A stretch of DNA of 46,715 nt, from positions 1 through 46,715 of the forward strand of contig JAABTQ010000023.1 in the NCBI GenBank assembly GCA_011389745.1, written 5' to 3'. Both the position numbers and the translations under genes were made by a program. The notes under the pieces are model-generated. The model searched no databases and was not told the DNA's origin. It saw nothing but the letters and a program-made list of their open reading frames with translations. Origin of the DNA: Desulfobacteraceae bacterium. GTDB taxonomy: Bacteria; Desulfobacterota; Desulfobacteria; Desulfobacterales; SKZT01. Shown in pieces: positions 1-46,715 of the stretch. The stretch's first letter is position 1. Each line of letters opens with the position of its first letter.

Positions 1-520
1 GGATCACCCATGTTGTGTTTCCTTCCTTTTTTGCCATGGCGATAACAAAGTGCGGTACCCGGCGGAATCCCAGAAAGATATCACTGATATAAACTCCTTT
101 TTTCATCACGGACAAAAACCAGTCCTCATCCTTGTAAATCCGGCCTGAAAGTTTGAAGGGGCCCTGGTAAGCGACATGGACCCCTTCCTGATTGAAAACC
201 CCCAGGTCCACAAAGGCATTGGATTTTATCTGGAGACGCTCAAAGACTTTCAGGAGGTTTTCAGGTTCAGCCAGATAATCAAAATCATAGGAATGCAGAA
301 TAAATTCAAGGTCTGATCTTCTTTCCTGGAGAAAAAATTCAATCATATGCCGGTGGTCGTCCACAATTCGGCTTGTGCTTGAAATCGTTCTTTTTTCAAG
401 AGCGGATGTAAAATAATAATAGCCGATACCCACTGTTAAAAAAAAAGGAATGAGCGGAACGAGGATCATGCAAACCAAAACCATTTTGCGAAGTTTCCCG
501 TATCTTTGCTCACTTTCCAT
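1..520 (-). CDS. membrane-bound sensor protein, N-terminal part (Cache-type input domain), cut by window edge
   Basis: The reading frame is open from an ATG at 520 down to base 1, so about 173 codons are visible and the C-terminus lies outside the window. A GAGGAG sequence about 9 bases before the ATG supports the start. After a short charged N-terminus, residues about 12-35 form one hydrophobic segment (VLVCMILVPLIPFFLTVGIG), followed by a soluble region with phrases such as RTISSTSRIVDDHR and GPFKLSGRIYKDEDWF. This layout is typical of an extracytoplasmic double-Cache ligand-sensing domain. In this family such domains usually feed a histidine kinase, a diguanylate cyclase or a chemoreceptor; the output domain is not visible, so the class is inference. 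The ligand is unknown. Confidence 0.65.
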   Translation of the reverse strand, partial: MESEQRYGKLRKMVLVCMILVPLIPFFLTVGIGYYYFTSALEKRTISSTSRIVDDHRHMIEFFLQERRSDLEFILHSYDFDYLAEPENLLKVFERLQIKSNAFVDLGVFNQEGVHVAYQGPFKLSGRIYKDEDWFLSVMKKGVYISDIFLGFRRVPHFVIAMAKKEGNTTWVI

Positions 521-802
521 TTCGTCATTCTCCTCGTTCGTTATAACGCGATATTTTTTTATAGCCTGTTGAACCGCTTGACTTTTAAATCAAAATTGAT
601 AAACACTTCAAAAAGAGCAAAATGAATGCCAAAGAGAATGATTACCCGGATTGTTCCATAACCTGCTTAAAACAATTGAAATATATGACGCTTTCCATAA
701 AAGGTCGGACAGGCAGGGTGTCTGAATTTTTAACAAGGTGTAAAAATATTATGAAAATATATTGGCCATAAACTCTATTATCTTTAAAGGAAGGAAAAAA
801 TC

Positions 803-1825
803 ATGCCCATACCCGGAAACTTGCTGACTACCGCCATGGCTGTCATGCCTCACACGGATGTGGAACGGGCGCTTGAGATGGCACTGTCTCTGGATATACC
901 GTTTTGGCCTCAGTTACCTTTATATAACTACTATGAAGACATGTATGTACAGGCTTCCGAAAATTTTCCGGGTATTATACTGGATATGGAAAAACGCCAC
1001 CTGGGATTTTCCACGGATAAATTCATGGAAGAACTGGAAAATGCTATGGCAAGGTGGGGGGAAACAGATTTTTTTGATATCAGCAAAACCTATTCGGTGG
1101 TTTATCACAAATTTCTTGAACTGGATTTATCAAACTGTCCGGCAATTCGAGGTCAGTTGGAAGGTCCCATCAGTTTCGGTTTTAATGTTGCGGATGAAAA
1201 CGATCGTCCCATTCTTTTTAATGATACCATTCGTCCGTTCATGCTGGAATTTATGGCAAGGCGAGTCAATGTTCAATTGCATCGACTCAAAAAACTGAAT
1301 CCAAATGCCTTTATGTTTGTGGATGAGCCTGGTCTTCAATTTTTATTCAGCGCTATGGCAGGCTATGGAGATCAGGCGGCAAAAGGAGATATGGAAACTT
1401 TTTTTTCCATGATTGATCGGCCTCGTGGAGTGCATCTTTGCGGTAACCCTGATTGGGATTTTTTGCTGGGACTGGATCTTGATGTGCTTTCTTTGGATAT
1501 CTACACCAACGCCGAAGTTTTCAGGTCATATGCCGGATCTATTAGAAAGTTTTTGGATCGGGGAGGGGTTTTGGTTTGGGGTATCATCCCCACAAACTAT
1601 GAACCTTTTGAAAAAGAATCTTTGGATTCTCTCGAAGATATTCTTGAAAATGTCTGGTCTGTCCTCTCAAAAAAAGGCATTGACCGTGACTTTCTCATTT
1701 CCCGAAGCCTTCTTTCTCCCGCCACATGCTGTTTGGTCAATCCGGATAAGGAAAAAACCGTTGAAAAGGCTTTTTTACAAATTAAGGAATTTTCAAAAAG
1801 ACTCAGGGAAAAATACGGGCTTTAA
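803..1825 (+). CDS. MetE/UROD-superfamily methyltransferase-like protein (core methionine-synthase-like)
   Basis: A 340-residue protein of the size of a single MetE C-terminal (UROD-like TIM-barrel) domain, without the MetE N-terminal folate-binding half. The start is supported by AAGGAAGG upstream of the ATG. Zinc-site candidates can be read off: HLC near residues 211-213 (MetE has HxC), an acidic residue about 20 positions later in LDVLSLDIYTN (MetE has Glu, here Asp), and a cysteine in SPATCCLVNPDKE near residue 310, matching the last MetE zinc cysteine. Short core-type enzymes take methyl groups from corrinoid proteins rather than methyl-folate in several anaerobes, so a folate-independent methionine synthase or another thiol methyltransferase is plausible. 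The Glu-to-Asp change leaves the substrate open. The gene stands alone and runs convergent with the sigma-54 activator downstream. Confidence 0.75.
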   Translation: MPIPGNLLTTAMAVMPHTDVERALEMALSLDIPFWPQLPLYNYYEDMYVQASENFPGIILDMEKRHLGFSTDKFMEELENAMARWGETDFFDISKTYSVVYHKFLELDLSNCPAIRGQLEGPISFGFNVADENDRPILFNDTIRPFMLEFMARRVNVQLHRLKKLNPNAFMFVDEPGLQFLFSAMAGYGDQAAKGDMETFFSMIDRPRGVHLCGNPDWDFLLGLDLDVLSLDIYTNAEVFRSYAGSIRKFLDRGGVLVWGIIPTNYEPFEKESLDSLEDILENVWSVLSKKGIDRDFLISRSLLSPATCCLVNPDKEKTVEKAFLQIKEFSKRLREKYGL

Positions 1826-1833
1826 GGTTAGGC

Positions 1834-3357
1834 CTATCGGAATTGTTGATATTCCACAGAGTATCTATTGGCTTTATAGCTGAATTTCCTGACAGTCGTT
1901 TTAAGCAGCTTTGCCGCACTGGTGATATTGCCGCGGGTATTTTTGAGGGCATCGATAATCATTTCCTTTTCCAGGGAGGCCACGGCATCTTCCATTGACT
2001 GAGCAGGAAGCGTATCTGATTCGACTCCGGTCTGAAGTGTAGGGGGCAAATGATAGCTGTGAATGACACCTTCCTCACATAATAGTACGGCCCGCTCGAT
2101 GCAGTTTTCCAATTCCCGAACGTTTCCCGGCCAGTGATATGCCATGAGCATATCTATGGCAGGGGTGGAAAAGCGTCTGATTTCCTTGCTGTTTTCTTTG
2201 GAGTATTTTTCCAGAAAATGGTCTGACAGGAGTAAAATATCGGTCTTTCGTTCCCTCAGGGGTGGAAGGTATATCGGGAAAACATTCAGACGGTAATACA
2301 GGTCTCCACGAAACGATTCCTCCTCTACAGCTTCTTCCAGATTTTTATTGGTGGCGGCAATGATACGGACATCAGCCTTGATTGTCTTGTGGCCGCCTAC
2401 CCGTTCAAATTCCCTTTCCTGGAGCACCCGTAACAATCTAACCTGAACATCGAGGCCGATAGACCCGATTTCATCCAGAAACAATGTACCCTTATCGGCA
2501 ATTTCAAATTTGCCCAGTTTCTTATTGATCGCACCGGTAAAGGATCCTTTCTCATGTCCGAAAAGTTCACTTTCGATAAGGTTTATGGGAAGAGCCGCAC
2601 AGTTGACTTTAACAAAAGGATTTTTTGCCCTATGGCTATTGTAATGAATGGAGCTTGCCACAAGTTCTTTTCCGGTACCGCTCTCTCCCCGGATAAGTAC
2701 GGTAGCGTTGCTTCTCGAAACCTGCGAGATCATTTGAAAGACATCCCGCATTTTGTTGCTGTTACCCACAATATTGGTAAAGCGGTATTTATTTTCCAGT
2801 TCATTTCTGAGTCGGGCATTTTCTTTTCGAAGATGTTCTTTTTCCATGCGAATATTTTCAAGATTAATTGCATGGCGCGCGATCATGGTGGCAACAACCG
2901 AAAGGAGCTTTTCACCTTTTTGCAATGGAAAGTCTTCTTCATAAGGCCGATCCACACTGAGAGCACCAATAACCTGTTTGTCCTTTTTGACCGGTACGCA
3001 AATGAAAGATAGTTCCTGATCCAGTTTAATTTTTCTTGTGGCGGTCCTGTTTAGAAAATGAGGTTCTTCGCTGATTCTAGGAATTGATACCGCTTTTCCG
3101 GTCTGTATGACCCGACCGGTGATTCCCTCTCCAAGTTTGTACTTTACCCGTTCAACCGCACTTCTCGAAATTCCGTGAGCCACCTCGATATTGATTTCAT
3201 TTCGCACAGGATTTAAAATTGTTACTGTGCCGCGAACCATATTCAAAGAGTTGGAAAGAATATCCAGAACCTTGTATAGTGCTTTTTTTAGTTCGAGATG
3301 TTCGTTCAATGTCTCGCTGATTTCATACAGCAAGGTTATTTCTTCGATTGTTTTCAT
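1834..3357 (-). CDS. NifA-like sigma-54-dependent transcriptional activator (GAF-AAA+-Fis HTH)
   Basis: A 507-residue bacterial enhancer-binding protein. Residues about 20-165 form a GAF sensor domain. A helical linker rich in charged residues ([19 protein letters not shown]) leads into the AAA+ domain with Walker A GESGTGKE near residue 222, the sigma-54 contact loop as GSFTGA near 271 (Ser replaces the usual Ala of GAFTGA), and Walker B-type GTLFLDEIG. The C-terminal 40 residues are a Fis-type helix-turn-helix ([19 protein letters not shown]). Domain order and size match NifA, but no nif gene is present and the oxygen-sensing cysteine motif of some NifA proteins is absent, so no symbol is given. 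It is transcribed divergently from phaR across a 225-base intergenic region and may control it. The GAF ligand is unknown. Confidence 0.9.
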
Positions 3358-3485
3358 TAAATGATATATGCAAAGTTTAAAATTAAAAGATTTTTATGAA
3401 AAATTCAAATATGTTACTTAATGCTCAAGATAGCAAATTTAATTATAAAATCAACTGTCTTGTAATGATTTTGGAAAATAAAATC

Positions 3486-3513
3486 TTGACAAGCATAACG
3501 CATTGCGTCATTG
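3486..3513 (+). promoter_or_regulatory. candidate promoter element with embedded palindrome upstream of phaR
   Basis: A TTGACA hexamer (3486-3491) lies about 90 bases before phaR. Just downstream is a perfect 11-base palindrome, ACGCATTGCGT, at 3498-3508, whose core GCATTGC resembles the TGC-rich sites reported for PhaR repressors in other bacteria. No good -10 hexamer stands at the right distance, so the promoter itself is weakly supported. Autoregulation by PhaR is inferred from position only. Confidence 0.35.
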
Positions 3514-3582
3514 TCTGGTTTAATTCATTACAATTCATGCGTATTATGATAAAGGCGTTAAAAAGTGCTAAAGGAGGAATAA

Positions 3583-4083
3583 ATGAGGATTATAAAAAAG
3601 TATGCCAATCGAAAACTCTATGACACTTCAGACAAAAAATATGTGGCCATGGATACACTGGCCGCGTTGATTAAAAGCGGGGAAGAAGTCACTGTCATTG
3701 ATAACAGGAACGGCCACGACATTACCTCTGTTGTGGTTTCGCAGCTTCTTGCACGGGAAAAAAGAGAAGATGACCGGGATGATTTTCCCGGAGTTTTGAT
3801 TCAGGTGCTTAGAAAAGGCGGGGGAACGCTTATGGACTATGCCAAAAATGCCGATCATTTTAAAATTTGGATCAGAAAAAGCATTGACAAAAGTATCAAT
3901 GAGATTTTAGGAAAAATGAACCTTGCTACCCGAAGTCAGATTAACAAGCTAAATAAAACTATAGAAGAACTTATGAAAAAAGTCGAACACCTTGAGCGGC
4001 TTCAGGCCATAAAAAAGCAGGGGCCCGGAAAGGATTCACCTAATTATGAGACGGCTCGTCCACTACAAAAAACAGGAATGTGA
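3583..4083 (+). CDS. phaR: polyhydroxyalkanoate synthesis regulator PhaR-like (PHB accumulation DNA-binding domain)
   Basis: A 166-residue protein whose first 62 residues are a textbook PHB/PHA accumulation regulatory domain: IKKYANRKLYDTSDKKYV, then LAALIKSGEEVTVIDNRNGHDIT. In the known family PhaR represses phasin genes and its own gene and is released when it binds PHA granules. The C-terminal part is charged and probably coiled coil (INKLNKTIEELMKKVEHLERL), as expected for oligomerisation or granule contact. AAAGGAGGAATAA directly before the ATG fixes the start. The phasin gene follows after 4 bases, so the two are almost certainly co-transcribed. No PHA synthase gene is visible in this window. 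Confidence 0.9.
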   Translation: MRIIKKYANRKLYDTSDKKYVAMDTLAALIKSGEEVTVIDNRNGHDITSVVVSQLLAREKREDDRDDFPGVLIQVLRKGGGTLMDYAKNADHFKIWIRKSIDKSINEILGKMNLATRSQINKLNKTIEELMKKVEHLERLQAIKKQGPGKDSPNYETARPLQKTGM

Positions 4084-4087
4084 CACA

Positions 4088-4504
4088 ATGGAAACTCAAA
4101 AGGATATTCGAAAAATTCTCAAAGAATCAGCAGAAAAATGTTTTTTAGCAGGTCTCGGTGCCATAACTCTTGCAAGCGAAAAAGGAAGTCGTATTGTTGA
4201 CGATCTGATCAAAAAAGGCAGGGATTTTGAATTCAAAGGCGAGGATGGCATTGAAAACACGCAAGACAGAATGGCGGAGCTGAAAAAAATGGCTGAGAGC
4301 TACGGAAAGACATTTGAATCAGCCATGGATGAAAAGCTGAAAAAAGTGATTAACAAAATCGGCATTCCCAGCAGGGAAGATATTTCCAATTTAACCAAAC
4401 GAGTTGAGATGCTCATGGCCAATGTGGAGAGAATTCTTTCCAAACACAGAAAAAAAAGCGATCCCACAGACAAAACCCATTCAGGTGATATATCCGGTTC
4501 ATAA
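4088..4504 (+). CDS. phasin / PhaF-like granule-associated protein
   Basis: A 138-residue, highly charged, mostly helical protein. The N-terminal region (KCFLAGLGAITLASEKGSRIVDDLIKKG) matches the amphipathic start typical of phasin_2/PhaI-like proteins, which coat polyhydroxyalkanoate granules. The C-terminal IPSREDISNLTKRVEMLMANVERIL is the heptad-like helix often found in these proteins. The frame is open further upstream, to 4046, but that would overlap phaR by almost 40 bases. The ATG at 4088, four bases after the phaR stop, is preferred although its ribosome binding site is weak. The stop TAA overlaps the next start by one base, so translation is probably coupled to the ArsA-like ATPase. 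The role as granule coat protein is inferred from family and from linkage to phaR. Confidence 0.8.
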   Translation: METQKDIRKILKESAEKCFLAGLGAITLASEKGSRIVDDLIKKGRDFEFKGEDGIENTQDRMAELKKMAESYGKTFESAMDEKLKKVINKIGIPSREDISNLTKRVEMLMANVERILSKHRKKSDPTDKTHSGDISGS

Positions 4505-5448
4505 TGAAGGACACCATATTAAACAAACGGGTTGTATTTGTTACAGGAAAAGGGGGAGCGGGAAAAACTACAATCACGGCGGCAATGGCAATTGCAGCGG
4601 CAAGCCATAATAAAAATGTGCTTATAGTGGAAACCCATGAAAATGAGGCACTTGGTTCGCATTTCGGCCAAATCAGGTTTACTGAGAAACCCTCCAGGCT
4701 CGACTCTAACATATGGGGAGTGCGAATAGATCCCAAAACTGTTTTGGAAGAGTATATCCAAAGATATGTCACTGTTCCCTTTGTTGCCTATCAGATTATT
4801 CAGAGTCGTATTTTTGAACATTTTGCCGTGGCTGCTCCCGGGCTGAAAGAAGTGATGATTTTGTCTGAAATTTGGCGTTTTGAGCAAAAAAAAAACTCGA
4901 ATACAAAAACTCCCCTGTACGATCTCATTATCGTTGATTCTCCGGCCACGGGTCATGGTTTGAGTTTGTTTCGCGTACCGTCGACGTTGATTTCGATGTT
5001 TCAAACAGGCCCGATTGCAGTACAAACCCGTTGGGTGGAGGATATGCTCAAGGATTCTACCAGGTCATGCCTGGTGCTGGTAGCTTTACCCGAAGAGCTC
5101 CCGGTTAATGAGGCGTTGGAATTTGAGCGAAAGGCTGAAAATGATTTGAATATGGGTGTGGCCGCAATCATTGTGAATATGATTTATCCGGAAATTTTCA
5201 GTCCCAATGAGGTGGCGGTCATAGAGCGGATGGATAATTCCGAACCGGGAAAAAAACAACCTGCTTTAGAGGCTGCCCGAAGACAAATTGTCCGGCGTAA
5301 AGTCCAACAGTCTCATATTCATCGGCTTATAACGGAAGGTGAGCATCCGGTTTTTCAATTACCTTTTTATTATACGAATAACCTGGACCAAGAGCAGATA
5401 AAAGATATTGCAGAGTATATCAGAACCGGTCTTTTCAAGACCGCTTGA
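4504..5448 (+). CDS. ArsA/Get3-family ATPase, first of a pair
   Basis: A 314-residue SIMIBI-class P-loop ATPase. The deviant Walker A is GKGGAGKTT at residues 15-23, with the signature lysine of the ArsA/Get3/MinD group; switch II reads DLIIVDSPATGHGLSLFRVP, matching the DTAPTGHTLRLL motif of ArsA/Get3. No ArsA-type metalloid-binding cysteine triad is seen. Family members either drive arsenite export or deliver tail-anchored membrane proteins; the absence of arsB or arsC and the operon with PhaR and phasin argue against arsenite export. It overlaps the phasin gene by one base and is followed by a second paralogue, so the two may form a heterodimer. A role in placing proteins on membranes or PHA granules is inference. 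Confidence 0.8.
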   Translation: MKDTILNKRVVFVTGKGGAGKTTITAAMAIAAASHNKNVLIVETHENEALGSHFGQIRFTEKPSRLDSNIWGVRIDPKTVLEEYIQRYVTVPFVAYQIIQSRIFEHFAVAAPGLKEVMILSEIWRFEQKKNSNTKTPLYDLIIVDSPATGHGLSLFRVPSTLISMFQTGPIAVQTRWVEDMLKDSTRSCLVLVALPEELPVNEALEFERKAENDLNMGVAAIIVNMIYPEIFSPNEVAVIERMDNSEPGKKQPALEAARRQIVRRKVQQSHIHRLITEGEHPVFQLPFYYTNNLDQEQIKDIAEYIRTGLFKTA

Positions 5449-5459
5449 GATCAAACACC

Positions 5460-6584
5460 ATGCTGAAAAACATTTTTGAAAATAATGGCCCTCGTATTAT
5501 TGCGTGCTGTGGAAGCGGCGGGGTAGGAAAAACCAGCATTGCGGCAACCCTTGGAATCATGGGAACCCTAACTGGACGAAAAACACTCGTGCTGACCATA
5601 GATCCGGCAAAACGCCTGGCCGATTCACTTGGCATAGACAGTTTTAAACATGAAATCCACAGGGTTCCCCGGGAGAAATTTTTACAAAACGGTCTTGAGC
5701 CTTCCGGAGAACTTTTTGCCATGATGCTCGATACCAAGCGAACATTCGATAAGCTCATTTCCCGCTACGCATCCGGCAATTCACAAAAAAAAATTCTCGG
5801 AAACCGTTACTACCAGAACTTATCAAGCACACTTGCCGGTTCGGAAGAATATATGGCCATGGAAAAACTCTATGAACTATATCATGAGGGTAATTACGAT
5901 CTGATTGTGCTTGACACGCCCCCGACCAGGCGAGCGCTGGATTTTCTGGATACCCCCCAGCGACTCATGGATCTTTTGGGGCACAAATATTTCTGGAAAT
6001 TTTTCAGGCCTTATTTGTATGCCGGACGTTTCGGTTTTCGGTTTTTCACATTATTGGCTTCCCCTGTTCTCAAATCCATGAGCCAGGTCATGGGAACCCA
6101 TGTACTGGAAGATGTGGCCGAGTTTTTTAATCTGTGGGATGATGTGCTTTTTGATGGTTTCAGAAAACGGGCGGGTGAGGTGCAAAAGCTTTTGTCAAGC
6201 TCCGAATCACTTTTTTTTGCCATCACCAGCCCCATGGCAAGGCCCCTGAAAGAAGCTGTCTATCTTTATGAGAAACTGGCTGAACACCACATTGCTTTTG
6301 GCGGGTTTATTATCAACAGAGTAAATCCCAATTATGCTGCATGGTCTTCAAAGGATTTGACATCATTAAATTCACCGGAAATTGACAACTCATTAGCGGA
6401 AAAACTTCGGATAAATTTCAAAAAACACAAAGATTTAGGCAGTAGTGATGCATCTGCCATTGAAGAAATAAAAAGTAAAACAGGAACGAACATTCTGATT
6501 CGTAAAATTCCCCTGTTTGATTCCGATATAAATGATATCCCCGGACTTCTTAAGATCCGCGAACACCTTCTTAAATGCCAATAA
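5460..6584 (+). CDS. ArsA/Get3-family ATPase, second of a pair
   Basis: A 374-residue paralogue of the preceding ATPase. Walker A is GSGGVGKTS around residues 18-26, followed by KTLVLTIDPAKRLADSLGI, a strand-helix very typical of ArsA/Get3. Switch II is YDLIVLDTPPTRRALDFLDTP. The central part has an aromatic hydrophobic stretch (HKYFWKFFRPYLYAGRFGFRFFTLLASPVLKSM), compatible with a substrate-binding or membrane-contacting groove; that is inference. The frame also permits a TTG start at 5445, overlapping the upstream stop, but the ATG at 5460 begins a compact family-like N-terminus and is preferred; neither has a strong ribosome binding site. It is the last gene of the phaR-phasin-ArsA-ArsA operon. 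Confidence 0.8.
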   Translation: MLKNIFENNGPRIIACCGSGGVGKTSIAATLGIMGTLTGRKTLVLTIDPAKRLADSLGIDSFKHEIHRVPREKFLQNGLEPSGELFAMMLDTKRTFDKLISRYASGNSQKKILGNRYYQNLSSTLAGSEEYMAMEKLYELYHEGNYDLIVLDTPPTRRALDFLDTPQRLMDLLGHKYFWKFFRPYLYAGRFGFRFFTLLASPVLKSMSQVMGTHVLEDVAEFFNLWDDVLFDGFRKRAGEVQKLLSSSESLFFAITSPMARPLKEAVYLYEKLAEHHIAFGGFIINRVNPNYAAWSSKDLTSLNSPEIDNSLAEKLRINFKKHKDLGSSDASAIEEIKSKTGTNILIRKIPLFDSDINDIPGLLKIREHLLKCQ

Positions 6585-6613
6585 AATCATATGCTAACGG
6601 ACAGATGATATTG

Positions 6614-6637
6614 CCGGCCTCCTCAGAATGACAGGGG
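6614..6637 (-). repeat. partial copy of the GTCATTCTGAGG dispersed repeat
   Basis: The stretch CCTCCTCAGAATGACAGGGG is the reverse complement of the end sequence shared with the copies near 9.7, 15.0, 33.9 and 41.7 kb. Only one end is present here, in the gap between two convergent genes. Confidence 0.6.
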
Positions 6638-6644
6638 GAAGAAT

Positions 6645-7145
6645 TCACTCAAGCATGAATTCTCCGGGTTCTTCCTTTGATGGAACCAGACCGGGATGGC
6701 GCATTAACAGCCGTGCACATGCATTCCAACGTAAAACAGCATCCTCATTACCCACGGGGCTCATTTCTATGGCTTTTTCATAATTTTTCATGGCTTTTCG
6801 AAACCATTCATATGCCATGCGCTCTGAACCATATTCTCCCCGGATCAGATGTGCCTTGGCCCTTCTTTCACAAATGATTCCCTCATAATAAGCCTGATGA
6901 AATTTAGCGGTCAGCCTGCCTAACAATTCCTTTGCGCGGGCATGGGTATTGCTCAGCTCGCGTCGAAACTGATCCGTCAAAGCAAGGACCAGGGTAATAA
7001 TCGCCTGCTGATTTTCCGGATCGATATCCAAAATATCCAGACATATTGATTCTGCTTCCATGGGTTCATTTAGAAATCTGTAGCACCTTGCTTTTTCCAG
7101 TGCTTCGGAAATGTTGTGTTTTGACATGGATTTGAGTTCAAACAT
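6645..7145 (-). CDS. TPR-like helical repeat protein downstream of sdhB
   Basis: A 166-residue soluble protein built of helical pairs that resemble degenerate tetratricopeptide repeats: ALEKARCYRFLNEPMEAESICLDILDIDPENQQAIITLVLAL, and later AYEWFRKAMKNYEKAIEMSPVGNEDAVLRWNACARLL. The frame is open up to 7166, but GGAGG at 7152-7156 followed by six bases fixes the ATG at 7145. This start overlaps the end of sdhB by eight bases, so the two genes are translationally coupled. TPR proteins mediate protein-protein contacts; a role as assembly or scaffold factor for the succinate dehydrogenase/fumarate reductase is a guess from position. Confidence 0.7.
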   Translation of the reverse strand: MFELKSMSKHNISEALEKARCYRFLNEPMEAESICLDILDIDPENQQAIITLVLALTDQFRRELSNTHARAKELLGRLTAKFHQAYYEGIICERRAKAHLIRGEYGSERMAYEWFRKAMKNYEKAIEMSPVGNEDAVLRWNACARLLMRHPGLVPSKEEPGEFMLE

Positions 7146-7884
7146 TTTTATCCTCCATATATTCACCTAATGCGTTTTTGAGCTTGTCTTTTTCTTTTAT
7201 GAGCCGTTTGATTTGCCCTATACATTTAGTGACCGGAATTCCCTTCGGGCAAACATCCGTGCACCACCACATGGTCCGGCAACCCCAGGCGCCGTCCTCG
7301 CTGTTCAGACTCTCTATTCGTTCATCCGTCGCGGTATCCCTCGGATCAAAAACATATCGAAATGCTCTCAGAAGTGCAGCGGGGCCTGCATAGTTTTCAT
7401 TGACTCGATTTATGGGACAAGATGCCGTACAGGAAGCACAAAGGATGCATCTTAGAGCAGGCTCAATAAATTCCTGTATCTGCCTGTCCTGAAGCCTTTC
7501 CTTATCCGGAGGAGCGTCGGGGTTGATAAGATAAGGCTTGATCCGGCGATGTTTATTAAAGAAAGGCTTTAAATCCACAACTAGATCCTTGACAACGTTG
7601 AAAAAAGGAAGAGGCTCTATTACGAAATTATTGGCGGTTTTAAAGTCCATGACCAGCTTTTGGCAGGCCAGCTCAACCCTTCCGTTAATCATCAGGGCGT
7701 CGGAGCCGCAAATGCCATGTGCGCATGAAAAGCGATAGGCAAGTGTCGGATCATGCTCCCATCGGATTTTATTCAGACAATCCAGGATTTTGTCGGATGG
7801 TTCGGCCTCCACCTCGTATTCATCAAAATGCGGGGCTGTATCTTTAGCCGGATCAAACCGGTATATAATGAACTTGCATTTCAT
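7138..7884 (-). CDS. sdhB: succinate dehydrogenase / fumarate reductase iron-sulfur subunit
   Basis: A 248-residue protein with all expected cluster ligands: the [2Fe-2S] motif CAHGICG from residue 54 with a fourth Cys in NGRVELAC, the [4Fe-4S] motif CILCASCTASCP near residue 146, and the 3Fe-4S/third-cluster region CRTMWWCTDVCPKGIP. It passes electrons between the flavoprotein SdhA and the membrane quinone site. It is intact, but the gene directly upstream, which should encode SdhA, survives only as a 3' fragment, and no cytochrome b subunit gene is present. Whether this copy still acts in a complex depends on SdhA being supplied from another locus. Whether it works as dehydrogenase or fumarate reductase cannot be told from this subunit. 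Confidence 0.93.
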   Translation of the reverse strand: MKCKFIIYRFDPAKDTAPHFDEYEVEAEPSDKILDCLNKIRWEHDPTLAYRFSCAHGICGSDALMINGRVELACQKLVMDFKTANNFVIEPLPFFNVVKDLVVDLKPFFNKHRRIKPYLINPDAPPDKERLQDRQIQEFIEPALRCILCASCTASCPINRVNENYAGPAALLRAFRYVFDPRDTATDERIESLNSEDGAWGCRTMWWCTDVCPKGIPVTKCIGQIKRLIKEKDKLKNALGEYMEDKNV

Positions 7885-7923
7885 AATAATTTGTTCCCCC
7901 TTGGCTGTGCTATGGCACCCATC

Positions 7924-8373
7924 CTAATATTTTCTCTCTTTGGGTTCAAAGCGGGTGATAGACACGGATTTTGTGAAATACTCGGGTTCCCGATCTTTGC
8001 CGGAACAACGAAACAGGGTGTGGTGAAGAAATTTCTCATCATCTCTTTTACTAAAATCCTCTCTATAGTGAGCACCCCGGCTCTCTTCCCGTTTCAGGGC
8101 ACCCAGGGTGATAACCTCGGCCAGTTCCAGCATGTGGCCCAACTCGAGGACATCCAGCAGATTCCGGTTAAAACAGTTACCCTTGTCAACAACTTTGACT
8201 TTTTTATATCGATCCTTCAATTCTGCAATTTTTTTCAGCGCATTGTTCAGTCCGTCAGCGTTTCTGAAAACGGAAACATTATCCATCATGATTTGTTGAA
8301 GCTGCCCGAGAATACCGTTTGGATTCTCGCCGGTACGTGTATTCGGGCACACTTCCACCACGGCTCGTTTTAG
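7924..8373 (-). pseudogene. succinate dehydrogenase / fumarate reductase flavoprotein, C-terminal fragment only
   Basis: About 150 codons matching the C-terminal helical domain of SdhA/FrdA: the ENPNGILGQLQQIMMDNVSVFR region, the LLDVLELGHMLELAEVITLGAL helices, and the ESRGAHYREDFSKRDDEKFLHHTL segment whose Arg and His are hallmarks of SdhA. The FAD-binding and catalytic domains (roughly 450 residues) are missing. Reading upstream, the homologous frame reaches an in-frame TAG at 8374-8376, after which the sequence no longer resembles SdhA. The stop lies 39 bases before the sdhB start, as in a normal sdhAB operon. The truncation is visible directly; deletion, element insertion or an assembly join are all possible causes. 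Confidence 0.85.
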
Positions 8374-8459
8374 CTAGGTTAAAGACTCTTTGAAAACAAA
8401 AAACGGCCTCTACAAATGGTTGCCCCAGAGCCGGCAATATATTTTCTCCGCTAATTGTG

Positions 8460-9008
8460 CAAAAGGGTTCAGCCGGAAGCAGTCATTCAGGAATGATCAT
8501 CTCAGGTCAATATCGGAAAGTGAACAGAAACCATATTAAAACGAAAGTGGGAAATGGAGAAATAAGACTTCTGCTTGGAACAGATGCCGCCAGCGAAGGT
8601 TTAAACCTCTAAAGATTGGGATCATTGATAAATCTTGACCTACCCTGGAATCCCACCCGTCTTGAACAACGCAAAGGCCGAATTCATCGTATCGGACAAA
8701 TACGGGATGAAGTCGATGTTTACAACATGAGGTATCGTGGTTCTGATGAAGACAGGGTTCATGAATTATTATCAGGCCGACTTGAAGATATATATTCCCT
8801 TTTCGGACAGGTCCCTGACGTATTGGAGGATGTCTGGATAGATATTGCCAATGGCGAAATTGAAAAAGCAAAGAAATTGATTGATTCGGTAAAACCAAGA
8901 CATCCTTTTGATGAAAGATATAACCAGATTAATGAAATAGATTGGAAAACCTGCTCAAAAGTTTTGAACACTGAGGATAAAATGAAAATATTGAAGAGCA
9001 GTTGGTAA
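8460..9008 (+). pseudogene. 3' fragment of a SNF2-type (PLD/SNF2, DrmD-like) helicase with premature stop
   Basis: Read in one frame, the region gives HSGMIISGQYRKVNRNHIK, then GEIRLLLGTDAASEGLNL, a TAA stop at 8610-8612, and directly on in the same frame GSLINLDLPWNPTRLEQRKG followed by RIHRIGQ. These are helicase motifs V and VI of superfamily 2 SNF2-like enzymes, in which Gln would be expected at the stop (CAA to TAA). The tail (HPFDERYNQINEIDWKTCSKVL) matches the end of large SNF2 helicases that often carry phospholipase-D domains and occur in phage-defence or mobile regions. The ATPase half is absent. The fragment lies head to head with the sdhA remnant and next to a tRNA gene, so it is probably debris of an integrated or deleted element. 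Confidence 0.75.
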
Positions 9009-9488
9009 TAGAATTAATCAGATAGATAACAAACTCACCGTGAATCTCCCCCCCATATTTACTATTGTACAAGACGATTTTGCATTCTTTACAATCATTT
9101 TTTTGGGTTCTGCTTTGAAATGGTCAATAATTGATTTTACAATGTTTTTTCTGAAGGTGAAGGTTTTTTGAATTGGGTTCTTAAATGTTATTGATATATA
9201 TGGGTAGGTTTTGTTGAGATAATGATATGAAATATTCTGTTGAATTTTTGTAAAAAAATGTTTGTTTTTTGGAACGGCGAGATTCGGATGTTTCTGCCAA
9301 CCCGAGATCATGGAAATATTTTCAATGAGATTCTGACCAAATTCGTTTCTTTTTTAAATTGGTTTGACTTAGTGTATGTTTCCCCAGGGATACTTGAAGA
9401 TCCTTAAAAAGGTGGGACTATAATGGGATAAAAAGCCAGATCTAAAAAAAAAGGGATTAACCTATACTGGCCAACCCCTTGATATTAG
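9009..9488. other. AT-rich gene-free stretch between helicase remnant and tRNA
   Basis: No convincing gene is seen here on either strand. One open frame of 97 codons on the minus strand (9018-9311) is rich in Lys, Ile, Phe and Asn, lacks a ribosome binding site and resembles nothing recognisable. The stretch is clearly more AT-rich than the flanking genes, consistent with decayed foreign DNA between the helicase fragment and the 3' end of the tRNA. Confidence 0.5.
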
Positions 9489-9562
9489 TGGCTGGGAGAC
9501 AAGGATTCGAACCTTGGTTGACGGAGTCAGAGTCCGTAGTCCTGCCGCTGGACGATCTCCCA
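9489..9562 (-). tRNA. tRNA-Gln (anticodon CUG)
   Basis: On the minus strand the sequence starts TGGGAGA and ends TCTCCCA followed by G and an encoded CCA, giving a perfect 7-base-pair acceptor stem. The anticodon arm is ACGGA-CTCTGAC-TCCGT, so the anticodon is CTG (reads CAG, glutamine). The T-arm contains GGTTCGAATCC. All four arms can be drawn. The 3' end faces the degraded region with the helicase fragment, the usual side for integration of mobile elements at tRNA genes. Confidence 0.96.
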
Positions 9563-9643
9563 AAAACAAGTTTCGATTATACATATTTTTTTTTACGGGT
9601 CAAGCAAAAACCTTATAAACCCCATTGCCAAATATGACGATCG

Positions 9644-9757
9644 ATGCCGGCTTGAAACCATAGATTCTTTGGTCGCCGGGATTTTAGCCGATGTACCGGA
9701 AAATAAGTTCCTTTCAGCCGTCAAAGCCGCTGCGAGTCGCTTCCTCAGAATGACAGG
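9644..9757 (-). repeat. dispersed repeat, full-length copy (about 115 bases)
   Basis: It shares with the copy at 14.92-15.03 kb, in the same orientation and spacing, the blocks AAGATTCTTTGGTCGCC-like, a short GAAAATA-TTT-like middle, and a terminal block GCTGCGAGTCGCTTCCTC followed by AGAATGACAGG. The 33.9 kb copy is in the opposite orientation. No protein is encoded. Confidence 0.75.
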
Positions 9758-9908
9758 GAAAGAATGTAACATCCATTCAACAAAAAATTCATGCCATATT
9801 AATTTGTTTCTAATTTTTCATAAACATCCTTGCCCGAATATAGCCATCAAAAATAGCCACCGTAAGTTTGAAATAGTTCTGTTTTGATTTTCAAACAAGC
9901 ATGCATTT

Positions 9909-9983
9909 GGCAACCATTGGCTGATGGCATATCGCACGAAAGGGGGTGAAACTAATATAACGATGCGATGGCGGATGGTTGTC
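9909..9983 (+). promoter_or_regulatory. possible structured 5' leader of phoA
   Basis: Two nested stems can be drawn: GGCAACCAT (9909-9917) with ATGGTTGTC (9975-9983), allowing one G-U pair, and ATCGCA (9931-9936) with TGCGAT (9964-9969). They are separated by an asymmetric internal loop and enclose a 27-base loop. The structure ends 62 bases before the phoA start. It matches no riboswitch consensus I know. It could be a regulatory leader RNA or an inverted operator. Confidence 0.35.
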
Positions 9984-10045
9984 GATAGCCTTATATAATT
10001 TAACTAACGAAAAGCAAGAAAAAAAAATATCAAGGAAAGGAAAAT

Positions 10046-11596
10046 ATGAAAATGAAGCTTAAAAGAAATCCGGCAATGATGATCACTACGGCTTTGATGA
10101 TGCTATTTCTTGCAACATCGGCCATGGCAAAAGAACCTAAATATGTATTCTTTTTTCTTGGCGACGGTATGGCGAACTCACAGATTCAAGCCGCCGAAGC
10201 CTATTTAACGACTATAAACGGTGGCTCGGCAGAGAATGCCGAAGATCTCTTAAACAAAGACAACCGTTTGAACATGACTCAAATGCCTGTAGTGGGCATG
10301 CAGACCACTTATGACGCCTTCGCCCTTATGACCGATTCGGCATCGTCTGCAACAGCGTTCGCCGGTGGAATCAAGACCATGAGCGGCGTTATCGGAATGG
10401 ACAATACCAAGACCATCAGCTATAAAAGCATTGCTCAGCTTGCCCATGAACGGGGCATGAAAGTCGGCGTCATCAGCAGTGTACCTTTGAATCACGCCAC
10501 ACCCGCGGCATATTATGCCAGTGTGCCAAACCGAGGCTTATACAACGACATTGCTACTCAAATGGTTGAAACCGGTTATGAGTTTTTCGGAGGCGGTGGT
10601 CTTCTGTCGCCGGAATCACCTAACAATATCTGGGAAATGCTTGATAATGCCGGTTACACCGTCCTGAATGAACGCAATGAAATCATGGAACTTAAAAATA
10701 ATCCCATGGACAAAGTCGTCTGCATCAACCCCTGGCTGCAAGACGGTGGGGCCATGCCCTACGCTATTGACCGTCCGGAAACCAACCTATCACTGGCGGA
10801 AATGACCGAGGTAGCCATTGCGGTCCTGCAAGGCACGAAGCCGGGAAACGGCAAAGGTAAAGCTTTAGGTACCGGTAACAGTTTCTTTCTGATGGTCGAG
10901 GGCGGCAAGATCGACTGGGCCTGCCATGCCAACGATGCCATGGCCACTATCGGTGATATGCTCGACTTTGACAACGCTGTAAGTGCAGCACTTGAATTTT
11001 ACAAAAAATACCCCAATGATACGCTGATTGTCGTTACCGGTGATCACGAAACCGGCGGTATGACCATTGGTCATGCAACCACGGGCTATCGGGCCTACTA
11101 TGATCGTTTATTGGGTCAGAAGAACAGTTTTGTGTATTTTGGGCAACAGCAGTGGACGGATCACAAAAACGCCTACAGCGAATTTGTGTGTGCTAATAAT
11201 GGATGGAAGGCTGATAATAATATAGAAAATGATGGCATCATGCTCGGATTAATGAAAGAGGCGTTCGGCATGGAATGGACTGAACTCAACGATTACCAGA
11301 AAGAAAAACTGGAAGACGCATACGACAAATCCATGTGCGGTGTCAATGACAACAGTGACGCCGAAAACAAACTGCTCTATGGAGGCTATAACCCGATTAT
11401 CGTCACCATCACCCATATTTTAAATGAGCAGGCCAGTATCGGCTGGACCAGTTATGCACACACCGGAGTGCCGGTACCGGTATTTGCCCAGGGCAAGGAT
11501 GCCGACCGCTTTGCCGGTTTTTATGATAATACGGACATTGCCAAACAATTGGCCAAATCCATCGGTGTCAGGGAAGAACTTCCTATTGCAAAATAA
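10046..11596 (+). CDS. phoA: alkaline phosphatase (PhoA family), exported
   Basis: A 516-residue protein beginning with a signal peptide (KRNPAMMITTALMMLFLATSAMA, cleavage after AMA), so it acts outside the cytoplasm releasing phosphate from organic phosphomonoesters. Metal-site and catalytic motifs are in order: FFLGDGM near residue 38, the nucleophile serine in TDSASSATAFAGGIKT (family TDSAxSATA), VEGGKIDWACHANDA, VVTGDHETGGMT, and the last zinc histidine in SYAHTGVPVPVFA. Length fits the family. AAGGAAAGGAAAAT before the ATG fixes the start. It is monocistronic: a possible structured leader lies upstream and a strong terminator follows. No clear Pho box was recognised. Confidence 0.93.
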   Translation: MKMKLKRNPAMMITTALMMLFLATSAMAKEPKYVFFFLGDGMANSQIQAAEAYLTTINGGSAENAEDLLNKDNRLNMTQMPVVGMQTTYDAFALMTDSASSATAFAGGIKTMSGVIGMDNTKTISYKSIAQLAHERGMKVGVISSVPLNHATPAAYYASVPNRGLYNDIATQMVETGYEFFGGGGLLSPESPNNIWEMLDNAGYTVLNERNEIMELKNNPMDKVVCINPWLQDGGAMPYAIDRPETNLSLAEMTEVAIAVLQGTKPGNGKGKALGTGNSFFLMVEGGKIDWACHANDAMATIGDMLDFDNAVSAALEFYKKYPNDTLIVVTGDHETGGMTIGHATTGYRAYYDRLLGQKNSFVYFGQQQWTDHKNAYSEFVCANNGWKADNNIENDGIMLGLMKEAFGMEWTELNDYQKEKLEDAYDKSMCGVNDNSDAENKLLYGGYNPIIVTITHILNEQASIGWTSYAHTGVPVPVFAQGKDADRFAGFYDNTDIAKQLAKSIGVREELPIAK

Positions 11597-11626
11597 AAGC
11601 TTAATTTTTTGTGAATTTAATCAGTT

Positions 11627-11659
11627 AAAAACGGTGCCCCTTCGTGGGGTACCGTTTTT
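11627..11659 (+). terminator. rho-independent terminator after phoA
   Basis: AAAACGGTGCCCC, a TTCG tetraloop, then GGGGTACCGTTTTT form a stem of about 11 pairs with a single G-U, ending in a run of T. It lies 30 bases after the phoA stop. Confidence 0.92.
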
Positions 11660-11754
11660 GCGTATTGTTATGTTTTCCCCATGCTTTAAAATCGAGAATT
11701 GGTAGGTGCGGATTTATCCGCATTTAGAAACAATTTTAGAAAACAGGAGAAATC

Positions 11755-12945
11755 ATGTCAACCTTTCGCCGTGAATGGCTCTTTGCCCTATTCATTGCCG
11801 GCATCTGTATCATTCTTGCTTTTGTTGATCTGGCCAACATTCCCAAAGCACCATCCGGGTTACACAGCCGTGCCAAAGTCATCGATGTGGACAACAGCCA
11901 GGTACGCATCAACCTGATCGTCAAGACCGAGACCCAGTATCTGACCGTTCAATTGCTCAACGGTCCCCACAAGGGTCATGAGTTTACCATAGCGAACCTG
12001 CTTAGCGGCAAGATGGAGTTTGATGAATTTTATGAGGTCGATGATGTTGTGCTTGTGGAATACGATGTTGTTGACGGTTCACCCAAACATGGCATGGCCC
12101 GGGGCCATTACCGCCTGGACATGCAATTGATGCTCATTTGCCTTTTTGGCCTGCTGCTTCTTTTGTTTGCCGGAGTTACCGGCTTAAAGGCCATGCTCTC
12201 TTTTGTTTTCGTGGCTATGGTCTTGTGGAAGCTCTTTTTTCCCCTTTTGCTTCGTGGATATTCTCCACTGCCGACAGGTCTTGCCATTGTCGCGCTGCTT
12301 ATTGCCGTAATCACTTTCTCCGTGGGGGGATTGAACAAACGAGGAGTTGCTACCTTTTCGGGTTCCATGCTCGGTGTGCTCCTTACCTGCGGACTTGCCG
12401 TCTGGTTTTCACATGCATTCAGACTCCATGGGGCGGTGCGCCCTTTTGCCGAGACCCTGCTCTATGCCGGTTATTATGAGCTTAACCTGACAGAAATTTT
12501 TATTGCCAGCGTGTTCATTGCTTCCTCAGGCGCTGTGATGGATCTGGCCATGGATATTGCAGCCAGCATGGACGAAACCAAGCGTAACAATCCCCAAATC
12601 AGCTTTTTCGAACATGTACAATCAGGGATGCGTGTCGGACGGGCGGTCATTGGAACCATGACCACAACCCTTTTGCTGGCTTACTCTTCCAGCCACATCA
12701 CCATGTTTCTGCTTTTTATGGCCAAGGGACTTCCATCGGCAAACACTCTGAACGCCCCGTTCGTGGCTGCGGAGGTTCTAAATATCCTCGTCGGCAGTTT
12801 CGGACTGGTTACCGTAGCACCATTTACAGTGTTGGTATCAGGATTGCTTTACCGCTTTGAAGGTAAAGCGGCCATTGCCGAGCCAAATTCCAGCCATGCA
12901 CAAAATCCTGGTATTAAATGCATGCAAAGATCAGAACATTGTTGA
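11755..12945 (+). CDS. YibE/F family integral membrane protein
   Basis: A 396-residue membrane protein. Residues 8-27 form one transmembrane helix, then an extracytoplasmic beta-rich domain of about 90 residues (RAKVIDVDNSQVRINL, NGPHKGHEFTIANLLSG), then seven or so further helices starting near residue 122 (LMLICLFGLLLLLFAGVTGLKA). The GAVMDLAMDIAASMDE motif near residue 262 and the GRAVIGTMTTTLLLAY helix are characteristic of the YibE/F family (PF07907). The molecular function of this family is not established; transport or regulation of another membrane system has been suggested. AACAGGAGAAATC before the ATG supports the start. It stands alone between phoA and the TolC-like gene. Confidence 0.88.
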   Translation: MSTFRREWLFALFIAGICIILAFVDLANIPKAPSGLHSRAKVIDVDNSQVRINLIVKTETQYLTVQLLNGPHKGHEFTIANLLSGKMEFDEFYEVDDVVLVEYDVVDGSPKHGMARGHYRLDMQLMLICLFGLLLLLFAGVTGLKAMLSFVFVAMVLWKLFFPLLLRGYSPLPTGLAIVALLIAVITFSVGGLNKRGVATFSGSMLGVLLTCGLAVWFSHAFRLHGAVRPFAETLLYAGYYELNLTEIFIASVFIASSGAVMDLAMDIAASMDETKRNNPQISFFEHVQSGMRVGRAVIGTMTTTLLLAYSSSHITMFLLFMAKGLPSANTLNAPFVAAEVLNILVGSFGLVTVAPFTVLVSGLLYRFEGKAAIAEPNSSHAQNPGIKCMQRSEHC

Positions 12946-13093
12946 TTATTATTTTATTAAACGGTATAGTTATTGCTATAGTTTTAGTGGTTAGTTATTA
13001 CAAATTCCGGTATTGTTGTGGTATAATTTTTCGTTGAATTTTTTTCCGGTATTCATCCAACCTGGCTGAGGTGTCAATTAACAAGGATACACC

Positions 13094-14419
13094 ATGAAAA
13101 AAATGCTCCTGACCGTTTTCATGTTCTTGATCGTCTCAAACAGCCTTTGGTTCCAGGTCGCTGCATTTCAAGAAGGAAATGCTTATCAGGTACAGCATTC
13201 GGAAACTCAATTAAAACCGGCCCTGGAAATTACTATTCCGGAACTTGTCCTTTACGCTTATGATCATAACCCGGAGATACTTGCCGCAAAGCAAGCCTGG
13301 AAATCGATTTCGGAAAAGTACGGCATCGTTACAGGCTATCCTGATCCGGAAATTTCGGTAACATATTTTCCCAAACCCATTGAAACCCGGGTGGGTCCAC
13401 AGGATTGGAACGCCACCATTTCACAGGTAGTCCCATTTCCAGGAAAACTTTCCAAGGCAGGGGAAATTGCGCAAGTCGAGGCACAAATTGCGAAACTGAA
13501 TCTGGACACGGCCGTAAGAAATATCACCACATTGATCAGCCAATCCTATTATGAGCTTTTTTACGTACAGGAGGCGCGAAAAATTGCTCAGCAAAATGCC
13601 AATTTATTTGATACGCTCATAAAATATTCCGAAACCGCATTTGCTCAAAATCGTAACTTTTTTTTTGATGTGGTTCCATTACGGTCTGATATTGCCCAAC
13701 TCAGTTACGATATTATCCTTCTGGATGAACAGGAATTATCTGAAATCGCGAATCTAAACGCTTTGCTCAACCGCCCTCCGGATGCACCTTTAGGTAAAAC
13801 CCAAAATGTCGAAATTCGGCCTTTGCTTTATTCCCTGAATGAACTTTATGAAATTTCATCCAAAAACCACGAAGAAATCCGGGTAGCGCAGGCCGAAATC
13901 AAAAAGGCCGAGGCTCAGGCGGATTTGGCCGGATATGAGAACCTTCCTGAATTTAAGGTGGGCTTTTTTTATGCCGGAATTGGAGAACCTGATGTTAACG
14001 AATATATAAGAGACGAAAAAGAAGATGCTTATGGTGTGCAACTGGGTATGAGCATTCCCTTGTGGTTCGGGAAAAATACCAGCCGCACAGCCGAAGCCAA
14101 AGCCTCTGTGCAAAAAGCAAAAGCCATGAAAAGTAATGTTGTGAATCAGACATACACACAAATCAGAACGTTATATTTAAAAGTGGCCAATGCTGAACGT
14201 TTGATCACCCTTTACAAGGATAAAATGCTTCCTCAGGCCCTGGAATCGGTAGAAAAAGCAGAAACATTATTCAAACAGGGACAGGGAAATTTTTCGGATT
14301 TTGTGAAAGCCCAAAAAGCCTTACACAATTTTGAGCTTTCCCTGGCCAGGGCACATGCGGATTACGGGATCAATCTGACGGAACTGGAACAGGTGGTGGG
14401 AGTTACACTGACGGATTAG
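13094..14419 (+). CDS. TolC-family outer-membrane efflux channel
   Basis: A 441-residue outer-membrane efflux protein of the OEP/TolC superfamily. A signal peptide (KKMLLTVFMFLIVSNSLWFQVAAF) without a lipobox precedes two long repeats of alpha-hairpin character (ITIPELVLYAYDHNPEILAAKQA; later LSLARAHADYGINLTELEQVVG). The PDPEISVTYFPKP stretch near residue 80 is typical of CusC/CzcC-type proteins of metal or multidrug pumps. AACAAGGA upstream of the ATG supports the start. It probably forms the outer part of a tripartite pump with the RND permease and adaptor encoded convergently at 15.05-19.3 kb, but it is separated from them by a hypothetical gene and a repeat, so co-regulation would need separate promoters. 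Confidence 0.9.
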   Translation: MKKMLLTVFMFLIVSNSLWFQVAAFQEGNAYQVQHSETQLKPALEITIPELVLYAYDHNPEILAAKQAWKSISEKYGIVTGYPDPEISVTYFPKPIETRVGPQDWNATISQVVPFPGKLSKAGEIAQVEAQIAKLNLDTAVRNITTLISQSYYELFYVQEARKIAQQNANLFDTLIKYSETAFAQNRNFFFDVVPLRSDIAQLSYDIILLDEQELSEIANLNALLNRPPDAPLGKTQNVEIRPLLYSLNELYEISSKNHEEIRVAQAEIKKAEAQADLAGYENLPEFKVGFFYAGIGEPDVNEYIRDEKEDAYGVQLGMSIPLWFGKNTSRTAEAKASVQKAKAMKSNVVNQTYTQIRTLYLKVANAERLITLYKDKMLPQALESVEKAETLFKQGQGNFSDFVKAQKALHNFELSLARAHADYGINLTELEQVVGVTLTD

Positions 14420-14438
14420 CAATATTTTTCAATAACAT

Positions 14439-14861
14439 TTATTCCCACGGTGCCCCGGCTTTTTTCACCTCCTCCATCGCAATCTCATGCGCGGTGGCAT
14501 TTAAAACATTCCCCAGCTTTTTATACATATTGCCGGCGCAGACACCTTCTTCTAAACATTGATGCCGCAAATATCTGATGCTTTGGTAAAAGCCGACCAA
14601 AGATGAATGGGGTTTCATGGTCTGATAGACAAACTTTTCCTTCAAAAGTTCCCTGGCTCCATTCACGCCATAAGAACCGGCCATGGCCGCTAAATTCATT
14701 GCATAAAGCTTCCATGCTAATTTTTTCGGATTGGATTCGACATCGGGAAAACTTTTCAGAATCATGTGCCGAAGCACATAGTGTTTATTATTTTTAAGAT
14801 TGTAGCCCAGGCTCGCTACGATTGTGTTAAACGTCTTGTTACCGCATATGACAGGTCCCAT
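14439..14861 (-). CDS. conserved-looking hypothetical protein, 140 residues
   Basis: A soluble protein not recognised as any known family. The open frame extends to 14963, but its first codons there are translated from the dispersed repeat. AAAAGGAATTAAAA before the ATG at 14861 fixes the start at MGPVICGNKTFNTIVASLGY. Features: two cysteines in RHQCLEEGVCAGNMYKKLG, Tyr-rich helices (NNKHYVLRHMILKSF, AWKLYAMNLAAMAGSYGVNGA), and a likely amphipathic C-terminus. It sits between the convergent TolC and RND operons and has no partner gene. Confidence 0.6.
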   Translation of the reverse strand: MGPVICGNKTFNTIVASLGYNLKNNKHYVLRHMILKSFPDVESNPKKLAWKLYAMNLAAMAGSYGVNGARELLKEKFVYQTMKPHSSLVGFYQSIRYLRHQCLEEGVCAGNMYKKLGNVLNATAHEIAMEEVKKAGAPWE

Positions 14862-14918
14862 TTTTAATTCCTTTTGCGTTATGGTTTTTGATTTCACACT
14901 CTGACGACTCAGATTGTT

Positions 14919-15032
14919 CATGCCAATTTGAAACCAAAGATTCTTCGGTCGCCGTGGTTTCAATCTGCGTATAGGAAAATATTTACTTTTTAGTCATCAA
15001 ACCGCTGTGAGTTGCTCCCTCAGAATGACAGG
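14919..15032 (-). repeat. dispersed repeat, full-length copy (about 115 bases)
   Basis: Same orientation as the 9.64-9.76 kb copy: AAAGATTCTTCGGTCGCCG at one end and GAGTTGCTCCCTCAGAATGA at the other, with a divergent middle. It lies in the gap between the hypothetical gene and the end of the RND permease gene and contributes the spurious upstream extension of that hypothetical frame. Confidence 0.75.
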
Positions 15033-15053
15033 CAAGTGCCATGCAATCAAAAT

Positions 15054-18000
15054 CTATCGGTTGAGGCGGATTGATTTAAGACGGGTCATCCCATCTAAAG
15101 CAAGGCTGAAAAGAGCCGGAATGAGAAATATGGTAAATACTGTCGATACGAACAAGCCGCCGATAACCACACTTCCCAATCCCCTGTAAAATTCCGATCC
15201 CGCTCCCGGCGAAAGTACCAGCGGCATCAATCCGAACACGGTGGTAATCGTGCTCATGTAAATGGGTCTGATTCTGGTGCGAACGGATTCAGCGATGGCA
15301 TCCCGGGGGGCCATTGACCTTTCGCGAATATTGTTCAAAGACTGGTGCACAATAAGAATCGCGTTATTGACCACGATTCCCACCAGGATCACAAACCCCA
15401 GCATGGTTAAAATATCCAGGGACTGCTCCATGATCAACACATTTACCATAAAAAGCCCCACAAATCCTCCCGCCGCCGCCAGCGGGACACTAAACATGAT
15501 GATAAAAGGGTAAAAGAAATTCTCAAACAATGCGCTCATCAGCAGGTAACTGATAATCAGCGCGAGGATAAAATTCCATTGAAGTGCCGTTCGGGTTCGG
15601 GTCAGGTCATCGGCAGTTCCACCCAAATCAATACTATAAAAACTACCAAGATTTCCGCTGCTTTTAATGGGATTAACCACCTTTTCCAAAATTTCATCCA
15701 TAGCTGTTTCTAAAGCGATTTCCTGGGGAGGAATCACCTGGATAACGATTGCCCGCTGTGAATCCAGATGGTTGATCTGCGTCGGCCCCTCCTCAAGGCG
15801 AATATCGGCCAATGAACCCAATGTGACTTTTTCGCCGGCAGGTGTGATAATCGGAACCTGTCCCATATCCTGGGTTCGCGTGATGGTACCCGCTTCACTT
15901 TTAACCACCAGGTCGATTTCCTCACCATATAATCGGTAATTGCTCGCTACGGTGCCATCCACCATGGCACTTACGGTCACTCCGAATTGAGATGTGGTCA
16001 TATTTACACGAGTAAGGCGATCCCTGTTGGGTGTCACCTGCATTTCCGGATTCCCTAAGTCAAGACTGGGAACAGGTCTTACCTGGGCGCCTGGAACCAC
16101 CTGCCTGACATTTCCGAAAATTTGCCTGCCCAGGTCAATCAACTGAATTAAATCAGGTCCCTTGATTTCTATTTCAATGGACCGTCCTTTACCAATTTCG
16201 GTGGCAAAAAGACTGGGTTGCTGAACAATGGCAATCATTCCCGGGATTTTACTCAATGCCTGATACACGTAAGGAAGCAGTTCACGGGTTCTTTCCTGGA
16301 TTTTGGAAACAATCCCCATGAAAACCTGCTGCCCCTGTGCCACATAGAAAAAATTATTCGAAGGCGGAAGTCCCAGTTGATCAGCCAATTCACTTTTTTG
16401 ATCTCCTCTTTCGACCAGCGGTAAAATATCGGCTTCCACCTCCCTGGCAATATTTTCCAGTTCCCCAAGATTGTATCCGGGTGGCGGAAGAAGAATCCCG
16501 AAAAGAATTTCCCGGTTTCCTTCCGGAAGATACTCGGTTTGAGGCATAAGTACCCACACAAACCCCACTGCCAGAACAATCAACGTCGCTGCAACTGCCA
16601 GCCTTGCAGTCACGTAACCGCACATCCAATAAACAAAGCGGTAGATCGTATCGACAAAGGCAGATGCCAACCCTTTTAAAGGATTGAACTTTTTTTCTTC
16701 CGTTTCTTTCCGCACAACCCTACCGAGAATTTTTGCGGATAAAGACGGAATCACGGTTATTGAAACAATCAGACTCAGAACCACTGAACTGCTGATCGCG
16801 ATGGCAATATCCCTGAAAAGCTGTCCGGCTTCCTCCTCCACGAACACAATAGGCAAAAACACCGCAACCGTGGTCAGGGTGCTGGCAAGCACCGCTCCCC
16901 ACACTTCGACTGTTCCGTCATAGGCCGCCTTGAGCCTGGATTTTCCCATCTCACGGTGACGAAATATATTCTCAAAAATAACGATGGAATTATCCACGAC
17001 CATCCCGATGGCAAAACTGATACCGGCCAGGCTGACCACGTTAATGTTTCTTCCCATCAGGGTCATTACCAGAAAGGTTCCGACAACGCTGATTGGAATG
17101 GCAATAGCAACAATGATGGTGCTTGAAAAATTTCTCAAAAACAGCAACAGGACCAAAACGGCAAGAGAGCCGCCCAAATAAATGTTTTGCTTAACAAGAT
17201 CAATAGCGCTGTAAATATAACTGGTCTCATCATAAACCTGCTCGATAGCCAGTTGCCGATCACTCAAAATTCCATTGTTGAGTTCTTCCAAAGCTTCCTG
17301 AATCCGTTCCATCACCACAAGAACGTTTGTGCCGGGTTCACGGACTGCATTCATGACAATGGTTGGAATACCGATATGACGAACCACCAAATCCAGATCT
17401 TCATGGTTTAATTCCACCCGGGCCACATCTCCAACGGTAATAGGGATGTCTCTTTCACGTTTAATGATGACTTTTGCAACATCCGCCTCACTTTGATATT
17501 CTCCCAGGGTTCGGACCACATAGCGTCGTTTCCCTTCATCAAAGTTCCCCCCGCTGATATTTTTATTTTCAACATCCAGCGCCGCAATCAGCTCCGGGAT
17601 ACTGACACGACGGGCAGCCAGGGCATTGGGATCCACAATGACATGAATTTCTCTTTGTTGCCCGCCATAAATATTAACTGAAGCCACCCCCGATATTCGT
17701 TCGAGGTTGGGTTTGATGTTGTCATCTAAAAAATCATATTCGTGCTGAAGGTTTCCTGTGTAACCTTCAAGGCCTTTTAAAATCATCCAGGCAATGGCTT
17801 GTTCTCTTCGCCCCCCTGATTTGATTACAGGCTTTTCGATATCCACGGGATATCGCTTGACCTGATCGAGCTTATTGGAAACCCTAAGGAGTGCTTCATC
17901 CGTGCTGGTACCGATCTCGAACATGAGATTGATGTATGAGTTTCCATAACTGCTTTCACTTTTCATCTCCTTGAGGCCCTCGAGATTTTTCAGCTCATCT

Positions 18001-18203
18001 TCCTGCACATCCGTTATCTCCCGCTCCACCTCCAATGGGCTGGCCCCTCTCCAGATTGTCTCGACGGAAATTTCAGGAAGGTCCACATTTGGCGTCAACT
18101 GGATGGGGATACGAAAAAGTGAGAGCAAACCAAAAAGAACAAGCAGAATGACTCCGACTGTTACCGTAACGGGCTTTTTAATGGCGGTATCGACAATTTT
18201 CAT
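15054..18203 (-). CDS. RND-family efflux permease (AcrB/MexB-like)
   Basis: A 1049-residue inner-membrane proton-driven exporter. The single N-terminal helix (PVTVTVGVILLVLFGLLSLFRIP) is followed by a large porter domain with the usual DLPEISVETIWRGASPLEVE start. The first helix bundle includes GISFAIGMVVDNSIVIFENI with the conserved Asp of the proton relay. A second porter domain and second helix bundle (LTMLGFVILVGIVVNNAILIV) follow. Length and internal duplication fit the family. The sequence looks closer to hydrophobe/amphiphile (HAE) pumps than to the CusA metal class, but the substrate cannot be told. Its ATG overlaps the adaptor stop by four bases, so the two are translationally coupled. 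Confidence 0.93.
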   Translation of the reverse strand: MKIVDTAIKKPVTVTVGVILLVLFGLLSLFRIPIQLTPNVDLPEISVETIWRGASPLEVEREITDVQEDELKNLEGLKEMKSESSYGNSYINLMFEIGTSTDEALLRVSNKLDQVKRYPVDIEKPVIKSGGRREQAIAWMILKGLEGYTGNLQHEYDFLDDNIKPNLERISGVASVNIYGGQQREIHVIVDPNALAARRVSIPELIAALDVENKNISGGNFDEGKRRYVVRTLGEYQSEADVAKVIIKRERDIPITVGDVARVELNHEDLDLVVRHIGIPTIVMNAVREPGTNVLVVMERIQEALEELNNGILSDRQLAIEQVYDETSYIYSAIDLVKQNIYLGGSLAVLVLLLFLRNFSSTIIVAIAIPISVVGTFLVMTLMGRNINVVSLAGISFAIGMVVDNSIVIFENIFRHREMGKSRLKAAYDGTVEVWGAVLASTLTTVAVFLPIVFVEEEAGQLFRDIAIAISSSVVLSLIVSITVIPSLSAKILGRVVRKETEEKKFNPLKGLASAFVDTIYRFVYWMCGYVTARLAVAATLIVLAVGFVWVLMPQTEYLPEGNREILFGILLPPPGYNLGELENIAREVEADILPLVERGDQKSELADQLGLPPSNNFFYVAQGQQVFMGIVSKIQERTRELLPYVYQALSKIPGMIAIVQQPSLFATEIGKGRSIEIEIKGPDLIQLIDLGRQIFGNVRQVVPGAQVRPVPSLDLGNPEMQVTPNRDRLTRVNMTTSQFGVTVSAMVDGTVASNYRLYGEEIDLVVKSEAGTITRTQDMGQVPIITPAGEKVTLGSLADIRLEEGPTQINHLDSQRAIVIQVIPPQEIALETAMDEILEKVVNPIKSSGNLGSFYSIDLGGTADDLTRTRTALQWNFILALIISYLLMSALFENFFYPFIIMFSVPLAAAGGFVGLFMVNVLIMEQSLDILTMLGFVILVGIVVNNAILIVHQSLNNIRERSMAPRDAIAESVRTRIRPIYMSTITTVFGLMPLVLSPGAGSEFYRGLGSVVIGGLFVSTVFTIFLIPALFSLALDGMTRLKSIRLNR

Positions 18204-19309
18204 GATTCAACAACTTTCACAGGCTGTCCCGGTCTGAGCCTTTCATTACCACGAATAACCACTTTATCGCCGGGTTTTAATTCACCCTCAACAGCAGCAG
18301 AATTTTCAAAATATCCCAAAACAACGACGGGCACCGGTGTAACTGTTCCGTTCATGACCACGAACACGAATCTTTCCTTGCCGGCAATGACAACAGCATC
18401 CTTGTGAATTACAAGGGATTCCTGCTGCTCCATCAGGTTGAAGGTCACATGGGCCTCCATACCGCCTTTTATTTTCATGTCCGGGTTTTTCATGGTAATT
18501 TTAACGGGAAAAGTTCTGGCATTAGAATCTCCTTTAGGATAAATTGCCTGAATTTTTTCCTCCATGGATTCCCTGAATAGGCTTTTTACAGAAACCAATA
18601 CGTCATTACCGGTTTCGAGGTTTACAAAAAAACGCTCAGGTACATCCACAACCACCTCTATGATGCTCAAGTCAATCAGATCAATAACCGGTCCGCCGGC
18701 GTTGACCCATTCACCAGGCTGAGTATGCTTTCCGGAGACAAATCCGGAAAACGGCGCCACAACATTTTTTTGACTAATTTCATATTCCAGCAGGTCAATT
18801 TCCGCCTTGCTTTTATTCAATTCATGGAACAGGGCCTGGTAAAGAAAATAGGCAGTATCGTAACTTTTTTCCGCTACACTTTGAGTGGCTCTCAACTTTT
18901 CCATTCGATCGAGTTCTTTTTTTGCCTCTTCAAGATTTGCTCTGATCTTTTCCCGGTTTGCGACGGCCCCGTTCAAACTGATCTTTAACCGCTCATCCCT
19001 CAGCCGAATCAGGATTTGTCCTTTTGAAACAAAATCCCCTTCCCTGACCGGAAATTGGTCGACAATTCCTGAAATTTCCGTGGCCACCCTGCTTTCAGTT
19101 AATGCCTCGACAGTGCCCACCAGCTCGATTTGCTTTGAAATCATTTTCATTTCCACATCAGCAACACGTACCGGGGCCGGCGGAGGTCCACCAGTTTTTT
19201 TTTCCTCCTGGGAAAATACAACTACTGAGGGAATAAACAAAAATATGGCAAGGGCAAATAAAAAGGTACGGACAACAACGGCAGGTTTTTCCTTTGAATG
19301 TATGATCAT
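18200..19309 (-). CDS. RND efflux periplasmic adaptor (membrane fusion protein)
   Basis: A 369-residue adaptor. A signal peptide (FLFALAIFLFIPSVVVFSQ) anchors or exports it. The biotinyl-lipoyl halves are visible as ALTESRVATEISGIVDQFPV with VREGDFVSKGQILIRL, and later EISQKNVVAPFSGFVSGKHT. Between them is a helical hairpin (REKIRANLEEAKKELDRMEKLRATQ) that would dock on a TolC-type channel. A beta-barrel and membrane-proximal domain follow (VIHKDAVVIAGKERFVFVVMNGTVTPVPV). GAGG before the ATG supports the start. It is the first gene of the adaptor-permease operon; the outer-membrane channel is probably the convergent gene at 13.1 kb. Confidence 0.92.
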   Translation of the reverse strand: MIIHSKEKPAVVVRTFLFALAIFLFIPSVVVFSQEEKKTGGPPPAPVRVADVEMKMISKQIELVGTVEALTESRVATEISGIVDQFPVREGDFVSKGQILIRLRDERLKISLNGAVANREKIRANLEEAKKELDRMEKLRATQSVAEKSYDTAYFLYQALFHELNKSKAEIDLLEYEISQKNVVAPFSGFVSGKHTQPGEWVNAGGPVIDLIDLSIIEVVVDVPERFFVNLETGNDVLVSVKSLFRESMEEKIQAIYPKGDSNARTFPVKITMKNPDMKIKGGMEAHVTFNLMEQQESLVIHKDAVVIAGKERFVFVVMNGTVTPVPVVVLGYFENSAAVEGELKPGDKVVIRGNERLRPGQPVKVVES

Positions 19310-19451
19310 TACAATCCTCTAAAATCTTTTCGCAATAGAGATTATGTCTGAAAAAAAGAATTTAGTTTATAAAGCTTTGAAAAAATCGTCAAGTTCAAAG
19401 CCGGTAATGCAGCAATTCTCATTTTGAAAAGGGCAATTACTCAAAATCAAA

Positions 19452-19502
19452 CCCAGGGCGTTGCCCTGGCTGATATGTCTTGCGCCTTCAGCGCATAAGG
19501 CT
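19452..19502. repeat. double-hairpin intergenic repeat
   Basis: Two short perfect hairpins lie in tandem: CCAGGGC-GTT-GCCCTGG (19453-19469) and GCGC-CTTCA-GCGC (19482-19494). The composition and layout resemble dispersed hairpin elements common between genes in environmental Desulfobacterota. The rest of the 434-base gap (19310-19743) shows no gene; it must hold the divergent promoters of the pump operon and of cooC, but no clear -35/-10 pair was identified. Confidence 0.5.
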
Positions 19503-19743
19503 GTGCAATAAAATTATGGTTTCACATCGTTAATATGGTCAAAATTAGAATTGCTGCCGGCAATGTGGTAATACGTTTTGGAGTTTAGTTTACCTTAAGA
19601 TTCGGGAGTAACCCTCAGAATCAAGGACTTTAATACCTGGTTTGCATTATATTTTTCTTGCCCGTCAGCAATACTGTGTTATATTTTCAGACATTAAAGA
19701 TGTTTTTATATTTTAACGAATTGAGTTTGGAAAGGAACTATTC

Positions 19744-20499
19744 ATGAAACTGGCTGTGAGCGGCAAAGGCGGAGTGGGCAAAACCACTTTTTCCGCCCTT
19801 TTAATCAGAACATTAGATGCACAGGGAAAACACGTACTGGCGATCGATGCCGACCCGGATGCCAATCTGGCTGGAGCCGTTGGTATCGAAGGTGCGGAAA
19901 ACATCACCCCCATATCCGAAATGAAAGAGTTGATTTTAGAAAGAACCGGAGCCCAGCCAGGATCTATCGGTGGTTATTTTAAACTCAACCCCAAAGTGGA
20001 TGACCTTCCGGATGCATTAGCCGCCAGGCTTGGCAACATTAAACTGATGCGCCTGGGAGGTGTAAAAAAAGGAGGAGCCGGGTGTATCTGCCCGGAAAGC
20101 ACCCTTTTAAAAGTTCTTGTCACCCATGTGGTACTGGCCCGAAACGAAGTTGTCGTGATGGATATGGAAGCGGGCATCGAACATCTGGGAAGAGCTACTG
20201 CAAGTGCGGTCGACAAACTGATTGTGGTTGTGGAACCCGGCAGACGCAGTATTGATACTGCAGATCATATCAGACGACTGGCATCGGAAATCGGACTGAA
20301 AAATATTTTTGTCATCGGAAACAAAATTCGAGGTCCACAGGATGAGCAATTTTTAAAAAAGCATCTGAACGGCTTTGAATTTCTGGGTTTTATTCCCTAT
20401 GACAATGCTTTGATCGAGGCCGATTTAAATGGCCTTTCACCTTTTGATGTTGATTCCTTGGCCAAGGTCGAAGTCTCCAAAATGATTCAAAAGTTATAA
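19744..20499 (+). CDS. cooC: CooC-type CO dehydrogenase maturation ATPase
   Basis: A 251-residue MinD/ParA-class ATPase. Walker A is GKGGVGKTT at residues 8-16, followed by VLAIDADPDANLAGAVGIE, typical of CooC. The metal-binding motif is present as GAGCICPES near residue 113: the CxC of CooC dimers that bind nickel for insertion into the C-cluster of CO dehydrogenase. Switch II reads VVMDMEAGIEHLGRATA, also a CooC hallmark. No CO dehydrogenase/acetyl-CoA synthase gene is visible in the window, so the target enzyme must be encoded elsewhere. The gene is followed after 6 bases by a helicase gene, suggesting co-transcription with functionally unrelated neighbours. Confidence 0.9.
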   Translation: MKLAVSGKGGVGKTTFSALLIRTLDAQGKHVLAIDADPDANLAGAVGIEGAENITPISEMKELILERTGAQPGSIGGYFKLNPKVDDLPDALAARLGNIKLMRLGGVKKGGAGCICPESTLLKVLVTHVVLARNEVVVMDMEAGIEHLGRATASAVDKLIVVVEPGRRSIDTADHIRRLASEIGLKNIFVIGNKIRGPQDEQFLKKHLNGFEFLGFIPYDNALIEADLNGLSPFDVDSLAKVEVSKMIQKL

Positions 20500-20505
20500 T
20501 CTTTC

Positions 20506-22626
20506 ATGAAAAAATCCTACACTGTTCGAGTCGGAAAAAGATCTTTAAAAAAGGCACCTTTTCCGAAAATGAAACCCGGGGCTGATTCCAGGCTGAAAAA
20601 AATTTTTGCAACCATTGGCGTGCCTGAAAAAAGGCCCTTTATTCCGGACCATTATCAACTCAAAGCTGTGTCCGCCATAGAGCGGGGAGACTGCCTGGTC
20701 ACAGCGCCTACAGGCGCAGGAAAAACATGGATTGCGGAACAAACTATCCGTAAAGTATTTGAAAAAGGGGGAAGAGCCTGGTATGCATCCCCTTTAAAAG
20801 CCCTTTCCAATTCCAAGTACGAAGAGTTTTCACAAATTTTCGGTCTGGAGAACCTTGGGATTCTGACCGGTGACAGGAAAGAAAATCCGGAAGCTCCCAT
20901 TATCGTGGGCACAACCGAAATTTTGCGAAATCAGCTTTATGACGCCATGCACCGGGGAGAGGTTCTTTCAGCAGATTTTGTGGTTCTTGACGAGGCGCAT
21001 TTTTTAGGTGATGAAGACCGTGGGGTGGTTTGGGAAGAAATCATGATTTATCTTCCAGCCCGTATTCCTATCCTGATGCTTTCCGCTACCATTGGAAATG
21101 CTCGTCAGATCGCCAATTGGCTGTCGTCGATTCGCGGCCGTAAATGTATTGTCATCGAAGAGAAAAAAAGACCGGTCCCCCTTTTTCCGCTTTTCATCCA
21201 TCCTTCGGGAACCCTGTTTCCCTTATTGAGCCAGCAGCCTGGAAATCGTAAAAAGGCATTGAGCAAAAAAGTTGCTGGATATGCATACAACAAACGTCCT
21301 CAACTGCTTGCTCCGCCCAATAAACTTCCGCCATTCGGCAAAATTCTCAATGTACTAAAAAAATACAGGCTTCTTCCGGCCATTTTTTTCTTAAAATCCA
21401 GAGCTGATTGTGATAATGCCATTGAATTTTGTCAGGACCATATCATTCTTAATGGAAACCGCAAAGAACTGCTCAGAAACCGAATTGAGGAACTATCAGA
21501 AAACAGTCCTCATATTCTTGGGCACAGACAATTCGCTGATCTTGAAAATCTGGCCATAGGGGCTCATCACAGCGGCCAGCTTCCAAACTGGAAACTGCTG
21601 ATTGAAACGCTCATGACCGAAGGCCTCCTGGATGCTGTTTTTGCCACATCCACAGTTGCCGCAGGTGTAAATTTTCCTGCAAGGACAGTGGTTTTTCTCA
21701 ACTCCGATCGATTTAACGGGAGAGAGTTTCTGCCGTTAAATTCAACGGAATTTCATCAGATGACCGGAAGAGCCGGGAGACGCGGAAAAGACCATATCGG
21801 ATTTTTGTTGGCCGTTCCCGGCAAATTCATGGATATTCCCCTTGTAGGGGAGCTGATCAATTCTGAACCTTCACCGATATTTTCCCAGATCAAGACCACC
21901 TTTTCCATGGTGTTGAATCTTCTTCTATCTAACAGTCCGGAACAAATCGAAGACCTGCTTGAAAAATCATTTGCCAGTTATCTGATCCTCAAGGAAAAAA
22001 AGAAAAAAGCCTCTAAACGGCTCTATGGCCAGGACAAGTCCTTTTTGCGACAAACTTTCCGTGACCACCTGAATTTTTTAATGGAAACCGGTTATGTCCA
22101 TCAGGATGGCCGCCTGACTGAAGACGGCAGATGGGCTTCACAATTAAGGATCGATCAGCCGCTTTTAATCGCCGAAGGTTTTAAACTCGGTCTTTTTCCG
22201 GAAAATAACCCTGCGGAACTGGCGGCCATGATAACCCTTTTTGTCAATGAGCGGGAAGCTGATGACCGATTTAAAAAAGGGGACCTTCCGTCTGAATTTA
22301 CAGCAGATTTTTTCCGGGTTAAAACAGGGCTGATGCCCTTTGCCAAACTTATGTACGAAAGGGGTTTTCCAGTCCGACCATTATTTATGCGCCCTTCATT
22401 GACCATTTTTGAATGGGCCTCGGGAAAAACCTGGGAACAGGTGTTAAGAATTTCGGAATTGGCCGAAGGTGATCTGGCCATGTTGATTTTGCGCACAGCA
22501 GACAATTTACGCCACATCCGCTCTCTGAGGGATGTTTTTCCCAAAGCGGCTGAAAATGCCGGAAAAGCCATGGAACTAATCCTCAGAGAACCGGTTGTTG
22601 CCTATTACGGTACTGATTTAGAATAA
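20506..22626 (+). CDS. Ski2-like DEAD/DEAH-box helicase
   Basis: A 706-residue superfamily 2 helicase. Q-like region FIPDHYQLKAVSAIERGDC, Walker A APTGAGKT near residue 67, motif Ia YASPLKALSNSKY, Walker B DEAH near 161, motif III LSATIGN, and motif VI QMTGRAGRRGKD near 417. The IGAHHSGQLPNWKLLIE segment is characteristic of the Ski2/Mtr4/Brr2 group, so RNA is the likely substrate. The C-terminal 250 residues are helical, without an arch domain of recognisable type. It sits 6 bases after cooC and 8 bases before the MFS permease gene. A role in RNA turnover is inferred from the family. Confidence 0.88.
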   Translation: MKKSYTVRVGKRSLKKAPFPKMKPGADSRLKKIFATIGVPEKRPFIPDHYQLKAVSAIERGDCLVTAPTGAGKTWIAEQTIRKVFEKGGRAWYASPLKALSNSKYEEFSQIFGLENLGILTGDRKENPEAPIIVGTTEILRNQLYDAMHRGEVLSADFVVLDEAHFLGDEDRGVVWEEIMIYLPARIPILMLSATIGNARQIANWLSSIRGRKCIVIEEKKRPVPLFPLFIHPSGTLFPLLSQQPGNRKKALSKKVAGYAYNKRPQLLAPPNKLPPFGKILNVLKKYRLLPAIFFLKSRADCDNAIEFCQDHIILNGNRKELLRNRIEELSENSPHILGHRQFADLENLAIGAHHSGQLPNWKLLIETLMTEGLLDAVFATSTVAAGVNFPARTVVFLNSDRFNGREFLPLNSTEFHQMTGRAGRRGKDHIGFLLAVPGKFMDIPLVGELINSEPSPIFSQIKTTFSMVLNLLLSNSPEQIEDLLEKSFASYLILKEKKKKASKRLYGQDKSFLRQTFRDHLNFLMETGYVHQDGRLTEDGRWASQLRIDQPLLIAEGFKLGLFPENNPAELAAMITLFVNEREADDRFKKGDLPSEFTADFFRVKTGLMPFAKLMYERGFPVRPLFMRPSLTIFEWASGKTWEQVLRISELAEGDLAMLILRTADNLRHIRSLRDVFPKAAENAGKAMELILREPVVAYYGTDLE

Positions 22627-22634
22627 CGATCCAT

Positions 22635-23978
22635 ATGACAAATCATCAGAAATCTGTTTGGGGGTGGGTCCTGTATGACTGGGCCAACTCAGCATTTGCC
22701 ACCACAGTGATGGCCGGTTTTTTCCCTATATTTTTCAAGCAATACTGGAGCTACGGCTCGGATGTAAACATCAGTACCGCTCAATTGGGCTTTGGAAATT
22801 CAATCGCCAGCCTCATTGTCGCCCTTATGGCACCAATTCTTGGGGCTATCGCGGACCAGGGAATGGCCAGGAAAAAGTTTTTGATTTTTTTTGCCTATCT
22901 CGGAGTGCTGATGACAGCCTCTTTGTATCTGGTGCCACAAGGGTCGTGGGTTCTGGCTATTCTTTTGTTTGCCATGGGAATCATCGGTTTTTCCGGGGCC
23001 AATATTTTTTATGATTCACTTCTTCCCGGAGTGGCTTTTGGAAAAAATATCGATATGATTTCAAGCCTCGGATATTCCATGGGATATCTTGGAGGTGGCC
23101 TTCTTTTTCTACTAAACGTCCTCATGACCATTTACCCGGAATGGTTCGGATTGGCCGATAGCTCACAGGCGGTAAGAGTAGCTTTTTTACTGGTAGCCCT
23201 TTGGTGGGGAAGCTTTACTGTGTTTACCATTGCCTGGATACCGCCATCTGCACCGCCACCCGGTTATAAAAGGCAAACATCTCTTATTTCCGCCGGTTTA
23301 AAGCAATTGATCGGAACACTCCAAAAAATCCGGCACCTGAAAATGGTGGTTCTTTTTCTGCTCGCCTACTGGTGCTACATCGACGGTGTGGACACCATTA
23401 TCCGGATGGCTGTCGATTATGGTCTATCATTGGGTTTTTCCGCCAATGATCTGATCGTAGCTTTGCTGATCGTTCAGTTTATCGGGTTTCCGGCGGCTCT
23501 TGGTTTTGGAAAACTCAGTCAGTGGTTCGGGGTAAGAAAAATCATTTTTACGGCCATTGGAATTTATCTGTTGGTTACTTTGTATGCCACCCAAATGACC
23601 CATAAAAACGAATTTTATATTCTGGCCATAGCTATCGGCCTGGTTCAGGGAGGAATTCAGGCCCTGAGCCGCTCTTATTACTCCAGACTGATACCTCACA
23701 AGCACGCTGCCGAGTTTTATGGGTTCTATAACATGCTGGGCAAATTCGCCGCCATTATCGGACCGGGCCTTATGGGGTTCGCAGGGCTTTTCGCCCGAAA
23801 GGTTTTAACACCTCCCCAGGCCACCCCGGCTCAAATCGAGGCCATCGGCCATCTGGCTTCCCGATGGGCGATTGCCTCGGTTTCAATATTGTTTATCATA
23901 GGCGCAATTCTTTTTTACTTTGTCGATGAACAACGTGGAAAATCAGATGCCCTCGCCTTCGATAAGGGAATTGTCTGA
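22635..23978 (+). CDS. MFS permease of the Atg22/UMF1 type
   Basis: A 447-residue membrane protein with twelve likely helices. The opening VWGWVLYDWANSAFATTVMAGFFPIFFKQYW is the signature start of the Atg22-like (UMF1) branch of the major facilitator superfamily; yeast Atg22 exports amino acids from the vacuole, while bacterial members are uncharacterised. Other landmarks are ALMAPILGAIADQGMARKK (the loop 2-3 motif of MFS) and QALSRSYYSRLIPHKHAAEFYGFYN. Its 3' end overlaps the convergent glycerophosphodiesterase gene by 64 bases. It is probably the last gene of the cooC-helicase operon. The substrate is unknown. Confidence 0.88.
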   Translation: MTNHQKSVWGWVLYDWANSAFATTVMAGFFPIFFKQYWSYGSDVNISTAQLGFGNSIASLIVALMAPILGAIADQGMARKKFLIFFAYLGVLMTASLYLVPQGSWVLAILLFAMGIIGFSGANIFYDSLLPGVAFGKNIDMISSLGYSMGYLGGGLLFLLNVLMTIYPEWFGLADSSQAVRVAFLLVALWWGSFTVFTIAWIPPSAPPPGYKRQTSLISAGLKQLIGTLQKIRHLKMVVLFLLAYWCYIDGVDTIIRMAVDYGLSLGFSANDLIVALLIVQFIGFPAALGFGKLSQWFGVRKIIFTAIGIYLLVTLYATQMTHKNEFYILAIAIGLVQGGIQALSRSYYSRLIPHKHAAEFYGFYNMLGKFAAIIGPGLMGFAGLFARKVLTPPQATPAQIEAIGHLASRWAIASVSILFIIGAILFYFVDEQRGKSDALAFDKGIV

Positions 23979-24814
23979 TTTTCAACCAGGGCGTTTATTT
24001 CCATCTGAAGTTTTGCAGCATCGTTTGAAAAAACCCAGTCAACACCCCGGTTCAGCTCCCTGAACAGACAGTTGACAGACTCCACGAAACCGGTACCCAC
24101 CCTTTGATTTTTTTGATGATGCCGAAAAATCATTTCTCTGTTTACCAGAAGATAATGCCCGTTTATGCCGCCGTATCCCCTGGTCAATGCCAAGCGACTG
24201 AAGGTTTTGATATTGTTGACAGCAATGGGCAAACATACCTCCGGAGTAACAAAACTGATCAGATCAAACGTTTCCGGGTTTAATGAAAGCAGATGAAAAT
24301 TCTCCATCGGCCGAAGTCCCCTGAAGATATCCTTTAAAACCTTGTTTTGGCAAATCGGGTCGGGATAATTTTCTTTTTTGATTTCAATCATTAAATGAAG
24401 GTCTTTCCCATATTTACTGACCACTTCTTGCAGAGAAGGGATCATTGGAAAACGACTCTTAATATCCGAAAGCGTCTGTTCTGATACATTGACTGGTAAA
24501 TCAAAAAGACGATCCAGGCTTGCGTCATGGATAACCACCGGCATAAGATCTTTTGTCCAGCGAAGATCGATTTCCACTCCCCATATTCCGGAACGTTTTA
24601 CACCCTCAAATGCCTCCAGAGTATTTTCCAGAACCGTTTTGTTGTCGAATATTCCTCTGTGGGAAACTATTTTACATTGTCTCAGCTTCTTTTCTGAAGG
24701 AACAGGTCGGGGCCATATTTCAAATATCATATCAATGAAGCGGATAAAAAACTGCTCCAATTGTCGGGGATAAGATGTTAAAGACTTTGATTTATCGTGG
24801 CTTTGAGTTTTCAT
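23915..24814 (-). CDS. glycerophosphodiester phosphodiesterase family protein
   Basis: A 299-residue protein of the GDPD family, which hydrolyses deacylated phospholipids to glycerol-3-phosphate and an alcohol. Catalytic landmarks are present: VSHRGIFDNKTVLENTLEAFE near residue 50 (HRG and ENT), GVEIDLRWTKDLMPVVIHDASLDRL (E-x-D metal ligands and the second His), and MIEIK near 145. About 45 residues precede the domain, with no signal peptide, so the enzyme is probably cytoplasmic. The last 21 codons overlap the convergent MFS gene. The last 15 or so residues are divergent and may be an extension after mutation of an earlier stop. No transporter for glycerophosphodiesters is nearby. Confidence 0.88.
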   Translation of the reverse strand: MKTQSHDKSKSLTSYPRQLEQFFIRFIDMIFEIWPRPVPSEKKLRQCKIVSHRGIFDNKTVLENTLEAFEGVKRSGIWGVEIDLRWTKDLMPVVIHDASLDRLFDLPVNVSEQTLSDIKSRFPMIPSLQEVVSKYGKDLHLMIEIKKENYPDPICQNKVLKDIFRGLRPMENFHLLSLNPETFDLISFVTPEVCLPIAVNNIKTFSRLALTRGYGGINGHYLLVNREMIFRHHQKNQRVGTGFVESVNCLFRELNRGVDWVFSNDAAKLQMEINALVENQTIPLSKARASDFPRCSSTK

Positions 24815-25093
24815 GGGGTAATCCGATATTTTTATTTAACCTGTTGATTTTATGTCGGAAGATATCAAAAAGAGGCAAAAGATGCCACGACTTTTATGCC
24901 ATGTTTTTTATTTTGAGTATTTGTATTGAACCTTAAAAAATATAAGATTATAATAATCTTTATTTAATTCGGCTCGGATTAGTCAAAAAAATAATGAGTC
25001 AACACATGGATTTTTGAGAATAAATATCGAATCTGTCGCACATAAAGTCTGCGGTTGGATTCGAAAAATCCTTAAACAAGGTGTCAAACCGAT

Positions 25094-26293
25094 ATGACCG
25101 GTATTACTATCCCAGATCGATTTCTTCGCGGAATTATTTACACCATCGGAGTGATGACAACCATCGTGCTGGCATTTTACACGTTCGGTCTGCTGAAAGA
25201 ATCCATCATTTTTATTCTGACTGTTCTCTCACCTTTTCTTGCCTCCCTGCTCCTGGCATACATTCTTGCCCCGATCGTCATCAGGTTGCAGCGAAATCTC
25301 AAACTCGGAAGAATTATAGGTACCCTCCTTCTTTATGTGATGGTTTTTATGATTATGTTTTTATTAATGGCGTTTTTGATTCCGAAAATTTTCCAGGAAC
25401 TTGCCGGGCTCTTTGAGGCAATCAAGGAGGGAGTGCCTAAATTTCTATCATGGTTATCTGAAAATACCAATCTGAAAATCGATTCCGAATTTATTCGTAA
25501 TCTGAGAGAAGAGATCGAAAATATCGAAATTGATTACCAAAAAATTGCCGCATCGATTTTGCCGGCGATTCAAAAAATCGCATCAGGAGGATTCAGCGCC
25601 ATCGGAGAAGCCACCAAGGGCTTTTTCAGCGGCATCGGTTTTGTGGTGAGTTTTTTTTCTTTCATGGTTTTTGTCGGGATTATCAGCTTTTACTTTATCG
25701 TGGATTGGGAAAGGATCAGGCCCACGATCAACAAAATGGTCCCTCCAAGGTACCGGGAACGGACATTTGATATCATAGATAAGATCGACCAGGCTATGGG
25801 TGGTTTTTTACGTGGACAACTGACCGTTGCCATCATTGTGGGAATGATGTTCGCTGCCGGATTATTTGGTATGGGTTTTATAGGTTTCCCGGCTCTGACA
25901 AACTACGCCATTTTGATTGGTACGGCGGCAGGAGTTGCAGGATTCATTCCTTATCTCGGCGCGATCATCGGTGTAGCACCTGCCATTTTAATTATTCTTC
26001 TTACCGGAGGGGTCGCCTGGAGTACCAAACTGATCACTTTCGCGGCTGTATTGGTGCTTTTCAGCGTAATCCAGGCAATCGAAGGGTTTGTGCTTCAGCC
26101 CAGAATCATTGGAAAAAGCGCGGGGCTTCATCCGCTGGTCGTCATCCTTGCACTCATAATTGGGTCACAGTTCGGTATCGGCGGATTGATCATCGCTGTA
26201 CCGGTAGCCAGCATTATCAGGGTATTGGTGAGAGAATTCTACTGGATACCCATTGAGCGCAGGGAATTGGGTTTAGATCGTGATGTCGGATAA
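25094..26293 (+). CDS. AI-2E/PerM family permease
   Basis: A 399-residue integral membrane protein of the AI-2E transporter family (PF01594). Two N-terminal helices (YTIGVMTTIVLAFYTFGLL and IFILTVLSPFLASLLLAYILAPIV) are followed by a soluble segment of amphipathic helices (about residues 105-165) and then the conserved C-terminal core GQLTVAIIVGMMFAAGLFGMGF, GFIPYLGAIIGVAPAILII, and QPRIIGKSAGLHPLVVILALIIG. Members include proposed autoinducer exporters and Na+/H+ antiporters, so the substrate is open. It precedes prkA by 33 bases in the same direction and could be its first operon gene. Confidence 0.9.
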   Translation: MTGITIPDRFLRGIIYTIGVMTTIVLAFYTFGLLKESIIFILTVLSPFLASLLLAYILAPIVIRLQRNLKLGRIIGTLLLYVMVFMIMFLLMAFLIPKIFQELAGLFEAIKEGVPKFLSWLSENTNLKIDSEFIRNLREEIENIEIDYQKIAASILPAIQKIASGGFSAIGEATKGFFSGIGFVVSFFSFMVFVGIISFYFIVDWERIRPTINKMVPPRYRERTFDIIDKIDQAMGGFLRGQLTVAIIVGMMFAAGLFGMGFIGFPALTNYAILIGTAAGVAGFIPYLGAIIGVAPAILIILLTGGVAWSTKLITFAAVLVLFSVIQAIEGFVLQPRIIGKSAGLHPLVVILALIIGSQFGIGGLIIAVPVASIIRVLVREFYWIPIERRELGLDRDVG

Positions 26294-26326
26294 TCAGGCA
26301 TTTTTAACTGTAATCAGGGAGAAAAT

Positions 26327-28387
26327 ATGGGAAACAATACAAATAAAACGCTTCATCACCATGTTCAAATGGTCAAAGAAAAAAAACGTTCTTTTGAAAA
26401 TGCATTTCAAGGTGTTTCTAGAATGATCCTGGAAAACGGTATTAACAAAGTTGTGGTTAACGGAAAAACCACTTACGATTTTGATATTTTCAGGACAGGG
26501 AAAAAGCATCTTATCGGCATGTATGATGAAATCAACAGTTTCGTTTCCTATGTTAAGGATGCCTCTGAAGGAGGTTCTTCCAAAGAGATGGCTTTCGTTC
26601 TTGTGGGTGAGCCCGGAAACGGAAAAACTTTTTTTGTCGAATATTTATGCAATAAATACCGTCAGTTTCTTTTTAATGATGAGAACAGGAAATACACTTT
26701 CAGGTTCAAAAACATTTCAAAAATAGGAAGCTATGGAAAAATCGACATCATTGAGTCACAAACCTATGAAGATCCCATGATTCTGGCCATGAACCTTTTT
26801 GACGGCATTGATGAAAACCGTGAATATCTGGCCCGCGAGTTCGGTTTTTCCGACGGTGAGATTGAAAAGATTTACGAAGATCAGCGTCCGCTAGGAGCAT
26901 GTTCGGGTTATATCTGGAACGATATCCGGAATTTTACGGGCGGAGATATGAAGAACATGCTCGAATTTATTGAAATTGTTCCGGTACCCCTGACTGAAAG
27001 TTTAGGAACTATTACCGGCAAATACCCGGCCAAGGATAAAATAACGTCTTCGGCAGTGGATCTTCTGGGTGAGGAGTCAATTCAGCGACTGCTCCATATT
27101 ACCGATACCAACAACCCCTATCGTTTTGACCTTAGACGCGGTGCGCTGGCCAGGGTTGGAGGGGGAGGAATACATTTCAGCGATGAAATTTACAAAAACA
27201 AGAAAGACCTGGTTCAGGTCTATCTGGGAGTTATCCAGAACCGCTCCATCGAAATTGACGGATACAAATGGCCCATCGACACATTAATCATCGCCACCAG
27301 CAACAACTCCGAGTTCAGCCGATATGTATCTGAAAAAGAGGAAGCTCCCATCGTGGACCGCTGCAGGATCTGTTATATTTCCCACAACACCAATTACATA
27401 CTGCAAAAACAGCTGACCGAATATGCCATTGGAAGCGAAGCCAAGTCCACATTGACCCGCGAGTATTTGCACCAGGACCCCAATTTGAATCATGCTTCTT
27501 CAGTGGGTTTTGTGCTGACAAGACTTCCGCGTTCGGAAAAACTGACGCCCGTTGAAACCATGAAACTGGCCGCCGGAGAAGTCGCCGGAGAAAAGAGCAT
27601 TAAAACACTGGCTGAGGTTATTGATACCTTAAACCAGAACCCCGACACCACCAAACGATTCGGACAAAAAGGCCTTGGCCAGCGAAACCTGGGAAGAGCA
27701 ATCCAGCTCATGATGGAAAGTTCCGAAACCAATGAAGGAAAATGCATGTTCGCCTATGACTTTTTCAGAGCCATGGAGCGTATTATTCTTGACTATGTTG
27801 TGGATGCCAACGATCGGGCGAAATATATGGAAGATCTCAAAACCGCCAAAGAGCTTTACCGGGAACGGGTCATGACCGAAATGTTCAACGCATACATGGA
27901 TGAGCCTTTTGCCATTCGTAAGGATGTCCTGAACTACGTCAATATGATCATCGGAATCGATGCCGAAAATCTGGGTCCGGACATGATGTGGAAATACAAA
28001 GACCCCCAAACCGGCGACCTGAAAGCCATTAAAATTGATGAACGTTATATCAAGAGCGTCGAAGACCGGTTAGGCCTGAAAACCGACGAACAGCGCGAAA
28101 CGTTTCGAACTTCGATCCGCAAAATTTACGGACAGAAAATCTCGGTGAATCCGGATTATGATTTTATGGACAATCTGGAATTGGTCAAAGCAGTCACGGA
28201 TGTTCGTCTGAAATCGGACATTGCAGGTGCAGGAAGCCTGATCGGCGCGCTGGCCAACAGGACCAACGAGGAAAACCAGAAGCTATACGATAGAATGATC
28301 AGGACCATGATCGATAAGCTTCATTATTGCAATACCTGCGCACAGAAAACCATAGAATATTTCTGCACACAGGAAGATGAAAAATAA
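26327..28387 (+). CDS. prkA: PrkA-type serine protein kinase / AAA+ ATPase (first paralogue)
   Basis: A 686-residue PrkA/YeaG protein: an AAA+ domain fused to a C-terminal PrkA domain. Walker A is GEPGNGKT near residue 94; the Walker B region is GGIHFSDEIYKNKK; the sensor-like IIATSNNSEF and arginine-finger candidate IVDRCR follow. The C-terminal part includes GQRNLGRAIQLMMESSE and the LRYVNM-like LNYVNMIIGID. GGGAGAAAAT before the ATG supports the start. In Bacillus PrkA has been linked to sporulation and protease-like action, and E. coli YeaG to nitrogen-starvation survival. The equivalent of the CxxH/CxxC ligand region is degenerate here (PLGACSGYIWNDI), in contrast to the second paralogue. 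It leads the prkA-yeaH-spoVR-prkA2 cluster. Confidence 0.92.
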   Translation: MGNNTNKTLHHHVQMVKEKKRSFENAFQGVSRMILENGINKVVVNGKTTYDFDIFRTGKKHLIGMYDEINSFVSYVKDASEGGSSKEMAFVLVGEPGNGKTFFVEYLCNKYRQFLFNDENRKYTFRFKNISKIGSYGKIDIIESQTYEDPMILAMNLFDGIDENREYLAREFGFSDGEIEKIYEDQRPLGACSGYIWNDIRNFTGGDMKNMLEFIEIVPVPLTESLGTITGKYPAKDKITSSAVDLLGEESIQRLLHITDTNNPYRFDLRRGALARVGGGGIHFSDEIYKNKKDLVQVYLGVIQNRSIEIDGYKWPIDTLIIATSNNSEFSRYVSEKEEAPIVDRCRICYISHNTNYILQKQLTEYAIGSEAKSTLTREYLHQDPNLNHASSVGFVLTRLPRSEKLTPVETMKLAAGEVAGEKSIKTLAEVIDTLNQNPDTTKRFGQKGLGQRNLGRAIQLMMESSETNEGKCMFAYDFFRAMERIILDYVVDANDRAKYMEDLKTAKELYRERVMTEMFNAYMDEPFAIRKDVLNYVNMIIGIDAENLGPDMMWKYKDPQTGDLKAIKIDERYIKSVEDRLGLKTDEQRETFRTSIRKIYGQKISVNPDYDFMDNLELVKAVTDVRLKSDIAGAGSLIGALANRTNEENQKLYDRMIRTMIDKLHYCNTCAQKTIEYFCTQEDEK

Positions 28388-28397
28388 GGCTGAAAAA

Positions 28398-29783
28398 ATG
28401 AACCCTCGCTTTTTAAAAATATATAAGGCACTCAAGGCCAGGGGACTTTCAAAAGAAGAGGAAGAAAAGGTCCTGTCGGAAATTCGCCATGCGGAGTTGC
28501 ACGAAAAGTCCATAGAAAATAATGCCGACGCGGATCAGGCGGGAAGCAGGGGCCTGAAAAGTTTCTATGCTTATCATGATCTTTTTGTGCTTCAGGATAT
28601 GACACCCCCCCGGACCTATTATGCCGCTTATCTGAAATCCCTGGAGGATTTACTGGATCGGGACAAACAGCGTGAAAAAGACGGGTTTCCCCGTAAAATT
28701 CGTGTGGGACGGCTGATCAAACCCGGCAAGGGCGGACAGGACAAGGTCGTGGTCGTACCTACCACCGTTGAAGAAAAACTGCTCCACGATAACACGTTCA
28801 GTCCACCGGGCCAGGGGGACGGTACCGGAGGGCATGGTGAAGGCGAAGAAGGCGAAGTTATCGGAGAACAGCCTGTTCGAAGCGAGGAGGGTGAGGGTTC
28901 GGGGCCTGGTGAAGGCTCCGGCGGACCTCACGAGATGGAATCCAGCGCTTATGATCTGGGAAAAATCCTCACTGAGAAATTTGAACTTCCCAATTTAAAA
29001 GAGAAAGGCAAAAAACGATCTTTAACCCGGTATACCTATGATTTGACCGACCGAAATCGGGGTGTGGGACAAATACTGGACAAAAAAGCCACTTTAAAAC
29101 AGATCATTGAAACCAATATCCATTTGGGAAATATTCCTGATCTATACAATATCGATTCCACCCAATTTATCATATCTCCGAGGGATAAAATTTATCGGAT
29201 TTTATCACGTGAAAAAGATTACGAGTCTCAGGCCATGGTATTTTTTCTCCGGGATTATTCAGGATCCATGTCCGGAAAACCCACCGAAATCGTGGTGGCT
29301 CAACATGTGTTGATCTATAGTTGGATTCTTTATCAATATGAAAAGCAGGTGGAATCGAGGTTTATTCTACATGATACCGACGCCAAAGAAGTTCCGGATT
29401 TTGAAACCTACTACAGGTCCAGAGTGGCAGGTGGCACCAGAGTAGCTTCGGCCTTTCGCCTGGTCAATGAAATTGTTGAAAAGGAAAACCTTGCGGCGGA
29501 CTATAATATTTATGTTTTTCACGGTACAGACGGGGATGACTGGGATGTGGACGGCAAAGAGACCTTACCGGAAATTAAAAAAATACTCGGCTATGTCGCC
29601 CGTGCAGGAATCAGTGTTATCGGGTCACCATCTGCTTCCCTGAACAATACCGAAGTGGAACGTTATATTAACAAATCAGGCTTTTTGAAAGATTATCCCA
29701 AGCTGATCCGGATGGATGTCATGGATGTCAATGCGGATGAGCCCCGGTTAATCGATGGTATCAAAAAGTTGATTTCAGAATAA
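28398..29783 (+). CDS. YeaH/YhbH family protein (DUF444, VWA-like)
   Basis: A DUF444 protein of 461 residues. It has an acidic glycine-rich linker (about residues 135-180) and a von Willebrand A-like domain with the metal site DYSGSMSG near residue 286 plus HDTDAKEV and HGTDGDDWD downstream. The family is always linked to PrkA and is thought to act with it in stress responses. Two starts are possible: ATG 28377, inside the end of prkA with its SD only two bases away, and ATG 28398 with AAGG eight bases upstream; the latter is chosen. The gene is tightly followed by spoVR. The partner relation to PrkA is known for E. coli YeaG-YeaH; here it is inferred from order. Confidence 0.9.
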   Translation: MNPRFLKIYKALKARGLSKEEEEKVLSEIRHAELHEKSIENNADADQAGSRGLKSFYAYHDLFVLQDMTPPRTYYAAYLKSLEDLLDRDKQREKDGFPRKIRVGRLIKPGKGGQDKVVVVPTTVEEKLLHDNTFSPPGQGDGTGGHGEGEEGEVIGEQPVRSEEGEGSGPGEGSGGPHEMESSAYDLGKILTEKFELPNLKEKGKKRSLTRYTYDLTDRNRGVGQILDKKATLKQIIETNIHLGNIPDLYNIDSTQFIISPRDKIYRILSREKDYESQAMVFFLRDYSGSMSGKPTEIVVAQHVLIYSWILYQYEKQVESRFILHDTDAKEVPDFETYYRSRVAGGTRVASAFRLVNEIVEKENLAADYNIYVFHGTDGDDWDVDGKETLPEIKKILGYVARAGISVIGSPSASLNNTEVERYINKSGFLKDYPKLIRMDVMDVNADEPRLIDGIKKLISE

Positions 29784-29798
29784 CCATCGGGAAATGCC

Positions 29799-31454
29799 AT
29801 GGAACTGATCGATCAACATAGTAAAAAAATAATGGAAGGTTGCAAGAAAAGAGCCAGAGACGCCGGTTTGAGTTTCCGGGATGAAAGCCTTGAATATATT
29901 GTCACCAACAGGGATCTTCTGGAACTTTCCCCGAAGGGAATGATTCCCACCTTGTACGATTACTGGGTCCATGATGTTGAGGTATTAAAAGAAAAAGGAA
30001 AATACGAATTATATCCCGGCAATCCATATGAAACCGTGATTAACACAAGGCCGGCCATATCCTATTATAACGACAACAACCCGGATTGGCTTAATGTAAT
30101 GATTTTCTATCATGTTATCGGCCATATCGATTTTTTCCAGAACAATCTCTACTTTCAACATACCTGGGATTATGATTTTACCGGAGAGGCCTTGTCCGAT
30201 AAACGCATGATTGCAAAACTTCGCTCGGAATACGGGCGATGGGTCGATTATGTCATTGAGTTTTCCCGAAGTATAGACAACCTGGCGGGTTATTTTGATG
30301 AACTGACCAGGATTGATTATCAGCCCAAATCAACCCGCACCAAAAAACTCGATTATTATTTCGATGTCTTTCTGCAGCGGGAAAAAAAGGTCCATATCAC
30401 CGAATACATCAAAGACATTGAAAAATATAATAAATATATCAAGATATACGGCAACCTTGGTGAACAGACGTTTTTTTCGGAAATAGACCAAAAGTATCCG
30501 GAGTTTCAATCCCTTTACAATAAAAGCCTGACCAAAAAACCAGAAAAAAGACTCGACCTGATTCAGTATCTCATGGAAAACTCCGATTTTTTAAACAAGG
30601 AAGATAATAAATGGATGCAATCCGTGATGCAGGTGATCAGAAAAACCTCGATCTTTTTCCAGCCCCAGATTCGCACCAAAATTATGAATGAAGGATGGGC
30701 CAGTTACTGGCATGAGATTCTTTTTTTACAGGATGACCGGATTAGCGGTCACGAGGTGGATTTTGCCAGGGTCAATGCCTATGTAACATCTCTTCCGCGT
30801 ATGGGCATGAACCCTTATGCTCTGGGAATGCGTCTTTTTTACCACATTGAGGACTTGGGGGATAGGGGAAAGCATAGCTACACTTTTCAGAAGCTTTTAG
30901 ACGAATATGAACGGAAAAAATTTGATGCAAAACAGGCTAAAGGAAAGGATCTGGTTTTTGAGGTCCGGAAGAATTTTTCGGATTTCCTTTTCATCAACAC
31001 CTTCGTAGACCAGGATTTCATGAAAAATAACGATCTGTTTGTGGCGGGAAGGCGCCTGGACCAGCAGCGAATGGTATGGGAATATTATGTTAAAAGTCGC
31101 AAGCTTAAAGACTACAAGGAAATGTTGTTCGATTCCCTGTATCATCCGCCTCACATTGAAATTGACTCTGAAAAGGGCAAGGATCAATACCTCTACCTTG
31201 TCCATCATTTTGAAGGCAAGCCGCTAATTACCGAGTATATCCTTAACACCTTACTCGGCATTGAATATTTATGGGGTGGTCCGGTACAGCTGGAGACCAG
31301 TGAAGTGGTCTCTGTCGGTATTCCAAGGCCGGCCCGGATTTTACCCTCGTTGACACCACCACCTCAGCAGGATGAGGAATCAGCACCGGAGATCACCTGG
31401 CAGCGTGTGGTATACACCATGGAAAAACGAAAGCTTTCCAAAAAGGTAGTTTAA
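29799..31454 (+). CDS. spoVR: SpoVR family protein
   Basis: A 551-residue SpoVR/YcgB protein. Family landmarks are seen: MIFYHVIGHIDFFQNNLYF near residue 105, the histidine-rich region PQIRTKIMNEGWASYWHEI near 300, NPYALGMRLFYHIED, and VAGRRLDQQRMVWEYYVKSR. The EGWAxxxH pattern looks like a metal or nucleotide site, but no activity is established. In Bacillus SpoVR affects spore cortex formation; this organism is unlikely to sporulate, so the shared theme is stress or dormancy. The start has GGGA eight bases upstream. It starts 15 bases after yeaH and ends three bases before the second prkA, so all four form one transcription unit. Confidence 0.92.
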   Translation: MELIDQHSKKIMEGCKKRARDAGLSFRDESLEYIVTNRDLLELSPKGMIPTLYDYWVHDVEVLKEKGKYELYPGNPYETVINTRPAISYYNDNNPDWLNVMIFYHVIGHIDFFQNNLYFQHTWDYDFTGEALSDKRMIAKLRSEYGRWVDYVIEFSRSIDNLAGYFDELTRIDYQPKSTRTKKLDYYFDVFLQREKKVHITEYIKDIEKYNKYIKIYGNLGEQTFFSEIDQKYPEFQSLYNKSLTKKPEKRLDLIQYLMENSDFLNKEDNKWMQSVMQVIRKTSIFFQPQIRTKIMNEGWASYWHEILFLQDDRISGHEVDFARVNAYVTSLPRMGMNPYALGMRLFYHIEDLGDRGKHSYTFQKLLDEYERKKFDAKQAKGKDLVFEVRKNFSDFLFINTFVDQDFMKNNDLFVAGRRLDQQRMVWEYYVKSRKLKDYKEMLFDSLYHPPHIEIDSEKGKDQYLYLVHHFEGKPLITEYILNTLLGIEYLWGGPVQLETSEVVSVGIPRPARILPSLTPPPQQDEESAPEITWQRVVYTMEKRKLSKKVV

Positions 31455-31457
31455 TAT

Positions 31458-33782
31458 ATGAATCGTGTAAAGCATGCAATGGAAAATCTGGATCAGGAAG
31501 TCAGCCAGCACGAATGTGAAGTTCCTATTTCCTACAACCAGTTTCTAAAAGAAGTGGCTGAAAAGCCCATTTGGATCATCCGAAATGTCTTTCAGGTATT
31601 TCATGATATGGTCAAAGCCTATGTGGGCGAAGGATACGATGAATACCCGAACGATCCGGAATCCATCAGTTTTGTCTATTATGACTGCAGTAAGCTTCTT
31701 GTGGAAGGAGCGGACCATCCTTTTTTTGCCGACCGCGTTTTTGCCAACCGTTTTATCAGCCATGTGGAATCCTTTAAGCGCGGGGCCCAGCAAAATAAAA
31801 TTTATATATTTGACGGCCCCCATGGATGCGGCAAAAGTACTTTTTTAAACAACCTTTTGTACAAATTTGAAGAATACGCCAACACTGAGGAAGGGTCCCG
31901 CTATGAAATTCTCTGGCGGCTGGATCGAAAAATGTTCGGTGACGTTATCCCCGAATCATTATCGGATAGTCCAAATTATATGTTTGACTTTCTTGAACCG
32001 GAACAACCCGAGTTATGTGATCAGTCAAGCAAACCGGAACATTTTTATTCCCATCCTGATTCTAAAAATCCAAAATTCGATTTTTTCACGAATGGGAATT
32101 TCATCGATGTTCCATGTCCCAGTCACGATCATCCCCTTTTAATGGTACCCAAGGAATTTCGCCGCCGGTTTCTCGATGATCTTCTGGAAAATGATGAAAG
32201 CAAGTATCGGATTTTCAATGATAAGGAATTTGACTGGGTTTTTCGCGAAACACCCTGCACCATTTGTACATCCATTTACGCAGCTCTTCTCAAAAACCTG
32301 CAAAGTCCCCAAAAAGTATTCGGAATGATTTATGCGCGGCCATATCGGTTTTCCCGCCGTCTCGGTGAAGGCATCAGCGTATACAATCCCGGAGATAAAC
32401 CTATGCGCCAGGCTGTGCTGTTCAATCCCATGCTCCAGCAGCGTATCAACGCCCTTTTAAAAGACAGCAATCTGGTAAAATATATTTTTTCAAGATATGC
32501 AAAAACCAATAACGGCATTTACGCTCTCATGGACATCAAATCCCATAATACAGATCGTCTCATGGAATTGCACAACATTATCAGCGAAGGCATACACAAA
32601 GTCGAGGACACGGAAGAAAATGTCAATTCCCTCTTTTTCGCACTCATGAACCCCGAAGACAGAAAAAATGTTCAGGGGTTCCCATCATTTTCAGACCGTA
32701 TCGAATACATCAATATTCCCTATGTACTGGATCTGAGCACCGAAGTGGAAATTTATCGAAACATTTTCGGCAAACATATCGACAACAGTTTTCTTCCAAG
32801 AGTTCTTCACAACTTTGCCCGGGTGATCATCTCCAGCCGCTTGATGACCCGCTCCGACGCTTTGCTGGAATGGATTAAAAATCCTGAAAAATACCGCCAA
32901 TACTGTGATGAAAACCTTCAACTTTTAAAGATGGAAATCTATACGGGTCATATCCCCCGCTGGCTTAGCGAAGAGGATTTAAAACGCTTTACCGCAAAAC
33001 GGCGCAGAAAAATTGTCGGAGAATCAAAGTCCGAAGGAACCAAAGGATTTTCCGGGCGTGACTCCATCAAAATATTCAATGAATTTTACTCAGCTTTCGC
33101 CCGGGAAGACCGTCTGATTAATATGTCCATTTTGTGCGACTTTTTTACAAAAACCCGCGCGGATTTAAACCAGATGATCCCCACCGGGTTTATGGAGTCT
33201 TTGCTTCGCATGTATGACTACACCATATTGCAGGAAGTCAAGGAGTGTCTTTATTATTATAATGAAGAACAGATTTCCCGGGATATCCTGAATTATATGT
33301 TTGCGGTTAATTTCGAACCTGACACCACGGAAATATGCAAATACACCGGTCAAAACCTTAATATTACCGAAGCGTTTTTCAATGACATCGAACGGCGGTT
33401 TTTGGGGAAAAAAGTGCCGCCCAGTGCCCGTAAGGAATTTCGTAAGGATACTCAGAAACAGTATACCGCAAAAACCCTGACTCAGGAAATGATGATCGAA
33501 AGCAAACCTATCGAGAAAACCAGCCTGTTCGAATCACTTCACGAACGTTATGTCCACAATTTAAAAGAGAAAGTGCTCGACCCGTTTCTTGAAAATGAAA
33601 ATTTCCGGAAAGCCATCAAAGACTACGGGGAAGAAGCTTTTAAAACCTATGACCGCCGCATTCGGGAAGATGTCACCTTCCTGATGAAAAACCTTTGTAC
33701 CAAAGCACGGTACACGTCCAGAGGGGCCAAGGAAGTCTGCATTTATGTCATCGACAACGACTTGGCCAAGAGATTTACTTAA
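31458..33782 (+). CDS. second, divergent PrkA-type serine protein kinase / AAA+ ATPase
   Basis: A 774-residue protein, longer than the first PrkA by about 90 residues. Walker A is GPHGCGKST near residue 120, preceded by an unusually long N-terminal extension. After Walker A it carries CPSHDHPLLMVP near residue 220 and CTIC near 265: a CxxH...CxxC pattern that looks like a zinc site and is known from canonical PrkA sequences. The segment RKNVQGFPSFSDRIEYINIPYVLDLSTEVEIY includes the arginine-finger-like DRIE motif. The C-terminal PrkA domain is present (FNEFYSAFAREDRLINMSILCDFF). It is the last gene of the cluster. It probably acts with or against PrkA1, YeaH and SpoVR; that is inference. Confidence 0.88.
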   Translation: MNRVKHAMENLDQEVSQHECEVPISYNQFLKEVAEKPIWIIRNVFQVFHDMVKAYVGEGYDEYPNDPESISFVYYDCSKLLVEGADHPFFADRVFANRFISHVESFKRGAQQNKIYIFDGPHGCGKSTFLNNLLYKFEEYANTEEGSRYEILWRLDRKMFGDVIPESLSDSPNYMFDFLEPEQPELCDQSSKPEHFYSHPDSKNPKFDFFTNGNFIDVPCPSHDHPLLMVPKEFRRRFLDDLLENDESKYRIFNDKEFDWVFRETPCTICTSIYAALLKNLQSPQKVFGMIYARPYRFSRRLGEGISVYNPGDKPMRQAVLFNPMLQQRINALLKDSNLVKYIFSRYAKTNNGIYALMDIKSHNTDRLMELHNIISEGIHKVEDTEENVNSLFFALMNPEDRKNVQGFPSFSDRIEYINIPYVLDLSTEVEIYRNIFGKHIDNSFLPRVLHNFARVIISSRLMTRSDALLEWIKNPEKYRQYCDENLQLLKMEIYTGHIPRWLSEEDLKRFTAKRRRKIVGESKSEGTKGFSGRDSIKIFNEFYSAFAREDRLINMSILCDFFTKTRADLNQMIPTGFMESLLRMYDYTILQEVKECLYYYNEEQISRDILNYMFAVNFEPDTTEICKYTGQNLNITEAFFNDIERRFLGKKVPPSARKEFRKDTQKQYTAKTLTQEMMIESKPIEKTSLFESLHERYVHNLKEKVLDPFLENENFRKAIKDYGEEAFKTYDRRIREDVTFLMKNLCTKARYTSRGAKEVCIYVIDNDLAKRFT

Positions 33783-33889
33783 TCTGAGCCTGAATAAAAT
33801 GCCCTTTGTTCCCTCACCGGGAGGGGGCATAAGCGCTATTTATGGTTTTTTCGAATACGGGTTTCAAAGTTTGGGAGTCACCTTTTGCC

Positions 33890-33990
33890 CGTCATTCTGA
33901 GGGAGCGACTCGCAATGGATCTATGACTGAATAGAAGATATGTTTCGAAATTTTGATTGAAACCTTGGCGACCGAAGAATCTCCGGACCC
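33890..33990 (+). repeat. dispersed repeat, copy in reversed orientation
   Basis: Starts with GTCATTCTGAGGGAGCGACT and ends with TTGGCGACCGAAGAATCTCC, the reverse complement of the ends of the 9.7 and 15.0 kb copies, with an unrelated middle. It lies in the gap of about 480 bases between the second prkA and hicB. The remainder of that gap shows no gene; a short CCCTC/GAGGG hairpin near 33811-33827 could weakly terminate the prkA cluster. Confidence 0.7.
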
Positions 33991-34264
33991 TAGCTGCACT
34001 GATAACAGATCTGACCAGAAATGGCGAGAAAGACAAACCATGCCTGCAGATACGAAAGAGTTTTCGTCGGGTTTCTTGCCGACCGGTGCCAAAACGAATA
34101 GGAGGTTTGGAATCTCCGGTCAGGTTTTTTTACTGTTTTTTTCAGGCTGCATGAGTATGTAAGAATGTTTAATTTGCCTGGCAAAGGAAAATTTGTAATA
34201 ATATATAGAGTCATATTACAACTGGTTAGCTGATGAAAAATGAAGAAAAAATAGAGGATTAAAA

Positions 34265-34456
34265 ATGAACACCAAACTGACAATGATTTATTGGAAATCC
34301 GATAAATTTTGGCTCGGTAAACTCCTTGAGCATCCAGAAATAATGACTCAAGGGGAAACCATTGAAGAATTAGAAGAAAACCTCAAAGATGCATACCTGC
34401 TAATGGCACTTGATGAGGTGCCCGATAAATATGAAACTAAAGAAATTTCCTTATGA
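34265..34456 (+). CDS. hicB: HicB-like antitoxin, short form
   Basis: A 63-residue protein with the partial RNase H-like fold of HicB: KSDKFWLGKLLEHPEIMTQGETIEELEENLKDAYLLMALDE. The pattern of W-x-G-x-L, P-x-x-x-TxGxTxxEA-like and LxDA matches HicB antitoxins that neutralise the HicA mRNA interferase. The protein ends right after this domain, without the C-terminal DNA-binding domain of longer HicB proteins, so autorepression would need another means. GAGGATTAAAA upstream supports the start. Its stop overlaps the start of hicA by four bases (ATGA), giving coupled translation in antitoxin-first order. Confidence 0.85.
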   Translation: MNTKLTMIYWKSDKFWLGKLLEHPEIMTQGETIEELEENLKDAYLLMALDEVPDKYETKEISL

Positions 34457-34632
34457 AACGGAAAAAGTTTATAAGGCAACTTGAGAAAGAAGGTTGTGTA
34501 CTTTTGAGACACGGTTCTCGTCATGATCTATACCAAAATCCAACCACTGGAAAAAAGCAACCGATTCCGAGGCACACTGAAATTGATGATCAGTTAGTTA
34601 AGCACATTAGAAAATATTTGGGTTTAAAATAG
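34453..34632 (+). CDS. hicA: HicA toxin (mRNA interferase)
   Basis: A 59-residue protein translated from the ATG that overlaps the hicB stop. The sequence MKRKKFIRQLEKEGCVLLRH followed by GSRHDLYQNPTTGKKQPIPRH and EIDDQLVKHIRKYLGL matches HicA over its whole length: a double-stranded-RNA-binding-like fold with the catalytic His in the GxxHDLY motif, and the PIPRHxEID stretch that is strongly conserved. HicA cleaves mRNA when free of HicB. Both genes look intact, in contrast to the broken TIR gene just downstream. Pairs of this kind are common on mobile or accessory segments. Confidence 0.88.
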   Translation: MKRKKFIRQLEKEGCVLLRHGSRHDLYQNPTTGKKQPIPRHTEIDDQLVKHIRKYLGLK

Positions 34633-34842
34633 GCGAATATTCTGAGACTCTTATCCAATCCGCATAAGACGACAATCGAATAGGGCCGAGGCGGTACGAT
34701 GAACCAGTCAAATACAATGGCTTGGCGCGTTAATGGGAGGATTTCCAGATATGCCTTATAGGGGGCAGAAACAAACAACTCCGCATTTTATACGGATACA
34801 TCTAATTTATTGTTGGTTTGCATTGTAATGGAGAAAAAGTAA

Positions 34843-35751
34843 ATGGCGAATCCCAATGTAATTATTAGCTACAGCCACAAAGATAAACGTTACAAGGAGG
34901 ATCTCCTCCGGCACCTAAGAATCCTTGAGAAACAGGGCGTTGCGTCCTTCTGGGATACGAGCCTTATACCTGCAGGAGCTGATTGGTCACAGGAAATCAA
35001 GAAACTGTGGAAACAACGAATGTGGCAATCCTTCTGATATCACCCGATTTCTTAGCATCTGACTGCGTCATTCAGCAAGAGTTGCCACTATTATTCAAGC
35101 GAGCGAAAGAACATAACACGGTAGTTCTTTCCATTTTGGTTCGGCCTACTTCCTGGACATCTATACCTGAATTGGCGCAATTTCAATTCCTGAACGATGT
35201 CACACGTCCGTTGTCCACATCGGAAAAACGTGACGAGAGATGGCCCAGATCGCAAACAAGCTGGCCAAGTTGTTGATTGCGGTTTCCGAGAGACAGCTGG
35301 GCGGACCATCCGGCAAAACACTATATGGGACCAGCGCGAAGAGGATTAGCAGACCTCCGGCAAATTCTTTGGTGTTCCTGTCCCACTGCAGCCAAGACGG
35401 CGATTTCGCAGAACTCACCAAGTTCCGTCTCGAACGAGCCGGGTTTGATGCATGGATCGACAACGACCGTCTGGAACCCGGAGTTGACTGGCGACAAGAA
35501 ATTGATGAATCCATTAAGAATAGCCTTGTGCTCATCGCTATAATGTCCCCGGAAGCTCGGGAATCTGAATATGTTACAATATGAATGGGCCTTCGATTAG
35601 GGAGGCGCAAAGCCCGTTGTTCACATCACAATACATTGACTTCACGAGTCGGCGGGCCAGACCGTGGGATCAATTCATCAGAGCTTTAAGAGACATCCGG
35701 GAACGCAGCCAACAATTCACCAATGAGAAAGTAAAAGGTCCCGCCGCATAG
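34843..35751 (+). pseudogene. decayed tandem TIR-domain protein
   Basis: Three overlapping frames together spell one protein. First TIR domain: NPNVIISYSHKDKRYKEDLL then SLIPAGADWSQEIK, a one-base loss near 35000 and TNVAILLISPDFLASDCVIQ with QEL. After a second frameshift near 35230, a second TIR domain begins: NSLVFLSHCSQDGDFAELTK, DAWIDNDRLEPGVDWRQEID, ESIKNSLVLIAIMSPEARES. A third shift near 35578, an in-frame TAG (EWAFD-stop), and another shift precede the tail DFTSRRARPWDQFIRALRDI. Bacterial TIR proteins often degrade NAD in phage defence or act as signalling adaptors. The repeated lesions rule out a functional product unless the assembly is error-rich. It lies just downstream of hicBA. 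Confidence 0.85.
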
Positions 35752-35849
35752 TTCAACCGTTCAACTATAATTATCCAAACCTGTAATGTTTAGGGTCCGA
35801 TTTCTCAAGGATACCTTTTCAATTCGAAACTTGTTTAATCTGAAAATTT

Positions 35850-36056
35850 ATGAAAGAAGAGAAAATCATAATTGAATTCAAATATCCATGGACAATGATG
35901 CCTCTTGAAAATGCAGAAGAATGGATAAATGCTGTGAAAGGGTCATTAACTGAAGATGATCCTCTGTTTAAGAAAGAGATTTTTGTTAAAAAGCGCTCCA
36001 TTGCAAAATGGGGCGTTTTCTTTGGCATAGCAAACTCTCTTCTTCAGTTTTTTTAA
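35850..36056 (+). CDS. small hypothetical protein, 68 residues
   Basis: Open frame with balanced, protein-like composition (IIIEFKYPWTMMPLENAEEW, then SLTEDDPLFKKEIFVKKRS) and a hydrophobic C-terminal segment (WGVFFGIANSLLQFF) that could touch the membrane. No family is recognised and no good ribosome binding site precedes the ATG, so it may be a gene remnant of the accessory islet or a chance frame. The following gap (36057-36444) has no gene; it holds the promoter region of the AOR gene. Confidence 0.35.
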   Translation: MKEEKIIIEFKYPWTMMPLENAEEWINAVKGSLTEDDPLFKKEIFVKKRSIAKWGVFFGIANSLLQFF

Positions 36057-36190
36057 GGGTCTTCAGACTCCAACATCCGACCGCTAAGATACGTCCAATC
36101 CATATCATTTCAGAATGAATATTGGTTTCCACCTGCAATACACAGTTATGCCAATAATTGCATAACGTACTAGAATCTTTAAATTTTTAC

Positions 36191-36220
36191 TTGACATCAC
36201 ATAGTCAAAAAAGATATGAA
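36191..36220 (+). promoter_or_regulatory. candidate sigma-70-type promoter upstream of the first AOR gene
   Basis: A perfect TTGACA (36191-36196) is followed after 18 bases by TATGAA (36215-36220), a fair -10 hexamer. It lies about 225 bases before the AOR start, implying a long leader. No sigma-54 -24/-12 pair with correct spacing was found in this gap. Confidence 0.3.
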
Positions 36221-36444
36221 AAAGATGCTTTGTAAAAAATGTTTCCTTCCAATTAACGATTGGTGCATACCGATTTATGACCTGAATAGCGTGTCATGAA
36301 TGCTTTGTGGTATGAATTCATATTCAGTCGTATTCTGTTTCATAAAATGGCAAAAAATGCAGATATTGCCGTTGCTTCAAAACAAACTGATTTTTTTTTA
36401 ACCCATTCTGATAAAAACCGTAAAAGGGCAAGGAGGATAATTAT

Positions 36445-38181
36445 ATGGACAAAATATTGAGGATCGACATGGGGGCTGATGGAGGGCCGAAATTTTCCGA
36501 AGAACCATTGGGTGATTATGCTGGTTTAGGCGGTCGGATCATGACTTCCACAGTGGTGGCCAAAGAAGTTGATCCCATGTGTCATGCACTTTCCGCCCAA
36601 AATAAACTGGTGATAGCGCCCGGACTTTTAAGCGGAACCACGGCCGTGATGTCCGGAAGAATTTCTGTAGGATGCAAAAGTCCTCTGACCGGCACCATCA
36701 AAGAGTCCAATGCCGGAGGTCAAGGTGCCCAGGTTATGGCCAGACTGGGATACGCGGCTATTATTTTGGAAGGAAAACCCAAAGATGATAAAATTTACAA
36801 GCTGCTTATCAATAAAGATGGCGTAAAAGTCGAAACGGCCGAAGATCTGAAGTTTTTAGGGAACTATGCCACGGTGGAAAAACTGGTAAGCCAGTATGGT
36901 GATAAAATAACCTGTTTAAGTATCGGCTCCGCCGGCGAGCGAAAAATGGGTGCAGCTTCCATAGCCGTTACCGATATGGAAGTGAGGCCGACTCGTCATT
37001 GCGGGCGGGGCGGTACAGGTGCGGTGATGGGCAGTAAAGGTCTAAAAGCCATTGTCATGGATGATACCGGATGTGATATGAGGCCGCCAAAAGATCCCGA
37101 CGCCTTTAAAGAGGCCAACAAAGCATTTGTTGCCGGACTCAAGAAACATCCTGTAACCGGTGAAGGTCTTCCGGCCTATGGGACCAATGTATTGACGAAC
37201 GTCCTAAATGAAGCGGGCGGTTATCCGACACGAAATTTCCAGACCGGACGATTTGATGGTGCTTCCAAAATCAGCGGAGAAACCCAGGCCGAGTTGGAAA
37301 CATCACGTGGCGGAAAAGCGACTCATGGCTGTCACAGAGGTTGTATCATCCGTTGTTCCGGAACTTTTAATGACAAAAACGGCAACTTTTTAACCAAGCA
37401 GCCTGAGTATGAAACCGTATGGGCCCATGGCGGAAACTGCGGCATTGACGATCTGGATGCCATTGCCCTGATGGATCGCCTTGATGATGATTTCGGTGTG
37501 GATACCATTGAAATGGGGGCTACCATTGCAGTCGCCATGGAGGCGGGACTCGCCAAGTTCGGTGATGCGGAGGCCGCCATAAATCTTGTGAAAGAAGTGG
37601 GCAAGGGAAGCCATTTAGGACGTATTTTAGGTAACGGTGCCGCAGTGACAGGCAGGGTGTTCGGCGTGGAAAGGGTTCCTGTTGTCAAGGGGCAGGCCAT
37701 GCCGGCTTATGATCCCCGCGCAGTCCAGGGAATCGGTGTTACCTATGCAACCACCACCATGGGAGCTGACCATACCGCAGGATATGCAGTAACTGCCAAT
37801 ATACTGGGTGTTGGTGGAAAAGTTGATCCTTTAAAACCCGAAGGCCAGATAGAACTCTCCAGGAATCTGCAAATTGCCACCGGGGCCGTGGATTCAACAG
37901 GCATGTGCCTGTTTATTGCGTTTGCGCTCCTGGACCAACCTGAGACATTCCAGGCATTGATTGATATGATCAATGCTTTCTATGGATTGAGCCTGACTGC
38001 CGATGATGTGACCGCTATGGGCAAGCAGGTTCTGAAAACCGAAAGAGATTTCAATACCCGGGCCGGTTTTACCAAGGAGGATGACCGGCTTCCAGCATTT
38101 TTCAAAAATGAGAAGCTTCCGCCCCACAATGTGACCTTTGAGGTTAAAGATGAAGAACTGGACCAGCTATTTAATTTTTAA
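36445..38181 (+). CDS. aor: aldehyde:ferredoxin oxidoreductase (tungsten/molybdenum-pterin enzyme)
   Basis: A 578-residue AOR-family enzyme, which interconverts aldehydes and carboxylic acids with a tungstopterin and one [4Fe-4S] cluster, exchanging electrons with ferredoxin. Cluster ligands: CHRGCIIRC near residue 295 (CxxxCxxxC spacing as written) and the distant Cys in DSTGMCLF near 487. Pterin-binding landmarks: SGRISVGCKSPLTGTIKESN near 75, HCGRGGTGAVMGSKGLKAI near 190, and GADHTAGYAV near 440. AAGGAGGATAATTAT before the ATG fixes the start. It is monocistronic and ends at a clear terminator. It differs strongly from the second AOR at 41.8 kb, so the two likely serve different substrates or electron partners. 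Confidence 0.92.
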   Translation: MDKILRIDMGADGGPKFSEEPLGDYAGLGGRIMTSTVVAKEVDPMCHALSAQNKLVIAPGLLSGTTAVMSGRISVGCKSPLTGTIKESNAGGQGAQVMARLGYAAIILEGKPKDDKIYKLLINKDGVKVETAEDLKFLGNYATVEKLVSQYGDKITCLSIGSAGERKMGAASIAVTDMEVRPTRHCGRGGTGAVMGSKGLKAIVMDDTGCDMRPPKDPDAFKEANKAFVAGLKKHPVTGEGLPAYGTNVLTNVLNEAGGYPTRNFQTGRFDGASKISGETQAELETSRGGKATHGCHRGCIIRCSGTFNDKNGNFLTKQPEYETVWAHGGNCGIDDLDAIALMDRLDDDFGVDTIEMGATIAVAMEAGLAKFGDAEAAINLVKEVGKGSHLGRILGNGAAVTGRVFGVERVPVVKGQAMPAYDPRAVQGIGVTYATTTMGADHTAGYAVTANILGVGGKVDPLKPEGQIELSRNLQIATGAVDSTGMCLFIAFALLDQPETFQALIDMINAFYGLSLTADDVTAMGKQVLKTERDFNTRAGFTKEDDRLPAFFKNEKLPPHNVTFEVKDEELDQLFNF

Positions 38182-38208
38182 CCCTATAAATTTTTAGAAT
38201 CAAGCATG

Positions 38209-38241
38209 AAGGGGGACTTGTGTTTTAAAGCCCCCTTTTTT
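38209..38241 (+). terminator. rho-independent terminator after the first AOR gene
   Basis: AAGGGGG pairs with CCCCCTT across a 15-base loop and runs into a tract of T. It lies 28 bases after the AOR stop. Confidence 0.85.
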
Positions 38242-38352
38242 GCTTTTAAGCGCTCTAACCGATGCTTCCATGCCCGAATCTGAGGGTGTGCTATTGATGA
38301 TGATCTTTTTGATCGTTAATATTTAAAGGTAAAAAAAAGGGTTCACCTATTT

Positions 38353-39513
38353 ATGTTTCAAGCCCAAACCGTCATTTCGAAAGAGCCTTTTACCAGGGAA
38401 TCCGGACAAAAACTGGGGGAGGCTTTATGTAAAAAGCTGGAAAACTCGCCGAAAGCCTGCTGGCTTTTTTGCTCGCCCAAAGACGGTCTTGAAAATCTTT
38501 TAAAAGGCGTTGCCGAGGCGGTAGAGACCGACAAACTGGTGGGTTGCACCACGGATGGAGAAATATCCGATAGGGGAATCAGTGCTAAATCAGCCGTGCT
38601 GGCGGGTGTTGTCAGCGATCAAATTGATTTTGAAGTGGTGATGACCGAAAATATCGGAAAGGACCCCCAAAAAGCCGGGGAGAGGCTAGCTGAACAATTT
38701 TCCCTTTCAGCAACCTATATTCAACTTTTTTCCGATGGTCTGACTGCCAATGGATGTCAAATTTTAAAAGGAGTTCAATCAGTATTGGGAAAAGGAATTC
38801 CCATTTCCGGAGGAACGGCCGGAGATGACGGCAGATTTGTCCGGACATGGCAGTTTGCCGGAAATCGAGTTTTCTCCGATGCGGCAGTGGCGATTGGTTT
38901 ATCCGGTCATTTCAGTGTGGGACTTGGGGTTCACAGCGGCTGGTCACCGGTTGGTCTGGCGAAAAAAATCACTAAAGCCAAGGGCAATGTGCTCTATGAA
39001 CTGAATCATGAGCCTGCTTTGAATGTTTATGAGAGGTTCCTTGGAAAGCACGCAAACAAATTGCCGTCGGTGGGCGTAGAATATCCTCTTGGGCTGATTG
39101 ACAGATATTGGACTGTGGGAGATTCTAACTACTGCCTGTTGAGGGCCACCATGTCGGTAAACCGGAACGACGGGTCAATTACATTTGCCGGTGATGTGCC
39201 TGAAGGGACCATGGTTCGGTTGACCTGTGCAGACAGCGCATCCATTCTGGATGCCGCCGGAAGGGCTACCCGGATGGCCTTGGACCAACTGGAAAAAACA
39301 TCTCCGGTGATGACTTTTGTCTACTCCTGTATGGCACGAAAAATAGTGCTTGGGCGAAGAATTACAGAAGAATTGGATCAAATTCGTCAAAATGCAGGGC
39401 AAAATATTCCTGTGGTGGGATTTTTCACTTATGGTGAATTCAGTCCTGTAATACCCTGTGGGACATGCGTACTTCATAATGAGACCGTCACTGTGGCTCT
39501 GATAGGGGTTTAG
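38353..39513 (+). CDS. FIST-domain sensory protein
   Basis: A 386-residue soluble protein made of a FIST N domain (about residues 25-215: VGCTTDGEISDRGISAKSAV, YIQLFSDGLTANGCQILKGV, GTAGDDGRFVRTWQFAGNRV) and a FIST C domain (about 225-370, ending VPVVGFFTYGEFSPV and the family phrase HNETVTVALIGV). FIST modules are predicted to bind small ligands, perhaps amino acids, and are usually linked to signal transduction. Here the next gene, 94 bases on in the same direction, is a hybrid histidine kinase, so the protein probably supplies its signal. The pair is bracketed by two AOR loci, suggesting a role in sensing related metabolites; that part is inference. Confidence 0.9.
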   Translation: MFQAQTVISKEPFTRESGQKLGEALCKKLENSPKACWLFCSPKDGLENLLKGVAEAVETDKLVGCTTDGEISDRGISAKSAVLAGVVSDQIDFEVVMTENIGKDPQKAGERLAEQFSLSATYIQLFSDGLTANGCQILKGVQSVLGKGIPISGGTAGDDGRFVRTWQFAGNRVFSDAAVAIGLSGHFSVGLGVHSGWSPVGLAKKITKAKGNVLYELNHEPALNVYERFLGKHANKLPSVGVEYPLGLIDRYWTVGDSNYCLLRATMSVNRNDGSITFAGDVPEGTMVRLTCADSASILDAAGRATRMALDQLEKTSPVMTFVYSCMARKIVLGRRITEELDQIRQNAGQNIPVVGFFTYGEFSPVIPCGTCVLHNETVTVALIGV

Positions 39514-39607
39514 GAGAGCGACCATTGGAACCCGAAGGTTGCCATCATTTTTTGAGTAGATACCTCCTGTCGAAATTTTGGAATGGTCGGAAAGTTACTC
39601 CTTAAAA

Positions 39608-41599
39608 ATGCATCGTGAAAAAACCTTGTTGAATCGTATCCAGGAATTGGAAGAACTTCTCGACTTATCGGAGAGAAAATCTGATATTTTGACCAATCTG
39701 CTCAAAGAGGCCAGCGCCGAGTTTCAACAGGCGCTGGAAAAAGTCACGATATCGGAATCCAATTTCCGGGCTGTTTTTGAAAATGCTCCCGAGGCCATTT
39801 ACATCTTGTGCACCGACACCCGAAAAATACTCGACTGTAACCCTTTTACAATGGAATGGCTTGGATATTCCCGTGATGAACTTCTATCCATGCGTGTCGA
39901 TGATATTCTGGCGGCGGGCTCGGAAGGAGTCGAGTACAATGCCGGAAGGACAATTGAACACGGGATGGTTAAAATTTCGGAACGGCAATTCCAAAAAAAA
40001 GATGGGGCCCTTGTGGATGCTGAAGTGACCGGTACGTTGATCGAATATGAGGGAAAGCGACGGATGGTGGTCCTGGTGCGAGACATCACCGAGAGAAAAA
40101 CTCTGGAGGAACTTTCCCGATATAAAGAGTTGTTTGACAACGTGAGTGATCCGGTTTTTATCAACGACTCAAAAGGACGCTTTTTGGAAGTCAATGACGT
40201 GGCTTGTGACTTTTTTGGATATCCTCGCATCGAGCTTCTTCACAAAGCCATCAAACATCTTATCGCTCCCGGACAAAATCAGGTTGTTTCAGAAATGGGA
40301 GCGAAAATTCGCAATGGGGAAGCTGTGACTTTCCAGCTGGAAATGATTACCCAGGATAAAAAAACTATTCCGTTCGAGTTTCATGGCCGCTCAATTAAAT
40401 TTTTAGGAAAACCTGCTGTACTCAGTGTGGCTCGGGATCTGAGTGTACGTAAAAAGATGGAAGAAGCGTTAGTTAAAAATGAACGGCTTTCAGCCTTGGG
40501 TGAAATGGCAAGTGGTGTGGCTCATAATTACAACAATTTACTTCAGATGATTATTGCCTCAGGCGAGGCAGCTTTGGCCAAAATGGAGGCCGGGCGAATT
40601 CGCGAAGCACGGGATTCTGTTAAACTCATTTTGGAAGCCGGGCGACGGGGCGCTGATACAGTCAGAAGAATCAAGGATTTTACAAATGTCCGTTCCGGAC
40701 AGATTGCTCAAAAAGTTCCCTTCGATATTGGGGAACTTCTCCAGGAGGCAGTGGAGTTAACAAAACCGCTTTGGAAAGATCCCCAGAATAGCGGAAAATA
40801 TATAATGCTCCTGGATAAACCTGTTGGATGCATGGTGAATGCAAAAGCTTCGGAAATCTATGAGGCACTGATCAACCTGATAAAAAATGCCATCGAGGCC
40901 ATGCCGGATGGAGGTAGGCTGCGAATTTTCAACCGGATCACGGATTCCCATATCCATTTGTATATACAGGATACAGGTTGTGGCATTGCAGAAAAAAACC
41001 TGGAACGAATTTTCGAACCGTTTTTCACTACCAAAGGCGCAAAAAGCAGCGGTTTAGGATTGCCCTCCAGTTATGGCATCATCAAAAGAAATCAGGGGGA
41101 GATGACTGTGGAGAGCAGCCCTGGTAAAAGTACCTGTTTTTGTGTCACCCTGCCCCTTGCCGATGGTTTGGTAAAACAGCCGAAACCTGAAATCATTCCG
41201 GTTAAAACCAAAAAAATCCGGTTTTTGCTTATCGATGATGAAATCAATATTCTGAAAGCTATGGAGATGTTTTTTGAGGATACGGAAATCGATTTAATTG
41301 TCGCCGATAAAGCTTCCGAGGGTATTAAAACCTTAAAAAAGACAAAGCCGGATGTGATTCTGTGCGATCTTGGCATGGATGACATGAACGGATGGGAGGT
41401 CGGAAAGATCGTTAAGGAATATTATGCAAAAATGGGCACGGAAAAAGTTCCTTTCATTTTGTACACTGGTCTTGATATTCCGCTGGATTCTCAAAAACTC
41501 ATAGAAAGCGGCGTAGACAAGGTGGTCACCAAACCCATATCCTGCGAACAACTCGAGCGTATTGTTCAGGAAATTGTTTCATGTAGCCCCTCCTTCTAA
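39608..41599 (+). CDS. hybrid sensor histidine kinase (PAS-PAS-HisKA-HATPase-REC)
   Basis: A 663-residue cytoplasmic hybrid kinase. A coiled-coil start (NRIQELEELLDLSERKSDIL) is followed by two PAS domains (about residues 50-160 and 165-285), then a dimerisation helix with the phospho-acceptor His in GEMASGVAHNYNNLLQMI near 310, an ATPase domain with DTGCGI and GLGLPSSYGI, and a receiver domain from about 540 (FLLIDDE, phospho-acceptor Asp in CDLGMDDMNGWEV, conserved Lys in VTKPI). No transmembrane segment. A TTG start at 39578 would add ten residues; the ATG at 39608 is preferred, though neither has a strong ribosome binding site. Probably receives its signal from the FIST protein encoded just upstream. 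Confidence 0.9.
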   Translation: MHREKTLLNRIQELEELLDLSERKSDILTNLLKEASAEFQQALEKVTISESNFRAVFENAPEAIYILCTDTRKILDCNPFTMEWLGYSRDELLSMRVDDILAAGSEGVEYNAGRTIEHGMVKISERQFQKKDGALVDAEVTGTLIEYEGKRRMVVLVRDITERKTLEELSRYKELFDNVSDPVFINDSKGRFLEVNDVACDFFGYPRIELLHKAIKHLIAPGQNQVVSEMGAKIRNGEAVTFQLEMITQDKKTIPFEFHGRSIKFLGKPAVLSVARDLSVRKKMEEALVKNERLSALGEMASGVAHNYNNLLQMIIASGEAALAKMEAGRIREARDSVKLILEAGRRGADTVRRIKDFTNVRSGQIAQKVPFDIGELLQEAVELTKPLWKDPQNSGKYIMLLDKPVGCMVNAKASEIYEALINLIKNAIEAMPDGGRLRIFNRITDSHIHLYIQDTGCGIAEKNLERIFEPFFTTKGAKSSGLGLPSSYGIIKRNQGEMTVESSPGKSTCFCVTLPLADGLVKQPKPEIIPVKTKKIRFLLIDDEINILKAMEMFFEDTEIDLIVADKASEGIKTLKKTKPDVILCDLGMDDMNGWEVGKIVKEYYAKMGTEKVPFILYTGLDIPLDSQKLIESGVDKVVTKPISCEQLERIVQEIVSCSPSF

Positions 41600-41628
41600 G
41601 CATCACCCTCCGAGGGAAAATCATCCCC

Positions 41629-41653
41629 CGTTCCCACGCACAGCATGGGAACG
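41629..41653. repeat. perfect inverted repeat, possible intergenic hairpin element
   Basis: CGTTCCCA and TGGGAACG flank a 9-base loop. The sequence belongs to a hairpin type that occurs widely between genes in Proteobacteria and Desulfobacterota. It lies 30 bases after the kinase stop and may help end its transcript, though no T-run follows. Confidence 0.6.
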
Positions 41654-41713
41654 AGATATTATCTGTCACTACAACAAAAGCCGTCAAGTTAATGTACTGA
41701 TCAGGTATTAAAG

Positions 41714-41783
41714 ATTGACATTCTGAGGAGGCCAACATAGTATCGACCTTCAAGCGCTGCGAGTCGCTCTCTCAGAATGACAA
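41714..41783. repeat. short element with inverted GTCATTCTGAGG-type ends
   Basis: TTGACATTCTGAGGAGGCC at one end and GCTCTCTCAGAATGACAAA at the other form imperfect terminal inverted repeats around 35 bases that include GCGCTGCGAGTCGC. The end block is shared with the copies at 9.7, 15.0 and 33.9 kb. The terminal inverted repeats make this copy look like a miniature transposable element. Confidence 0.65.
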
Positions 41784-41813
41784 ACGAGGAGTTACTTTCG
41801 ACCCCTGAAGCAC

Positions 41814-43706
41814 CTATTTTTGCAAAACCTCATCAGCCACATCTTTTAAGTCAAGTTCCTCGAGTTTTTCACGGGTGGGAATTCCTGTCTTTACGTCCCA
41901 ACCCCGAAGTGTGTAGTATTCGTCTTTCATTGCCTCGAATTTATCCCTGTCAAGCACTTCTCCTTCGAATTTACCTTTTTTCAAAGGTTCTTCAAAAAAC
42001 TTTTTAGGAAGGCTATCGTCTTTTCTGGTCAGACCCTGCCGAACATCAAACATTCGTTCCAGATTCCGGACCCGCTCGGAAATTTTCAACAGCCTGGGAA
42101 CATCCCAGTCTTTTCCTGTGGCCAGATTAAAAACTTCAGTGGCCATGTTGACATCGTAATAAATAAAAAGCCCATAAAGCCATTTGCATACCCCCAGGTT
42201 ATCAGCCACACGCTCCATATGTTCCGAAAGTATTGTCGAAAAGGCTTTTCCTTTGTACGAGGTCGGTATGGCGGCTTCGGAATCTCCGAACTGCTCCTTT
42301 GCAACTTGCTGAAACCAGTCAGGAGCGTGGTTCCAATCGACTTCAAGAAGGCTTCCCCTCAGCGGAAGCGGATCACCCCGATGACCCACTGCCTGCATAA
42401 GTCCGGTGCCTTTATAAGCCCTGAATTCATAAGCATGAGGCGCAAGTCCTTTGACAATATCCACTTTTTCCACAGCATCGGTTCCGATTGTTTCGGCAAA
42501 AACTTTCGGGCCTTCGGCCAGCAGGTCACCATAGCCCTCACGGTTGGCTATTTTTTGGATCGTACCCAGGATAGCCTCTTTGCTTCCACGCTCCATAGCG
42601 ATTCCATCGGTATCTTTTTCCGTGATGATCTTATGATGGTAAAGTTCCATGAGAAGGCTGATAGCAGCGGAGGTCTCGGTACAGTCCATTCCGAGCTTGT
42701 TAACCATGAGAGTGGCTTCCAGAAACGTATCCATGTTCAGGTTCCATACAGCCCCTGTAAATCCGCTAAAAGGTTCACAAGAGGTAAGCCCTTTGCCGAT
42801 TCCCGGTTTGGAGAAAAAGTTCATGCAGCGGTTGGGACAGCAGAAGCACCCCATGTTTTTTACCTGATTTTTTTCAACATAATCGGCACCGCTGTATCCC
42901 TCTAAAATGTCATCCCAACAGACATCTTCAAAATATCCCACCGGAAAAAAACTCAACTGGTACATCATATGAACGCCCCGGGCAACACCGAACACGGACA
43001 ATTCCTTGTAGGCCGGATGTTCACGGATTTCATTGTTGATTTTAATAGAAAGCTCCAAAAACTCATTAGGTCTGGCCACACGGATACCACCTGAACCTCT
43101 GACAGCAACTGCCTTTAAGTTTTTGGAACCCATGACCGCCCCCATACCTGTTCGGCCGGCAGCATCCCCGGTTTCAGTCAGAATACAGGCAAAGCGAACC
43201 AGTTTCTCCCCTGCCGGACCAATACAGACAGACTTGATTTCCGGGTCTCCCAATTCCTCCTGAATGGCTTTTTGTGTTTCAAAAGTATCTTTTCCCCAGA
43301 TATGTTCGGCATCCCGGATTTCCACTTTATCATCTTTGATCCAGATATAGCAGGGTTTGGCGGCTTTTCCACGAATCATCACATGGTCGTACCCCGCAAA
43401 TTTCAGCTCAGGTCCCCAATAAGCTCCGAAATTGGATTTGGCCCGAAGCTGGCTCATGGGTGATAAAGCCGTGACATCCACACGGCCGGAGCCGGACAGA
43501 GCCGTTCCGGACAAAGGGCCGGTATTGAAAATCAGAGGGTTTGACGGATCAAACGCATCGGTTCCGGGTTTGTAATGGTCATATATAAGGCGTACCCCCA
43601 AACCTCTTCCACCAAGATAATTTTCAACATAGGATTCGGTGGATTCGGTGGTGACGTCGCCGCTTGTCAAATCAATGAATAAAATATTTCCTACCCATCC
43701 GTACAT
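41814..43706 (-). CDS. aldehyde:ferredoxin oxidoreductase, catalytic subunit of a multi-subunit complex
   Basis: A 630-residue AOR-family tungsten/molybdenum enzyme, clearly distinct from the 36.4 kb paralogue. N-terminal landmarks: LGGRGLGVRLIYDHYKPGTD, LIFNTGPLSGTALSGSGRVD and AAGRTGMGAVMGSKNLKAVA (pterin contacts). Cluster ligands: CFCCPNRC near residue 289 (CxxCxxxC) and Cys in NLGVCKWLYG near 505. Its start overlaps the stop of the polyferredoxin gene by one base, so both are made together. The operon layout, with AOR after a four-cluster ferredoxin and two hydrogenase-like subunits, recalls multi-subunit AORs such as Aor and Bam complexes, but the hydrogenase-like partners differ. The substrate is unknown; aldehyde oxidation or carboxylate reduction is inferred from the family. 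Confidence 0.92.
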   Translation of the reverse strand: MYGWVGNILFIDLTSGDVTTESTESYVENYLGGRGLGVRLIYDHYKPGTDAFDPSNPLIFNTGPLSGTALSGSGRVDVTALSPMSQLRAKSNFGAYWGPELKFAGYDHVMIRGKAAKPCYIWIKDDKVEIRDAEHIWGKDTFETQKAIQEELGDPEIKSVCIGPAGEKLVRFACILTETGDAAGRTGMGAVMGSKNLKAVAVRGSGGIRVARPNEFLELSIKINNEIREHPAYKELSVFGVARGVHMMYQLSFFPVGYFEDVCWDDILEGYSGADYVEKNQVKNMGCFCCPNRCMNFFSKPGIGKGLTSCEPFSGFTGAVWNLNMDTFLEATLMVNKLGMDCTETSAAISLLMELYHHKIITEKDTDGIAMERGSKEAILGTIQKIANREGYGDLLAEGPKVFAETIGTDAVEKVDIVKGLAPHAYEFRAYKGTGLMQAVGHRGDPLPLRGSLLEVDWNHAPDWFQQVAKEQFGDSEAAIPTSYKGKAFSTILSEHMERVADNLGVCKWLYGLFIYYDVNMATEVFNLATGKDWDVPRLLKISERVRNLERMFDVRQGLTRKDDSLPKKFFEEPLKKGKFEGEVLDRDKFEAMKDEYYTLRGWDVKTGIPTREKLEELDLKDVADEVLQK

Positions 43707-44194
43707 TATTGGTTCCTCCCTAATGCCTGTTTAACCAAAACTGGTATCCGGTCAGCATTTTGAATCAGCTTCAGATAGGCCTCTTTGGATATTTCCTCAC
43801 AAACTATCGCACCGGTGGGACATACTTTGGCGCATGTCGGATCACCATCACATAAATCACATTTCAAGACCTTCCCGTTATCCAGGTCCACGAATGTGGC
43901 TCCAAACGGGCAAGCAAACACGCAGCTCAAACATCCGATACAGCGATGGGGATCTACTTCCATGGCCCCGGTCATATAGTTTCGATAAGTAGCGCCTTTT
44001 GGACAGACCATTTCGCAGGCTGGTTCTTCACATCTCAAACAGTTGATGGGCACAAAAATGGCTTCCTGCTCCCATTTGATCACATGGATTCTTCCCTTGG
44101 CAGGGTTACATTCCCCATCATGTTTTAAGGAGCAATATGTTTCGCAGGCTCTGCAACCTGAACATTTTTCAGCGTCGATAATCAAGGTTTTCAT
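43706..44194 (-). CDS. four-cluster ferredoxin-like electron-transfer subunit
   Basis: A 162-residue protein of the DmsB/HycB type with sixteen cysteines in four groups: CSGCRACETYC from residue 11, CLRCEEPACEMVCP near 53, CIGCLSCVFACP near 86, and CDLCDGDPTCAKVCP near 112. It would hold four [4Fe-4S] clusters and lacks a signal peptide. Such subunits carry electrons between a tungsten/molybdenum active site and a partner complex. It lies between the hydrogenase-like large subunit gene (53-base gap) and the AOR gene (one-base overlap), which makes it the natural link between both. GGAGG stands 11 bases before the ATG. Confidence 0.92.
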   Translation of the reverse strand: MKTLIIDAEKCSGCRACETYCSLKHDGECNPAKGRIHVIKWEQEAIFVPINCLRCEEPACEMVCPKGATYRNYMTGAMEVDPHRCIGCLSCVFACPFGATFVDLDNGKVLKCDLCDGDPTCAKVCPTGAIVCEEISKEAYLKLIQNADRIPVLVKQALGRNQ

Positions 44195-44247
44195 TAGTGT
44201 TGGTCCCTCCCCATGCTCGAAAATTGTATTGGGTTTATGAGCATGAA

Positions 44248-45570
44248 TTAAAATGGAAGCAAACTGACTTCAATTCGGTTTTTTGTTTTTTCCCAGCTTT
44301 CTTTGTCGGCCATGGACACCTCGTAAGCTTTCTGAGCCATCAAACAACGCAGAGCATTGTTTTGCATAGAGGTATCCAGAATACGGATATTTTTAACAAG
44401 ACCCTTTGAATCCACCTGATAGTGATGATAAATAATCCCATGAGGAGACTCCAGAGCGGCAAAACCTTCGGACCCAATGTTTTTAGGAATTTGCCTTGTA
44501 AAAGGTCCGGTAAGTTTTTCCCTGACACAAAGCCGGGTCATCTTTTCAGCAGATTGAATAGTCTCAATAATGAGTGCCCAAAAAGCCGCCCAAACGCTGA
44601 AATGCGGAAAAGGCCCGAGACTCTCCACCATGTTGCAACGCTCTTCTTCGGCTTTTTCAGTATCCATGGCTTTTTTATGGTTCATCCTTGCCAATGGTCC
44701 GGTAAAAAACAGGCTGTCAGCTCCCAATTGAACACCCTGCCACCCCTTATCCCTGAAAAAAGCAAAAGGCAGATAGCTCCAGGATTCTTTGGCAAGGTCA
44801 ATGTTATCCAAAGCTTTTTCAACGGGAAATCTCCTGCTTTCTTTTCCACTGCTGTCCGTGACAACCAATTCGTCTTCCTGCGGATTTTTAGAATTCCGGA
44901 TATCTAATGAAACTCCAGCCATGGGCTTCAAGCTGATTTCTGAAAAATCTTTCAAAGCTTTTGGGGATGTCCAAAAATTTTTTCTGAAAAAGTCTGCCAG
45001 GTTCGCGACAAATTGGACCAGTATTCCGGCGATTTCTTCCAACCGTTCATAACTGTTGTTTTTCAAATAGCCACTAACACCTCCCGGCAGAGACGTCAGT
45101 GGATGTTCATGCCTTCCTCCGAGTATGATGGCCGCTTCCTGAGCAAGAGCCAGATGACGCATGATATCTTTTGCCATATGGGAAAAAGTATATTGAGATG
45201 TTCCTCGCCTTGGTGAAGCAGAGTCCGTAAAAGGGTTTTCAAAAGCGGTCAGAAGAAAATAAAGTTTTTTGAAATGTCCGGTAAGAAATTGAGTCTGAAG
45301 CAATGCCTCCCGCATGTTTATCGCAAGCGGCGGCGGAGTGACATCAAACAGGCGATCGAGTGCCTTTGCGGATACCAAATGATGGGCCGGTGAAAGAATG
45401 GTTAAAATTCTGGGAATTTCTTCCACAGGGCGGCCTTCACACATGGCGGATATTTTCAGAGGTACGGTGACCTGGTAAAATACACGGGGAGTCCCACTGC
45501 TGTTTAAAATAGCCACCCGGGCAGGAAGGTCCTGCCATCTGACAGGGTCTATGGTTTTGGTCTGAGTCAT
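44248..45570 (-). CDS. [NiFe]-hydrogenase large-subunit homologue lacking all nickel-binding cysteines
   Basis: A 440-residue protein aligned by eye to soluble group 3 (Mvh/Frh/Hox-like) hydrogenase large subunits: CEGRPVEEIPRI and SPAHHLVSAKALDRLF flank the first metal site, and KNIRILDTSMQN the last. In true enzymes these sites read RxCGxC and DPCxxC. Here they are RILTIL (near residue 55) and DTSMQN (near 400), so the four ligands are Leu, Leu, Ser and Asn. The C-terminal tail of about 35 residues stays attached, and no maturation protease is needed or seen. Nickel-iron catalysis is therefore excluded by known chemistry. Complex I subunit NuoD is a known precedent for such loss. The start overlaps the small-subunit stop (ATGA), with GAGAGG upstream. 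Role inferred: structural or redox partner of the AOR. Confidence 0.88.
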   Translation of the reverse strand: MTQTKTIDPVRWQDLPARVAILNSSGTPRVFYQVTVPLKISAMCEGRPVEEIPRILTILSPAHHLVSAKALDRLFDVTPPPLAINMREALLQTQFLTGHFKKLYFLLTAFENPFTDSASPRRGTSQYTFSHMAKDIMRHLALAQEAAIILGGRHEHPLTSLPGGVSGYLKNNSYERLEEIAGILVQFVANLADFFRKNFWTSPKALKDFSEISLKPMAGVSLDIRNSKNPQEDELVVTDSSGKESRRFPVEKALDNIDLAKESWSYLPFAFFRDKGWQGVQLGADSLFFTGPLARMNHKKAMDTEKAEEERCNMVESLGPFPHFSVWAAFWALIIETIQSAEKMTRLCVREKLTGPFTRQIPKNIGSEGFAALESPHGIIYHHYQVDSKGLVKNIRILDTSMQNNALRCLMAQKAYEVSMADKESWEKTKNRIEVSLLPF

Positions 45571-46556
45571 AAATTTCCTCTCAATGCGCGCAATAATTCA
45601 CATTGGGACGGCAGGTTGTATCGATAAAAAGTGCCTGTCAAGTCATGGAATTTTTCAACGATTTTTTTAATTTCCCCGGCTTTTTCGGAATCAAAAGTGG
45701 AGCTGATGGCTGAGACCATTTTGGCTCCGGGATCATAGACTGCCGGTGGTTTTCCGAAACATCCGCGGCAGGGGAGTCCAACGCCGGTGCACAATCCGCC
45801 GCACCCTTCCCGGGTGGCAATACCCTGGCACACAAGGCCCTGCTCCAGAAGACAACGTCCGGTTGATTCATAGGTTTCATAAGGGCGTTTTGCGTTGGAA
45901 AACTTTTTTTCTTCCTTTTTTCTGGAACAACTGGCACATACGGCTTTTTCTCCGGCAAAGGTGCTTTTTTTCGGAGGGAAAACACCTGAGACGATTGCCT
46001 GGGAGATCGGCTCCGGGAGTCTTGATGCTGCATAAGACAAATTGGAAGTGGAACCTTTCCACCCTGAAAAAGCCTGAATGGCTGCCCAAACAAGATTTTG
46101 GGTGGGTGGGCACCCGGGAATATCATAATCCACATCAACAACTTGTGATAGTGCGGATACCAGGTGCTCCACCCGGGGTAGAGGAGGAGGGCTTTCCGAC
46201 AATTCTGCTTTTTCCCCTGCGGAGGTTTCAGGGGTAGCCTTGGTCCGGAGATTGACCAGGCCGGGCATTCCGCCGAATGATGCACACGCTCCAATGGCAA
46301 TCAGAATTTGTGATTTTTCCCTGAGCCTGATGGCTGCTTCACGGTCGCTCTCTGTGCTGACAGCACCGGCATAAAAGCAAATATCCATTAAGGGCGCTTT
46401 TTCAAAATCGTTCCATCGGGAACCCAAAACATATGGCCAAAAGGCAATATCAAACAGACGGGACAATGAGCTGACCTGATAATGAATATCCAGGATCACA
46501 TTTTCGCACACCCGGCATCCCGTCGCAGTATATATGGCAATTTTTTTCTTAGACAA
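45567..46556 (-). CDS. [NiFe]-hydrogenase small-subunit-like protein (MvhG/complex I 20-kDa family)
   Basis: A 329-residue iron-sulfur protein, first gene of the operon. Proximal cluster ligands appear complete: TGCRVCE near residue 13, the Cys in IGACASFGGMPGL, and PGCPPT near 150, plus a further cysteine-rich C-terminal block (CASCSRKKEE, then GRCLLEQGLVCQGIATREGC and LPCRGCFG) as in MvhG-type subunits with three clusters. An insert of about 35 residues rich in Glu, Thr and Pro follows GMPGL. The frame is open to 46610, but AAGGAG at seven bases before a TTG at 46556 fixes that TTG as the start, directly ahead of SKKKIAIYTATGC. No signal peptide, so the complex is cytoplasmic. Electron wire for the cysteine-less large subunit. 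Confidence 0.88.
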   Translation of the reverse strand: MSKKKIAIYTATGCRVCENVILDIHYQVSSLSRLFDIAFWPYVLGSRWNDFEKAPLMDICFYAGAVSTESDREAAIRLREKSQILIAIGACASFGGMPGLVNLRTKATPETSAGEKAELSESPPPLPRVEHLVSALSQVVDVDYDIPGCPPTQNLVWAAIQAFSGWKGSTSNLSYAASRLPEPISQAIVSGVFPPKKSTFAGEKAVCASCSRKKEEKKFSNAKRPYETYESTGRCLLEQGLVCQGIATREGCGGLCTGVGLPCRGCFGKPPAVYDPGAKMVSAISSTFDSEKAGEIKKIVEKFHDLTGTFYRYNLPSQCELLRALRGNL

Positions 46557-46649
46557 TCTGTCACTCCTTAAAAATGACGAATTAAAAATTAAATAAAACA
46601 TGAAACTCATTAACTGCTAACTGCTTTCTTCTTAAGTAGTTTCCAACAA

Positions 46650-46715
46650 GTCCCCCTTTGAAAAAGGGGGATTTAAGGGGATTTTTAAAACGGCGTCAGT
46701 TTGTCAAATCCCCCC
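46650..46715. repeat. hairpin-forming intergenic repeat, running past the window end
   Basis: TCCCCCTTT and AAAGGGGGA form a near-perfect hairpin (46650-46671), followed by a second G-rich block and a terminal AAATCCCCCC that would pair with it. This type of intergenic repeat is widespread in environmental bacterial genomes. It lies upstream of the hydrogenase-like operon and is cut off by the end of the window. Confidence 0.6.

Follow-up and report, generated by a model that had tools for sequence, protein, structure and literature searches.

HdrABC-MvhAGD (group 3c; 5odc) resembles the locus described here in the homology and fold of its hydrogenase large and small subunits, in the cysteines of the small subunit, in the adjoining MvhD and in the presence of HdrA, HdrB and HdrC in the cluster. 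Unlike this complex, the family to which our locus belongs lacks the nickel ligands, shows no maturation protease gene, adds a tungsten aldehyde ferredoxin oxidoreductase (AOR) with its ferredoxin, and has an HdrA that bears a GltD domain. The class IV bifurcating tungsten oxidoreductase of Acetomicrobium (WOR, WorABCSL) likewise pairs an AOR large subunit with a four-cluster ferredoxin that feeds a flavin unit; for the family, we infer this feeding. However, the flavin unit of the family is of the Hdr type instead of the NuoEFG-like WorABC, a hydrogenase-derived pair lies in between, and the AOR carries T243V and H448P. Class II benzoyl-CoA reductase (BamBCDEFGHI) also combines an AOR-family enzyme with a ferredoxin subunit and Hdr/MvhD-like subunits, but it is devoid of a hydrogenase-like pair and contains the NuoEFG-like BamGHI. 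NuoD, Fpo, Mbx and other metal-free homologues have lost the nickel ligands and kept the partner cluster subunit; these are membrane-linked proteins of complex I or group 4, whereas our family is of the soluble group 3c type.

A hydrogenase that lost its metal site and was kept as an electron-transfer part is the presumed forerunner of complex I. The nickel-ligand loss in the present family is independent of the complex I lineage and occurred by different lesions; if the reading set out below is true, the family would show in a soluble enzyme the kind of change from hydrogenase to electron-transfer part that is presumed for complex I. The locus further suggests a tungsten enzyme complex of a kind not yet described. 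Our search of the open-access literature returned no description of a metal-free Mvh-AOR form. This form was missed since MvhA proteins lacking either motif were left out of a survey of bifurcating enzymes (PMC6085437), and since the 2026 classification of tungsten oxidoreductases, in which benzoyl-CoA reductase (Bam) alone is given Hdr-type partners, has no other Mvh/Hdr-linked class (PMC13328260).

The window, which is the whole stretch of 46,715 nucleotides analysed here, comes from a Desulfobacteraceae bacterium. Its minus strand carries the hydrogenase-like gene pair of the original prediction (44248-46556), followed by genes for a ferredoxin and an AOR (Table 1).

Table 1 Features of the window and of the head gene in related loci (positions without a locus name refer to the window)
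Feature	Position	Strand	Remark
Dispersed repeat	46626-46715	.	about 90 bases, upstream of the pair; the contig ends inside it
Pseudo-MvhG, hydrogenase-type small subunit	45567-46556	-	open reading frame open to 46610
Pseudo-MvhA, group 3c hydrogenase-type large subunit	44248-45570	-	all four nickel ligands absent
L1 site of pseudo-MvhA, EIPRILTILSPAH	45382-45420	-	4-residue deletion taking out Cys1; Cys2 to Leu
C-terminus of pseudo-MvhA, SLLPF and stop codon	44248-44265	-	stop just short of the DPCxxC position
AOR-type ferredoxin subunit (WorS-like)	43706-44194	-	18 Cys
Tungsten AOR family protein (WorL)	41814-43706	-	
PAS/hybrid histidine kinase	39578-41599	+	convergent to AOR
FIST-domain sensor protein	38353-39513	+	paired with the kinase
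FdhA-like head gene	L070:2096-4147; L069:2275-4251; L072:1909-3927; L075:2154-4109; L101:14475-16451		

Identity of the pair and loss of the nickel site

Among solved structures, the large subunit best matches MvhA (5odc_F, E 2.4e-32) and other group 3 large subunits, and the small subunit best matches MvhG (5odc_E, E 5.6e-47), indicating that the pair is of group 3c (Mvh) origin. Profile matches of the large subunit are limited to a weak Pfam match to PF00374 (21 bits, below the cut-off) and a best NCBIfam match to VhuA (E 1e-30, far below the VhuA cut-off); in both collections, no NuoD or complex I 49 kDa profile matched up to E 1. The small subunit is a clear 20-kDa-type hydrogenase small subunit in Pfam and best matches VhuG in NCBIfam (E 4.2e-48, far below the VhuG cut-off). 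A complex I-type origin of the pair is excluded by these family matches and by the tree described below. The small subunit probably starts at a TTG codon (46556) after the Shine-Dalgarno sequence AAGGAG, and the large-subunit start overlaps the small-subunit stop as ATGA.

Compared with intact Mvh-type (group 3c) hydrogenases, the large subunit has indeed lost all four nickel ligands, although not in the way first proposed. ICGxCxxxH, the L1 motif of MvhA as defined previously (PMC6085437), is absent from all nine full-length family members owing to a 4-residue deletion and a change of Cys2, which is Leu in the family and Arg in two members. The claim that the first site had kept its length was mistaken: the segment from GRPVEE to HH comprises 19 residues in each of the nine (GRPVEEIPRILTILSPAHH) versus 23 in those intact homologues where the segment can be matched cleanly (e.g., GRPAEELPRIVSRICGICPWMHH). 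In the best and parsimonious alignment, EELPRIL pairs with EELPRI(V/M), and Gly-Ile-Cys2 becomes Thr-Ile-Leu; Cys1 is thus deleted, and the RIL of the window protein is not the old RIC.

The second pair of ligands is lost by truncation. DTSMQN had been read as a degenerate DPCxxC, but DTSMQNN aligns with VATVQNN of MvhA (5odc_F), in which DPCLSC (C442 and C445) does not follow until some 38 residues later. The window protein stops immediately short of this position and consequently lacks the L2 motif AYDPCxxCATH, and reading through its TAA stop restores no DPCxxC motif. In all members whose 3' end could be read (the nine full-length and two partial copies), the stop falls at the same C-terminal point, while the codon differs (TAA, TAG or TGA). 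Selenocysteine read-through is excluded by this variation and by the absence of an xxC motif after the stop. As a separate observation, group 3 large subunits with DP-UGA-xSCATH, in which UGA stands for the first Cys of DPCxxC, occur in L008, L013, L014, L016 and L030, and these proteins from several genomes of the order are likely NiFeSe forms.

The hydrogenase fold is nevertheless predicted to persist. As modelled by AF2 (pLDDT 78, pTM 0.84), the large subunit has the hydrogenase fold and matches 5odc_F over 397 residues with Z 32.4, where the comparison (VIA-align and Foldseek) concerns folds only and has no bearing on function. In the small subunit, 12 cysteines align with those of canonical MvhG and are conserved in all members, in agreement with the original prediction that the cluster cysteines are kept; they would suffice for three [4Fe-4S] clusters.

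Distribution, origin and selection of the family

The metal-free large subunit was found in the window's genome and in ten other MAGs of uncultured, sulfate-reducer-like bacteria, which span several families and no fewer than two orders of Desulfobacterota. An order-wide profile search set the metal-free form, present in six genomes, apart from intact MvhA by a score gap, a phylum search added G526 from a different order, and in the class sample the family occurred in 6 of 389 genomes. Scanning named genomes with the large subunit yielded no match, the patterns being too strict. The same scan with the small subunit yielded eight family loci, adding L069 (Deltaproteobacteria MASpbin.1), L075 (WY4.bin13), and L072 and L074, which are Syntrophaceae MAGs closely related to each other. 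Since the small-subunit scan misses members such as G526, the known distribution is a lower bound. Other family genomes include G112 (Olavius algarvensis associated Delta 3) and G001 (Desulfobacteraceae CSSed162cmB_348). G001 is of the same genus as the window's organism, and its homologue is 70-79% identical and carries the same lesions as the window's large subunit.

In a maximum-likelihood tree, the nine full-length large subunits form one clade (support 100/100) nested in group 3c, with a stem of 2.16 changes per site. NG86 dN/dS, computed for three genome pairs, ranges from 0.15 to 0.25 in the large subunit and from 0.13 to 0.25 in the small one. The metal-free state is under purifying selection and has a single origin. 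A lone decaying gene or a sequencing error might be suspected from G001, in which the large-subunit gene is split by a frameshift (L031, about 1302-1342) that may itself be an assembly error. Given the same deletion and stop in ten other MAGs of several families and dN/dS well below 1, we rejected this explanation as extremely improbable. The HdrA and HdrB genes of G001 also look broken, perhaps by assembly errors.

Sequence identity within the family is higher for the small subunit than for the large one in all 36 pairs (58.3 vs 43.7%), whereas among 31 intact Mvh-type homologues the large subunit is ahead in 444 of 451 pairs (53.6 vs 45.4%). This reversal is expected if the large subunit has ceased catalysis and the cluster wire has become the working part. 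It also bears on the possibility that the old metal cavity now binds another cofactor or substrate, similar to the quinone site of complex I, which in NuoD derives from the hydrogenase cavity. While the GGRxxHP loop, the PRIL segment and the His after L1 are still highly conserved, the lost ligand positions are either deleted or occupied by hydrophobic or charged residues (Leu or Arg) instead of conserved metal ligands, the C-terminal pair is truncated, the Arg of the active-site PRG is replaced by His, Asp, Ala, Gln or Glu, and the RxEGH feature is gone or weakened. A large subunit that evolves faster than its small partner is also unlike a catalytic subunit. We therefore consider a new ligand in the cavity, which the original prediction had allowed for, unsupported and unlikely.

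Gene cluster and proposed electron path

Complete loci have the gene order FdhA-like protein, ferredoxin, HdrC, HdrB, HdrA (with GltD), MvhD, small subunit, large subunit, ferredoxin and AOR. This ten-gene order is whole in L069, L070/L063 and L072, in which MvhD and HdrABC, the set of the Mvh-Hdr complex, accompany the pair; L031/L068, L032, L065/L071 and L074 are partial owing to contig ends. In L064/L073 and L101, no gene matched HdrB, and G001 has only an HdrB remnant. L075 contains the pair and the ferredoxin with no adjoining AOR. Siroheme sulfite/nitrite reductase-like genes stand at the expected AOR place in L075 (13139-14662), and in L069 another such gene (16056-16889) follows the AOR on its downstream side.

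The pair occupies the MvhAG position of an Mvh-Hdr flavin complex, and this larger context changes its meaning. HdrA of the family (about 1118 residues) contains an inserted GltD-type domain, which corresponds to the type III architecture, for which NADH has been suggested as the partner (PMC12054007). The NuoEFG-like WorABC module is absent from L070, whose ten genes were all assigned to other families. No protein in the family loci matched the maturation protease HycI of L033; HycI-type protease genes are present in L033, L066 and L067, and HypD is encoded elsewhere in six of seven family genomes.

The FdhA-like head protein keeps its Fe4S4 cysteines and lacks the catalytic Cys/Sec-His pair of cytoplasmic formate dehydrogenase, the corresponding stretch being VYHPWEETEQ or variants of it in the five members that cover the site. 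Some Mo/W enzymes use ligands other than Cys/Sec. The head protein is possibly a second decommissioned module. The neighbouring genes gave no consistent clue to the substrate: FdhD, radical SAM and siroheme reductase-like genes occur in single loci, and the radical SAM neighbour is a weak match to a W-cofactor maturase.

The ferredoxin subunit is closest to 8c0z_C (E 4.7e-35) and 9mqx_E (E 1.1e-29) among solved structures, and its cysteines would leave room for four [4Fe-4S] clusters. We consider it fairly probable that the former Mvh hydrogenase, now metal-free, conducts electrons between the tungsten AOR and an Hdr-type flavin complex and serves as the docking adaptor of the two. Coupling of such a conduit to the AOR was among the original proposals and is the reading best supported here, as the relatives, when compared for intact motifs and for AOR synteny, share both the ligand loss and the gene order. 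The pair, derived from an Mvh-type (group 3c) [NiFe] hydrogenase, would be unreactive with H2; its large subunit would act as a metal-free scaffold that retains the hydrogenase fold and the contact with the small subunit, and its small subunit as a three-cluster wire. The pair would thereby link the AOR/ferredoxin unit to MvhD and the GltD-containing HdrA with HdrBC, in one complex suggested by the gene order. Electrons may pass from the W-pterin of the AOR through its [4Fe-4S] cluster, the four-cluster ferredoxin and the three pseudo-MvhG clusters to the [2Fe-2S] cluster of MvhD and the HdrA flavin, where they may be split between NAD(P)(H)/ferredoxin and the HdrB-type site. Alternatively, the direction may be reversed, so that the flavin unit powers a low-potential reduction by the AOR.

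Counted against this conduit role are the fact that AOR-ferredoxin units of other organisms function without an adaptor, the pair in L075 with no adjoining AOR, and the window's own genome, in which the pair may be detached. On the supporting side, MvhAG and FdhAB dock on the same MvhD (PMC6085437). A purely structural pair, with the AOR ferredoxin passing electrons directly to MvhD/HdrA or to free ferredoxin, would agree with the loose constraint on the large subunit and with the AOR-ferredoxin nanowires that feed flavin units directly in the Acetomicrobium WOR (PMC13328260). However, all 12 cluster cysteines are kept in what is the better conserved of the two subunits, and we regard a structural role as quite improbable. 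Extending the conduit and adaptor role, we tentatively envisage, with more doubt than confidence, a ten-subunit AOR-Hdr complex with decommissioned hydrogenase and FdhA-like modules, in which flavin bifurcation drives a low-potential tungsten-enzyme reaction; the hydrogenase would then have become a lasting electron-transfer part in a separate event, outside the complex I lineage.

AOR active site and the window's own genome

The AOR of the window has 9mqx as its nearest solved relative, and its match to AORs (378 bits) exceeds that to BamB (257 bits). Its counterparts in the remaining family genomes of the order are 80-81% identical, and within the order sample an AOR at or above 79% identity occurs only in genomes that carry the metal-free family. 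We take Thr243, Glu313, Tyr427 and His448 (PfAOR numbering) to be the usual aldehyde-site residues of AOR. The FeS cysteines, E313 and Y427 are kept, and T243V and H448P are present in all eight family AORs aligned. Since T243 and H448 are replaced, aldehyde oxidation should not be assumed; of the coupling to aldehyde oxidation first proposed, the AOR stands and the aldehyde chemistry is less sure. This unusual active site makes the substrate a testable question. Elsewhere in the window, a second AOR-family gene (36445-38181), only distantly related, retains each of T243, E313, Y427 and H448.

The window's genome yielded no close counterpart of the family's HdrA or MvhD (best 43% and 47% identity); it contains one intact [NiFe] hydrogenase (C46) and HypD. 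The repeat in which the contig ends starts 70 bases upstream of the probable small-subunit start and has at least 39 further copies in the genome. Together, the contig end in the repeat and the lack of a close HdrA or MvhD imply that the flavin part is either unassembled or cut off from the pair; as we infer, the organism would still keep an Hdr partner.

The FIST-domain protein and the hybrid histidine kinase may be a sensor/regulator of the cluster. The two genes recur in the same arrangement in L072 (15651-18787; FIST 56% and kinase 55% identity), and L075 contains a partial kinase copy (15109-15567; 53% identity). Further along the window, a SpoVR-like gene adjoins a PrkA-type kinase gene (29799-33782).
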